Assembly: GCA_036345935.2 (NCBI GenBank)
Contig: JADWOT020000007.1
Span: 6,337,825-6,401,824, forward strand
DNA: 64,000 nt
Source: Taenia hydatigena
Lineage: Eukaryota > Platyhelminthes > Cestoda > Cyclophyllidea > Taeniidae
Direction: 5' to 3'
Part shown: in pieces, positions 1 through 64,000 of the stretch
Layout: each line of letters starts with the position of its first letter
How positions within the stretch are numbered: the first letter of the stretch is position 1
The notes under the pieces: model-generated
Databases searched by the model: none
The model's input: only the letters and a program-made list of their open reading frames with translations
What the model was told of the DNA's origin: nothing
Translations under genes and position numbers: made by a program

Positions 1-3000
1 TACAATTGCTTTGGCGAAAAGCAAACACATCAGTTAAATGCGGCCGGATTTTGCAATTTTATTAAAGTTTCCTAACAAGAGTGTCTAACAATGTCTATAC
101 AACTCTTTCGTCCTATCTAACTACTATCTTTCTATTCCGTTATATTTCCGTGCATATAACAATAATGGTAATATTAATAGTAGTAATAATAACAATTTAA
201 AACGTATGCCCAAAATACTAATGAATAGTTTTATGTGACACGATATTTCTGAGGTGAGAGCAGCCTATTCGCTACTATTTCTAGTCGTATTTCGTCTAAT
301 TGGAGGGACTGACTAGTTATAACCAAGTGGACATCAATCATCGTAAAAGCTTTCCACAAGCCTCTTACTGATTTCAACATGCAATTATAATGTGCGTTCC
401 AAATCATTAACTTTGATAGCCCGCAAGTCAGTTTCCTCCTATGAGCATTTTGTCGCGGAAATGCCGGTAGCTAAATCCTGTACTATTTCCTGTTTGCCTA
501 AGCTTACAAAGCCTATAAATGTGACATTTGCCATTCTGTTTTAGAGGCGCCTTGCATTCTATCATCCTGATAGAACCTTTCTTATCTCGTCCTTTATTCC
601 TTCCTCCTATGCTAAATAACACACGTCTTGGCATTGATTTCTATCTCACAAATATTCTTCTCGTAGCTAGCGATTGCTCTTAACCTGTTCGCTCTATCGT
701 CACTTCCAAATTGCGGTTCTTATCATTTGCATTCTCATCCATTTCCACTGAGCCACGGTAAAGCTGATATCTTAGATGCTCGCAAGTGGCTAGATTTCAC
801 TAATGTAAAGAGCACCTGAAATAACTCATGGGTAGGTTGATGCAGAAAAGCTGAGTGGAGACGAGATTGTGACCGTTCCCTGCAGATTATTAAAGGACAC
901 CTGTTTGGATGTGTGTCAGAGGATAGATGGAAGTTATCGTGGATGAACATAGGCAGTTGTAAAGAAGACGAACAGAGTGTGGAGGTAATGACACTTCGGA
1001 TCATCTCGCAAATGAGCAACTTGTTCTTTTCGTGTCAGGAAATGTTTGTGGCACGTCATAGAACTCTGAGCAAAGTTGAGGCGGCAAAATAACTAATGGC
1101 CTACAAAACCGTGATTAGCGGTTATTTGGTGGTAGATGTTATGGAATAAGTTGAAGAAATGGATAGATGCATGGATGTGTGGTTTTACTTTGAGGTGCTT
1201 TGGATGGTTGAGCATGTAAAAAGCATATTGAGCACATTTAATTGAGATTGCTCCAATTCTGCCTACCAAAGCTGTAAAGAGGCCCATTTTAACTCCTCGC
1301 CATCCTAGTTTGTGCTCTCGTTCAGGCTAATGGGTACGTAGAGCTGGAAGACCTCGTGGTTGGTAAAGTGCCTTCACCTCAACGTGGTCCATTGTCAGCA
1401 CTGGAAGCCAAATATCGTTTGCGTTGCCTTGCAACTGAAAGGGAGCAACCCTCCCAAATCTAGATGTCGTAGAGCTGACTGGCTCTCTGGGAACATGTGA
1501 CCACTGAGCGCTTCACCCTTCCACACCGAGCATACGGTGCTAAAGCGTGGTCACCGAATTCAATGCTATTCTCATGAGAATGTCCTCAATAATCATATTT
1601 GTATGCCCTTCGCTCTTTTTTACAACTTTTAGCCTTGTGATTGCGTCAATTTTGTGATGAACCGCCACCGGTCCGATAGGATAGCCTCACATGGCAAGTA
1701 ATTACGTGATTAACCACCGGCGTATATTATGGCTCTGCTACTTGGAAAAACAGGTAAGTTAGTATGTAGTCATATGAAAGCGGCACCCCTCATGCACCAT
1801 GATCTTCGTTAAAAGCTCTGGATGTACTGCTACTATGCAATACACCATCAGCACCAATCGCCATAACCATTGCCAATATCGCTGGCCACTAAACCACACA
1901 CGGTGCAGATGTGTCCGATCCATGCCACTTTTCTTCTTCCTGTTACTCGTCACCTATCATAACACCTCAAATATCACTCCGTCCGTCCATTAATGGCCTG
2001 TCAATTAACATTTCGACATGCATTTTTTACAAATGTTAATACAATTTATATCAACACGCCTTATCAATTCTTTCCACTTTTTATTAGCGATGAGATTTTC
2101 AAGTTCTTTTTATTGTAACACTAGTAGAATTGGCTTTCTTGAGATGTTAGCTCCCGAAATGTCAGCATGGCACATAGGATTAGAAATCACTGCAACAAGT
2201 CCAATCCCTCCTTTCGCTTCTCAGTCTCTTAGCCGCTATTGAGTCCAAATCTTCTTGCTTTCTGTTTTGCAGCAAGTAATTGGAAAGCGTTTCAAGTCAT
2301 AGGTGGGTTTCGGTGCATCCCTGTGTTTGAGACCTGTTTGTATATATATATATCTTATTGTTTTGCTGTTTTTTGCATTTTGGAGGCTAAATTTATTTGT
2401 TTATGTATTTTGTGTTTTTTTTCACTTGCTCACATCCTCATGATGTGATCGAACTGCTACTGAGCATATACATATTCAGCTAGAATTGGTGTCTGCAGCG
2501 TTGCTCTTGCGAACAGGCGCTCAACATTACCCGTCCTTCGGAACTAGAACTCAGCAACCGATGCCGTGTAGCGTCTGGAACGTTTTTCGAAAGTCGTATT
2601 TCCAGTCAATAGCATCTAGCTTTGGGATTCGGTAATTCTTTTGGCAGAATACATGGTCCATTTGGAATGATTGACATGCCTAGGCAGCTAAGTTGGTGCA
2701 CATGGGCACTCATCAGAGCAGTGTGGTGGGTCTTGTGAACACTGCAGCATGATGAGTGCATTAGCGCTAATTATGGATGGCCATCTGGGCCCACAATACA
2801 GCAGGCTAAAAATCTAGCGGTGTTGTTTTAGCTTTGTTACACGAGTGTTTAACTAGAGGATTAAGTGCCTTTGGTTCTGCCATATATCACAGCGGGTATC
2901 ACTGTTACTGTTTTGCTACCCAGCCCTCCTACACACGCCTCTACACGAGCATATGTGACCAGCAATATTCTAGGGAAAGCATAAAGAGTAAAGCGAAGCG

Positions 3001-6000
3001 AATCTTGTACGTGACTTTGTGAGAAGATTAAAAGGAGTGTCGTCACGAAGCCTTTACCACCGCGTCCAGCTTCGTGCTCTTCCGCCAGCTCAACTGACCC
3101 CCTTCATACCACATCATAACTTCATACGTCAGTCTACCAGGTTCTTACGGAAATCGAGTAGATGAAAATAAAGAGCTTGCATATAAGGATCAAAAGAACA
3201 ATGAACAAATAAGGCCAATAATGAAGGCCCGCAGAAAGACATTGTTAATGTTCTCCGAGCTGCACCGCAGGCAATCTTTAGTATTCGCTCATTCTACAAT
3301 CTTTTAGGTCGACTCCTATCTGCAACTTCTCTAGTGTCCTACCAACGCTGATTTCAATCCCTTTCTCCTTAGCATCCTCATGCCGCAAAAGTGGCGATAG
3401 CACTGTTGACGATGTGTAGTTAATCACACTTTCTCCTGCCGCGATTATAGACTGCTTTTAACTTTGCGCCTCTCACTCTTGCCCTATTGTTTTTGCAAGT
3501 GCATTTTTAGCTTGCCCTTTTATGCTCACCAATAACTTGCTACTAATTCCGTACATTCAAATTTATTTCTTTAAAAAGAGCTTTGGTTAACTACACTTTT
3601 CTTATTGTCAGCTTCTCACATACAATTCACTCGAATTTTTCAGTGGCGCATTTTTGTGTCGAGGCTAGTGTTCACCTTCTTTATTTTCATTAGCAAACTT
3701 AATCCAATGCCGACGGCCCGGTACGTGATAGCTGGATATTTGACGGAGGAAGTTCGAATGAATGTTGAGCCAAATGTGATTTCTGCATCAATTGATTTAA
3801 TTATAAGATTTACAGGGTCGGCGTACCGCATAAAAGAAGTAGTAGAGAGTGGGCAACACGACTTTAAATAATGGCGTGCTACAACGACTTCCATACGCTG
3901 TGCACCTGATTTTCTGGGCCCTGTCGCCCATCTAGATGGCACCACAATAACCACACACACCTTAAGACTGACCAATAGGCCAGGTTGTAGAAAGACGTAA
4001 AATAACTTCTTTTAACTTTATAAACGACTGACATTTGGGAGTTTGCAAGGCAATGCTCCGCCTTCGTCAAAAATCTGCAAACAGGCGAATAGATTGGGAG
4101 ACCGGTCTACCCATTGACAAGCGGTCATGCTAACCCTCGGTGCTTTAACTGGTTCCGTCCCCAACGTTTCAAAAACAATGTCTTAGTACAATGTCAGAGC
4201 GGAAACGTGTGTTGCGATAGGCCACACAGCAAAATGAGGGCCAGAGTTGGACGCATTTGCAGGTGTGGTAAGATGCATTGCAGTAATCTGTTGGGGTAAG
4301 TTAAAGAAGAGCACTTTTGGCCACCGCGATTTTCCTGACATCCCAACCACCACAATTGTGCTATCCACTCCCTTCCTTCTGAACAGCATTCACTCCGGAC
4401 CCATTCCTTTTCAATGGCAAACAATGCTCTATTGCCTTTTCTACCAAAGTTGTTTATCTAGGGCTAACAACAAAAGGCGCACGCATGCACACACACAATT
4501 TGGAACGGGACTGGATATGACGATATTTCCAGCCATACTGTCGCAGATTAATGGAACATACGCAAGACTAAACTGGTCTACCGATGCGATTGTTCCTGTT
4601 GTCCCGGTGCCTCTGAAATTCGTCAATGAAGAAAGAATTCAAAACCAAATCGGGTTGATTGGAAACTTAATTCTTCATCACGCTTTGCCTAATGCATGCA
4701 GAGCGCTTGGTGCCATTATTTGGCATATCGGTTAAAGATACTTAAAATAGATTGGCTCACAGCGTTTTCGCTTGCCATTGTGAGTGAGAATGAAATTAAT
4801 TTTGTGCTACGATAGCATCTTTCTCTGTAAGAGGCAGCTAGTTTGCAATTAAGAGGAACTGTAAGTGGAAAAATAGGAGGACTGTGTAATGCTAATTGCT
4901 GTGAGTTGTCGTTATTATAGCCGTTTACGAGTTCGGATAATCACAGCCTAAAAGGGTAACCGCTCAAGGAATGAGTCTCGATTCGGTCAAGTAGTGTAGA
5001 GCCTACTAGCCAAGCGAATCGAATTTTGCGCTAGATATCGGATGTTAAATTTCTGTTTCATTGCCAAACGTAGAAATTCACATTTCTGACTAGCTACTTT
5101 TAATCCATGAGGGGCGTGAACGACCATTGCTCATTACTGTGCAATATAACGACAAACTACTCTGCGAGTGATTTAGTACTCGAAGGTGAGGCACCACCTC
5201 ATACGACTTCTGCCACCATACAGATTTGAGGCGATGTGCTGCTATATGCATCGCATCTTATCTGAAACACCTAACACTACGCTCAGCAGAAGGCTGAAGC
5301 AAAGGTGGGAGAATGCTATCAAGACAAACTACTATAGACATGACAAGGCATAAAGCTGATCAAGGAGGAACAAACAACCATGGGTCACAAGTCGCATCAA
5401 TGCGTTGCATTGAATATTAACCTGCCTAGCATTATTTCATTTCCGAGCCACCTTGCGGGGTGAGATGCACTAAAATGGATTTCGACAGTCTTGGGTCGGA
5501 ATATTGATGCCTTGAAAATGAGCCGCGCAGCTCCAAAAATAGGCCTACACCATTGTCAAGTTCATTGCTGATGAGTAGTGTGACTAGGTATATTGGCCTA
5601 AGTCTGTTTATAGATCCGCATTTGAGTCGGTTAGATATCAAGGTCGCTGTGGGCGCCATTGCGAACAACACAGAGCCTTTCCCTATTCTATCCGAAGCAT
5701 CCTTTGAAGTGAGTGCATTTTCTACATCACACCCACTAATTCATTTGCTTATAAACCAAAAGAGCATCAGTAATGTAACTCGATTTCGCAGCTCAATGTC
5801 TAAAGGAAACCATTTAACCTATGGCCTTCTAATGCACCTCTTCTATCAGTCTAATTTATTCCTGGTTGTGAGAGCATGATTAAAGTGCAGATAACATACA
5901 ACAACGTGGAGAAAGTAGTCATGGTCAGTTCGTGCTCTTCTTACTTTTCACTGCTAGCAAGTGCAGACTTAATGAGTGCTATGCTTACTGCACCTGCATT

Positions 6001-8340
6001 AGTTGCTTGTCTTCAGAAAATGTTTGACATTTATATCCTTTGCGAATAGCAATTAATTTTAATGGCAGAATGTTTTTTTTGGAAAAACAATCAAAATCGC
6101 GACTAAATCGCACAATTCCTGACCGAGCTTGAGGCATTTGCAACAGTGTGAATTTGATTTTCTTCCTCCAACAAATGGTTCATTTACATTTAAATAGAGG
6201 GAAATACAAAAGGCTGTTTACCATTCTGGCAACCTCGGCTATACCTTGCATTTGCGCGAGGAAAGATTAAACAGCCTTTTACATCACGGTTCCAAATCCT
6301 CACGCATTTAGGTGTGTTTTGTTCAATCGACTCGTTTCTGCTGACAACTTTGCTAGACATCGCCAGCATTCGCAAACCTCTCGACTAGTAAAATTGATTC
6401 GTGTGTCTAATTATTCTTGCCAAGTTAAAACGCTAAAAAGTAGCACGCAAGCTTGCTTTAAAATAGCTTCCATTGACTGACTCAGGTTGCATAATTCGAG
6501 AAAAATCACAAAATTCGATTTGACATTTTTAGTTAGTGGACACAAAGGGTTAGTGGCCCACCTATAAAATGAATTCTACATACAGGACACAATCCTTTCA
6601 TATGCATGCGATTTGGTTTTGAGGTGAAACGGTTCGTTAATCGACCAGTGAGTTTCGAATTGACCCCAATGCGTAATTTCTCCCAGCGAAAGAAGGTGCA
6701 GGTTGTATCTTAGTTTATCCCATGTTATCGGTCTGACAAGCCTGGTCCTAAATTATTCTTACGCCCATCGTTACTTTCACTTCCCATCTATCGCAAAGCC
6801 ACGTCTTCCCTACACCCATGACGCATTCAGCCATTCAATCATTTGTCTCCCACACTGTCATGATTACCTCAAGACAATCATTAGCCCCTCTCAAGTGTAT
6901 TTTATCATCCATCAAATAATCGGCCTTGCATTCACGAAATGCGACCATCTTCGCTACCTTGTTTGACCTAATCATCGCAGATGCATCCTAGTAGTTGTCT
7001 AAAGTTGAGAAATGTGATTTGATCAAGGAACGACGAGCAACCGGATTAGGCAACTCGACTTAGCTTTAATGACTGCCAAAATTACTGCTCCACAGAGTAG
7101 TAGAGAGCCTGTAGTGGTAGTCAGGTAATTTTATAATGTCTAGCAAAGCTCATTGGTGAATTCGTATCTGGACTTTCTATAATAATGACTCTATTATATA
7201 CCACACAAATTCAATGGGTGGGCAATGTAATGATTTGGGATCTACAATAGTTGATGCGCAAACTTAAGGAAAACATTTTATTACCCTATGCAAGAAACTA
7301 AGCTCTGTTAAGATTTAATGTTGTTTGCTTAATTGCTTTTGCTGCGAAACACAAAGCTTGCAGAAGGAAAGGCATTCAATAGTTCCTTAAAAATAGGGCG
7401 TTTGTTCCCTTCCCATTGTTTGAAACGTGCTATCACATGTGTGATATCACCGCTTTTAAAGCAAAACAAACACCTACCGTCTAATGCGTATCCACGCCGT
7501 CGATATTTTGACGCATTGACTCGTGAATTGCATCTCAAGACAATATTCTTTTTGTTGCTATCTCCCATCAGTGCAGTGCTACGCAATAATTGCGCGCTTA
7601 CTTTAGAAAACCTAAATTTATGCAATGTAGGCAATTCCTCTTATGAGACTTCGACTAAAATAAAGGAGATGTTGAACGAGATAATTTTGATTCAATTGAG
7701 AATGGCAGCGATGAGGCTGCTTCTGAAACCAGTGCATCAGTCGGATCTGTAGCATAGAGTTTCTTCATTGTCAGTATGGCGTCCAATGGTTACTGTGAAT
7801 TCATTTTAACGCCGTAGACGAGGCGCGCTGACCGGCTTGACATTGACATTGACGCACACACGCCTCGGTGGCGGTTACCTTACCCAGCCCTCCCGAGAGA
7901 GGATGCCGCTGACCTCACTTAATATTTATCATGGCGCGTCAGTCAAGACTTTTTCACCCCTACCAAATTAGCCTTTTCGAATTGGGAAGACAGACACTCC
8001 CAGACGTATGATTTTGACGCAATAACCAACAGTTCACTCCAATGTTGGAAAGTGTGCTGGCAAACTGTCCGTAAGCATCATCTAAGACCAATCAGGAAGG
8101 ACATTTAGCTTCAAATACAAAGCTTAATTGATCTTCTTTTTCAATAATATCGACAAATAACATCGAAGAAATTCGTTTTTACAATCAACTTGATGACCCG
8201 GGATAGCAATTTTAGTCCTGTTTGTGCAAATTATAGGATGAAAAAAGGAATCGCTTCCAAAGGACTTCAGATAAAGTAGCGACCAACAAAAATCTAACTA
8301 AGTAGTGACCCAGGGAACTTTAAAACGCGCTTACCAGATA
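1..8340. other. No supportable gene; intergenic/intronic DNA
   Basis: I see only short chance-like open frames. The longest is 162 codons at 4247-4735 on the plus strand; it opens on TTG, lacks splice flanks and matches no family I know. A short TA run lies at 2341-2352. A locally GC-richer patch at about 7800-7920 contains a small internal repeat (ttgacattgacattgac) and may be a remnant of a mobile element. A minus-strand open frame at 7329-7634 has a C-x2-C pair but not the spacing of a zinc knuckle. Confidence 0.5.
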
Positions 8341-8365
8341 ACCTACCAAGTACATATTAGGGCTC

Positions 8366-8438
8366 AGACCCAACCGAAATTTGAATTCCATGACTCTTGC
8401 ACCTTAAGTCAAAACCATACCACAGAACCGCCAGACCC
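8366..8438 (-). repeat. Possible tRNA-derived repeat (SINE-like), decayed
   Basis: On the minus strand the segment reads like a worn tRNA. A D-arm-like stretch (tgtggtatggttttgac) is followed by an anticodon-stem-like region and a T-arm-like ggaattcaaatttc that resembles the RNA polymerase III B box. The acceptor ends do not pair, so it is not a working tRNA gene. It lies 640 bp before two clearer tRNA-derived units, which makes a SINE-rich patch plausible. Confidence 0.35.
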
Positions 8439-9080
8439 TGTAGTTGCCTTAAGTTAATAAATAACCACAATTTTAAGGGTGTGCGCTTAACCTATCTTCG
8501 GGCTTAAGTGGCCGGTCAACTGATAAAGCTCCGGTTTTCTCAAGGCATAAATTACGAGGTCGTGGTGTCATACGTTTGCAGCAACACAATTTGACAATAT
8601 CTTCAAGCGAGTGCAAGCTTTGGAGAAGTATGATTAGCCTACAAGTGCTAAAAATCCGAAACATGCTGTCTGAACTGGCTGCGATCACTCCAGCTTGCTG
8701 CGTTTACGAAATTCTCAATGGGGTTTGCTAAAAATTTACACAAAGGAGAAAGGACTTAAAGTAACTACGAAAATGATGTGATTAGGGAACGCAAAATGTG
8801 AGCACTGTGAAAAAATGTGAAGAAAACAATTGACATGGAAAAGTGCGATGGACACTCAGAAGGTCAAATGGGGAATGAATGTTGCGCGGAGCCAAATAAT
8901 ATGGAACAATAGTGAAGTTTATAAGAGTAAGGAGGAGTGATGTAAAAGGAGCTGGAAATTATATGTCGCACCACTTGGGTGTTAGAATTAATGGAGTAGT
9001 AGGATGAAGAAATCAAAAAATGTGCAGTTGCCATGGTATCCATCCTGGGAAAGATGATTAATTACCTAAGTTGCAGGTCT

Positions 9081-9153
9081 AGCTCCGCCGCTTGATAGAC
9101 GAGGCGTCTGTCTCCTAAATGAGAGATTGTGGGTTCGAATCCCACGGTGGGTG
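9081..9153 (+). repeat. tRNA-Arg(CCT)-like head of a SINE or tRNA pseudogene
   Basis: The core matches a eukaryotic arginine tRNA with anticodon CCT (9114-9116): a D-arm ending gaggcgtctg, the anticodon loop tctcctaaat, then gattgtgggttcgaatcccac, which holds a perfect B box (ggttcgaatcc, 9132-9142) and a perfect T-stem. The 3' acceptor (ggtgggt) has no matching 5' strand; upstream reads agctccg. This fits a tRNA-derived SINE or pseudogene better than a functional tRNA. A second tRNA-like unit lies in opposite orientation about 140 bp downstream. Confidence 0.65.
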
Positions 9154-9289
9154 TTCCGTTTACCCACTAGTGTACCATCTCTTTTGCAGCAATGTTAATA
9201 AGTGTCCAAAAGTGTGCGTAAGCGTGGCTGCAGCTGTCATGCCACTGATTGTTATCGGATGCCAAGGAAAATCCCGAGGATCAAAGCAC

Positions 9290-9354
9290 TGGGCAGAGCG
9301 AGGCTCGAACTCGCGACCCTCAAATTGTGAGACTGATGCGCTAATATGCGGCTT
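9290..9354 (-). repeat. tRNA-Met-like repeat or pseudogene (anticodon changed to CAC)
   Basis: Read on the minus strand it gives the elongator tRNA-Met pattern: attagcgcatcagtctcac, then aatttgagggtcgcgag, then ttcgagcctcgc. The anticodon position holds CAC (plus-strand gtg at 9327-9329) instead of CAT. The D-loop is shortened by about ten bases relative to tRNA-Met as I know it, so a normal fold is unlikely. The B box (minus strand gagttcgagcc, 9302-9312) is well kept. It is probably the head of a second SINE family or a retro-pseudogene. Confidence 0.6.
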
Positions 9355-9419
9355 ATAGATTTCCATAACATTAGAAATTTGGCAGGGGGCTCGTAATGAA
9401 GCGTTAAGTAGCACGGAAT

Positions 9420-12400
9420 TGTTGGATTTGATGCTCCAGCACATACGGCAATAATTTTACCTGACTGCGTTCAGGTTGATTTTAGTGAATGCCAGTTTAA
9501 ACCAAGGAACAATGCACCTATACCTCTAATCAGTTTTCGCATCTGAAGGCGGCAAATATGTCATTGCGGTACAAATTTCCTGCTAGTTTACATTTTGATC
9601 AGTGTGCTGCAGCATTTGCAGTGCAATGATTACAGTGAATTCACTAATTATGCCTATAGATATGCTCGTATATTTTACTTACTTGGCAAAAGGGAAAAAA
9701 AAGTGGCAAGTTGTGAGTGATATGTTCAAGCGCATGATGAGTCGTCGTTTGACTGATTCGGTTGCAAGTGGCTCAGCTGGCAATGGAGTTACCTAGCCTC
9801 ACCAAAGAATGTGTTTTGTATGCGTAAAAAGGTCACGGGATTAATAGTTCACCATGGCAATAGAACTTATTTGAACCAATCTTCACGACCAAGACATTCA
9901 TTCGGCATTCAGGAGTTCTTCAGTACAAGATTTTAGACGACGAAACTAACCACTATCGCAGCGTTGTCACAAATCGGAGCTTTCTTTAGATGGAAAGGTT
10001 CTTTTTGTACACGTGGTTTATGGGTCATAAATCGAATTTAATTACTTCAATATTTACTTCAATTTGCCCTTTTTTTCGATTAGCCAGACCTTGAATGTTC
10101 CAATCTTGCTGTTGGACCCTGGAATCCACTTGAATCTAATGGAGGAGTGGCATGCGCGAGACCCCTTCTCAGGATTCTCTCCACCCCATTTAGTCACGAT
10201 AATGCAGATATTTCCGATTATTAGTTTCAATACTTTCGTAACTTGATATGAAGTATTCCTTTGCATAAAAGTGCACATCGTAGACATAAGTGGCAGCAGA
10301 ATTCGCTCTTAGCGAATGGGTTCAATGAGTGCCTTAATCGATTGGTTTGTTTGCTCCTCCCATTGCTGTTTCTTTCAAAATGAAATGCTGTTTCCGATGA
10401 TGCTACTTAATTGACATCAGTAACACTTTTATATTTTAGTATGCCGGGATCCGATTCAGTTCAGTGACTGATAGTCGCGGTTTGCATCCGCTTCGAATGC
10501 CTTCTTCTCACAGCCAAGTCGAGTCAAACTTGGGGAGAACATGAGTGAGGAATTCGCATTCACACTAAAAGGCTTGATCGTCGACACGTGTGTGGACCGT
10601 ATTACACACTGTGTAAAAATTTCTACGAGGTTTGCGCACTATATGAGCTTGTGATTGGCCATGCTGTTGTTCCCGTTTGCAAATTTTGTTCTTATTATTC
10701 ATGCGCACTAGTCTTGAGAGCAAAAATAAGTATGTCAAGCAATAATCGGACTTTTAGTGAGATGCTTTAGACATTGTAGCACAGACCAGATCAATAATGA
10801 ACTGTTTGTGTGGATGCGATTTCAGCATTTGCCAGATGGCTACTTCATCGCCTCCTTTAGCCACAAGAACTTTCGTAAGGCCTTTCCAATACTCGCCTAC
10901 TTAAAAGCATTTGTACCAACTGCACCATATACTTTGCCCACCATGGCGTGAATCACCTTCAGGCACTAGAATTCAAACCGTCAATCAATTCTAGGTTACT
11001 ATTTCCAACGCACGCGTTCAACCTGAAGTCCATTCACATATGTACCAAAAACTTTAGGTACATTCAAAACTTTCCACATTTTGTGCTAACGTGTCGCAGT
11101 AGTGGCAATACGACAGCGAAATGCCACGCATGCCTGGGTTGTACAGACCATATTATGCGGCAGAGTTTTTACAAGATGCCATGGTAAGGTTGCTCAAAGG
11201 ATATTGGCAAAAATGGAACTATCTCGATTTACCTAGGGGACTACCTATACTGCTCTTTTGCCTTAAGAAGACTTGTTTGGAGGTTAGGATTGTGTTTCAC
11301 TGCAGGTATTCACATGAGTTATTGCGCAGATTGCCGCGCCTCAACTATCTGCATCCAGCATGCTCAGTCGGGTAGCAATGGTTCTGAGATATTATAATGT
11401 AAACACCTTAGCAACGTCTTGATCATAGTCCTCTAAAAGCACACGCAAATTCTTCTTTTAAACGGATTACGAAAACAAGTAGAATTGTTCATTACGAGGG
11501 TAAGTCATTTCGGTCAATTCCATTAGAACGATGCTAATAAGCATTAAAAAATTGGAGCTGTCAACGAATACAGCAAACAAGAGCTGATTGAAGACTACTT
11601 AGCACCTCGTAGAAGCGGTGGGACTAGCAAAATAGATTATTATTCAGGATCCACACAAATAAGTGATCCACGTAAGGAATGGTCCGCCCATCACCCGTGG
11701 CAGCAATCCTCGAATCGAAAAACATCCACGTACCTGTCAGAAGAAGTGCGACGAGTAATACTATTCTTGAACATGATGACGTTCTCCGATAGTCTTACCG
11801 ACAGAATAGGCAGATTTATGCTTATTCTGACAATGGCATAGGCTACACGTTGACGTCTCGATCGTAGGAGAGTTCCACTACCTCGGCTTAGGTTTGTTCA
11901 AATCGCGTCTGCTAAAGTTGCATAATGCGCAACTTTTGTTCATTGATGGAGAAAAGCAAACTGAAGTACCCTTTCAATGGTTATCTCAGTCGTGCCGATT
12001 TCACCAAACAAAAATGATACTGGAAAATTTGGATAATACAAATGCTGCCGAGCAACTTCCAAGAAGTGAGAAACATAACGGCTAGCGATTCCTTTTATGA
12101 AACATAAATACTCAGCTCGGAAATACAAAATGCGTCACAACAACTACTGATTATCAGCTTATTAGTACCTGAAAACGCATGGAGTAATATGGGAGCCAAA
12201 TTTCAAACTGAGCTTATTCAGCAATGCTTCGAAACTAATCAGATGCAACAGCAAATACAAACATTAATGTCCACAAATGGAAATTAAAGGATGCTATGAT
12301 TTTGGAGAGTAGAACTCACACGGCCAAAATATGGGGATAATAGTGTGCATAAAGAAAAGAAAAATCAACAGATAATGTAATAAATAAAGATAAGGGACTA

Positions 12401-15100
12401 GCAAATGAAAAAGAAAAAGGAGCCATGTAAAAAAGGCAACATCGGCGCCAACTCGCTTAGTAGGCGTTACGCTTCAATTCGCATTGGCATGTGCGCCTGC
12501 TACGATGACGAATGAGAGAGGGCTGTGAAGGATGCGTGCTTCCGAATGGTGAATGAAATGGTGTGGGGACGGGTCCTGACGGATGGGTGCGCAGGTGAAT
12601 GGTGGGCGAATAGGAGCAGAAGGGACATCATCGTACGCGCCAATGCTTCCATTTGTTTATTTCCATAAGGAACTGGCATATTTGGAAACCTAGAACTGTT
12701 GCATGCTTTAAGATAACGTTGTTTTTAGTTGTTGCAATCGCGTTCAATGTCGGGCAGACAGGCATAAATTCCATGCTCCTTTTATACTTCAAATTTCTTT
12801 GGCACCATTCTTTTCTGCATAGTAGCCGTCCCTTTTGCCCACAACATGATTTATCATTCTATGGGAAATAAATGACCCTGGCCTTGGGGAAAAGTGCCTA
12901 CGTTATAAAACAGCAACCACTATTACGCTACTTCAAAAATTAAGCTCTTATTGAATGGGTGCTGAATCCAGTAAATCATTGGACTTGCAGTTAGAGATTG
13001 TGGTCCCACGCGAGTCAAGCGGCATCAGCAGACGCTGCTGCAAGCGATCATGCAACTATAGCTAACGGCTACCCAATTCACTGGAAGTGCATCCGAGTTC
13101 TGAGACATCTATGTTTTCGTAGTCACAATTATGCTATACCTGAACTCCTAACATTTGATTTTATCGTAAGCAATATTAATTTAGCTTCCTTATCCTAGAA
13201 TCGAAATCCCAAATCAGCCGAATTTCCAAACGCAATCCTGATTATAAATAGACGACGGCTTGCCCAGTTATCTTCTCAACTGCATAAAATTTGATAACTG
13301 GAACGATTCGCTATTGAATTTTTTTTAATTTTGACCTTGGGTACATTGTAATGGCTGGCGATGGAAGTCGATTAAGTCTCGGTCTAGCCTCAAGCACCTG
13401 GCTGATCGATTTGCATTGGCTGAATAGACTAATCGCTAAGCTACGTCAAAAGTTTTCATCCATTTTTCTAAGCTAACTGCGAATATTCTGCCTAAATATT
13501 GTACATTCTTTTTGCTTTAAGGGAGCGTCAGGATGCCATATTGACAAGTATTGTTTTGCATTTTCCTTTCATTACATAAATTTATTTAGCATTTGTCTTT
13601 AACAAATCAACACACACAGCCAATTTTTCCTCTATTTTTAATAATAGCAATTGTAATTATGTTTAAAAGCTAACTCTATTACGCATTTTGCTTATCAACT
13701 GTAAACATACATACAAGTGCATGTTTGTCGTGTCGTTTTGCATATAATAGCGTCAAGATTTGTGCAGATTTTTTGCATGAATTTTTGATTAACTACCTTA
13801 ATTTATTATGAATTTATTATTTTGCCACTTTCATGGTCATCCTTGTGAGTATGTATTTTTGCCTGCAGCTACGTGGTGCTATTCACTGATTACAGTAAAG
13901 CTAGGATCTTGAATGGAGAGGTTTAAGTCGTTGAAAAAATAAAGGAAAACTGCTGAAGTGTTTGTCTTATTTGGTGTTATTCTTGATGCAAAATTAAAGG
14001 TAGGTATGAATATTCCTGTTTTTGATAATGCTCTAGATAAGCTTCGACAATCTCCGAAGGAAACAAACTTTGATTTTGGACATACGTGATTCCTTGTAGC
14101 TTTCTAAGGTAACAAAGTTTCATTTTGTGTGCTGCTTCAGTGTGCTTGGATCTAATCGCTCTTGATGTACATGCTTGGGAGAGAAACCACCATCGCCCAT
14201 CTTCTTCATGTCTTTTCGCAACTGCATTGTGGCAGTTGTCTCACTCAAGTTCATCTACCACCCATTCAGGTGAAATCTGTTGTGCTTATTGGGTCTAGTG
14301 CGGATACAGTCGTCAATCTTCCAGAGGGGTACTTGGGTACCCCATTAGCGTGCCTGATTTCTGCAAACACTGGCCGAGACAGTAGTGGTTCTGCTGCAAA
14401 TGATGTTTATGTGCAACCCATCCCACCGGCACGCCTGGTGACCATCGGCTGATTTGATTAGTAAGTTTCTCGCCAAACTTCACCATTTTGTTCTGCACAC
14501 CTTCATGCTCTGGCGCTACTATTAACCGATGGAGTATATTAGATGCTTATAGGCATGATGTATTAGTTGGTGTCACGTTTCGTGTAACTGTCTACAGTTA
14601 GATGCAATTCCTACCTCCGCGTAAGCGTCCTTTTTTCTAAGTCGTGCCTGCGGCTGATGTACCATGCATTGATGCAACAGCAAAGCATGTTCCAGCGAAC
14701 AAGCCGTTGTCGCTGTTGTACCCCTTCTTGGTGTCTTCCAACTTCGAAGAAGGTGTTCTTTTTCTCGGAATCTGTGTGCTGTTTTAGATCCATTCTAATC
14801 ATTTAAAGTTGTAGGACATTTTGTCAGTACAATTTGCAGTTTTTATTGTATTTATTAAGGCGGAAATGGAGAGGATGCAAAGAACACTACGTTAAATCGA
14901 ATCTTGTTTGATGGTTTAAACTGAAGCCTCAAAAACATTGAGTATGGACGTTTGCATGGATTTACAGACACCCCATGGATAAACTTCTCAAAATGATTGT
15001 TGTGTAATGTCTAGAGGGTATGATATGATGCAAGAGTGTGTCTTCTGAATGTGAGTCGATAAATTGCATGCGGATGGGTGCACCATTACGAGGCTCTTTT
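9420..15100. other. No supportable gene
   Basis: Only short open frames without convincing splice flanks are present. The block at about 12960-13060 contains a stretch faintly like a tRNA T-arm (agagattgtggtcccac), too weak to call. At 14269 a pyrimidine-rich stretch ending cattcag precedes an open frame (to 14452) that I do not recognise. Confidence 0.45.
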
Positions 15101-15110
15101 TGTATTCCAG

Positions 15111-15232
15111 GATAGCAGTGAGAGATTGTATTGCCGTTGCAGCGCTTGGAATTGTAGGCCAGCGTGTGGATAGCAATACTGGGTCATTTTTGGCATGGAT
15201 AACGAAACACCTGGCTTGCACCCATAGCAGCT
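15111..15232 (+). CDS. Candidate internal exon, unknown protein
   Basis: A strong 3' splice site (ctctttttgtattccag) ends at 15110. It is followed by an open frame encoding IAVRDCIAVAALGIVGQ, then RVDSNTGSFLAWITKHLACTHS, and a possible donor (gtaaag) at 15233. The peptide begins with a small-residue-rich hydrophobic segment and ends with a cysteine-containing stretch. I do not recognise the family and no partner exon was found. The splice acceptor is the main support; the frame also stays open past the donor, so the 3' boundary is uncertain. Confidence 0.3.
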
Positions 15233-15780
15233 GTAAAGGGGATGTCTTAGACATGCAAGATTAATGTTGCAGTCTACATACCGTTTTCATCAAAAGACGG
15301 TGGGCAGCAAGCTCTAAAGACTACCAATTTGGCATCCGCTCCTTTAACTAGCGCTGGAGGAGGTGCTATGGCGACTGACTGACAGACAAATTAAGTTGTG
15401 ACTAGGAGCGAATTTCGTTACCCTATCAACGCCTCGCTCGCTCCACCCCGCCTGAGGCGTGTACCACACTGCCACATCGAGACTATCCTTGAGCTGGATG
15501 AGGGTGTGTTGGCGGACAGAATTTATGCAACGAGTTGATTTAGTGGCAAAGGTCAACCGGGCATTGCTGAGGTCTCTCTTCGAAATACTATACAACTCTA
15601 GCTCAAGGAAGAAATATTTACCACACCAGCACTTGCTATTGTTTTCAAATAGTTGGCGAAAACGTGACTTCACATTACCTAGAATGATCTGATGCGCTAT
15701 CTCAACACGAAAATCCAGCTTTTGGCCGATCTCAATTTAATGGACATTGACCGAAAACGAAGAGCAAGCGTGCGCACGCA

Positions 15781-15870
15781 ACAACAGAGGGAGGTGGGAG
15801 GGATGAAGGTAGTAGTAGGGTGGGGTGGAGTGGAGTGTGATATGAGAGGTGAGTGAAGGTGGGAGGTGCG
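15781..15870 (+). repeat. Polypurine tract upstream of the 5S copy
   Basis: Nearly 90 bases of G/A with only scattered T, including gggtggggtggagtggag. Its mirror, a long C/T tract, follows the 5S rRNA copy on the same strand at about 16002-16078, so the two can partly base-pair across the 5S unit. Confidence 0.7.
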
Positions 15871-15883
15871 AAGCAATGTCGAC

Positions 15884-16001
15884 GTTAGCGAGCATACCAA
15901 GTAGAAAGCATCAGTTCTTATCCGATCACCGAAGTTAAGCTACGCTGAGCCGGATTAGTACTTGCATGGGTAACCGGCTGGGAATACTCGGTGATGCTGG
16001 C
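15884..16001 (+). rRNA. 5S ribosomal RNA copy, full length but diverged
   Basis: The segment aligns end to end with metazoan 5S rRNA. Conserved blocks are cataccaa near the 5' end, tccgatcaccgaagttaagc in the middle, then ttagtacttgcatgggtaac and ggctgggaatac towards the 3' end. The terminal helix still forms with G-U pairs: gttagcg at the start pairs with tgctggc at the end. The internal promoter region is recognisable. Changes such as ctgagccgg in place of the usual cgtcgggc suggest divergence, and no T-run of four or more follows, so transcription and function are doubtful. It may be a dispersed 5S gene, a pseudogene or a 5S-derived SINE; no second copy is present in the window. Confidence 0.85.
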
Positions 16002-16078
16002 CCTCTATCTTTCCTCCCTTCCTACTTCCTTTCTCCCCCTCCTCCTCCTCCTGCTCTACCACCTGCCCCCTACCTACC
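16002..16078 (+). repeat. Polypyrimidine tract downstream of the 5S copy
   Basis: C/T-rich stretch with a short (cct)n run, then ccacctgccccctacc. It is roughly complementary to the purine tract 5' of the 5S copy and could form a stem or triplex-prone region around it. Confidence 0.65.
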
Positions 16079-16079
16079 T

Positions 16080-16820
16080 ACACGCCACTTCGCGTGCACT
16101 GCTATCCACCTCAACTTGGAGCACTGCTAACACTCCTCTTCGCTGCGCAGCATCCCCTCGCCCTTTCTAACGCGAATAGCTCTAGAGTTATTTACATCGG
16201 AATTGATAATGCACTATTTAATGCTATGCGCATGAGGCTTTGGAGTGCGGCCTCAGCTTCATTGAGTCCGTAAAATTTGGCACTGTTGCGGCGACCAAAT
16301 TGCAAAGAACAGATAATACTCATGATCTCGGCTGAGATAGCCGTGGGGGGATATTCATGCCTAGCCACCCAGCTTGCTGCCTTAGATGATAAATTGGGCG
16401 CTAGAGAGTCCTGTTACATCCTATATGCTGCAGTCGTATCAAAAGTCATAACAGTAAAATGATACAAATACATAAAATGTGGGCGGATGCCCCCTGAATT
16501 CACATTTGAGACGAAACGCTCGTCTGGTCTGATAGTAATGCCTACGGAATCAATCCATATCCCATAGTTGAAACAAATATGCCTTCCTTTTCTTTCCGAT
16601 GCAAGGCATTTCATCCATAGCATCCTATAACACCTTCACGCCGAATTCATGCTAGTTGGTATTGTAGGGGAACGCACGGAATCCCAATGTCAGTGCTAAA
16701 AGGGATCCGTTTTGGAGTTGTTTCAAATGAAGCGTATTATTAATATTGGACCATGGAACATATTTATTGGCGGCATAATTATAAGGGACCAACTTTTTGA
16801 TAAGTTGGTGTATTAGCTAT
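16080..16820. other. No supportable gene
   Basis: Between the pyrimidine tract and the glycosyltransferase-like exon I see no coding, RNA or repeat signal that I can defend. Confidence 0.4.
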
Positions 16821-16842
16821 TGACTTTGTGCTATGCAAGCTG

Positions 16843-17095
16843 ATGTGCTTAAATATTGTCGGAGCACTTGGTTGGCTCTGTGCACGAACGATGGCAGGAA
16901 TGGACTCCCTTGGCTTTATATACGTGGATGTGTGGAAGCGACTTAAGAAGAGAAAGGCCTCCGTAGTGTCATTAGTCGTCAATGATCCATCCCATGATAC
17001 AGCCAATAATGCGACCATAAGGAGCAGCTGGGGGACTCCACGTCATTTTAACCATATGATCGTCAGTTGCTTCAAGCCCTGCATTTTGGAGAAAA
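16843..17095 (+). CDS. Candidate exon of a beta-1,3-galactosyltransferase-like protein (GT31)
   Basis: The frame encodes a hydrophobic start (CLNIVGALGWL), a basic patch (WKRLKKRKAS), then SLVVNDPSHDTANNATIRSS followed by WG. The combination hydrophobic strand - N-D-P-S - spacer - A-T-I-R-S-S-W-G matches the opening of the Galactosyl_T domain, where R-x-x-I-R-x-[ST]-W-G helps bind the nucleotide sugar. A donor site (AAAA|gtaagc) follows at 17096. Later family motifs (DxD, the EDV region) were not found downstream, so this is one exon of a larger gene or an isolated remnant. The 5' limit is uncertain: the ATG at 16843 may be internal to an exon. The family call is from motif recognition only. 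Confidence 0.45.
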
Positions 17096-17099
17096 GTAA

Positions 17100-20000
17100 G
17101 CTTTACGCAATGCCGAATGAATACATTTGTCGCTATTATTGAGAAGGGGAAAGCTCACTACGTATCACGGCATTGTCATATGAATGAGGTTAGGTTCGGG
17201 GAGATTGGAAATAAAGATTAATGACGAAAGGCAAATGCTAATTGTATGATGCAGAGTTAGGGCGACTGAAATGAGACAGACCTTAATCTATTGCAATAAC
17301 AACCAACGATCCAACTAAAAAGCTGAGCACATCAGGCAGCACAGGCACACGCATTGTGACTATACACGTGACGAATGATTCCATCCCATAATGCCGATAC
17401 TTTTGGTCTTGAGAAGTGAGGGTGGTCACTGAATGCCATGCATTTGTGATCTCGAGTCACTAGCCTTCATTATGATCTTAAAACTGCTAAAGCTCTCCTT
17501 GGCTTCTTTAAATTGTGTACTAGTATGTCCGGTCTGTAAAAATTCTCACTAAAAGTCATTCAAATGTTAGCAATCCATGCCTGTAAGGGTAGACAGGCTT
17601 GTTTAGGCGAGGGCAAACACGAGAAAATTTCTCAGCCATATTAGCGACGCCAATGATGTCGCAATCAGTCGTGAAAAGCATTTATTTCGATGTTGTAGGA
17701 CATTCCATTTGCGTGATAATTTATGCTAAACACCCTGAAATACGAGCTCTTGCTCAGCCATTGCCATCCGATTGGCTGGCGATTAGATTAGGTACAATTA
17801 GTGCTGACTAGTACCAGCTCTGGGAGCTATTTCTGAGTCAAGGACAAATAGTTGGCGGTAGATAGACCTGAATATGGTGGCAGGAAGAATCAGAGTCAGA
17901 CTGCGATGCATACTCAAGGGGTATCGCCTATCAGCGATCTCTCTGAGAGGTGAGTGAACTTCAAACGTAAGATCCGCTAAAGTGGAATGCAAATAAGAGG
18001 CAGTTAAGCACTTTTTTAACTAGTAGGCACCAGAATTTCACAGGAAGTTATTTAAGCCAATGCATCACATTCGCTTGGTGTTAGAATGAAAAAGTATTTG
18101 ATATGTCGGGACCAGACATCTAAAGTGGCTGGCACTCATGGCAAAGATCGCTCAAAGTGTGTGACAATTTCCTTTTAAGAAGATGGATGGAGTTACCGTA
18201 GTTAGAACGTGCATGTTGGTTATTTTTAAATAAGTTATTGGGCCTCGTGTTTAACCATAAAAGGTAATAGTGAGCCATAACACAAATATATTAAGCACTT
18301 CCAAGACCGAAATCATGCATCATCCTTGCGGATAATGGCCAAATGAATCTTTCCGCTGAACGCTTAGTGGGTGTTAGCGATGCATACATAGCAAACAGAA
18401 AAAATAACACCTTCGACAGTATTTTAATAGTAGTTTATGGCACTTTGAAACGTAAACAAATCATCTCTATTACTATTAGTTTTTTGTAGAAGACGCAGGC
18501 TGGCGTGGTGAAAATTTATCTGCCACTTGTTACAACTGGAGTGGGGGCTTAGATGCGCGAGTGACCTGCACCTGTTCCATCTTCCAATCAGATAGGCGGT
18601 CAATAAAGTCACCTAAGCAGACGGCCTTGATTAGTAGTGCGAGGTAGTCTCCGTTCCCATGGGACTTGAGTGCGTGTGCCTTGCGGCTGAAAAATGGACG
18701 CAGCCTAAGGCACTTGATCGCCGTAGTCACGCCCGTCCATTAGTAGCCGATTGGCTGTGGGCTTAAAACAAGCAATGGTGTGCACCAAGTCTAGCCAATG
18801 AAAGACTCGACTAGTTAGGAAGGCAAAACAGAGCAAGAGGCGGTTTCTGAAACGATCCTGGAGGGAACCACAAGAGAAGAGCCTTTTTGTGAGTGGAACA
18901 GGAAAGTTATTCTTGGCTATCTTTAAGCATGCATGCCAATATGTTTTCCATCCATGAAATGTCCGATTTCCCCTTGGGTTCAATAATCATAAAAGTCTGT
19001 CCAGTCGGACTGAAAAGGCTGCAAGTGTTGTAGAGCTCGGATGGGTGTTAATGAAGCAATGACTATTTTGAAGGATCTATTGTGAAACAGAAATGTAGTG
19101 CAAACTAAACGTCGCTCCTTTGTGGCATCAATACAGTTGTCAGATATAATGCTAAACAGAAAATAATTCCTTTTGCTGCGTTGTGCTACTGATTTATCAT
19201 TTGTCGCCAAAAATAATGGCCTGCAATCATTACCGAATTCCTTAGTGCGACCGACCAGTTGTCATGCAAGTTAATCATTTCAAGTTGCTTGAATCTTGAA
19301 AGAAGTTTGCTGCTCAATTGTGAACATTTATGGCTTCTGCAAATGGAAGCTCAGCAAGAGTGAAACGCTAATGAGTTGCTTGTCTTCCAGCTGCTTCTGG
19401 TCGTGAGCACGGGACACATGAAGAAATGGACAACTAGACACGGTTGTTAATAAAATTACCCAATAATTTTCAAATTTTTCAAACTGGAACAATGCCATAA
19501 TTTTTCGAAGGAGCACTTAGGAGCGCTATTCTTATTCTTATGCAAACGCTAGCAACTTTCACTTTTAATTCGTATAGGAGGCTTGGAAGTAATGTAATCT
19601 TAGTTCACCACTCATAAATTAAGCATTCGACTGGACATGGTTGCAAAATTTGTCGTTGCAATAAAGACTGTGAAAGATGTTTGAAGCAGCTGGTGAGTTG
19701 AGCACCACTGCTAATCCTCAAGGTGGATGCCCCGATCATGACGCTCGTTTTAACCGGAATACACCTAAATTTAGATTTAGAATTACTCTCTCATTCGTTG
19801 AATGCTTGCTTATAGCAGTCCAATTGAAAGAGGAAATTCTGGATGGGCTTTGATATGGGAAGCAAAGCATTTGCGATAATTTTGTTATTGGCTCAAGTGA
19901 TGCTTTTGCCTACAGTTTGTGCAGATTAGCATGTAGTGGGTTCTGCGTTTGAACCCTTAATGAAGCTTACTGAATCTCATGGACGGTAGATTTTACTTTT

Positions 20001-23000
20001 TAGGTATTTGGCCGAATCTGAATTACTAAATTACCACGACACTGCATTATTTCTACTTAGCTTTTCGGTAGCTGAATACAAGACCGCTAAAATGTTTGAT
20101 CGCTCTTCAGCTTTGCCACTGTTTTTTTCACATTGACCGTAGCAGCCCACTGAGTAGAACGACTTATTCGGTGAATCCCAGTCGAGGTTCAGTCTAAGTT
20201 TTTAAAGCATTGAGTCTCCGACAAAAAGAAGTCCATAAATGGCCCAGATTTGTACTTGGTAGGCTGTCCAGTGTAAGTGCTTTAAGGTTTTTGTGTTCTC
20301 ATATGGTTGTGTTTTTGTTCGTCGGTGTTATGCATTGTGCCGCTTTGGAATAACTCCTCCCCTGCATGCATTTTTGCGTGAGCAGCACTAAATGTCTTTT
20401 GTTCCCTGTCTTGAGTAATGCAAACGAATGGTTTGTCCACATGCGTTCCTACGACTCGGTTCACATTCGATGGACAGATGCGATACAGAACAGGAAAGCT
20501 CTGTTTTGCAGCACGTATTATAAATATTTTAGGTCACCGGTAGAGTTGGTTGCATTCTTCTTTTAGTCACCTATTTGCCTTTGGCCTTTCTTGGTCGACT
20601 CTTGCTAGAGTTTGAGTTTGATTTGGATAATCGGTAATTTTTAAAATAATTATCATGGGTGACTAATCGAAATTTGCGCAAACAGGTGATCTTGATTCCT
20701 TTTGGGAAGAAGTGTTAATGTCCTCCCAACAAATGTAGGATTTCATCTGCCTTCTGCGCCATTAAAGAGCAGTTTTGAAACGATTTTAACTTCTTGCAAG
20801 CAGTTACCTTATTTAGCTTATTAAATCTAGTTTATGCATATCTTGCTTAAATATGTTAACTCGGATCCAAAAGACGAATTACTCCATGGGCTTTAGGGAA
20901 AGTGCTGCCATGCAACCAGTTGAATGGTCCTGCATGATACATTCTTGAAGTACACCTGTAACATTAACAAATAAATAAATGAACCATTAGTCTATTCTGG
21001 ATGCAGAAATACGATTCTTGCAAGTTTGTCACCGAGATTATGTGTCTGCCGCACACTGCTAGCTCCATCTAGATTTATGGTCTGCCTGATAGAACATCCC
21101 ACCCAAACTACAAAGCAAAGTGATGCAGTCGGCATCGGCACACCCTTTTGGAAAGATATTATGCTCCTCGACTTCGTCGTTAAAACTGTTTGTGGAGGCA
21201 GGAAATTCAAACGTCAACCATCTTCCTGCCTCACGTTTTTGCAAGTCACACGAAGACGTGTGATCACAAATTGCAGTCAAATCAAGTGGAGCCTATGAGA
21301 CCAACAGAAGCAAGGCATTAGCACATCTTCCACATATTTAAGCTAGTACCAAAAAGCGAAGGCAAAGCTTGCTCTTCCCCGCAGAAAATTGCCGTTGCTC
21401 AAGTAGGAATCGTAACAATGGTACAATGCAAATTAACAAAAGCCTTGTGTCAATGTGAATTCTTAGTTATTTTTATAAAAATGCTGTGAAAAGAATTAAA
21501 GAATGATAAGATTTGTATCCAACAGAGGAAATGGGATAGGATGTGCTAGAATTTTTCTTTGCGGTTTCTTTTGGTTTCCCATCAGAAGTTTTTCTCCAAA
21601 TTCGTCAAATGCTAAAGGGTCACGAGAAAATACTTACGCTGTTTGCAGAGAGGAAGAAATGCAACATGTGAGCGTACTGGACTTTTCTACCTTGCCATTG
21701 CAAGAAATCAAGCTTAAAAATGGGTGTGAATGAGGAAGTTACACGCGACTTATATGATTTAAAGTGATGTTAATGCTAATATTATCACATATAGGTCATC
21801 TTGTGGATGCACGACATTGCTGCTTATCTGATCGCCATGTCGATCTACTTCAGTAACTTGTGCAGTTTGGATGGTAAGACCGCAATTTTGCTATATTAGA
21901 GCGCATCAGGCTCAACGCATCAAAGTACAATTTGTAAGCCTTACTTGTGCTACTTGCATTTCCAATCGAGTGCAAACTGTAGCAAAATGGAAGCATGATG
22001 ATACGCTGCATGAGTAAGTTCTATAATTTAAATTAAATGATGAGTTTTAGCGACTTCTGAAATGCCATTTATGGAGGAAATAAATGTGACAAAGCTTTAT
22101 TTAGTGGCGGACCGGCTTACTAATTTATGGCCGTGGTTACACCGCAAAGGTCAAAGCATCCGCCTCAGGTAGGCATTGACAAACAGCTGGATGGAGTAAA
22201 TGATAGGTAGGAAGATGAAAAGTGGAATGTGATGAAATGCGAAAAAGGGCACGTTTGGTAACTCGTCACGTGACTTACGTGTCATTTGCCTGTGTGTCTC
22301 TCCCTTTTGGATGATTTTCCTTCATCACTAAAAATCAGAGTGCAACTTTATATTGTGATACCGAATTTCTAAGTTGCCTACGAATGGCCCAAAAGCGCTG
22401 CTGCCTTAGTTAAATTGGTTTCTTGTGTGTCCAGCATTGCTTGTCGCCCTTTGTTCACCAAACCTAGGAGTACATCGTGTTTGAAAAAAAAATAATAGAT
22501 CTTCATTCTTGGAACCGAATAGCCTTTGGATTCCACAAATTAGAGAGCTGGCTTTAACTTGAGTAGTGCCAGATAAAGGGGTCTCTGAGGATCAGCCGGA
22601 TAACCCTATCTTACATTTTTCATATTTTATCCCAACCTGTCACGATTTGGCCTAAGTGTCGAATCAGCCCTGTTCTGGCCGAATCCAGTCAAGTCTGACT
22701 TGATCAAGTCTAGCCTTGCATATCAGACATGTCATTGTACATCAGTGGGTCTGCTACTGCTGTTTATTTGGTGGCTACAAACACTTATAAGCGACTCGAA
22801 AAGCGCGGCACAGACAACGTAGTGCAAGGTATGCATTGATTAAAGAATACCGGCAAATCACATCCAAAGGTTGCTAATGAGCTGGCAAAGGTGCACACCT
22901 GATGCAAGCTCCTGATTCTATGCTCAAGTGAGCCGTTGTCTTAAAGCAAAAGATACAATGGCTGTAAATACGCCTAAGAGAGAGGAAGGATTGATAGGTT

Positions 23001-25370
23001 TAGAGAAGAGACTAGAAACCATGAGATTGAAGAGAGGAGAAGTAAGGAAGGAGAGCAGGTGATTGAGAAGGGCTTTAATGGGATGACTCCGCACAGTGTT
23101 GCCGAACTGTCCTTTTACTTCTTCTTCTCTTTCACCCAATACCAAGTGTTATTGAGCACCATACCTGAAGAAGCTACCCAAATATTCCTTAGCATATAAA
23201 GTAAACTGAAATTCAAGCTGTAACAATGCCAAATAGAAGGAAGACAATGAAGGGAGAAGAAAAAGGCAGTGGAATCGGGGAGGAGAGATTGTCGTAGCAA
23301 AACTCGCCCTTAATTTCTGCGGTTTTATATTTTTGACTCACTGACGTTTAAATAACAACGGAGTAAAGGATTGCAGGAGGCGGCTCAGGTGGAGGACTGG
23401 AAGGCGAAAGGAAATCGAGATGAAAGATAGGCGACAAAGATTACAGTGAGCAGTAGAAGGCGATGAAATGTGCAGGTGAGCATTTCTGATAGTAGATTGT
23501 GTGACTGACTTTTTCATCTGATACGTGTTTGAATCGACTGGTGGTACATGTCGTGTGGTGCCTCAGTGACACATATTGCTGGCCTTGTAGGTGATTTTGT
23601 GTGAAAATGCGCCGCTTTCCTTTATGCTTCTTTACTTCATTTTGAAGTTCGTGTATCACAGTTCGTTTGATGGGGGACGAAAAAGGGATGCGCATCCATG
23701 GCAAGGTTGCCCATCTCAGGCTTTTCACTCCTAAGATGGGTGCTGCTTAAAGAGCAGTACATAGATTGATTGAAGGACTTGGAAATTTACTCCAAAAGGC
23801 TGCGGTTCCGATGAGTATGTCTAATCTCATGCATCGTCATATTGTTGCCTTGCTATGACAACAGTGGTGTTAAATAAGAACGCAGATACATAAATGCTCG
23901 ACTAAAAGCGGGGAAGGGTTATTAGGGCTAGAGGCGAAGTCGAGAAGCCGAGAGGAGGCTACGCGAGAAGGCAATCGTCGGATGTCACGGGATGGTTCTG
24001 TGGTGACGCGTTTCTTGTTTCTGCCCTACTTACTCCCATCTGTCACTGATCCCATTCATTTAATTGTCCATCTAGCCATACAACTGAGTAAAATAAAAGA
24101 CTTTAGCTTCGTGAAGGGAATAGGAATGTTTGCTGAGCTTAGCACCCAAAGAGACTACGCAAATAGAGGGGAAGGGTGTTAAAGCAAAACATGCCCCAAA
24201 TTTTGATGATTTTATCCCTTTTAGTCTTTTGAGGCCAATTGAATGGCGATATGGGGGGTAGGACGTAAAAGTAAGGTGGTAAGGGAGGCGGTATAAATGC
24301 AGCATGACAAGGAGACCTAGGGCGAGTCAAAAACAAAGCAAGAGTGAGGCGCTAAAAAGAACTGGATGAATGGAACGATGGCAATATGGAACTCTAAGAT
24401 GAAGGACTGAACGCTAATACGAATTTTATTAAAACCTTATTTTGTGTTTTGCACAGACGGGTTCGGAGATGCTGGCGTCTAAAGGTGGAACATTTTGATC
24501 AATCCGGGCATTGTCTAAGCGAATAAAAGTTAAAGGCAGTGGAATTTTAGTTTACTTATCTTATTACTTCCAATGCGAATCCTCTAAATTGAAAACAAAT
24601 GCTCCTGGTCTTAATTAGAATGATTAAGGGACCTGTGAAGCTCATTAAAATGGGCGGCTGTGGGGCAGATTTACACTAGTGGATGTTTGGCCATATTATG
24701 AATTTATGAACTTTAACTTTAAGCCAACTGTCATGCTTGCTAGTGTAGTAAATTAAACCTTTGTTTTGCCTTCGTTTTTGTCAAATAGTCAACTAATATT
24801 TCTCCACTGTGCATCCACCAAGCGTCTAGATCTCCTAACCACACTAGTTGCACTTTCCGCTTATTAATAACTCCTATTGACTTTGAGTATCCCTTCATCT
24901 GTCGTGCATGGAGATGCCCCGACTCGACACACTGATGCAGCAAATCTGGCGGATTCTGTCTACTTAACTGTGCTCAGAATATGGGCACTAATGACCAATC
25001 CAACAGGACGTGTTCCAAGCTGACAGCTCCGACGCTGTGAAGAAGCGTTAGTGCAAAGGGGATAGAATTTATTTTCCAAACTTATACAGACGAACAATTG
25101 TGACAAAATTGGCACGAGTTAATTGCAGATCATTCAAACACTAAAAAGCTCTCTTTTCTAAAGCCTTCGAAATCATCTTGCCAATTTGCCTGCATACCGT
25201 TCCTTAGCAAGCGAACAAGCCGCCTCTCCCCCGCCTTTCCTTCTTGCTTTAGCATTCGCTCCTGCAAAAGTTTGCGTATCTTTGTAGCATAGCAGGTCGA
25301 AAGGTATCGTTAAAGCCTACTTCATTGCCAGCACTATAGAACCAATGCAAACTTGACCGGCTTTATTAAA
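17100..25370. other. No supportable gene
   Basis: Eight kilobases without a frame I can assign. Adjacent minus-strand open frames at 18530-18730 and 18705-18983 are slightly GC-richer than their surroundings and read plausibly as protein, but I recognise nothing. Minus-strand frames at 20992-21280 overlap in two registers and contain an acidic stretch (FNDEVEEHN). A 14-bp perfect palindrome (gacttgatcaagtc) lies near 22700. Purine-rich runs occur at 22970-23060. Confidence 0.4.
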
Positions 25371-25375
25371 ATACT

Positions 25376-25775
25376 TTAATTTAGGTACGATTTTGATAAA
25401 TCGTCCATGTTTGGTGTCAATATATAGGGGAATAAGAAGCTGCTCGATTTAATGCAAGAACGGAAGCACAAATCCAACTGCATATCAGCAGCCAACAAAG
25501 CATCAACCATATCAATTTTACCGATCCATGCGGCATGCATGAGTGGTCGGCAGCCTAGAGCGTTAGTCCGCTCAATATTCGCTCCATAGGCTATAAGAAG
25601 TTTTAAAATGTTTGCGTTATTGGAATCAACAACCAAAAAAATGAGAGCTGAGTCGGTGTCGTCAAAAAGATTAACAGCTGCACCGTGATTGAATAGGAAT
25701 CAGGCTATCTTCTCGTCACCTGATGCCACTGCTTTCCGGAGTGCAATATGTAAGTTGCCACTTAGGTTAGATTCG
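25376..25775 (-). pseudogene. Ankyrin-repeat segment with an in-frame stop
   Basis: Minus-strand translation gives consecutive ankyrin repeats. The first carries SGNLHIALRKAVASGDEKIA, a TGA stop (25700-25702), then FLFNHGAAVNLFDDTDSALI. The second has NANILKLLIAYGANIERTNA, and the third LGCRPLMHAAWIGKIDMVDA then LLAADMQLDL. Helix pairs and beta-turn spacing (about 33 residues) fit the ankyrin fold used for protein binding. The TGA stands where a leucine or tryptophan would be expected just before FL. Upstream the frame closes quickly; downstream, after DLC, the reading stops looking like ankyrin, so an exon end near 25450 is likely. It could be a pseudogene or an exon carrying one base error. 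It may be related to the ankyrin exon at 42.3-42.6 kb. Confidence 0.6.
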
Positions 25776-25799
25776 GGGACTCGCGTTTAACCTTAATTT

Positions 25800-28105
25800 T
25801 CGAAATATTGCTTCCTTACTCTCCACGCATCCATTTTATCCGAGACGATTTTGAGCAGAGGAAGTGATACCTTAAGCACTCTTTTCATAACCAGTGTTGT
25901 CGATATTCGTTTTAGTTATTCCAAATTATTTCATTAGTATACGCCTAGTGATACACAGATTTTAGCTACAAGTGCAAGCAAAAATGCTTAAAGCAACTGA
26001 GCGACACACAGATGACATTGGTTGCCAGGTTGTAGGTGGTAGGATTGACAGACATTGACCCAACTAACCGCCTTCTTTTGATAATCGCCCTTGTAGAGCA
26101 CCTGTTTTATGCCCTCCTTCTCTATTTTAGTGTCTCATGCATTGGTGATGAGAGTGTACTGCGCATCTCCACTAAAGCTGGAGAAGGTGTGCAACTACTC
26201 TGTTCATTTTCACAGCTTCACAAACTGTTGTGCTTACCTTCCTGCCTGATGGTCGAACAGTGCAATGCGCTCCGATGCATTGTTAAAGAGATAGACAAGA
26301 ATACATTGTAGAATGGTCTTGAGTTGAATTACGATAGAGACCGCAGCAATGCGTGGGGTGGGTAAACTTCCAGCAACGTAAAACTCAGGGTTCAGATTGG
26401 CCTACAATCTGTTTAGTGGCAAATATTTATAAATAATAGGTAGTGTTTTTCATAAATGACTGTATTCTAGAACGTAATATGGTACATTTAAATGCTCTGA
26501 TTTCATTTGAACTCTCTTCGCATACCATGCAAGATATGCAGATGATTCGTTTTGTTCGTTCAATTCGCATGACTACTAGATAACTACTACGTAGATGAGA
26601 CTCAAATCGTGCTGTTGCGGTGCACAGTACCCTTAGATGATCTTTCTCGGCTTCGTTAGTGAGCATTTCGTCTTTCTAAATGACTCAGTCCTACCCCAAT
26701 AGAGGAAGGTCTTTTAGTTTGACGAAAGTGTCGGTCGCTTAGGAAAAAATGTAAGCATTCTAGCCTTTGTAAGGACGTTTTATGCGTGAGTAGTGATTTC
26801 TGTGCCATAAAAACATCTATATTCTTCGCCACAGTTAGAAAATTCTTCTGAATTCACTTCTAACTCCACCAGCTACTTGTGCTGTATTTAGAAATCACCA
26901 ATATGATAGACAGACTTTATTAATAGCTTCAATCTTGTGATGGACATTAAATTGTTCTAGTCATATTCAAACTAAGTACGGGCACAAGAGTTAAAGAAAA
27001 AAAATGTTCAAAGTAGTTTTTTTAAAATCATCTCATTAGAACGCTTACTTGACGTAAAATTAAGTCAAACTGCTACTAGTGCACATTTGTTCAGATTAAC
27101 CAAAAACACAATAACGTTTTCTCGGTTAATAGAACTGTTATCCGCAATCAGTCCTCTCCATTCTGGATCGGCAGAATTGCAACTTACCATTTGGTAGTCT
27201 TAAACACGACTTGGAGAATTTTCAAAGAAACTTGATGAACGGGTCAGCGATAAGATTGAGCATCCGTTATAAGGAACTATGCTTGCTAATCCTTCTTCCT
27301 GTATGTCATCAAAGAGCAGCCATGTCAAATAAGTGCAAAAGTAAACCCTAATAGTATGCTTGCCGTCATAATTTACAATCCTTTAAAACACACCAAGAGA
27401 CGGTCAGACAGTTTAAAATAGGGCTTTGGAAATATGTCAAATCAAACGGTGAAGGTCAATAGCAATGTTGCGAAAGTGCACTAATGGTTTCTTGGCAAGC
27501 ATCAAGAATGAAGCACAAGGTTGTCTCTATTCATTGCATTTTAATTCAAACGGCAGCAAGAATAGAGGAATGACGTTGTAAGGAATGCATATCCTTCCCT
27601 ATTTAGACACCAAACACAATATCGCCACAAGCGAGTAAATATATCATCTAACCCCTGCATTTTAACTATGCTACCACTTATTTCTCATCCCTTCTCTGCA
27701 TTTATTTACAGCAGTTGCAGCAATTGAAGGCAAAATTGAGTATATAATTCTTATGACATTCAAACATCCTCAGCTTATCCCTCATCGTCTGCTCAATTTT
27801 TTTAAATTCAGCGTCAGATTAAGCAAAGCAGGTGTGATTGGTGACCTCGTTAATTTAGAGGTTGGGACAAATTAGTGTAACTTGGAAGAACAGGCAACGA
27901 AGGAAGCAATCAGGTGTGATTGGCTGGAAGTAGGAATCCGATTGACACCGCTGGTTCGCACATAATAAGATTAATCGTAAGGAGAGCATGCGAATGTAAT
28001 GTGTTTGAAATATTAGGAGTTGTCACAGGCATAATTGCTCGAACATGTTGAAGAATCGGAACCCTTGACATCCGATGTGCATTCGTCCGTGCAAGACATC
28101 GTTTC
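25800..28105. other. No supportable gene
   Basis: Only short open frames. A 79-codon minus-strand frame at 26427-26666 opens with ATG (MLTNEAEKDHLRVL) but has no homology I recognise and no clear splice or promoter signal. Confidence 0.4.
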
Positions 28106-28111
28106 ACTTAC

Positions 28112-28272
28112 TGCCGATGGATTAGCGTAGTCTATGCGTGTCCACCTTCCCTCTTGCATCAACTCGGGATAGTCAGCATCGAAGCAGACAGGAGTGTAGT
28201 TAAGCACTGTAGATGTCTCCTGCTCCCAAGGACGACTTCCCATTTTTCGCGGTGGAAGTAAGTCCTTCCTAC
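28112..28272 (-). CDS. Internal exon with strong splice sites, unknown protein
   Basis: On the minus strand a polypyrimidine acceptor (gatttccattccttag) borders 28272 and a consensus donor (gtaagtg) begins immediately below 28112. The 161-bp exon is open in one frame: two bases, then 53 codons ending in phase 0. The product begins RKDLLPPRKMGSRPWEQETS, continues TVLNYTPVCFDADYPELMQE and ends GRWTRIDYANPSA. It is hydrophilic and aromatic-rich, with no stop and no odd composition, unlike the broken exons elsewhere here. I do not recognise the family. It is probably a cytoplasmic or juxtamembrane linker segment of a large conserved protein whose other exons lie outside the parts I can read. This is the cleanest exon in the window. 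Confidence 0.55.
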
Positions 28273-28279
28273 CTAAGGA

Positions 28280-31200
28280 ATGGAAATCAAAGGAATCAAA
28301 TTGAAGAATCGAGCATTCATTAGATTCCGTTATTCAGAACCCCGAACATCATAATCAATGCGTTTTACCCCTGAAAATGTAAAAATCATAAAAGTTTAGT
28401 GCCCTTCTTAAAAATATGGTTGAGGCACACATTCCGCAAGGTTCCAAAACAACCACTATGAAAACATTAAAATTAATATAACTACAAAAGGAGGGTATTA
28501 AAATCCTAAACAGTGTTTCCCAAGATGCAACTGACAAGATTCTGTGATAATCAAATGCAACTGACCTACAACGGGCGTCTGTGATTTTCGCTCACCTAAG
28601 TTTTAATTTCCGACTTATATAGATAAACCAGCTCTAAACCAATCGGGTAGCTACTATTAGACTCGCCACAAATTAATTTTAACCAACTTCCTTTTAACTA
28701 ACCATCTTTAGACCCATTAGTTATAAACAATAAAGCCAAAAACATTTTCGCGGCCATATCGCTGCTTCATTCACGTCATCGCTGCTATTTTTGCATTTGC
28801 CGAAATTAAGATTTTAAAATTGGACAAATTTGCAAACAAAGTGCAACATAACTTCTATGTAGGAAGCCAGTTAAGCAAAACTTAATGCATTTGTTCCCAG
28901 TTTTGTAGTATACTTCCCACTAAGTTAACAAACTTTGTCGACAAATCAGCTCACACATACTTGCGACATAAATTTCAAATGTCCAGGATCTCGTACATTC
29001 AAAAACCGTGCCTAGTAGAGATTGGGCATGCAAGGGCGCTAGAAAATAGTTTACAACTTATGGGTACAGTACAAGTAATAGCAATGGCCTATTTGTGTTG
29101 CGCCAGAGCTTGTCAATAAAAGACATGGATTGATCCTATTAAGGGCGACTTGGCCAAAAACCGAGTTGGTAGTTGTGGAACTTTCTAAGGAGCCGAACTT
29201 TTTTAAGCATTATTCTGTCGCTTGATTGTTGATTAGGTTATACTTGGAATTGATCATGATGGCGATCGTAAATTAGCAGCAGTCCCCAGTAGAGAAGTTG
29301 CTAACTTGCTATCTGCGTAGTGCTGAAGCAACTTGCGATAGAATGAATGCCCGTGCACCATGGCCAAGATAAAATAAATCTGACTCTGTTTACAAGCCTA
29401 CCCACGCTGGCCTGCAATTTCCACAAATCCGTTACTTGAGCACATGCGGTTTACTTATTAGATGTGTAAATTGCTGGGCAAAGTCGACGGATTCGTGTTC
29501 ATGAGGTGGACGTAATTACACTTAGGGCCAAACGCCTTGCTATCTACTTCTTTCCTGCTAAAGTTGGTAGCATTACAAAGCGCCAACACCATTTTATAAA
29601 CACCTCTTACCTCTGCTGATGCTGCTACCACTGCTGATGTACGCACAATCCCGGCCCTTGTATCAACCTAAATTCAACAATTTTGCAATGTGGAATCTCG
29701 CACTTGAGGCATAGTGCCTCATCCGCGGCTTACTTGTATCAGCGAAACTATATCCGCTTTGTTCTTCCCTCTTGACTCATTGTACCGCATAACCTCAACT
29801 ACGGCTTTCAATATCAGCGAGACTCGCTTCGCCTGTTTATTGCTATAGACAAGTTCTAAGTATGTGATGACCCGAGTTTAGTCATTTTGCTCTGCCTGTC
29901 ATATAAATGGACTCGCAAGACTGCACTACCTCCCGCATGTATCACCAACGTTTAATGGTTTAAAGGCAAGGTTTCGTTGTCATTTATGTAACTACCTTAT
30001 GAGTCCCCCTTAATTAAGCAACAGGGTCACCTTAAAACTATTCCAGAAAGAGCTTGTACTTAGTAGCATTAAATGCTGAACTTCAAAGTGAATTTTCACG
30101 ATCCCTGTATATGCGTTTATTAGTCTGCATCCAGTTACGCTGCTGTTGCCTTAACGCTGCTACTTTTGCGATCCATCGTTCAATCTTCTACGCACTTCAC
30201 GTCTTTTGCCATAACCAACCTAGAAGCAGTTGTTAGTAAATAAGTAGTTGCCGCAACCTTTGGCAGTACAACTGTAGAAATATAGCAGTGTTGCGTTATT
30301 TGTGCAAAACAGACTTGCGCGTTTGAACGAATTAGGGTCCAGTAGAGACCCAATCCAGTAAGCTCGCACAACTTTACTTCTTGCGCTGGCATTCTAGGAT
30401 CGACAATAATGCCTCCATGCAGCCATTGACAATTAGTGTTGCATAACTTTCAGAACGCAAAACTAGGATTCACTTAAACCAAATCTATGAGTGGTGGTGG
30501 GTAAGATTAGAACCTATGATGTGCTCTAGAGAACGAGTAGCATTTCTCACAAGGAGCAGATCTTTGGTGGAAGCAGCAAATTAGGGATTCATGAGGAGGC
30601 GTTGTTATAGTGTCTATATTTTTGAACAACCGGAATGTTTAGTCTTACATTCACTTGATTATTATTATCAGTTCATGCAGAGCATACTGTCTGCCTTAAA
30701 AAATTACAGACCTATGCCGACTTTGGGGCCTGCTCTCTTAACCGAGATTGTTTGGAATGACTTTATTTGATCTCATCTAGGATGACTGGTAGCATGCGTT
30801 TAGATTTTCTAACTGTTTCTTTGAAGCCACCGAATGCATCAATGACATATCCATTTCTATACTCAAATTAAACTCTGCACACATTCAATACCCTTAAAAT
30901 GTGTGTTATGCGCATTGAGATGCAGAATAACTAAATACTTGGGGACCCGCATATGAGAAGATGGTTAAATGCTGCGCGTCACTGATAATGTGCTATCAGC
31001 GGAAGTAAGGACGTTAAGGTTGACATTGAATCCGCAGAATTGGCAGTAGGGTGCATAGACTAGTCCATTATAGTATCGACTCACCTTCTTTACCCAGGTT
31101 TGATCTTAGCACACATCGCTAGCTTTAAAGGAGGTCTCCATTGCATTTCGTCGCCCACAACACTGCTACTAGTCGAGTTGGCACACAAATCTCTATTCGA

Positions 31201-31900
31201 CAGGGGGAGCGAGGACCCAATTACGAAGTATGCTTTGGCTCCTTGCTTCTTACCATATACTGCGCGAAATAAATGGAAAGTGAGTGGTTTGTGAGAGACA
31301 AAAGCATGCATCAATCGCAAATGTTGGATGGGAGGGAAGGAATAGCCCTGTTGTTAAGTCATTTGAAATGAGTTAATATCAGCTAAGACACTTAGCCACC
31401 AAAGGATTTTATCCAAAATAACTTAATGAGAACTGCTAAACATCACCTTGCGTCCCTCTGCCGCATCATCGAATCGGCCTACTATCGTGACCTAAACTTG
31501 GGCCTCTAAAACTAAAGTAAGGCCCCAAGGCGATAAACTATCATGGACTATGACGCAGACTACTAAGGCCATAGATTTTAGGGAAGGCGCTTTCGACTCC
31601 ATAAAACAAGTAATGTCTACCATTCGCAGGGTGTGAAAAGTAACTTTATTGTTTATACTTGAAGTGGTGCAAGAGGCGGATCAGCGAGCGAGTTATAAAC
31701 CTATCTTTAAAATGCAACAAATCCTCTTGACTTTCTTTAATGATGATATAAGAGAAACAAAGTAATTAAGGTGTTTATTTTTTGTTTTAACTAGGGGAAT
31801 GGGTCTGCATGCAAAGTTCATGGTAAGGACACTTCTTCCATTGATCACCACTCTAAACCGCCCTCGAATGGGTTACCTTAGAGAGCTGCACCACTGGCGT
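28280..31900. other. No supportable gene
   Basis: No family, RNA or repeat recognised. Short minus-strand frames at 29458-29646, 30180-30392 and 31090-31320 and a plus frame at 30054-30236 have no splice or homology support. Confidence 0.4.
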
Positions 31901-32000
31901 NNNNNNNNNNNNNNNNNNNNNNNNNNNNNNNNNNNNNNNNNNNNNNNNNNNNNNNNNNNNNNNNNNNNNNNNNNNNNNNNNNNNNNNNNNNNNNNNNNNN
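31901..32000. other. Assembly gap (100 N)
   Basis: Exactly one hundred N, the usual placeholder for a scaffold gap of unknown size. Both flanks are open in some frames and the 3' flank is GC-rich (an alanine-rich reading), so a coding exon may be interrupted. True distance and even adjacency across it are unknown. Confidence 0.97.
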
Positions 32001-32243
32001 ACTGGTATTATCGCCGCTGCTGCCACCAAGGCAGATGTGATGACTGCCATCCCTCCTCATTGCTCGTCGTCGCCGGCTGGCACTTCTGCCTCCGAAGGCA
32101 TCTACAGCAAACACAGCCACTATCACTACTAAAGGTGTCATTGGAAGCAGAAGTAGTCCGACTTACGGAAACATTGGAACTATTGCATTACCGGTGCAAA
32201 GTGTGGATCGACAGGGGAGGAGGTGTGCTGCTTAATTGCCGCA

Positions 32244-32262
32244 GATGATGATGATGATGATG
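32244..32262 (+). repeat. (GAT)n microsatellite
   Basis: About six uninterrupted GAT units lie between the assembly gap and a tRNA-Arg-like repeat. Confidence 0.9.
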
Positions 32263-32300
32263 TAGGGGAAGAAGAGGAGAAATGCGAAAATATACTTTTT

Positions 32301-32372
32301 GAATCCGCGGCTTAATAGGTAGGGTGTCTGACTACGGATCAAAAGATTTCAGGCTAGAATCCTACCACAGCC
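32301..32372 (+). repeat. tRNA-Arg(ACG)-like repeat or pseudogene
   Basis: The central part follows tRNA-Arg with anticodon ACG (32334-32336) almost exactly: gtgtctgactacggatca, then aaagatttcaggctagaatcc. The D-arm (ggcttaataggtaggg) is tRNA-like. The T-arm is worn and the acceptor ends (gaatccg / cacagcc) do not pair, so a functional tRNA is unlikely. It shares layout with the tRNA-Arg(CCT)-like unit at 9.08 kb; both may be heads of arginine-tRNA-derived SINEs. It ends about 30 bp before a broken coding segment. Confidence 0.6.
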
Positions 32373-32398
32373 ATAAAGATTCTTTATCTCCACCTCTG

Positions 32399-32815
32399 CT
32401 TGCAGTGGCATCATGCCTATCCAACAGCGGATTGCCTGGTTGGTATCAAAACCAGGCTAAGAAGCAGTATGTTGCCAATCCAATTCGCATTTTGCAATGC
32501 ATGTAATGCAGGGGACAGCTGGTGCTTGTGGGAACAGAACCGCAAGAGCTCTATTATATTGTGGAAACGCTGCCACCATCAAGGAGTGCTGATTGTTGTG
32601 GAATCTCGGAATTTCGAAGAATTCACAGCATGAGAAAAATGCGGCTAAAAGTAAACAACGAGCGTTCGACTGATGATAACCTGCGAAAAGGAACTTAGGC
32701 TCGCAATGTTACTCGTACCGAGGGGTTATGCGATAAGTTCTCAGTTGAAGAAGCTGCTAAAGTAAATGCTACCATGGAAATGCATTGGTACAAAGTGGCT
32801 ATGAAATGTATATAG
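32399..32815 (+). pseudogene. Unknown protein segment, broken copy 1 of a tandem pair
   Basis: One frame runs for 138 codons, interrupted only by TAA (32504-32506) and TAG (32696-32698). It reads KKQYVANPIRILQCM, stop, CRGQLVLVGTEPQELYYIVE, later GISEFRRIHSMRKMR, stop, NVTRTEGLCDKFSVEEAAKV, then MEMHWYKVA before its terminal TAG. The same segment occurs again about 1.05 kb downstream with a different set of lesions. The residues shared by the copies (YV-NP-R-LQ-M, CRG-L, VGT, SEFRR, TR-E-L-D-FSVE-A, NAT) mark a real protein ancestor. No known family is recognised. Length, the terminal stop in both copies and the basic composition suggest the C-terminal part of a small protein or of one exon. 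Confidence 0.55.
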
Positions 32816-33448
32816 TTGTATAACAGGGGACTGCTTTGTATAGAAAAACCAACTTAATACTTAGAGAATATTCACAGATTGTCTCACAAGAATGTCGACA
32901 AGTTTGCCACTGGCTGAAAAGACCACTGCTTTTAAGCAGTCAGGAATTTTGTCACCAGACTATTGGAGTGTAATTGCATTTTATTAATTAAAATCGAACC
33001 ACTGGTGCGTCGCAGCATAGCTTAAATATCAACTAGCAGAGTTCACCATCTCATTCATGTTGGGCTCTCAAGAAGATCTATTCGATGGAAGAAGCGCAAA
33101 AAACACTTATGCAGATAGACCTAACTCTATCCCACTGTTTGCAGTCTGCTTCAACCGAGAACTCTCAATCCAAGAACGGCAGGCGGTAGACGAACTCTAA
33201 AGCTGGAATGGTTGGTCCCGGGAATGCATGATTACTTACATGCTGGGATGGCTGTGGAATATAATTAAACAAATTCCGAAGTCCCCATTAATAGAATTGC
33301 GATAACTTACTTTGTATGAAAAGACTACTATACAAGAACAATCGAGAATTGGATAACATCACCTGCGAAATCTTCTTGTATATACACTGCACATGAAGAC
33401 CACATCTTCATTCGATTCGGATCGTCCTATACAAATTCTATTAGAAAA

Positions 33449-33864
33449 ATGGATTGCATATGTTCCGATTTCGGAGTGAATCGAGCTAAATGGCACCAAT
33501 TACGAATGGGGAAACATTATGTCCAAAATCCATTACGAGTTTTACAGTACATGAGATGTCGTGGCAAATTGGCAGGCGTAGGAACGAAATCGCAGGATAT
33601 CTGTGCCTTAGTGCATTTGATGCCTCCCATAAAATCTTCCAAGTCCTGCAACTATTCAGAATTTCGCCGCGGCCGAAACAATTGAGAAGCAGAATTGAAT
33701 ATCAATCATCGGCGTTCTAAGTATGACGACCTCCCAAAGAGATATGGCAGGGAAGTATCACCAGAGCCGAAGAGCTATATGATATCTTCTCCGTCGAAAA
33801 AGCGGTAGAAATGAATGCAACGACTGGTCTTCACCGGTATTAAATGGCGAAGAAATACAATTAA
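33449..33864 (+). pseudogene. Unknown protein segment, broken copy 2 of a tandem pair
   Basis: Paralogous to the segment about 1.05 kb upstream. The first part is open from ATG (33449) to TGA (33683-33685): VNRAKWHQLRMGKHYVQN, PLRVLQYMRCRGKLAGVGT, then YSEFRRGRNN. After that stop the similarity resumes in another frame: SITRAEELYDIFSVEKAVEM, NATTGLHRY, stop, MAKKYN, ending TAA at 33862-33864. It therefore has at least one frameshift and two stops, none in the positions of copy 1's lesions. Independent decay of two tandem copies is the simplest reading. Function unknown. Confidence 0.55.
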
Positions 33865-34274
33865 TCTCCATAATAAAAAATTCACCCAAAAGGAAAAATC
33901 TACGCCTTATTCAGAAAGTATTTTACGATGATCGGTAGGAGCCTATGCTTCTGCCATAAAAGCATATCAACAAAGCCTTTTTATTGAATGTTTTTGATAA
34001 TACGAACTAGGTAAAAGACAAATACCGCATTCTTTTATGGCATCGCACATACTGGAAAATCGCTTTCGGCAGGTCTAATAATAGCACCCCTGCGGGTGAG
34101 TTAATGATGCTAATAAATTGGCAAGCTATTAGTATTAACATACAGGTTACTGCAAGCAATCGAAGGGTAGGTTAAACGGCTTTCCTACTTAATAATTTGC
34201 ATAGACGATGGCATTGATGGAATGAATCCTAACTACAACGATGACCAAGGACGACTTCAAACTTTATACTGGGA

Positions 34275-34711
34275 GGCCCCGATATGGAAGTTGATGTAAC
34301 AGCTGTAATAATAGCTATTGCAGCAAATGAAGACCTTGGATATCGTCTTACAAGCCAGAACAGAGAAGTATTAAGGGCTCCTTTTATCCAGCACAACTTT
34401 TACTTACAAATGAGCTCATGTTTGGTAATTGACAGCACAGAAGAACCGCCAACTTATCTATGTACATGCCAATTAGACTGTTTAAGAAAGATGGTTTTGT
34501 CTAAATGAAATGTATGCACGGGTTGAAGCTTTGCATGAGAGGGATCATTTTGCAATGGCAGACAAAGTTAAAGACGCAACAGTTCCTGGGGAGAATGTTT
34601 TACTTAGAGGAATAAGACAGCAGAAATGTCGACATTATCATTCCTTTTGGCAACACTGGTCATGCTGTGACTTTTAAAAACCGATACATGGTTGAAGTGC
34701 TAAGATTATAA
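34275..34711 (+). pseudogene. Unknown protein, coding-like segments in three frames
   Basis: Three consecutive protein-like stretches occur in successive frames. First (34275-34480): SNFILGGPDMEVDVTAVIIA, then ANEDLGYRLTSQNREVLRAP. Second (about 34500-34640): NEMYARVEALHERDHFAMAD, then KVKDATVPGENVLLRGIRQQ. Third (34625-34711): NVDIIIPFGNTGHAVTFKNR, then YMVEVLRL and a stop. Each looks compositionally like protein, and the frame changes are abrupt, as expected for a frameshifted gene. A possible acceptor (ttgcatag) ends at about 34212. I recognise no family. It could instead be several short exons, but good donors and acceptors between the segments are not evident. Confidence 0.4.
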
Positions 34712-35368
34712 GAAAAATTGAAACGCGATCAAGCGACTGCCTTTATGCTAAGCCTTTTATTTATAAATATGAATTTTAAAGCTATGAAACTATGCTAAAC
34801 AGCAAATGGAATGCATCCTATCCATTTATTTCCTTTGGGAAAGCTGGGCTTTAAATTAGCCGCTTACTACCATCTCAAACAGAATCTATTAGAGGAACCG
34901 TATCTGTTGTTAGAGAAAAAAAATGTTAATCACGATTGAATTCCGGGTACGATAAGCAAAGACGGCGTAATTCTGTAAGACCTATGACAGGATTAGGTGG
35001 GTTCAAACCATGAATTATCGGGGCAGTTTTCACATTACGGACTTCAATGTTATGGGCATGCCAATTGTAAAAAAACCGTTAGATTTACAGAAGGATATCA
35101 TAAAATTGTGTTTTAAATCCTCCATTTCGGTATTTTTCTAAATGACCACGAGACCATGGCTCCGTGTCATATGTGCGGCAAAAGCGGATAATATAATTTT
35201 GTATGATTGTATGGGTATAATGAGTAGAAAGCAAGGTGAAATCAATACGTTGCTCTTCCACGACATAATTAATGCTAAAATATCTTTGCTGGTAAGGTTG
35301 ACCACTGTACTGCTGTGAATAAGTTCGCAATAATGGTGACTTTATGGAAGGGTATTTTACTAACTTAC

Positions 35369-35716
35369 AGATTTGCACAATTATTCGGCGTGGCGACCAG
35401 ACTCCCTTCCAATTCGACGATCTATTAAGCAAAACGGTGGCTTTAATGGAGGAGCCTAGATTTACAATGATGACCTCAAGCTGGCTAAAGTGGTCGAGGG
35501 AACACAAAACCACTTATCTTGCGGATAGCTCAGCCTCCCTTCATTGCTCGCTGCCTTAAAGTCAAGTGTATCTGCTATACACTGCCGAATAGGGAGCGGG
35601 TACAATTCTGCAGTGGATACTTGCAATGACTCAACAGTCCACTGCTGTTTAGAGCGAGGCACAATAGTATCTACAGTGTAAGTGCGCAGGATCAGGCACT
35701 CGTGGTCCTGCATGGA
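35369..35716 (-). pseudogene. Discoidin (F5/8 type C)-like exon with one frameshift
   Basis: On the minus strand a near-ideal acceptor (catcttcctgtcttttttgcag) borders 35716 and a consensus donor (gtaagt) follows 35369. The first frame reads CLILRTYTVDTIV, then PIRQCIADTLDFKAASNEGR and LSYPQDKWFC. After a shift between about 35465 and 35513 it continues QLEVIIVNLGSSIKATVLLN, RSSNWKGVWSPRRIIVQI. The order I-x-D - ASxxGRLS - W-C - L-x-V-x-LG - V - W fits the discoidin fold, a surface carbohydrate- or collagen-binding module (as in DDR receptors). A stop at 35462-35464 closes the first frame. The 348-bp exon is otherwise intact, so an assembly indel or a recent pseudogene are both possible. It may belong with the PAN-like exon 0.8 kb upstream on the same strand. 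Confidence 0.45.
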
Positions 35717-36319
35717 CTGCAAAAAAGACAGGAAGATGAAAAGACTAGCAAGCATGTAAGATTTCAAGGACTTGTGATTGTATTTATGCGCATGGCACCG
35801 AGAAGGAGCAGTTAATGGCTGACAAATCACTTGTGTACTCTTACTTGTAACCTCTTTACTCCGCGATTTATTTTATTTCCTTCAGCTCGAAGATTTTTTA
35901 GGAGTAATTTTACTTCCAGTTTGGTCTTGTTAGAGTCACCCTTCTTAGAAACAGCTTGTTACTGTTCTTACTATATCATTGTCAGTTCGCTAGTCTTTGG
36001 CTATTAAAAGCAATAATTGAACACAATCATCGTGATGCTTCCGAAGTTTGATTTAAAAGTATCGAATTCTGCTGCGCAACTTATGCATGTAATTACGGTT
36101 AACAGATAAACTTTTGTATTGCCAGGACGAAGCGAGTTTGTCGTTCTGCAAGTGGCGTTCACACACGTTTACTGTCCTCTTGTGTCTATTGGAAATTGCT
36201 GAAAGTGAGGTTCTCATGATGTTTGGTAGTTGCGACTGACAGGTGTGTAGAGAAGCATAACAAAGGCAAAGTGCACCTGCCTTCAGGATTATGAGAAAAT
36301 ACTGATTTAAGATTGGGTG

Positions 36320-36494
36320 TCAGTGTTTTAATATGCAACCTTCCATCGCAGTTAAGTGCACAATCTGTTTTTTTACTTCGGGCATGGGTTTCAAGACTGT
36401 AAAGCTAGAAAGTCCTATATACGACCCATTCAACCGGCACTGCTGCGCACAACCCTCGGCAGTTCCTTTGATTGCTAGTGAATTAATTTGACCA
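36320..36494 (-). CDS. Candidate PAN/apple-like exon
   Basis: Minus strand. An acceptor (gattaaattgcag) borders 36494. The frame then reads GQINSLAIKGTAEGCAQQCR, LNGSYIGLSSFTVLKPMPE and, if read through, LTAMEGCILKH to a stop. The spacing C-x3-C, then a G-x-S-S-F core, then a late C-I-L recalls the PAN/apple module, an extracellular disulfide-bonded adhesion domain. It lies in the same orientation as the discoidin-like exon and 0.8 kb 5' of it in transcript sense, so both may come from one secreted or membrane-anchored adhesion protein. The 3' exon boundary is not clear; a gta follows PMPE. The family call is tentative. Confidence 0.35.
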
Positions 36495-36499
36495 CTGCA

Positions 36500-38210
36500 A
36501 TTTAATCTAGGCAAATGAGCAAAGGGTCTTCTTGAGCACTTTTGAAAGATTGCACAATCTCGTTAATGCCACCGCTTCCTTCATGGTACAGATTGCATGT
36601 ACAACGTCAATTCTGGAAGCGATGAGAAATGCAGAATCGGTAAGACGCCATTACGTTTCTTAAAAGTTTTATTCAGTCGAAAGCAGGCTTAAAGCAACCC
36701 TTTGCTTTGGTTTGCATTTTTTAGATAAGTCGCTATCAGTGGGCACTTGAATGAGCTTCCACCTTAACTCATCTTGCAGAGTTGAACAAGCATGTGCTCG
36801 TCAAATGTAGAGGAAAACGATAACCAGCACATAGCAAATGTCAGCACAAAACAGGCACCGTATCGTTGCAGCAAAATGTGTTTAGTGCTCATGGCGAGAC
36901 AGGTAAAGGACGTATTACCATGCATGCGCATACACTTTATTCTCTTGTTTTGACGATTCTGTTTAGAAGAATGTACCAAAATTTAACTCTCATGAAATTG
37001 ACTAACCGGGCGAACATTATTCTGCCTCGCTTGTGGTTTCCGTTCTGACAACCGAGAATTCAAGATGTGCTCATCATTAAACTGCATTCTTAGCAAATTC
37101 AGACGAATACTAGAACCAATGAATCAGCCCAGCAGTATTTCTTGCATTTTGTCAAGAAATTAGTCTCCATAAAATTAACACTGCAGCATTGAACATGAAA
37201 GCACATCAATTTTGGTGCCCCGACTTTATAGTAGCAAGGCGTGCGTACTAGTTAAACTCCATACTCACGAAATGTGCAAAAATGCAATAATTTCTGTTGT
37301 CGTAACTGGTTTCGTCGCCTACCGATGCGAATCACACCATACTCTCACCTCCATGGCGCAACATCTGACGTATTGTATTGTAGCTCCTGATTATTGCCAA
37401 ACACCAAGTGGCCGCAAATCGCAATGACGACCGGCAAATGACCAACTCCTTTCGCTATGCAGTCCATCAACTCGTCGCTGCGAAACTGAATACCGCTGCC
37501 TGAGTATTTCATTCACTTTACTGAGTAATGGCGCCAAAATATCAGTCTCTTTTGTCTGATAGCGCCTGACATCCACTTTAATTTTGAAGACGAGGCTTAA
37601 CTTGCCGGTTTGCGCCGCATGATAGATTGCAAACTGTTAATGTGCACTGACCATGTACTGCATACGCGCAACACTGAGAGAATGCATTATTGCCATGGGT
37701 GGTGTAAAGTGTAACATTGCATTTGTGAATTCAGTAAGGCATTGCCAGCAGCAGGCTCGTGCCAGCAGACAGTGCGCTGGTACACACCATCTTCGTGTTG
37801 CTGCTCGTGGAATCCCACGCCAAAGCGCCAAAAGCCAAAAACTATCGCCTAATTTGCAGGACGTTGACTTGGTCTAGTAGCCCACATTCTCACCATCACC
37901 ATTTGCCTCCTCACCAGCCCTCACACCCCTAACATCAACATCACTGGTAAGTAATTCTTATCCACCTACTTCCGTTCTGATAGTACTTAAGGCTGCAATC
38001 GTTAGAGCTGCCATGGAAGCAGGTCTGCATATTCTTGTTATAGGCTATAATCTACAGCGTTGCAAATGCAGGGAAAACGATGGCAGTCTGTGCTAGGCAG
38101 TTATGATGGGACATCAGAACTGTTGGTACCATGAACTAACAGTCGACAAATTTCAAAAGAAATAAGCAGGCTTTTCTGCGATGTTGACGCACTTAATGAC
38201 TTTTTCGAGA
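36500..38210. other. No firmly supported gene
   Basis: One minus-strand open frame (37391-37576), preceded by cctcgtcttcaaaattaaag, encodes VDVRRYQTKETDILAPLLSK and SERSWSFAGRHCDLRP before a stop. It looks protein-like but is unrecognised. Nothing else is defensible. Confidence 0.35.
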
Positions 38211-38218
38211 TCACGCAG

Positions 38219-38418
38219 TGAGGACGCTGCTTGATCAAGCGCTATGGGAGACTTCAACCAATTTGCTGCCAAATCATGGGGTGCTCGGACTTCTTTTGGC
38301 CATCATTACGGCTCTATGTATCCCCTTTGCGCTCAGTGCCGTCTGCGGTTTAAGTTTTCGAGCACTGGAATCAGCCTTTTCAAACGCAGCTCTCCTTAAC
38401 AGGACGCAAAAGCACATG
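38219..38418 (+). CDS. Exon resembling a DUR3-type urea/solute symporter
   Basis: A cag acceptor ends at 38218 and a donor (ATG|gtaggc) lies at 38419. The frame reads RTLLDQALWETSTNLLPNHG, VLGLLLAIITALCIPFALSA, then VCGLSFRALESAFS. A D-Q-x-x-W signature followed by a Gly/Leu-rich membrane helix, I-P-F-A-L and a second small-residue segment with G-L-x-x-R-A-L is the pattern I know from the sodium:solute symporter superfamily, closest to the urea-active-transporter (DUR3) branch. After ALESAF the similarity fades, so the true 3' exon end may be earlier than the donor given. Other transporter exons were not found nearby; large introns are likely. Product location would be the plasma membrane. 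Confidence 0.5.
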
Positions 38419-38429
38419 GTAGGCGTTCA

Positions 38430-41130
38430 ATCTCTCAATCTCATTAATCAAAATTTCCTACTGCCACACTAATTTACCTGTTAGATTTGATTTTTTGCTT
38501 TAGAAGTATAAAAGAACATTGTACATGTAAAAATCCAGCTTCTGAGCTTAGTGGTTAGTGAGTGCCCTAAGGCATAATGCATGTGATGAGGCTTCCATTA
38601 CTCTATTGCTTACCATCCCATTTCATCCAAGCCTTGCTGCCATTCCCTAACTGGAACTAATTTGTCAACTTATTTTGCATTCAGTAAACCTTTGTACTTA
38701 TTTGATGAGCAACTAGAGCTAATTTATTTCCATGAAGCATCAAGGGCAAATTCTTCTCGTCCTGGACCCCTAGGACACTTCAGCGTGTGAGGCCGTCAGC
38801 TAGTAGACTAGCACTTAATCAATAGATGAAACTCAAAATACATGTTGGACATTTATTTTGATCTGGATAAGGCATTCCTAATGAGGGCATACTTTCCGTA
38901 AAAACTGGACTAATAGGTCCTTTGTATGCGTGGTTGGATGGTTGGTTGCTAGCTGTACACTGCAGCAGTCAATCGCGATTTACGCCTTTTACGTCCAACA
39001 GCAACTTACTTGAGCACCGGATCATCCAATAAACGCATGAGTTAGAGGAATCCTTGCACAGATAAATTTAGGTAGGCTAGAAGCAACCAGGTACTATTGT
39101 CAAAGTAGTGATAAAATTACCCTTTGTCTCACTAGGCTGGACGTTATACTATTTATAGGACTTGTGCTAATTATGCTAATTAGAACTGCCTAGCTACAAA
39201 CCAAGGAGAAACGCAACCCATGCAATCCGACAAACTAAAATAATGGACATTCGTTGTTTGTTGGATTTACCAGCTTTATATTCATGCCCAAGAAATACCA
39301 GCCACTACTTGTAGTATGTTTGACCAAAGTAGTGAAAGTTCCACAAAATGGGCTTTAAGAAGAAGCTTAGCGGGACATTTCCTTTCCATTCAAGGTGCGT
39401 AAGCTTACTGTGCAATGATTTGGCTATGTATTTAACTCACATCATGGATTTGATCATGTCTCCCAGCGGTAAGTTGAATGCGTATTTTCGTGTTGGCGAC
39501 ACACTGATACTCAGTCGACTCCCTCCTCCACCGTTCTTTTGACAGGATCAAGATTGAGTGCAGAAATAGATCAGTCACGACGCTAAAGTACGGCTGTCTG
39601 ACACACGGCGCATACCGTACCTACACGGATGAGATGTCAAGAAGCCTGCTACCAATTGTCCTTACTGTGACGGCGTGCATGTTACCAACCTTCATTATCT
39701 TTTCTAAAATATCGGTATTTTTATAATCCCATTTATTCAGAGTTATATTGCTCTGGCACCAGATTAGTCGATACCCTACCAATGCAGCACAATTTGGCCG
39801 CAATATGATCGGTTGTAAGACAGACAAATATTTTCATTCCATTCTATAACTTAAGCAATCCATCATCTCACTAAGGTTGAATGAATGAATCTTTAAGTGA
39901 AATGAATCCTTACATACAAAAACGGACAGACGAATAGACAAATGTGGCAAAGTAGACCTTAAGCAAGAGGAATCTTTGATGTGAATATCGTTCCACTGTA
40001 ATTACTGAGTCGTTTTGGGCGTAATCGATGGGACCGCATTTGTAGGTATCCCGCCTGCAGAAAAATTTTAACTGGGGTTGATTTTGGTGTTTTTGCACCA
40101 TGCTACGCTAACATTGCACGTCTTTCTTCCACAAATCCAATTTTATCCGAAAATGTGGCTTGGCACTACTATTTCTGCTTACATTACAAAGAAGCGTCAT
40201 CGTTGAAAACACCAAGAGGGACTAGTTTTACTGCAAGGCAAATGCCTTCACGTAACCACCGCACCTTCTAATATATTAAGTGGGCAAAAGCAGTCATGGG
40301 CTTTTCGATTTGGCTAATTGCAATGCCCTTGCAGATTATGAGGATTCGCCAAATGTGTGTATTGCTGATGCGTGCTATATAGTGCAGATGAGCTGTGATC
40401 CATCGCGTATGCCATCAGTTTGGAATATTATGTGCCTTCCTCTTTCGATGAATTCATCCATCTTAAACTGTCTTTCACGAACAATGAGGCTGTGCTTGTC
40501 GAATCTCGCATGCTAAAAAAAAGCCACAGACAGCGAATCGGACGTAGCCGACATTGGTATGGAGGCAATATAGTGCTAAATTATAGTCAAATTATCCCTT
40601 ATTCCTTTAGTCTTGATCCAAAATAGGCACAGCCTTTAAATTGCCTGCAGACTTAATGACCAACTGACCAACTGCTCATCCGTCTGACTCAAGTTTGACA
40701 TGAAATGAGTTTTGGGATGCGAAGGTACTTGATTTTAAATACCTTTCCTTCACGAATCTTAGATCAGTATACCTTCACCCGAATGTTCTAACACAGTGCC
40801 TCGTAGCTTACTTCTTACATTAACTACTGCAAATCGCCGTCATGAGGTGGTTGATGCTTATGTTTGTATGCTAGCTATATTTATTATCCTTTTGTTCTTT
40901 GGGTTCTCGCCATGAAGTGGCAAAGCTACAGTCGTATCCTATGCATCACCATTAGTAATATCCTTATTTGAGCCGTTCTCATATTCATTTTTCAGAATGC
41001 GTCTACCTTTTCAGCACTTGGTATGTTCCCTTCATGTCATTTGCTGCTACGCCTTCTCTAAAACATGTGAAGCATGAGTGCTTTGTACTACTTTATGCAG
41101 TAAGAATGCCCACATTGATTTGTAATTTAA
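38430..41130. other. No firmly supported gene
   Basis: A plus-strand pair of overlapping open frames at 40280-40516 and 40420-40626 reads as protein (DYEDSPNVCIADACYIVQMS, then VPSSFDEFIHLKLSFTNNEA) with an apparent frame change near 40430; it is unrecognised. No other signal is defensible. Confidence 0.35.
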
Positions 41131-41132
41131 AG

Positions 41133-41326
41133 GTCACCAGCACCCTAGAAATGATGGTTAATAAATTTTGCAACGATAAGATACAAGTGTTGCGACTGAA
41201 ATTTGAACATAAAGCCGAGGAAGAAAAAGTAAATTTAACCAAATTAAGCTGGAAACATATAAATTCACATTTGTTGATCAAAATGGTTTTAATTTTACGG
41301 AAGAGCTATCTTGCATTCAAGCTGAA
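41133..41326 (+). CDS. Candidate exon, helical/coiled-coil-like protein
   Basis: Flanked by an acceptor (ttgtaatttaaag) and a consensus donor (CTGAA|gtaagc at 41327). The 194-bp frame is open: VTSTLEMMVNKFCNDKIQVL, RLKFEHKAEEEKVNLTKLSW, KHINSHLLIKMVLILRKSYL. It is rich in K, E and L with no proline or glycine, as in long helical structural proteins. I do not recognise the family. No neighbouring exon was identified. Confidence 0.35.
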
Positions 41327-41329
41327 GTA

Positions 41330-42310
41330 AGCTTAGTAGATCACATGAGACAAAGCGCGGTGATGCAGACACCGCTATGGAAATAATAAGTGAAGCGTAA
41401 TTTTTGTAACGCAATAGTGATCGCCTACTAAAAATGCGGTGCAAAGTTCAAAGCTACCGACAAATAAGTGAATAAAATGGGGAGGGCAATTCACAAGCTT
41501 TATAATTTGCAAAAAACTCCGTATTCAACTAAGCACCCGAGATCTTTGCTATTAGAGCAATAAAATATTAAATTTGACGCATTTGCAGAAAATAGACTCC
41601 CTTAACGAAAAACTGCTGACTGAAGACAAATGACGCTCAGTCACTTGTCCAGTTTTTGACAAGACTTGGATGACTGAAAGCAATCAAGTCTTCTAACAAC
41701 CTGCCTTTATATTTTGGTTAGATTCATGCTGCCAGCTTATGTATCAACGATTCTCCACCCACAATGTGCGCTCAGAAGCAGGATGGTGATTGTTTATATA
41801 CAAAAGCCGGAACCTTTTGCAATGAATTAACACACTAATTTCTACAATCGCATTTTTGACGGTAATAGGACAACAAATCATCTAGGTCGTGATGAATCTG
41901 TTTAAATCGTGGCTAGTAAAGTCATGTTATGTGGGACATTCATCTCTATATCGTGGCATGCTAGAGGATTTGTTTATTTTAGTGCAGTTAGGGAGTTCGA
42001 CATTTTTGGATTTAAAATTAGCAGGCAAGTAAAACCGTGATACCCACTAAGTCTCGCTGGCTTATCTCTTCCTGCACGCTAAAGAAGTGGATCATGAATC
42101 GTAGAAATGGATTTTGGGATCTTAGTCATCTCTTCTTTATACAGAGATCCAACGATCGTCCCAGAGCGGCGTTATGCTTTCAAATACCGCCAATGGTGAC
42201 AAGTACATTACTTCGATATCAGGTGTTGGAACGGAAAGCTGCATTACAGAGTCCAAACGGCAAGGGTAGGTGAAAGTCAATTACTTTTGCGCATACAGCA
42301 AAATCGTCTC
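41330..42310. other. No supportable gene
   Basis: A 78-codon plus-strand frame (42037-42273), ending near a possible donor (ggtaggtg), is the only notable item; it is unrecognised. Confidence 0.35.
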
Positions 42311-42312
42311 AC

Positions 42313-42602
42313 CAATTTGCATGCAAGTGTCAGAGCGGATTCTTTGCATTCGCTTAGTTGGGAAGTTAGTGTGGCTCCTCTGTCGAGCAGTTAACGAACA
42401 ATCCCAGTATGCCCTGACATGGCGGTAAACATCAGCTGAGTGTTATTCAAAAAAGCATCACATTGCCATTATTTTCCTTATCGGCTTTGTTAACTGATGC
42501 TTTGTGTTCCAAAGGAGCACGCATCGCTTCATAGCACCCTTTTTTGGCGGCTGCCATGAGTGGCGTGTTCCCTTCATTTATTTTAAACACGTTTGGGCCA
42601 AT
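42313..42602 (-). pseudogene. MASK/ANKHD1-like ankyrin exon with frame lesions
   Basis: Minus strand. An acceptor (accggtatctttcag) borders 42602 and a donor (gtgaga) follows 42313. The first frame gives EGNTPLMAAAKKGCYEAMRA, PLEHKASVNKADKENN. After a shift at an A6/T6 run (42449-42454) the second gives NNTQLMFTAMSGHTGIVR, a TAA, LLDRGATLTSQLSECKES, ALTLACKL. T-P-L-M-x-A-A and the K-E-S-A-L-T-L-A-C repeat are characteristic of the giant KH-domain ankyrin proteins MASK/ANKHD1/ANKRD17, where an intron inside or near this repeat would be normal. Both splice sites look usable, yet there are two lesions. It is either a decayed duplicate or an exon with a homopolymer error plus one substitution. 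Ankyrin family is sure; the MASK assignment is likely. Confidence 0.55.
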
Positions 42603-42619
42603 CTGAAAGATACCGGTGG

Positions 42620-45560
42620 TCGTATAAGGGCTGTGACACTGTTGTGACGGTATTTTGCACACAAGAGCATTTAAGAAAAGGAAAGCAGAAGTCATGTGCT
42701 TTTAGCGCACCTTTTAAAGAATTGTCATCACATATGCAAAATTATCGCTACCAAAACATGAAATCTAGGGGAGTCGAAATCGGAATTATAGCGCTCTAGG
42801 CTGCTATTCGTTTTAGTGGTCAAGCCTTTGAACCGTAATGAACAAATTATGCAGTATACACCTAATTGAAGCAACCAGTGAATTGCATTCTCATCGCTGT
42901 CGCAAGCGGTCCTTAACAACACCATTCCTTCAAACTCTACATGAAATGTGGGTACTCTACCTGCCTTTTCATGATTTTTCTGAGAAAAATGCTACTGATA
43001 TATGTGTAGCAAAAATATCAAAGTAATTAGTTGATACACTTCGCGTAAAGAAAGTGCACACAAGTTTTGCTGTTGCATGCAAAAACAACCACGAAAACTA
43101 GTGCATATAAAGTTTTAATTCGTAACACTAGGACGCACAGAAGGTGTGTATGGAGTAACTTCAGTCACCTTTTAGCTTGATTACATTACAAATCGTAACA
43201 TTACTTCCCCACCTAATGTTATCTTTTCATGTCTTTGGAATTTACAAGCCAATCGAGTGGTACATTGAGTATACCTTCCATCACCATTATCACTGACCAT
43301 TGCCATGCTTAGAACAGGTGATCAGTTCAAGTGAGCCGCAAAATGCACAGCATTTTGCTACTAGTGCTTCAGAACACATAACCAGAATGAAGATGTGCCT
43401 TTAGCAATGCAACAAAGTGTATTTAAAACATTTAGTGATTTTTTCTGTAAAGCCAGGGCAGAGAGTTGCAACAACCAGATTTATTTATGAAGGTTCACCT
43501 GCATAAAAGCCATTCAGATAGCAATGTTTGTCAATAATCAATTTATAAGTGTGTTGTGCCAAATTACGTGCCCACCTTTGTGCATGTATTCAATAAGTTT
43601 TCTGATATGTCCAGACATAATTTGGTGACCATAATAGTGCAAGTCTGAAAGACTCACATGGTTGGAGCTTCTTTGCATTTGCATTTGCTCCAATCTTGCA
43701 ACATTATGTGCGGGTTTGGAGGCAGACGATATTTATGGAAATCCGACCGCTCCCTGGGCTGAGTTATGGTCCCTATTCCTTGGTGACGCATTACAACAGC
43801 GCAAGAAATAATTGCTTTCCTAAAGTAGCAGCTGTGTTGTGATGGAGATGGGCAGGGTAGACCTGCCATACATATCGCACACACAACGCTAGAAGCGACA
43901 ATGTGCCACATTTACTTGTCAGAGGGTGTTCCCGGCTATAAAATGTCACAATTTAATTATCTTTGCGGTGTAACGGTGCGTAAAATGCTGACTTCGTCTT
44001 TGTCGCTGTATCGTACACCTTGTAATACTATTGCTTTTTAGGAATGGCCTAACAGGTGAGTGGCGGTAGGACAATTTGAATCCTGTCGCGAATGAGCAGG
44101 GTAGCTCTCTGGACTTCGGGACTTCCGATTTGACTTTTCTCCCCATTACACCCATTCCTTATGCATTTCTTGCATAAATTTAAACTATTGCTCCCTAATT
44201 TTGCTCTTTCTCTTCCTTATCATACCTGTCACCTTCCATCTCCTACTTACGCCCTCCAAGTAGTTCTAGCAGTTGTGGGCTCCCATTCCTTCCTTCCTTA
44301 CCTTCTCCTCCCTTACAGCCCTGCCTCCACCGATCAAAGCAAACGCTTGCCTTTCCTTGAATCCATCCTCTTTTTCTTTCTTCCTTTTATTCACTGATCC
44401 TCTTTTAACCCACCGGTTAGCAAGAACAATAGACAAGCTTGAACAAGCCATGTGGACAGGTAGGTAGCGAGAGCGTTTCACCAACCACCGCCTTCTCTGG
44501 TCGTCATATAGTATTTGCTTGCTCACTCGTCCACTCACTCACTCACCCGCAGCATATTCAATCCATCGTTCGGTCATCGGCCTGGCAGTCAGCGAGTGGT
44601 TGGATGGATGAGTGGATGTGGATGAAGTGTGTGCGTGTGTGATAAGCTACCTGGTTGGTCCTGCCAGAACACGCCGTGATGTCAAGTGGCGCTGACACAG
44701 GCACTGCAATGAAGGCATAGTATTAGAAAGTAATGACAATATTGGGCTGGCTGGAGGATCATAAGAGCTCCTAGACACTGAATGGAGATCGTTGGTAATA
44801 AAAAGAAGGGTGACGTCGTTATTCTCTAGACAATGCGTTGTGGTAGTGCATGAGAATGTGTCTCTGCCGCCTTTCGACGAATCAAGCAATAGATAGTGCA
44901 AGATAATGGGGACAGCGTGAAGGAGCCTAAGTTTGTAATGGATGACATTAATCAGTTCTAACCCTGTAGACAAGATAAGAGCACATTTTATTAGGTGCGA
45001 TAGCATGGGTAACATTACTGAAAAGGTGGCTAATAGGAGGCAAGATTGCTTATTGTTAACAAGAGGAATGGTGCAAATGGCGCATGTGGACAGTGTGCTG
45101 CGACGGTGAATGGGTTTATACTTCTATCGAGTCTATAGACGTTAGGCAAGGAAGCAAGGAGATGGTGGAGAAAGCAAGACGGTGAGAGGTAGCGTAAAGG
45201 ATGTTGAGCTTGGGCGAAATCTTATGGTCTGCATTAATGCAGCTCAGACTATGCCTACCAGCTGCCAGTTTCACTGCTCCTAAGAGGTCATTGATGGAAA
45301 GCACAGGCAAGCAAAAAAGGGTAGAGTAAGGAGTGCAGGTCTACGGTTGGATAAAAGTGCAGCGATTATCCAAATTGCAGACTGGCATCAAACAGACTGA
45401 AACTAAGCTAATTATGCTACGTTAGGCTAGGCTAAAGCAAGCAAAAGAGACCTAAAGTCACCAAAAGCAGGATCCCTCAGAAGAGAGAAGGGGTCAATAA
45501 TGTGATTGAAAAATGTGATATTGCTATCTTGCCATTTTGTACCAATGGGAAAAATTACGA
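42620..45560. other. No supportable gene
   Basis: Low-complexity pyrimidine-rich sequence at 44200-44420 gives long but repetitive open frames on both strands. A string of tctcactc-like units lies near 44520-44545. Nothing protein-like is recognised. Confidence 0.4.
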
Positions 45561-45565
45561 CGGCT

Positions 45566-45770
45566 CGAGGACGCGCGGTTGCTGGCCCACTTTATTCATT
45601 TGTCCTTTCCTACTCCCCACCCAACATTACCCTCCTCCTCCTCCCCCCTCATTCGTGCGCCTCCTTCCCTACTCATAAGTGGCACGCCTTTACATCCATG
45701 CCACTTCTCATCACGCATCGCCCTACAACCAATGACACCATCGTCATGGCCTCTAGCTCATCCAAACAAT
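45566..45770 (+). repeat. Direct repeat, copy 1 (about 205 bp)
   Basis: Matches 46296-46499 with only scattered differences and one small indel in a (CTC)n run. It starts cgaggacgcgcggttgctgg and ends near tcatccaaacaa. The partner lies about 120 bp beyond the stop codon of the minus-strand peptide gene at 46.6-46.95 kb, so the unit may derive from the 3' flank of that gene family or be an independent repeat. Confidence 0.9.
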
Positions 45771-46090
45771 TAAGTCATCAATGTAAAGGGCTTTCATGCT
45801 TTAGCCTTTTGGTGAGCCCACCAACTGCACTGCAAATCATGCACGTCTGGATGGCCACCAGGGCATGCGTGTGAGCATGCGAGTGGAAATTGCACCGAAA
45901 CACATCAGTGTGAATGATTGTGTCAAGGTGATTGTGACTCTACGATTGGCAGGATTGGATTGCAGACGAAAGAGAACCCGCACTCATTTGCTGTGATGAT
46001 GCAGTGGATGGGTGTTTTGGCAAGTGGAAGGGAAGAAAGGGAGAGCAATGGAGTCTTGTAGATGCTCGCGACCGTGCCACGTGGTAGCCT

Positions 46091-46172
46091 CTGGTCCGCA
46101 TGCCACCATGGAGGTTGTGCTACGTTGGTGCGGGTTAGTACACATGTGGGTGACGCCAGTGGAAAGCTCGCA
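46091..46172 (+). repeat. Tandem repeat unit 1 (period about 128 bp)
   Basis: Shares with 46219-46300 the blocks tctggt, gaggt, gtgctacgt, atgcgggttagtaca or its variant, and agtggaaagc. On the minus strand both units read as the same peptide motif (C-T-N-P-H-x-R-S-T-T-S-M). Confidence 0.75.
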
Positions 46173-46218
46173 GTCGCTGGTGTGCACGCAGGCAGTGATG
46201 ATACGGCGTAGAGACCTC

Positions 46219-46300
46219 TGGTGTCCGCCCAGCCATTGAGGTGGTGCTACGTCGATGCGGGTTAGTACATGCGTGTTGGAGCATAGTGGAAAGCCCGAGG
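46219..46300 (+). repeat. Tandem repeat unit 2 (period about 128 bp)
   Basis: Second copy of the 128-bp periodic unit. It runs directly into the second copy of the 205-bp direct repeat, sharing the junction gtggaaagcccgagg. Confidence 0.75.
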
Positions 46301-46499
46301 ACGCGCGGTTGCTGGCCCACTTTATTCATTTGTCCTTTCTTACTCCCCATCCATCATCACCCTCCTCCTCCTCCCCCTCATTCGTGCGCCTCCTTCCCTA
46401 CTCATAAGTGGCACGCCTTTACACCCATGCCACTTCTCATCACGCATCGCCCTACAACCAATGATGCCATCGCCATGGCCTTAGTCTCATCCAAACAAA
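46296..46499 (+). repeat. Direct repeat, copy 2 (about 204 bp)
   Basis: Partner of 45566-45770. On the minus strand it carries AATAAA (46321-46326), about 295 bp past the stop codon of the adjacent peptide gene, which could serve as its polyadenylation signal. Confidence 0.9.
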
Positions 46500-46620
46500 T
46501 AATACAATAAGTGTGAACATAAGCACCAAATTCTAACATTCTGGCCTGATTTAACGCATTGTTAACATTGGGATTGAAACGAACCAGCTCAGGTGTTTTG
46601 TAAACTGCACTGCCATGGAA

Positions 46621-46953
46621 TCAGACAAGTGCAAACTGTCTATCAAGGGGACGAGAAGGACGAGTTGGACGCGGAATGCGTGGTCGGTATCGATCCCCGT
46701 AAGGAGGGCCACAGTCAGTTCTTCTCCAACGACTACAAGGCTTAGTTGGAATGAGGAAACCTTCGCTTTTAACATCTTCACCGAATTCACCATAAGGCTC
46801 GACCTCAATCGTGTTCGCGACCACTTTTTCACCCTCAAGGTCCGTCTTCAGCTTCAGCACTGCCTCGTCATCCATCATAATGGCGGCAAAGGCGGGTTAC
46901 GATGCGGACACGAGGAGAAGGAACGTGCATATTAGAGTCGGTAGTAGTTGCAT
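46621..46953 (-). pseudogene. Small secreted basic peptide precursor A, stop codon in leader
   Basis: Minus strand, 110 codons from ATG (46953) to TGA, interrupted only by TAA at codon 19 (46897-46899). Leader: MQLLPTLICTFLLLVSAS, stop, PAFAA, a signal peptide in form. Codons 28-64 are acidic (12 D/E against 4 K). The tail from about codon 66 is basic: KPCSRWRRTDCGPPYG, then DRYRPRIPRPTRPSRPLDRQ; two cysteines eight apart, then a run of Pro-Arg pairs. A 66-nt-distant TATA box and homology to the intact copy at 48.9 kb through promoter, leader and propiece show a true gene family. The tail resembles proline-arginine-rich host-defence peptides, but no motif proves function. Translation from the internal ATGs at codons 26-27 would lack a leader. 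It may be a pseudogene, a null allele or a base error. Confidence 0.65.
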
Positions 46954-47018
46954 GCTGTATCAATGCAGGACCGATGCTGACCAAGCGCGGAATGCTTCAC
47001 ATTCTCCTTACGCAATTA

Positions 47019-47024
47019 TTTATA
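47019..47024 (-). promoter_or_regulatory. TATA box of precursor gene A
   Basis: Minus-strand TATAAA within tctataaataatt, 66 nt from the ATG. The equivalent TATA of the paralogous gene has the same spacing. Farther upstream both share a CGAACG...GGC-GAT block, so the promoter is part of the duplicated unit. Confidence 0.65.
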
Positions 47025-47751
47025 GACTACTCTTTTTATACTTCGAAGCCAATGCTTATACTCGAACGTGGGCGGATCCAGAGAGATCAGGTTATTCATT
47101 TTACCACCTAGGTATTCTTGAGACAAGATCAAAGTGATTTGTCCCTGAGATAATGCAAGTCTGATTCGGATGCCTGGTTTATAGGCAAAAAAGTGTCGTC
47201 TAAAGAATGGCTAATATTTTCATAACAAGCAGTGGTGCATATTTCATAGGATTTTTGAGGAAAAACAAACCTATATGTCGACTTTGAGAGGGCACAAGTG
47301 GTTTAAAATGATGACATGGGCAACGAAGACGATGAGTCGGTAGAATCAAAGACATCGTGACGGCTAAGCATTTGTCAACAATTCTTTATTGCAAGTCAAC
47401 ACAAGTAATTCATTCATAACAGATCTGTGCCCACAATACCGTGATGTCTCTTCGCCGTGCATCGGTTTGCTGCAAATTAAAAATTAAATGCGCAAGCCAT
47501 ATAGAGATATGATTTCATCCCTTTCGATGTCCTTTGCACGGGGATTTCTCATCTCTAATTGGGATGAGCTAAATTCTTGCAATACTGGCAATGGAAATTA
47601 ATAGTTTAAAAGCAAATGCTTAACTCGGTTGTCAGCAGGAGTTTCGATTACGAATTGAAGTCTAGCAATGTGACAGCTCATCTTTTTTATCCCGGAGGAC
47701 CTCACTGCGCTGCCACTCATCCTTCATCGTTAATCCTTTAAGCACTTTAAG

Positions 47752-48324
47752 TTGACAGTGGCATCATGACTTAGTTTCCACAATTTAGATCACCAAGGCA
47801 GCAGATTGCATTTGTCTGCAATTAGTCCTCCGGATAATTGGCCTTAGGCTCATAAAATATTTCCTGCATGAACTTCTGGTCCCAGACACGCAATTATTGG
47901 CTCTACTGTACGCATTCGTTGGGTGACTACTCTGCTTATGCACTTAGAGACTACAATCACTACCGCCCCTGGCCCATCGTTAGCACTATTGTAGAGGACG
48001 CTGAAGTAGTATAGAAGCTGATCATGCGGACATCTTCATCCAAAAAGTGGTGATCAGAACGGTCTGTAGGGGAGGTCAAAGCGTAAGGTGGGCCTAAGAA
48101 AAATGAGGGAAGAGAGGTGTATTTGCGCTAACTGGGTCTCATTGCTTTCGATGGGGAGTCGTTAGGCATCTCCAAAGAACCCACAGGAAACTTCGACGTC
48201 ATTCAAGACCTACTCGTATCCATCTGTAAACATAAAATTCAAACAATGTCAGCCTTTAAAATACCGAGCTGCACCATTTATAATGCATTTAAATGGTTCA
48301 GAGTTTGGCTTATTTTGGTCCGTC
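47752..48324 (+). repeat. Inverted repeat, left arm
   Basis: Reverse complement of 59856-60424. Over 47880-48324 (445 bp) I count two mismatches (near 48253 and 48282). Over the outer part, 47752-47880, identity falls to roughly 80 percent with small indels. Similarity ends sharply at 48324/59856. No protein family is evident in the arm and I see no terminal inverted repeats or target-site duplication. A plus-strand open frame (48246-48635) crosses the arm's inner boundary and is therefore unlikely to be a real gene. Confidence 0.95.
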
Positions 48325-48726
48325 TTGAATATTTTAGTAGAGCCAGCCTCACTTTTGCCCGATGGGTAATTGCATGCACCAAAACCACTTTTTCTGCAAT
48401 AAGTCTTGCTAACCTGCCATCCATGCCTCAATTTTTGCTTTCCAAGTACTTCAAGTGGACGGTGGTTTGTGTCACAAGTTCTGCGGTTTACTTCGCCAAA
48501 GCAACGGATCTCTTTCTTACACTCTTTGGCGATTCGTTCAGTACTGATGGACCCTCTGTAACTGTCGTCAAATTATTTTATATTTCCATCTATCTATTTT
48601 ACTCATTCTTCCCTCTCCCTTCCATTAAGTGCTAGAGCACACGTCAAAAATTCCTATTTAATTGCGAAATTCACTATTGTCATTTTCTGGAACTGCATAA
48701 TTAAAACATAACGATTTAAGGCCAAC

Positions 48727-48732
48727 TTTATT
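48727..48732 (-). terminator. Polyadenylation signal for precursor gene B
   Basis: Minus-strand AATAAA (ctctttaataaagttgg), about 185 nt after the stop codon of gene B, a reasonable distance for a short 3' UTR. Confidence 0.5.
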
Positions 48733-48917
48733 AAAGAGAGTTCTTAGGAAGAGATACAGCATTACAACTACTAAGTTAACTTATTACAACGGTAAATGAA
48801 ATACTAAATTTTAGTACTGCGGCTTTTCACAGCATCGCACGATAAAGTATGAAGCACAGCAGATCCACTCGGCTATACTGCAGGATAAATGGCATGTAAT
48901 CAAGCAAGAACAAGTGG

Positions 48918-49175
48918 TCAATGACGAAATAGGATCGGAAAGCATCGAGCCTTTGTGAATTTACGATCGTAGACACATCTGCGTCTTACTGGAAGACGAC
49001 GAAACCCAACCACGTCCTCGATTACGTCTTCACCCTTTGAAAGGTCTGATAAGTCGGGAAGGTCTGCCTCGAACCTCAGCACAGCCTTGTCAGTCGCCAA
49101 AGACGCGGGAAAGGTAGGGTGTGAAGTGAAGACGAGGAGAAGAACCATGCAGACTAGATTTGACAATGAACACAT
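48918..49175 (-). CDS. Small secreted basic peptide precursor B, intact
   Basis: Minus strand, ATG at 49175, 85 codons, uninterrupted. Residues 1-24 form a signal peptide (MCSLSNLVCMVLLLVFTSH, PTFPA). Residues 28-57 are acidic (EADLPDLSDLSKGEDVIEDV; nine D/E, three K/R). Residues 58-85 are strongly basic: FRRLPVRRRCVYDRKF, TKARCFPILFRH, about ten K/R against one D, with cysteines 67 and 78 able to form one disulfide and a hairpin. Basic clusters at 59-60 and 64-66 could be processing sites. Leader + acidic propiece + cationic disulfide tail is typical of antimicrobial or venom-like peptide precursors; I infer a secreted effector or defence peptide, not proved. It has a TATA box, a poly(A) signal and no need for introns. 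A paralog lies 2.2 kb downstream in transcript sense. No known family recognised. Confidence 0.65.
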   Translation of the reverse strand: MCSLSNLVCMVLLLVFTSHPTFPASLATDKAVLRFEADLPDLSDLSKGEDVIEDVVGFRRLPVRRRCVYDRKFTKARCFPILFRH

Positions 49176-49240
49176 GCTGTATTAATGCAGAGCTGATGCT
49201 GGTTGTGTAGAGGATGCTTTGCGCACCCTCTACGTGGTAC

Positions 49241-49246
49241 TTTATA
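49241..49246 (-). promoter_or_regulatory. TATA box of precursor gene B
   Basis: Minus-strand TATAAA in aatgcctataaagtacc, 66 nt from the ATG, matching the spacing in the paralogous gene. Transcription start is predicted about 30 nt downstream, giving a short 5' UTR that contains the shared ctgcattaatacagc (gene A: ctgcattgatacagc) right before ATG. Confidence 0.7.
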
Positions 49247-49454
49247 GGCATTTCGATAGGTTTTTATATCTTTCAATCACAATGTTTACTTTCGAACGGA
49301 GGCAGATGTACGGAATCGGTATACCCTCCCACCATTTGGCTAATCATGCAATCAATTCATAACGTGTTGCTACACCAACCATGAAAACCTTATTAAAATA
49401 GGCCTAGATGGCCTGATTCGTTACTCCGAACTAATATTGCACATCACGTCGCAT

Positions 49455-49681
49455 TTATAAAATTTCAGGTGGAGCATTCAAGGTAGTCACCAGAGCCCTT
49501 CCTGCAAAATATGGGGTGAATAAGGCAGTATCGCCTACCAACTCGAGCTTCCTGACTTCCGTAGTAGCGTGTGCCATTAGGCCTCTAATTGTGGCCGCAT
49601 AAATTACGCTGGAGTCCTCGAAGACAGCGGTTAATAATCTCAACCTTACACATGTTTTGAGCTGCGTTTCCTTCTTCACGT
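49455..49681 (-). CDS. FnIII-like exon, diverged
   Basis: Minus strand, preceded by an acceptor (ctttactttgctctataag). The frame reads VKKETQLKTCVRLRLLTAVF, EDSSVIYAATIRGLMAHATT, EVRKLELVGDTALFTPYFAG, RALVTTLNAPPEIL, then a stop. Strand-like alternation, an L-x-x-x-T-x-x-x-x-x-x-F core and an ending V-T-T-L-x-A-P-P fit the second half of a fibronectin type III domain and align loosely with the better FnIII exon 1 kb upstream in transcript sense (shared I/V-R-L-x-A-V and K-T-L/T-T-L edges). The call is tentative; tryptophan and tyrosine markers are missing. It may be the last exon of the same gene or a diverged duplicate. Confidence 0.35.
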
Positions 49682-50141
49682 CTTATAGAGCAAAGTAAAG
49701 TTGAACTTCCGCCCATACTCACTATTGAGTTGATAGAAACTTTGTTAGCAGTCTGCACAAGGAAAGGAACCTGGGGATTAATGTTTCAAACTTTTGTCAT
49801 TGAGTAGTTTGAGCTGACACACAGAATAATGCCGATCCGGACCTAAAACTATGCACTAGGATATAAAATGAAAGTCCCAGCCTAACCTGGATGCCAGGAG
49901 TGATAGTAAGGATTATGGTGAGGGATGTGCACAAGTTGGCGCACATATATCTTTAGAAGAAATGCGGCAAGAGTGTTAATTTCTCGCTTTTCCTAAATTT
50001 AAATTTCACTTTAGGTCTTGCAGTGATTCCCTTATTTTACATCGTCATTGTGCCTTGTATTATACATCATTAACAAAACCATATATTGTAGGCGACCTTT
50101 TGCCTAAACCTTTGCCAACATTACTAAACGGCAATAATATC

Positions 50142-50255
50142 TCAATATTGCTCTTGCACATCCCAAATTAACGTAATGGCTTTTGGCTTTGCGCAACATA
50201 ATTGGAAGTATGCCGGAAGCGGTTCTTTTATCTCATCTACAAAACAAGAAAGAAA
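50142..50255 (-). pseudogene. Decayed copy of the FnIII exon start and its 5' intron
   Basis: The stretch aligns with 50875-50985 including the intron side: cttgcacatccca, taacgtaat, aattggaagt, ggaag and aacaagaaaga are shared. The acceptor AG is preserved (after 50187). The exon reads PKAITLIWDVQEQY and then hits TGA, against SNTITLVWDVQELG in the good copy. Beyond the stop no FnIII sequence is recognisable, so this duplicate is truncated or badly worn. Confidence 0.7.
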
Positions 50256-50664
50256 TCCATTGAGAACGAGAATGTACAACATTTAATGTCAATGTATTTA
50301 CAACGATGGCGGCGAGCGGCATGACTTAACTATGTTTGCCTTTAAGCCGCAGCAAGGTACATGCTCACTGTGAACGTTAATATTTGACACAAGGATGTAA
50401 AACATAACGACGAGCACAAGTAGCGAGAGATGCTTCTTATTAATGAGTGATTATAGCTCAGTTTTGATGCAGGCTCTTTCTTGGCAATGTACCTTATGCC
50501 ATTGGGTCGGGCTATAAGCCCCTACCATATGCCTTCCCATCCAATGACTAGTTATTCGCAAAGATGGAGCATGGATAAAATATCACTTTCTTTGTTTCCT
50601 ATATGAACAGACACGTCATCCTTCTGGATGATGAAACACATTATAATGGTGCTTGTTAGCTCAC

Positions 50665-50911
50665 CAGTGGGCAGGGTTTTAATGATTCCGTGGTATATTT
50701 CGGCAATGCTCTTATTTGTCATCACGTCCACAAACACCTCATATCGAGTGTTGGCCTCCAACCCCTCAAGAGTGAGTTGCCCCCGTGAGAACTCTACTTT
50801 TTGACTCTTGAGTAAGGGAGGACGCGAAGTTGTGACCGCACTCAGTCTAATCTGATTCGCGTATTGTTCACCCAGCTCTTGCACATCCCATACTAACGTA
50901 ATAGTGTTTGA
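50665..50911 (-). CDS. Fibronectin type III exon, oncosphere-antigen-like
   Basis: Minus strand; starts after an AG shared with the decayed copy (borders 50911) and ends at a good donor (ACTG|gtgagc, below 50665): 82 codons plus one base. Product: SNTITLVWDVQELGEQYANQ, IRLSAVTTSRPPLLKSQKVE, FSRGQLTLEGLEANTRYEVF, VDVMTNKSIAEIYHGIIKTL. The B-strand tryptophan, the L-x-x-L-x-x-x-T-x-Y-x-V-x-V core and the closing T-L-P-T define a complete FnIII domain. A lone FnIII domain on one exon with W-D/E-V-Q near the start and F-S-x-G-Q-L-T before the core is the layout of tapeworm EG95/45W oncosphere antigens, secreted or membrane-anchored larval surface proteins. FnIII is firm; the antigen family is inferred. 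Leader and tail exons were not identified. Confidence 0.65.
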
Positions 50912-50989
50912 CTCCGTGCATCACAATTGGAAGTGTGCAGGAAGTGGGTTCTTTACTTTGATTGCATCTTCTGCAAACAAGAAAGATAC

Positions 50990-53900
50990 ATCCTGGTTAG
51001 CAAAAATGTTGCGGTTATTATTAGTCACTTAGAAAGGGAATCATTGAACCCCTTCTGCTTTAACAATGACAGAAGTAGTTCTAAGAGATATGATTACTCA
51101 TTAATAATCTTTAAAATGCAAGAATTAATTCGCATGACCCCCTAAGGACAAGTGTTCGTGATTATTAGCCCATGGTAGATGAGTTTGAACTAGGATAAAA
51201 TCATGATACATCTGAGGTAGGAATGTGGCCTCAACGAATGTTTAGTTAATGCGTTTAATTCGCATGACATGCTAGTCATTTGCTATCAAATGCCACTGCC
51301 AATTAGCTTGAATTCAGCAAACTTTAAACAGTGGGTAGAAAATGTAGAGAGAAACTTAAGGGAATGCGGACGCGAGGAACGTAATTGACCATAGCGCTTC
51401 GATTAAGAAGAACGGAAGCAATCAATCGGTGTAGGTGATGCACAAACGCTGGTCATTTTTAAATAGAAGAATGCGACTCACCACCCAGTCCTAAATGGCC
51501 CATCGCCAAGAGTAAAATTGCCGGCAGCATAAGGTAGAGATGAAAAGACATCGTCAACGAAGGATTGAATTAGGGCCCAAAATCATATGGTATTTATAGC
51601 ATTGAGCACTATTATACCAGCCTATCAAATGTATGTCCTTGAATTGCACGGCGACTCCACCATGCACACTGTAGCTGGTTGTGAAATGGCGTGCTGCTGT
51701 ATGGTTGTAAATCAATAGCCTGCTACTACATGCGTTATCATCATAATGCACAGACGCAAAGATTGGAGTGACGTGTAAGGCCCAATTACGCCATGAGTCG
51801 CAAGTTGACCTTCTTGTCAGTGGCGGGAGAAATGCTATGATGACTAGGCACCTTTGAGACATAAAGTCAAATATGAAAGCACAACTTAAAGGCGAACGTC
51901 CCTGCAGTATTAGCTAAAAGGTGTAAAAGCCTTCTTTGTCCCAACACTACATCTAGCAATTTCATGTAAGTGTGCAAAAAAATGATTTCCAGATAAAGAA
52001 ATGCGAGGAGGCAATGCTTGATAAAAGAGCAGCCCCAAAAAGGATTTAGTTGATGATACCTGTCCTTTTAAACCCCATAGTAGTCAACGATATAAGGTAA
52101 TAAATGAGAAATATGCGTAGAAATAGGCGGTAGACAAAAAAAAGATGTGTAAAGGCATTCAAAACTAGGACAACAATCTATTGACAGATCCGCAACGTTA
52201 GCTCAGCCGCAGTAACCGACACCGAGAGAAGTGGACTTTGACTAACGAAAGCGTATGACTCACTTTACCTTAATTTTCGATTCACCATGCAATCTGAAAT
52301 GCAATGCGATGGACTTTGATGCTACAGCATAAATTGTCTTCCATCAACATGCGCTCATAATGGTTGGAAGAGAGGTATGGCTTTCTCATTCGTCCTTACT
52401 ACCGCCTTGATGCACACCAGCGCATTATGTGCTGTGAGTTGAAATCGGGCGAAACAACACTTAATTAATGTTAAAACGTGCCTAAACCCTCAGCGCCTTA
52501 CGCAATAATATGAAAATTAATGCATAAATATGTGGAATAAGCCTAAACTTCAGTTATAGATATTTAGTTCTATTTAACGATATAGAAAGGTATTGGAGCA
52601 CTGTCAAGTTTGCCGCATCTAGGCTGCGATGGTGCGAGTTTCCATGGATGGAAGATGAGCGAACTTAGGCCGAATGAGCGAAATTAGGCCCTATCTGGGT
52701 GGACAACCTACCCCGTCCTACTAATTTTACGCGGCACCAAATGTGTTGGATTTCGCAAAAACCTGCTGAAGTTTTATTTTTCCATTACGCTCAACACTCC
52801 ACCTGCAGAATTTCACCATTTGCTTGCACCTTCAACCTCGCACCGGTCTGTCAATTATGGGTGTAGGGGTCAGCAATGCCACAACTTGTAAGTGACCAAT
52901 CATTGTGGGGGGTCAATCTTGACCGCATTGATGGCATATGATAGTCCTCTGTTCTGACACCAAACATCTTACCCATCGCAGTGCATTTGTGCATGATGTT
53001 GTGAGATTCTAGTAGAGACGAGTGCTTGTATTGATTGCGTCGGTCTGTTGGTATTATCTGGATAATCTTCATTTAGGTAGCATCTAAGTTGATGCATCTG
53101 GGTCCATCTTCTTCTTTTTCTTCACGATTCCCTCTTCTGTTGGCATAGGTTGACCCGGTACATCTGAACAACCGAACTCAGGCCAGCCTTTTGAACTGGA
53201 ATGCATACACGACTGTCCACTCCCAGTCTGACTGTGTCTAGTTCGCAGTGGCTTTTAGTTGGGTGAGAAATGAGGTCGAGACGATTAGAATTGCCAACGT
53301 TGGTGTCCAAACTCCGCACTCGCAATTAAGGGTCGAAACAGTAGCTCATGCTTAACATGGGTCCCCCAGAATCGCATAGACAAGATTGCCCCGCAGGCAC
53401 CGATTTGTTACCAGAATTGACCGGTGAAATGGTAGTCCACTATGATGGAAAAACAGCATCATCTAGCACGCCCTAGCTGCACTTTAATGCAGTTTTACGT
53501 GAATCCACACACAAAGGCATTTCTTCGAGCCTTATTTTACTCTCCCTCGAAGTCGTCATCACGAGATGGATTAATTTAACCTGAAACTTATTTGCCTAGC
53601 ACATTTCCCAGTTGCTTCAATAGTTTGACTTTACGTCGAAAAGGGACATGGAATCTGTGCTGACGAGGAGGGATGTGGTCAACTTGTGTGAAGGACTTAA
53701 GCCTCAACGACATGTATATGCCTGCGCGCCTACGATACATGGAACAATTCGACCAACAATTCTTCGCCCATGGCTGCTAATCAAAGAGTTGAGCATCTAA
53801 ACTATGGTGGATTAAAACCAATTCGATTTCCCAAATAAAAGTTGCATTTTTGATTCAAACAAAACAACGTGTGAGAATTGTCTCTTCAATGAGGCACTCA

Positions 53901-54330
53901 CAAAATGGCTGTCCTCTGATGAAATTCGAAGCAAATCTATGGCAATGCAATCCATAGTTGACGAGTCAGAACGGCATCGTCGCAAACAGTGAAAGTGGGT
54001 TGGCTTTAGAGAAAGATATAGAGTAATTTTGTCTCTTATGCTAGATTGATTAGCAGACAGAGATACCACAAGATCTCCATGCCTGAGTGACGGAGATGAA
54101 CGACGCGTCTGCAAGTTGGGTGGGTGCGTGCGTGCGTGATAGCAGAGTGGTCAATGAGAGGTGGCGGAGGCACAGCGCTTCGGGGCTTCACGCACCAGAT
54201 TGACATTAACCCCGTATTGATTACTAACACACTTAACACACATCTCTATGTGATACCGACCGATCCTGGGGAATTGTGCGAAGGTGCTGAGACTCGGAAT
54301 TTTCTAGAATGTTGCCGCGATTATGGCAGC
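50990..54330. other. No supportable gene
   Basis: Short open frames only, the longest being 51554-51862 on the minus strand, without splice signals or homology. An AT-rich patch lies at 52490-52600. Confidence 0.4.
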
Positions 54331-54336
54331 GTCTTG

Positions 54337-54567
54337 TTAATAAAACAAAGTTGGGCATTTTGATGGTGCAGGCATTCCAAAAGTTTTCATGCCATCAAGC
54401 AATGCTGAGAGTTTGAAATTCACAGTGAAGCATCCATGATCCAAGATTATCCGATGCCGCTTGTGGTTTGCTATTTTCACATGCCCAGTTGTTGTCCTCC
54501 ATGCCGACATGCCGATCTCTACTGTACAGTTTCCTTGTACCTCCTCTACCGGGATAGACTTGATCAC
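54337..54567 (-). CDS. Candidate exon, possibly FnIII-like
   Basis: Minus-strand frame: VIKSIPVEEVQGNCTVEIGM, SAWRTTTGHVKIANHKRHRI, ILDHGCFTVNFKLSALLDGM, KTFGMPAPSK, then on to a stop. An N-glycosylation motif (N-C-T) and alternating strand-like segments suggest an extracellular beta domain. The part HGCFTVNFKLSALLDG resembles the F strand and FG loop of FnIII domains. It has the same orientation as the FnIII exons 4 kb away. The splice sites are weak (possible acceptor gtgaaaag) and the assignment is tentative. Confidence 0.3.
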   Translation of the reverse strand: MIKSIPVEEVQGNCTVEIGMSAWRTTTGHVKIANHKRHRIILDHGCFTVNFKLSALLDGMKTFGMPAPSKCPTLFY

Positions 54568-54639
54568 CGACTTTTCACAATGTTACATATTTCGTAATGG
54601 TTTTGATCGTACACCGTACACACTTTGTCGCGAATTTGG

Positions 54640-55560
54640 TGATCATTAGCAATTGTCCTACCTCACGTATTCCAAGAAGGCGGCTGTGCGCAATTGAAAT
54701 TAACGAGTGCTACCTCTATAAAGTGCTCTTTTTGATAGACGATATGGTTACGTCCTAAGGAATGAACTTATAAATGTGTGATTAATATGACTGAGGAAAT
54801 GCACGATACGCAAGACTGCCAAGCATCGCGCATTGAGTGTAAACTTCAAACCAGAATTCAGTCGATTTCATTTTGAAAACTGATAGCTCCAATCGAAATC
54901 GTTTGTTTGCTTTCAACCATGCTGTTTACAGCTTATACTGTGATTCAAAAGGCGTTGGGCGGGCATTATTTCCAAGTAGATTAATCTAGTTCTTTTCATC
55001 AGTAGTTAGGGAGACAAACACGCTGCCAATACTTTGACATCCTAAACCAGCATTGACGTGCCGGTCGGGAAGGTTGAAGCAGATGGGAATGGAGAAATGG
55101 AAAAAAACAGCAAAAGCATATAAGCGATTCGCAACCACGTCATGAGCAAAGGCGACTACAATGTTGAGATGCATTAATGGTAATGATTAGGCTTGTAAAT
55201 CGAAGAAAACTGAATCCACTGCAAAACTGCCTGTGTTATGCTCCCTCATCTGGGCACACTTATGCATGCTCCCAAGGTTCACGCTTCTTTTATCCATTGA
55301 ATTTCACTGGTAATTCAGATGTGGTCAAGCATGTATCGCATCAGTGTTGCTCACTGAGTCGCTACAGCGTGGCAGCCTCCTCTATTTCTGTTTTATCAAC
55401 CAAGAGATGCTTTCTACTTAACGACCTCTCCTTTAGAATCTGTTCAAACTCAAGATCGAGAGGCGAGCCGCCGATTGTGAATCCTGTAAAACACTGTTTT
55501 AAGTCCCGCAGTTAGGCATTTTGCACTAAGAATGTGTTTGTTATCTCTCTGACTGTGATA
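54640..55560. other. No firmly supported gene; one exon-like stretch
   Basis: On the minus strand at about 55395-55485, gtgttttacag precedes an open frame GFTIGGSPLDLEFEQILKER then SLSRKHLLVDKTEIEEAATL and a stop. It is hydrophilic and helix-like but unrecognised. A short block (caattgaaattaacgagtgc, near 54690) recurs in modified form at about 55765. Confidence 0.3.
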
Positions 55561-55564
55561 ATAT

Positions 55565-55680
55565 CGGTGAACCCACAACGTGTCTGCCACGTCGCAGCCA
55601 ATGTGAGTGACTCTTACTGACCGGCTTTCTGGCATGTGACTATACTGTGATGCTTTGCAAAGTTAATCAAGCATGTGAGC
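55565..55680 (-). pseudogene. Broken paralog of the exon at 58.1-58.3 kb
   Basis: The minus strand reads PESRSVRVTHIGCDVADTLW then VHR, aligned to KEVNLTTHTGSNVADTLYGH at 58.15-58.2 kb. Nucleotide identity is highest around acaacgtgtctgccacgt (present in both). Upstream similarity continues (caagcatg, agttaatc/agttatcc) but with stops in frame, so this copy is not intact. Confidence 0.55.
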
Positions 55681-55699
55681 CAACTAACTGATACTAATA

Positions 55700-56815
55700 A
55701 GTCTCCACTGACTAAAGGACCACTTTGCAATGTCTCAGGTCTTCAAACTGGCATGTGTATGCACAATTGAAATTAGCATGCACTGACACAAGGCTGGTTG
55801 GATTCACCTCGAATAGCAGAATGGAAACCATCGACCAACCCTCAGTCTTGAACCGCAAATAATTCTCGACATAGCATTTTGCATATTAACGGCGAGACAG
55901 AAGACTTGCTTCAGCGTGTCTCACCGACCGAATCCAGTCATCTTGTTAAAAGCGCGTGCATTGTTGTACAACAGGATGGTATTGCATGTGACAGCAAAGT
56001 CTGTTTCGCGGTTCGGGCAAAATATTCCGCATGAATGCGTGGTGTGGGTGAAATTTGCTGAGATGTGGTTCACTGAAATGGGTCAGACTTCGACTACTTA
56101 ATACTTTAGTGGTAAAACTAAAGGCTGATACATTTGTTGTGGTTCATAATCATTTATTCCACGCAAGCACTTAATGGAACTCTAAGAGCAGGTGCATCAC
56201 GATGTGGTTCAGCAGAGGCATGGCAATAGTTGCAGAACACAAAAGATTCTAGCAGGCTACGAAAATTGGGTCTGCATAGACACAGGCCATAAGCATTATG
56301 CATAAAATGAGTGAGTACATAGCTGAATGTATGCGAAAGTAAGTGCTTTCCATGTTTGGGTGACCGTTCTTACTCCCCAAATTAGGCGCAGTCCAACTAC
56401 AAATTAGTGGTGCTGACTCTTGTGGCATCAAACTTCCCTGCCTTTAGTAAAGGAATGTAAAAGACACATGCTTATCCAGCAATACAACGTGCTTTTTGAC
56501 TTGCTTTTATCAGCAGATTTCCTTTGGATGGTGCCAAATCGCTACTTAATTCAACGGCGTCCGATTCCTTACATGTTGCTTGTTGACTGCGTAGACGACG
56601 TTGCACATGAAGTTGGGCGTGGTTGCGGTGAGTAATTCTAGCGTATTTACCCACCTTATTGAATTTGACTTCGAGGGTTTAATAAGCATTAGGCATCGCT
56701 GCGTTTGATCGCATGAATTCTGCTTAGTCAGCTGCCGGGATTTTCTGCTTTCCCAACCACATAATTAAAGCATCCTTAATATTGGTCTAGCATTACAGGT
56801 ACCTTAAAACTAAGA
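55700..56815. other. No supportable gene
   Basis: Short plus-strand frames at 55916-56101 and 56420-56635 have no splice or homology support. Confidence 0.4.
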
Positions 56816-56821
56816 GTGAAA

Positions 56822-57196
56822 CTAAGAGTTATACATGCATTCCATTTGCGAGGTCAGCAACTGTGAATACCACCACCTGACAGGACGCTTTTCATTACGG
56901 ATTGGCAAGTAAGGTTGACACATTCTTGAGTTAGTCGAAATTCTACGAACCCCTGCATGACACTGCACGTAATCACCTTTCCGCTCTCCACAATCCCAAC
57001 CAGTCCGCAGACTCAAGTCACTTCTTGTTTCGCCTCTATTAGTTATGCACATTGTTTGTAAGATAGTGGCATCAACATAGGTCAACTTGGCAAATGAATC
57101 ACGTCGCCTTGGTACTTCAGTCAAGTGAAGGTATTCGTACATTGCCTTGCCATTCGACGTCTTGCATGTGGCAGCATTATGTGCAATGCAATCCAC
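56822..57196 (-). CDS. Open frame, cysteine-containing, unknown
   Basis: Minus strand, 124 codons open (the frame extends further 5' to about 57235). It contains DCIAHNAATCKTSNGKAMYE, SLRTGWDCGERKGDYVQCHA and NSRMCQPYLPIRNEKRPVRW. Six or more cysteines and a basic character would suit a secreted protein. No start ATG at its head, no clear acceptor and no known family. Being among the longest open frames in the window is weak support by itself. Confidence 0.25.
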   Translation of the reverse strand: MDCIAHNAATCKTSNGKAMYEYLHLTEVPRRRDSFAKLTYVDATILQTMCITNRGETRSDLSLRTGWDCGERKGDYVQCHAGVRRISTNSRMCQPYLPIRNEKRPVRWWYSQLLTSQMECMYNS

Positions 57197-57239
57197 GGAA
57201 GCGCGCCTTTGGGTGTGTAATCGTCGAGGCCCGTTTCAT

Positions 57240-58130
57240 TGAATAAGGTGGAATTCGGTGGGAGCAGATTGGTAGCGCGACTGGCAAAACTAATTCAAAA
57301 AGTGCACTTCACGAACCAATAAATGAAAGGACAATGCTAGCGATCTTAGCAGGACATTGTAAATTGATGATATTGCGCGCAAAGTTTCAACTTCAAAATG
57401 TTGTCACCTTAACCTCGCGCGTGATCGAATGCAGGTAACATGTCCTTATCACATTGTCGTTTTAGAATTGATTTTAGACCCATTGTTTGATGCACAGCTA
57501 TTCACTTCTCCCTGTGAATCGAAGGATAAAACTTGACACTTACTGACGCGTAACATCAATAGTGATATTCTGAGCGTGACCGACGTTGGATTTTTTTCCA
57601 ACTTCGACACATGCCTTTGTGGCCTCCTTCTCAATGAGTTGATCTATTGGCACTAAGCTGTCAAATTTCATCACTGGTCCATAACTGCTAGCTTTAATTT
57701 TCAATGTACCAGAAAGTTTGCCAAATTGTTTGATTTACTGCAGAAGGTTTTACTTGAATTTTAACAAAGCAGTGCATCGACTCTAATGGCGATATTATGA
57801 CAGGTTTTCTAATAGCTTAAGGTACCCACATTCTAGATGTCACTGAAAAGTCATCCGCATTACTTGACAGCATTGTTCACCTGGATGCAGTTCATTCCAA
57901 GGAATGTAAGCGTGATTGTGGTGATTGAGAAAGAGGCACCTGATGTTTTGTACCTTAGTTTAGTAAATTGTTAGTGTTAGTAGCTGGACTTTCGAGCAAC
58001 TCTTATTATTTGGGCTTACTATTCAAAGCGAATATCCGCGCCAGTGTTTCATATACCCATGCACACCTTAGCCGGGAATTTATTCCTAACTTATCCCTGA
58101 TTGAGTCTCTGCGAGCAGAAGTTTAACGAC
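57240..58130. other. No supportable gene
   Basis: Nothing recognised; short frames only. Confidence 0.4.
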
Positions 58131-58134
58131 TCAC

Positions 58135-58327
58135 GCATCGCTTTTCTCTCCACGATGACCGTACAACGTGTCTGCCACGTTGGAGCCAGTGTGAGTGGTT
58201 AAATTGACCTCCTTCCAATCATGTACTGGTAATGTGATCCTGCACGAAGTTATCCAAGCATGGTGATGAACCTGTTGCCACTGAACATATTCGATTTGGG
58301 TTGAAGGGCTACTCGTTTGCTTACTAA
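58135..58327 (-). CDS. Candidate exon, duplicated extracellular-type domain
   Basis: Minus strand, flanked by cag (ttggtagcag, borders 58327) and a good donor (gtgagt, below 58135). The 193-bp frame is open: SKQTSSPSTQIEYVQWQQVH, HHAWITSCRITLPVHDWKEV, NLTTHTGSNVADTLYGHRGE, KSDA. I-E-Y-V-Q-W-Q-Q-V followed by a C-R-I-T-L strand looks like the first strands of an Ig or FnIII fold, with an N-glycosylation site (N-L-T). A broken paralog lies 2.5 kb away in the same orientation. It may be part of the same class of secreted surface proteins as the FnIII exons at 50 kb; I cannot name a family. Confidence 0.4.
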
Positions 58328-58329
58328 CT

Positions 58330-59855
58330 GCTACCAACTTGCTCTCAATGCAGTGGTGAGCATTGCTGTATTAAATCATAAGGCTGATTCAATCAACTTG
58401 AAGCAACGGATCAAAGAGTCTTCTTCATTGCTAATTTTATTTTTACTTAATAGTTGCAGGATGGAGGTTCTGACTCAGGTCAGCTCGTCGAATGCGTCTC
58501 CCTGTTCTTGCATATTGTTCTCGTTGGAGTGCTCGTGTATTGTGCTGCCATGTGCTGAATCGGCATTCGACCTAAGCATTTGGACTCCTAAAAGGGGTGG
58601 CATTATGCACAGTCCAGCTGGATCTCACTTCTTTTGCTGACTAAGTATAAATTTTATGTTACAGTCAAGAGCAAAATCAGGTCGAACCACCCTGTTTGGC
58701 ATCGCAATTGCAGATTCTTCTTTTCTAACAGACTCGGTTGGGGATAATTGGAATCTTTAAACTAGGTCTACGACATTTGCAGGTTAATGACAATCCGCTT
58801 AGAATGGCTGGCTGTTTATCTTTAAAGGAAGGTAATGGCATGCATTTGATTTATTTGTGGTTATTGTCGTCTTGAGGAGAGCTGTTACTTTTCTGTTGTT
58901 GGTGGAAACTATGTGGGACACTAGCACTTCCACCAAATGACGGAAGAATCACAGGCAATTATAACGCATCAAGTGAGCGCTCAGGCCTTGCAAAGCATGA
59001 TTTCCTAGCATCAAAATGGCCTACAATCAGTCCCACAAAAACAGCATTTGCATTTTGCGAAAAGATCGCAGGAGCTAGTATAGAAGAAGCTCAAGAAAAC
59101 CAAAACAGATCGACAAAATATAAGGGAAGCTTGTCCATGTCAGCATTTTAAGCAATTAAAGCACGTAATGCTTAGTTCTTTTAATTATGCATAATGACCA
59201 TGCCGCTACACTTTATTTTGACGAAACTGGCAAAATCTGGCAAGTGTTGATAGACGAAATCGCTTTGCTAAGCGATTCTTAGTTGCTGGATAGTAACCTT
59301 ACGATGGAGAGCGATCTAACGGGAGGTTTGAATGCAACATCCTAAACAATGTGGCACGAAACTTCTCCTTGCTCCCTTTTTTGGTTTGCACATGCGTGAT
59401 TACCATGTATTTTATATATTTAGAAACACAGTAGCATGATGTTAGTCGTGTCTGTACCGTTACAAACATTCTGTACGCAAACAGTCAGGGAGGGGTAGTG
59501 AGTTTTAAGATCCATTTGCACTGTGCAACCTTATCAGTCCTTCGTCAGTCGGTCTTGTCAGAGCAGTCGATAATTTCATGCGTGTAAGCTTTCGTGAGCG
59601 GAGACGCCAGCAACCACTATTTTTTGCCACTGTAAGTGTTCTGTTCGGCTGAAGCACAAGTCCCATGATGCATAACAAATATAGGAGACCGGAGGTAACC
59701 GAGACTGCAAAAGAACAAAGCTAGGCGAGCAATGAATATATCAAAATGTAGGGTAAGCATCGGACTGGAATAGAATTGCGCTTTTAGTTAAAATAGAAGG
59801 CTGGGCATGGAGAACTCAGTTGGTGACGAGGCTCTGGTATCGACATCAATCGGAC
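58330..59855. other. No supportable gene
   Basis: A 107-codon plus-strand frame (58317-58640) overlaps the end of the exon on the other strand and is unrecognised. The rest is featureless to me. Confidence 0.35.
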
Positions 59856-60424
59856 GACGGACCAAAATAAGCCAAACTCTGAACCATTTAAATGCATCAT
59901 AAATGGTGCAGCTCGGTATTTTAAATGCTGACATTGTTTGAATTTTATGTTTACAGATGGATACGAGTAGGTCTTGAATGACGTCGAAGTTTCCTGTGGG
60001 TTCTTTGGAGATGCCTAACGACTCCCCATCGAAAGCAATGAGACCCAGTTAGCGCAAATACACCTCTCTTCCCTCATTTTTCTTAGGCCCACCTTACGCT
60101 TTGACCTCCCCTACAGACCGTTCTGATCACCACTTTTTGGATGAAGATGTCCGCATGATCAGCTTCTATACTACTTCAGCGTCCTCTACAATAGTGCTAA
60201 CGATGGGCCAGGGGCGGTAGTGATTGTAGTCTCTAAGTGCATAAGCAGAGTAGTCACCCAACGAATGCGTACAGTAGAGCCAATAATTGCGTGTCTGGGA
60301 ACAGACGTTCATGCGGCAAATATTTTGTGTGCCTGATGCCCTTTACCCGGAGGACTAATTGCAGGCAAACGCAATCTCCTGCCTTGATGAACTAAATTGT
60401 AAACTAAGTTATGACGTTACTGTC
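59856..60424 (-). repeat. Inverted repeat, right arm
   Basis: Reverse complement of 47752-48324; the inner 445 bp (59856-60300) are almost identical and the outer about 125 bp diverged. The 11.5 kb between the arms holds precursor gene B, the FnIII exons and the duplicated exon pair; gene A lies just outside the left arm. Confidence 0.95.
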
Positions 60425-60429
60425 AAAAC

Positions 60430-61440
60430 TAGATCTCTATAGCTTTCCAGTGCAGAACATTCGGTGGGATGTAATGGCGTGTGTTTTAGTTTAATGAGCC
60501 TTTGGTTAACACTCTAAGGTGTTGGCGATGTGTTTATTGGACTGATGGCAGTTACCTGAAGCCAGCCTGCATTGTGGCGACAGTGGAGCGGTGATTGAGA
60601 GGCACACCTTCGCACTCGAATGCAAGATCACTTGTTCCTCTGCAGCTTTCTTTTAAGCAGCAATATTGCAATAAAGGATGAGTCTAGTAATCACTCAGCT
60701 CTTCTGTGCTACAAACTTTACAGTGGCTCTACATAGGAGAGTGGGTGAGCGTCTAACTTCTGCCCATTTTACCCATTGATACATCTTTGCTTGGGAAGAA
60801 ATGTTAATTTAAAGTACGCGTGACGGAGCTTTAAACACTTTTATGCGCATTTATGTGCAGCGCAAGTGAGAGAAGGAATGATCAAATGCTCGGGTGACTA
60901 GAGTGGCGTGCAAATCAGAGGTCACGATCAAGGCGAACTGACAAACTCCCAGTCATCAGGTAAAGGAGTCATTCTACCTTCTAACGTTCATCTAAACCCG
61001 TGGGACCCAAACCACTTAGTAGTCACACAAAGGCCTCGCTCAAAGCGAGGGGGCTGAGATATCCCGAGCATGTCCTCTTAATGCTACTATCGCAGCCGAC
61101 CCTCCAACTGTCCGTCAAGTTGCCCATCCAGCTTCCACATTCGACACAAACACATATGCACTCGTCAACTTGCTTTACCTTCCAGTCTCTCGCCTAGATT
61201 AGTGCAATCAATTTGCAAAGCAAACAACGAGGCCGTGGTTGGGGGAAGCGGTGCACTCCATTGGGGTATGCTGGGCATCTAGGTGTCCAGCAGGATCCCA
61301 CAGAGTGGTAGTGTTTTCGTGGGGAAGAAGATTGCATCTTCCAATATTTATGTCAAGTTTCAATTAGTTTGTCTCAATTAAAATCTATAATTGTCGAGTA
61401 CGCCGCCAACTTTACATGTTATGCCCTGAGTTCTCCACTC
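60430..61440. other. No supportable gene
   Basis: A short plus-strand frame (61000-61197) is serine- and leucine-rich without homology. Nothing else noted. Confidence 0.4.
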
Positions 61441-61448
61441 AGGTTTGC

Positions 61449-61472
61449 ACGTCACACATGCGTGACATGTGG
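61449..61472 (+). promoter_or_regulatory. CRE-like palindromic motif, copy 1
   Basis: acgtcacacatgcgtgacat then gtgg: an imperfect inverted repeat around acatgcgt with TGACGT-type half sites on both strands. The same 24-bp string recurs at 63804-63827 with two changes. Regulatory function is only a guess. Confidence 0.35.
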
Positions 61473-61516
61473 AACTTACCAGTTTGTGATAGCTGGCGAT
61501 GATGCCAAAATGCTTA

Positions 61517-61706
61517 TCAGCATTCTGTAGAGCTGTCTCTTTGACTATTTGGTGATGTGTGGTGGAAAGCATTATGACAGTAGTCATGACCCCATGCTGA
61601 TGATTGGCATATCACACTGTGTTCATTCCATGCAACCACAATCCTCATGTCAATTCCACCATCTTCGGTGCACACTGAGCATTTACTTGTTCTGCAGTCA
61701 ATACTT
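61517..61706 (-). CDS. Candidate cysteine-rich exon, unknown
   Basis: Minus strand; a possible acceptor (ggcatgcttag) borders 61706. The frame reads SIDCRTSKCSVCTEDGGIDM, RIVVAWNEHSVICQSSAWGH, DYCHNAFHHTSPNSQRDSST, EC, stop. Six cysteines in about 60 residues suggest an extracellular disulfide-bonded domain. Another frame continues beyond the stop (HFGIIASYHKL) and meets a strong donor (gtaagt, near 61480), so a frameshifted exon is possible. No family recognised. Confidence 0.3.
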
Positions 61707-61976
61707 CTAAGCATGCCACAGCCAAATGTAATGCCAATGACAGTGGACCCAATGCGTCCTCTTCAACGTCAACGTCAAGCTGGAATGCTGAAGTTTACTC
61801 GGAAAGGTTTTATCACACCTCAGTGTAAGTGTTGAGATACGCAGCGTTAACAAGTAGACAACTTTTACTAGCCGAAGGCATAACCTCCTTAGGCCTAGTT
61901 GCACACGTCTGCCTCTAATTTCGCACCACTTTAACAGGGACTTCTGCGACTTTGTTGCATTACTGAGGTACTCTGA

Positions 61977-62291
61977 CTAGGCGTGCTTAGACTTACCACA
62001 TTGGGGTCGAAGAAGTTTAGTATTCATCCAAAATGATGACAGCGGTCCCCTTATCTTGCGTACCAACACCGCCCACAAGCATCTCATACCTTTGCGACCG
62101 TATCTGTTTGTGTAACGAAGAGTAGCTGAAGAGACCACTGACAAGAAGGGCAAATGTTGTGGTATGTTAGAGGTCTGAAATGCCTCGGTTTTCTCAAAGT
62201 GGCTAATTGTTTTTAAAGGTAGTCCATAATGCTCGGCTGCTAATAAGGAAACTTGACTTTTGTTTTTAAAAGGCTTTTTAAGGTTTGGCAT
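61977..62291 (-). CDS. ATG-initiated open frame or first coding exon, unknown
   Basis: Minus strand, ATG at 62291. It reads MPNLKKPFKNKSQVSLLAAE, HYGLPLKTISHFEKTEAFQT, SNIPQHLPFLSVVSSATLRY, TNRYGRK, then a donor-like AAAG|gtatgag after 62090. Read through, the frame stays open to 61977 (104 codons). The basic N-terminus and lack of a signal peptide suggest an intracellular protein. No homology recognised; a promoter is not evident. Confidence 0.35.
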   Translation of the reverse strand: MPNLKKPFKNKSQVSLLAAEHYGLPLKTISHFEKTEAFQTSNIPQHLPFLSVVSSATLRYTNRYGRKGMRCLWAVLVRKIRGPLSSFWMNTKLLRPQCGKSKHA

Positions 62292-62708
62292 GATTTACAC
62301 AACTTCTTTACCAAAAGAGTACAGCAGTAGAAATGACTGAAAGGTGTTGCAAATGCATGCATTTTTACATTAAACGTTCCCAATGCAGCAGGATACGGCT
62401 AATAAGGGAGGAGAAGTTCAAGAGTGGAGAGAAAGTGAAACAATTCTAGCGTCTTCATAACAAATCATTCTTGATTTAGGTGGAGTCAGAAATGCGTAGC
62501 CGATGTTAGAACCATCACTCTTGAATATGGAACTGCATCCGACTCACCATCCTTCACTCTCCAGTTTACTACACTTCCATCTACGTGCGACAGAAATGTT
62601 GAAGCACTACTTCGGTCGGTCTTCTTCTGCCAAGCACCAACGCACTTACTTGCATTGGCATTCACAAACGGTCTGATGCTTTACAGCCACACGCAATGTA
62701 AACCAAGG

Positions 62709-62727
62709 ATTATTATTATTATTATTG
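62709..62727 (+). repeat. (ATT)n microsatellite
   Basis: About six uninterrupted ATT units followed by gcag. Confidence 0.9.
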
Positions 62728-63803
62728 CAGCAACTCATGCTGAAGGGCGAAATTGAGAAGAATAGACATCAGGAAATCAAAATCTTGCATTATGCCTTCC
62801 ACAAAGCACATAACCCTCCATCACGCCGATGATGTGGGGGATATTGTCGTCTTCAACTTCACCCAACTAGTCAGTCCGGTTCATCATGAAGGAACATGGC
62901 TAACACGGAAACAAGTCTTTCATTCATGCGTCATTCCTCAACCGCGGCTAGCATCGTACTTGCTTTTAATCAGTGCTCTTTATTAATCCATATTTAAATG
63001 TTAAACCATACAACACTTATTAGTTTAATTTACCTCCTCCCACTACTCAATTCTTGTCAATGGGAAGCATTGTAAGTCTTTGGGATTCGTGGCAGCAGAT
63101 GGCGAGCAAGGGAGCGATGATTGCAACTGCAAGTGCAGTTGCGATTTCACCCTCAGTTTGAGCAAACGAAGAATACATTTGCCGGACATGGGTTGGGTGA
63201 GTGACTGGTGGAGTGATGTACCTCTTGTGTACCACCACCTGACCAAGTTTGGAAGGAGGCTTGCATGAGAAGGCAGTTCGCTCGATGGCTCGAAGAAACA
63301 TAAACATTTTCGTTGCGAATTGGTTAACACTGTTAATGATGCATGCATGCCGCTCTACAGACCCACTTCTAATTGTACCAGTATCAGCAATCCAACGTCG
63401 TGTTGACTGACATTGGACTGTTGAGTGAAAAATGAAGCTGAATTGCAAGCTGAAGTGCACTTGCGAAATCGCGACCAACTCCCTGTTCGGCAGTTGGTAA
63501 TTCCTGCAGATGTTAAATGTAGCCGTCCGCTAATGCATCTGTTACCTTTATTCTGCCAGTAGACCCCTTAGCATTCCGAAACGTACTTCTCTCCTTCTTT
63601 TCTACACTTCCCATACTAAGTCACTGCAGCATCGGTTACCACAACAGCGTGGGGTCATTGACGGTCTTTTGCATGCATTCACCATACTTGGTCAACGATA
63701 TTTAAAATAACACAAATAAGAATTGATATGTATAAATATACATTGACATATACATATATATTCTGTATTCTTTATTCCATATTCTTTATGTTCAATATCC
63801 CTT

Positions 63804-63827
63804 ACGTCACACATGTGTGACATGAGG
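63804..63827 (+). promoter_or_regulatory. CRE-like palindromic motif, copy 2
   Basis: Contains a perfect 16-bp palindrome gtcacacatgtgtgac (63806-63821) inside the 24-bp string shared with 61449-61472. It lies just after an AT-rich stretch with TATA-like elements, so a promoter setting is conceivable. Confidence 0.35.
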
Positions 63828-64000
63828 GTTCATGTGGCGTTATCAGGCTATAACACGCGATTCTGGTAGATTATATGCCAACGGTACATTGCAGTAAAGA
63901 ACACAGTTATGAAAAATCGGACATGAAAAGTGGGGAATCCAGCCTTATTCTTCACGAAGAAGGCCATCAGTTATTGTTACCCTACCGGAGTGGTCCCCTT

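Follow-up and report, generated by a model that had tools for sequence, protein, structure and literature searches.

The closest described counterparts of the locus reported here are small secreted peptides of cestodes and other flatworms. Three cationic peptides with two cysteines each, mesco-1, mesco-2 and mesco-3, were reported from Mesocestoides corti in 2024, with charges of +11 to +13 (PMC11546468). As described in the text of that report, several of the mesco genes are homologous, a signal peptide served as a selection criterion, and introns are absent from two of the three, these being mesco-1 and mesco-2 if the order of the text is followed (PMC11546468). Mesco-2 kills bacteria, with MIC values of 0.5-2 uM over the six strains listed there and 0.5 uM for E. 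coli (PMC11546468). A catalogue published in 2023 lists over 16,000 AMP-like peptides of helminths and includes fAMP-LP-5, an antibacterial peptide from three Taenia species that is termed the first cestode AMP; according to the same text, flatworms are reported without three main lophotrochozoan antimicrobial groups (PMC10414684).

A further described system is the eg95 gene family, in which exon 1 codes for the signal peptide and exon 2 for most of the Fn3 domain. In the published eg95 alignment these exons occupy sites 5-74 and 699-1004, corresponding to 70 and 306 nt (PMC2671473). Broken members of the family are on record in the eg95 texts, namely eg95-7, which is a pseudogene, and an E. 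vogeli eg95 gene with a stop in exon 1, and expression of the four E. granulosus Eg95 genes is described as peaking in activated oncospheres (PMC2671473; PMC8894454).

The window analyzed here, that is the whole stretch of DNA under study, comprises 64,000 nt of the Taenia hydatigena genome (GenBank assembly GCA_036345935.2, contig JADWOT020000007.1). It contains two related units on the minus strand, here called copy 1 and copy 2, whose ATGs at 49175 and 46953 are separated by 2222 bp, in agreement with the 2.2 kb given in a first-pass annotation of this DNA. The coordinates of the units, of their flanking elements and of a neighboring gene with a fibronectin type III (FnIII) domain are collected in Table 1.

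Table 1. Features of the peptide locus and of the neighboring FnIII gene (positions in the window).
Feature	Position	Strand	Details
eg95-like FnIII gene	50665..51551	minus	exon 1 51551-51482, intron 511 nt, exon 2 50970-50665
Copy 1 5' region	49176..49330	minus	TATAAA at 49268 and 49246; 5'UTR block 49176-49201 common with copy 2
Copy 1	48918..49175	minus	open 85-aa frame; leader, acidic propiece and basic two-cysteine tail
AATAAA, poly(A)-signal-like	48727..48732	minus	about 185 nt past copy 1 stop; consensus match only
Copy 2 5' region	46954..47110	minus	TATAAA at 47040 and 47024; common 5'UTR block 46954-46979
Copy 2	46621..46953	minus	homologous ATG to final stop; leader interrupted by in-frame TAA
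In-frame TAA, codon 19 of copy 2	46897..46899	minus	inside leader, splits leader from propiece and tail
AATAAA, poly(A)-signal-like	46321..46326	minus	about 295 nt past copy 2 end; consensus match only

Copy 1 runs from its ATG to a stop at 48918 as a single open frame of 85 codons, below 200 aa, and two TATAAA motifs lie at -93 and -71 relative to the ATG. Its leader, extending from residue 1 to about residue 27 (the cleavage site is approximate), is hydrophobic: among the 74 first-ATG ORFs of at least 60 aa in the window, the N-terminus of copy 1 ranks first, with a Kyte-Doolittle value of 3.58 against 2.96 for the runner-up. The leader is followed by a propiece (residues 28-56) with a net charge of -6 and by a tail (residues 57-85) with a net charge of +9, in which two cysteines are spaced as C-X10-C. 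A cationic stretch accompanied by two C-terminal cysteines, as in the mesco peptides, is present in this copy. Exactly two cysteines together with a net charge of at least +7 over the last 30 residues are found in one of the 136 first-ATG ORFs of 50-150 aa, which is copy 1 itself, these thresholds having been chosen post hoc once copy 1 was known. The openness of the frame, which has 0 stops where shuffles average 2.8, is weakly above chance (p 0.048), and donor-like sites are present within the tail.

In copy 2, the leader and the portion holding propiece and tail do not form one frame, and the frame at 46621-46878 begins past the TAA and has no leader. This post-stop frame carries 12 acidic residues, with a propiece of net charge -8 and a tail of net charge +8, where two cysteines spaced as C-X7-C are followed by a Pro/Arg-rich end. 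The first-pass annotation had counted 9 and 12 acidic residues in the middles of the two units and assigned net charges of about +8 to +9 to their tails, and both sets of values are reproduced on the translations. It had also described a hydrophobic leader joined to the propiece, and with it an antimicrobial-type precursor architecture, in both units; this is correct for copy 1, but copy 2 lacks it as one protein on account of the stop in its leader, which had gone unreported. The TATAAA motifs of copy 2 are located at -87 and -71 relative to its ATG. With 1 stop against a shuffle mean of 5.1 (p 0.027), its openness is again weakly above chance, and several other frames at this place are likewise fairly open (1, 4, and 12 stops in the sense frames; 3, 2, and 4 on the opposite strand). 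As candidates for an intron skipping the stop, 17 frame-keeping GT-AG pairs were considered, with a best donor score of 4/6, and none of the best 8 of the 17 was convincing. Downstream of copy 2 lies a direct repeat of about 211 bp, 94% identical between 45563-45773 and 46293-46502.

Judged from sequence comparison, the two copies are true paralogues. A blastn search of the copy 1 unit against the window returned copy 2 at E 9.5e-10, in a match 143 bp long and 68.5% identical that reaches from the 5'UTR through the leader into the start of the propiece and ends near codon 39, and in the translated comparison 56 copy 1 residues could be aligned at 37.5% identity with a gap of 7 codons between the propieces, a length that keeps the frame (E 7e-6). 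A 29-nt pattern covering 5'UTR and ATG, derived from the pair itself, occurs at two places in the window, both at the copies, and in none of 100 shuffles. Common to the copies are the 5' region and the leader, together with the propiece once the gap is allowed for; of the promoter, leader and acidic propiece which had earlier been described as shared, the TATAAA motifs with the 5' block and the leader stand as stated, and the propiece does so only in gapped form. The tails, each short and cationic with two cysteines, are divergent as previously claimed, and their best local alignment does not exceed chance, 557 of 2000 shuffles scoring at least as high; for this reason, the resemblance of the cysteine pairs by eye is not evidence of homology. 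No third copy was found within the window, the next tblastn matches among those listed having E values of 1.7 and 1.4. Between copies 1 and 2 sits one member (47752-48324) of an inverted repeat pair whose other member is at 59856-60426; the two are 95.8% identical over 573 bp, have sharp ends starting TTGACAGT, and are perhaps a mobile or dispersed repeat.

Codons 1-39 of the two copies differ at 18 first, 9 second and 14 third positions. Few changes at the second position would be expected of a hydrophobic leader under constraint, yet they come without an excess at third positions. In frame, dN/dS comes to about 0.50 and 7% of bootstraps have pN/pS of at least 1; out-of-frame controls gave about 0.41 when shifted by one base and about 1.8 when shifted by two. 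Since the one-base-shifted ratio is no higher, the in-frame dN/dS is not proof of coding constraint.

The FnIII gene lies upstream of copy 1 and is distinct from the peptide pair. Its exon 1 of 70 nt and its exon 2 of 306 nt are identical in length to those of the eg95 family, which supports the flatworm and FnIII-antigen setting proposed by the first-pass annotation and makes a taeniid-type cestode the most likely source. Exon 2 is interrupted by an in-frame TGA, so that no intact frame through three exons was found, and in the one candidate examined for exon 3 the frame was not continued. A second exon-2-like piece, truncated, is found just downstream of the gene at 50237-50142 on the minus strand. 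The Pfam fn3 match is weak, at E 0.0091 and with 16.6 bits where the cut-off is 25, and by sequence the PDB gave fibronectin at E 0.41. Elsewhere in the window, a full-length match to 5S rRNA (Rfam RF00001, 76.4 bits) is located at 15884-16002 on the plus strand and an exon with ankyrin repeats (Pfam Ank_2, E 2e-8) at 25376-25699 on the minus strand.

Protein searches retrieved one candidate for copy 1 via common words, with none at E <=1, and nine candidates when both frames were aligned, likewise with none. For the neighboring FnIII frame there were three candidates, none of them at E <=0.1, and because this antigen frame is matchless too, the lack of protein matches says little on novelty, as cestode proteins may be scarce in the database. 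Neither copy 1 nor the copy 2 frame matched any Pfam family or, by sequence, any PDB entry, and 79 pattern matches in prokaryote contigs and 11 in viral contigs included no relatives. Among the papers listed by topic searches of the literature, none was recognized as dealing with this peptide pair, and copy 1 may already be among the more than 16,000 catalogued peptides (PMC10414684). AlphaFold2 run without an alignment placed a leader helix at residues 4-18 of copy 1 and strands at 65-70 and 75-80 flanking the cysteines, with a mean pLDDT of 58.6 overall, 64 in the block 61-70 and 71 in the block 71-80. The predicted model is weakly compatible with a disulfide hairpin, and a fold search with it returned 19 matches, the best at E 5 (PDB), none of which was meaningful. 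The copy 2 frame was modeled without any strand or any helix of at least 4 residues (pTM 0.13).

The explanation we tentatively prefer, and to which we give slightly less than an even chance, takes copy 1 as an intact gene, probably of one exon, that encodes a secreted precursor of antimicrobial type, and copy 2, as assembled, as an old degenerate tandem paralogue of it. In such a gene, a short mRNA would be driven by the TATA promoter, and the leader would direct the nascent chain into the ER and then be removed. The acidic propiece (net -6) would neutralize the basic tail (net +9) and keep it harmless, and a proprotein convertase would be expected to cleave near the RR and RRR sites of copy 1. 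The freed peptide of 25-29 residues may form one disulfide through C-X10-C, perhaps as a beta-hairpin, and could bind anionic bacterial membranes. Copy 1 could also be a relic because two genes of the neighborhood carry stops. That the whole block is decaying, with both peptide frames being untranslated relics like the FnIII gene and copy 1 being open by chance, is rather unlikely, although it would account for the stop in copy 2, the stop in FnIII exon 2 and the truncated second FnIII piece, and the openness of copy 1 at just p 0.048 and a dN/dS that shifting the frame by one base does not raise speak on the same side. Under decay, however, one would not expect the leader of copy 1 to be the most hydrophobic of 74 ORFs, the propiece gap to be a whole number of codons, or changes to be fewest at codon position 2 (9 of 39, with 18 and 14 at positions 1 and 3). 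It is less probable still that one cassette of promoter, leader and propiece has been reused while the mature tail was replaced or diversified between tandem copies, giving a peptide arsenal to which copy 1 contributes a C-X10-C hairpin and copy 2 a C-X7-C loop with a Pro/Arg-rich end, the latter working in other alleles or worms with an open leader. Were this true, the region would be a diversifying defense-peptide locus adjoining oncosphere antigen genes.

The tails would also be unalignable if the gene had several exons, with leader and propiece making up the first and the tails being intron sequence. A GTGAA donor-like site does occur in both copies at equivalent positions, nt 142 of copy 1 and nt 121 of copy 2, scoring 4/6 to GTRAGT in each case; deeper inside there are better sites scoring 5/6, at nt 186 and 211 of copy 1 and at nt 163 of copy 2. 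We nevertheless consider this arrangement improbable: blastn of 46980-48917 against 44000-46620 disclosed no common downstream exon, its one match being 15 bp long with E 0.63, and comparison of the same regions after translation, with sense-frame pieces of at least 20 aa, gave one match at E 0.06. In addition, an AATAAA is found less than 190 nt past copy 1, and two of the three mesco genes are described as intronless (PMC11546468). Marginally less probable than a multi-exon gene is an action of the tail peptide on the host, as an immune or tissue effector from the invasive larva comparable to the adjoining EG95-type antigen genes; the eg95-like exon structure of the neighbor and the highest expression reported for the four E. 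granulosus Eg95 genes in activated oncospheres point that way, but neighborhood is weak evidence for a common function and the FnIII gene is itself interrupted. Copy 1 further shares with single-disulfide neuropeptide or peptide-hormone precursors a leader, dibasic sites and a two-cysteine peptide, and yet such an identity is very improbable, as inspection of the translation by eye reveals neither a Gly directly ahead of a basic pair nor a repeated peptide, and there is no Pfam match. It is, moreover, unlike hormones for paralogues to carry different, strongly basic tails.

The nonsense codons in copy 2 and in the FnIII gene suggest turnover of the locus, and they caution against counting both copies as working genes. 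The mesco peptides, which derive from small secreted precursors (PMC11546468), resemble the predicted copy 1 peptide in being short, cationic, two-cysteine cestode peptides, and mesco-1 resembles copy 2 in a Pro/Arg-rich stretch past the cysteines. They differ in cysteine spacing, which is C-X3-C in the mesco peptides against C-X10-C in copy 1 and C-X7-C in copy 2, and mesco-2 has a long part, predicted as helical, ahead of its cysteines, in contrast to both copies. This comparison concerns mature peptides, the mesco text as consulted printing no full precursor and describing no acidic propiece. When the two tails were aligned with the three mesco peptides (six pairs), between 201 and 1566 of 2000 shuffles reached the observed score, while the positive controls gave 4 of 2000 for mesco-1 with mesco-2 and 0 of 2000 for mesco-2 with mesco-3.

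The peptides fAMP-LP-5 and fAMP-LP-17 are, like the putative copy 1 peptide, cationic products of small secreted flatworm prepropeptides, and the precursor of fAMP-LP-5 holds another peptide that is not predicted to be antimicrobial (PMC10414684). As printed, both are without cysteine and show no significant similarity to the tails of copies 1 and 2: in the four pairs, 128 to 1678 of 2000 shuffles were as good, and whole frames compared with the four printed flatworm fAMP-LP peptides (eight pairs) gave 120 to 998 of 1000. A start consisting of an aromatic residue or Leu, then RR, then Ile or Leu is common to copy 1, the mesco peptides and fAMP-LP-17, a loose likeness seen by eye. With mature tails not significantly similar, the likeness of copies 1 and 2 to the mesco and fAMP-LP families would be one of design. 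The description of the pair as an undescribed-looking family is only half right, two-cysteine cestode peptides (PMC11546468) and a Taenia peptide (PMC10414684) having already been published. The design is one already known in cestodes, and copy 1 is probably a new example of it rather than of a new kind. Few cestode peptides have been tested in the literature consulted, and another two-cysteine precursor, with a spacing different from that of the mesco peptides and a tail that is a cheap, synthesizable candidate, would widen this small set.
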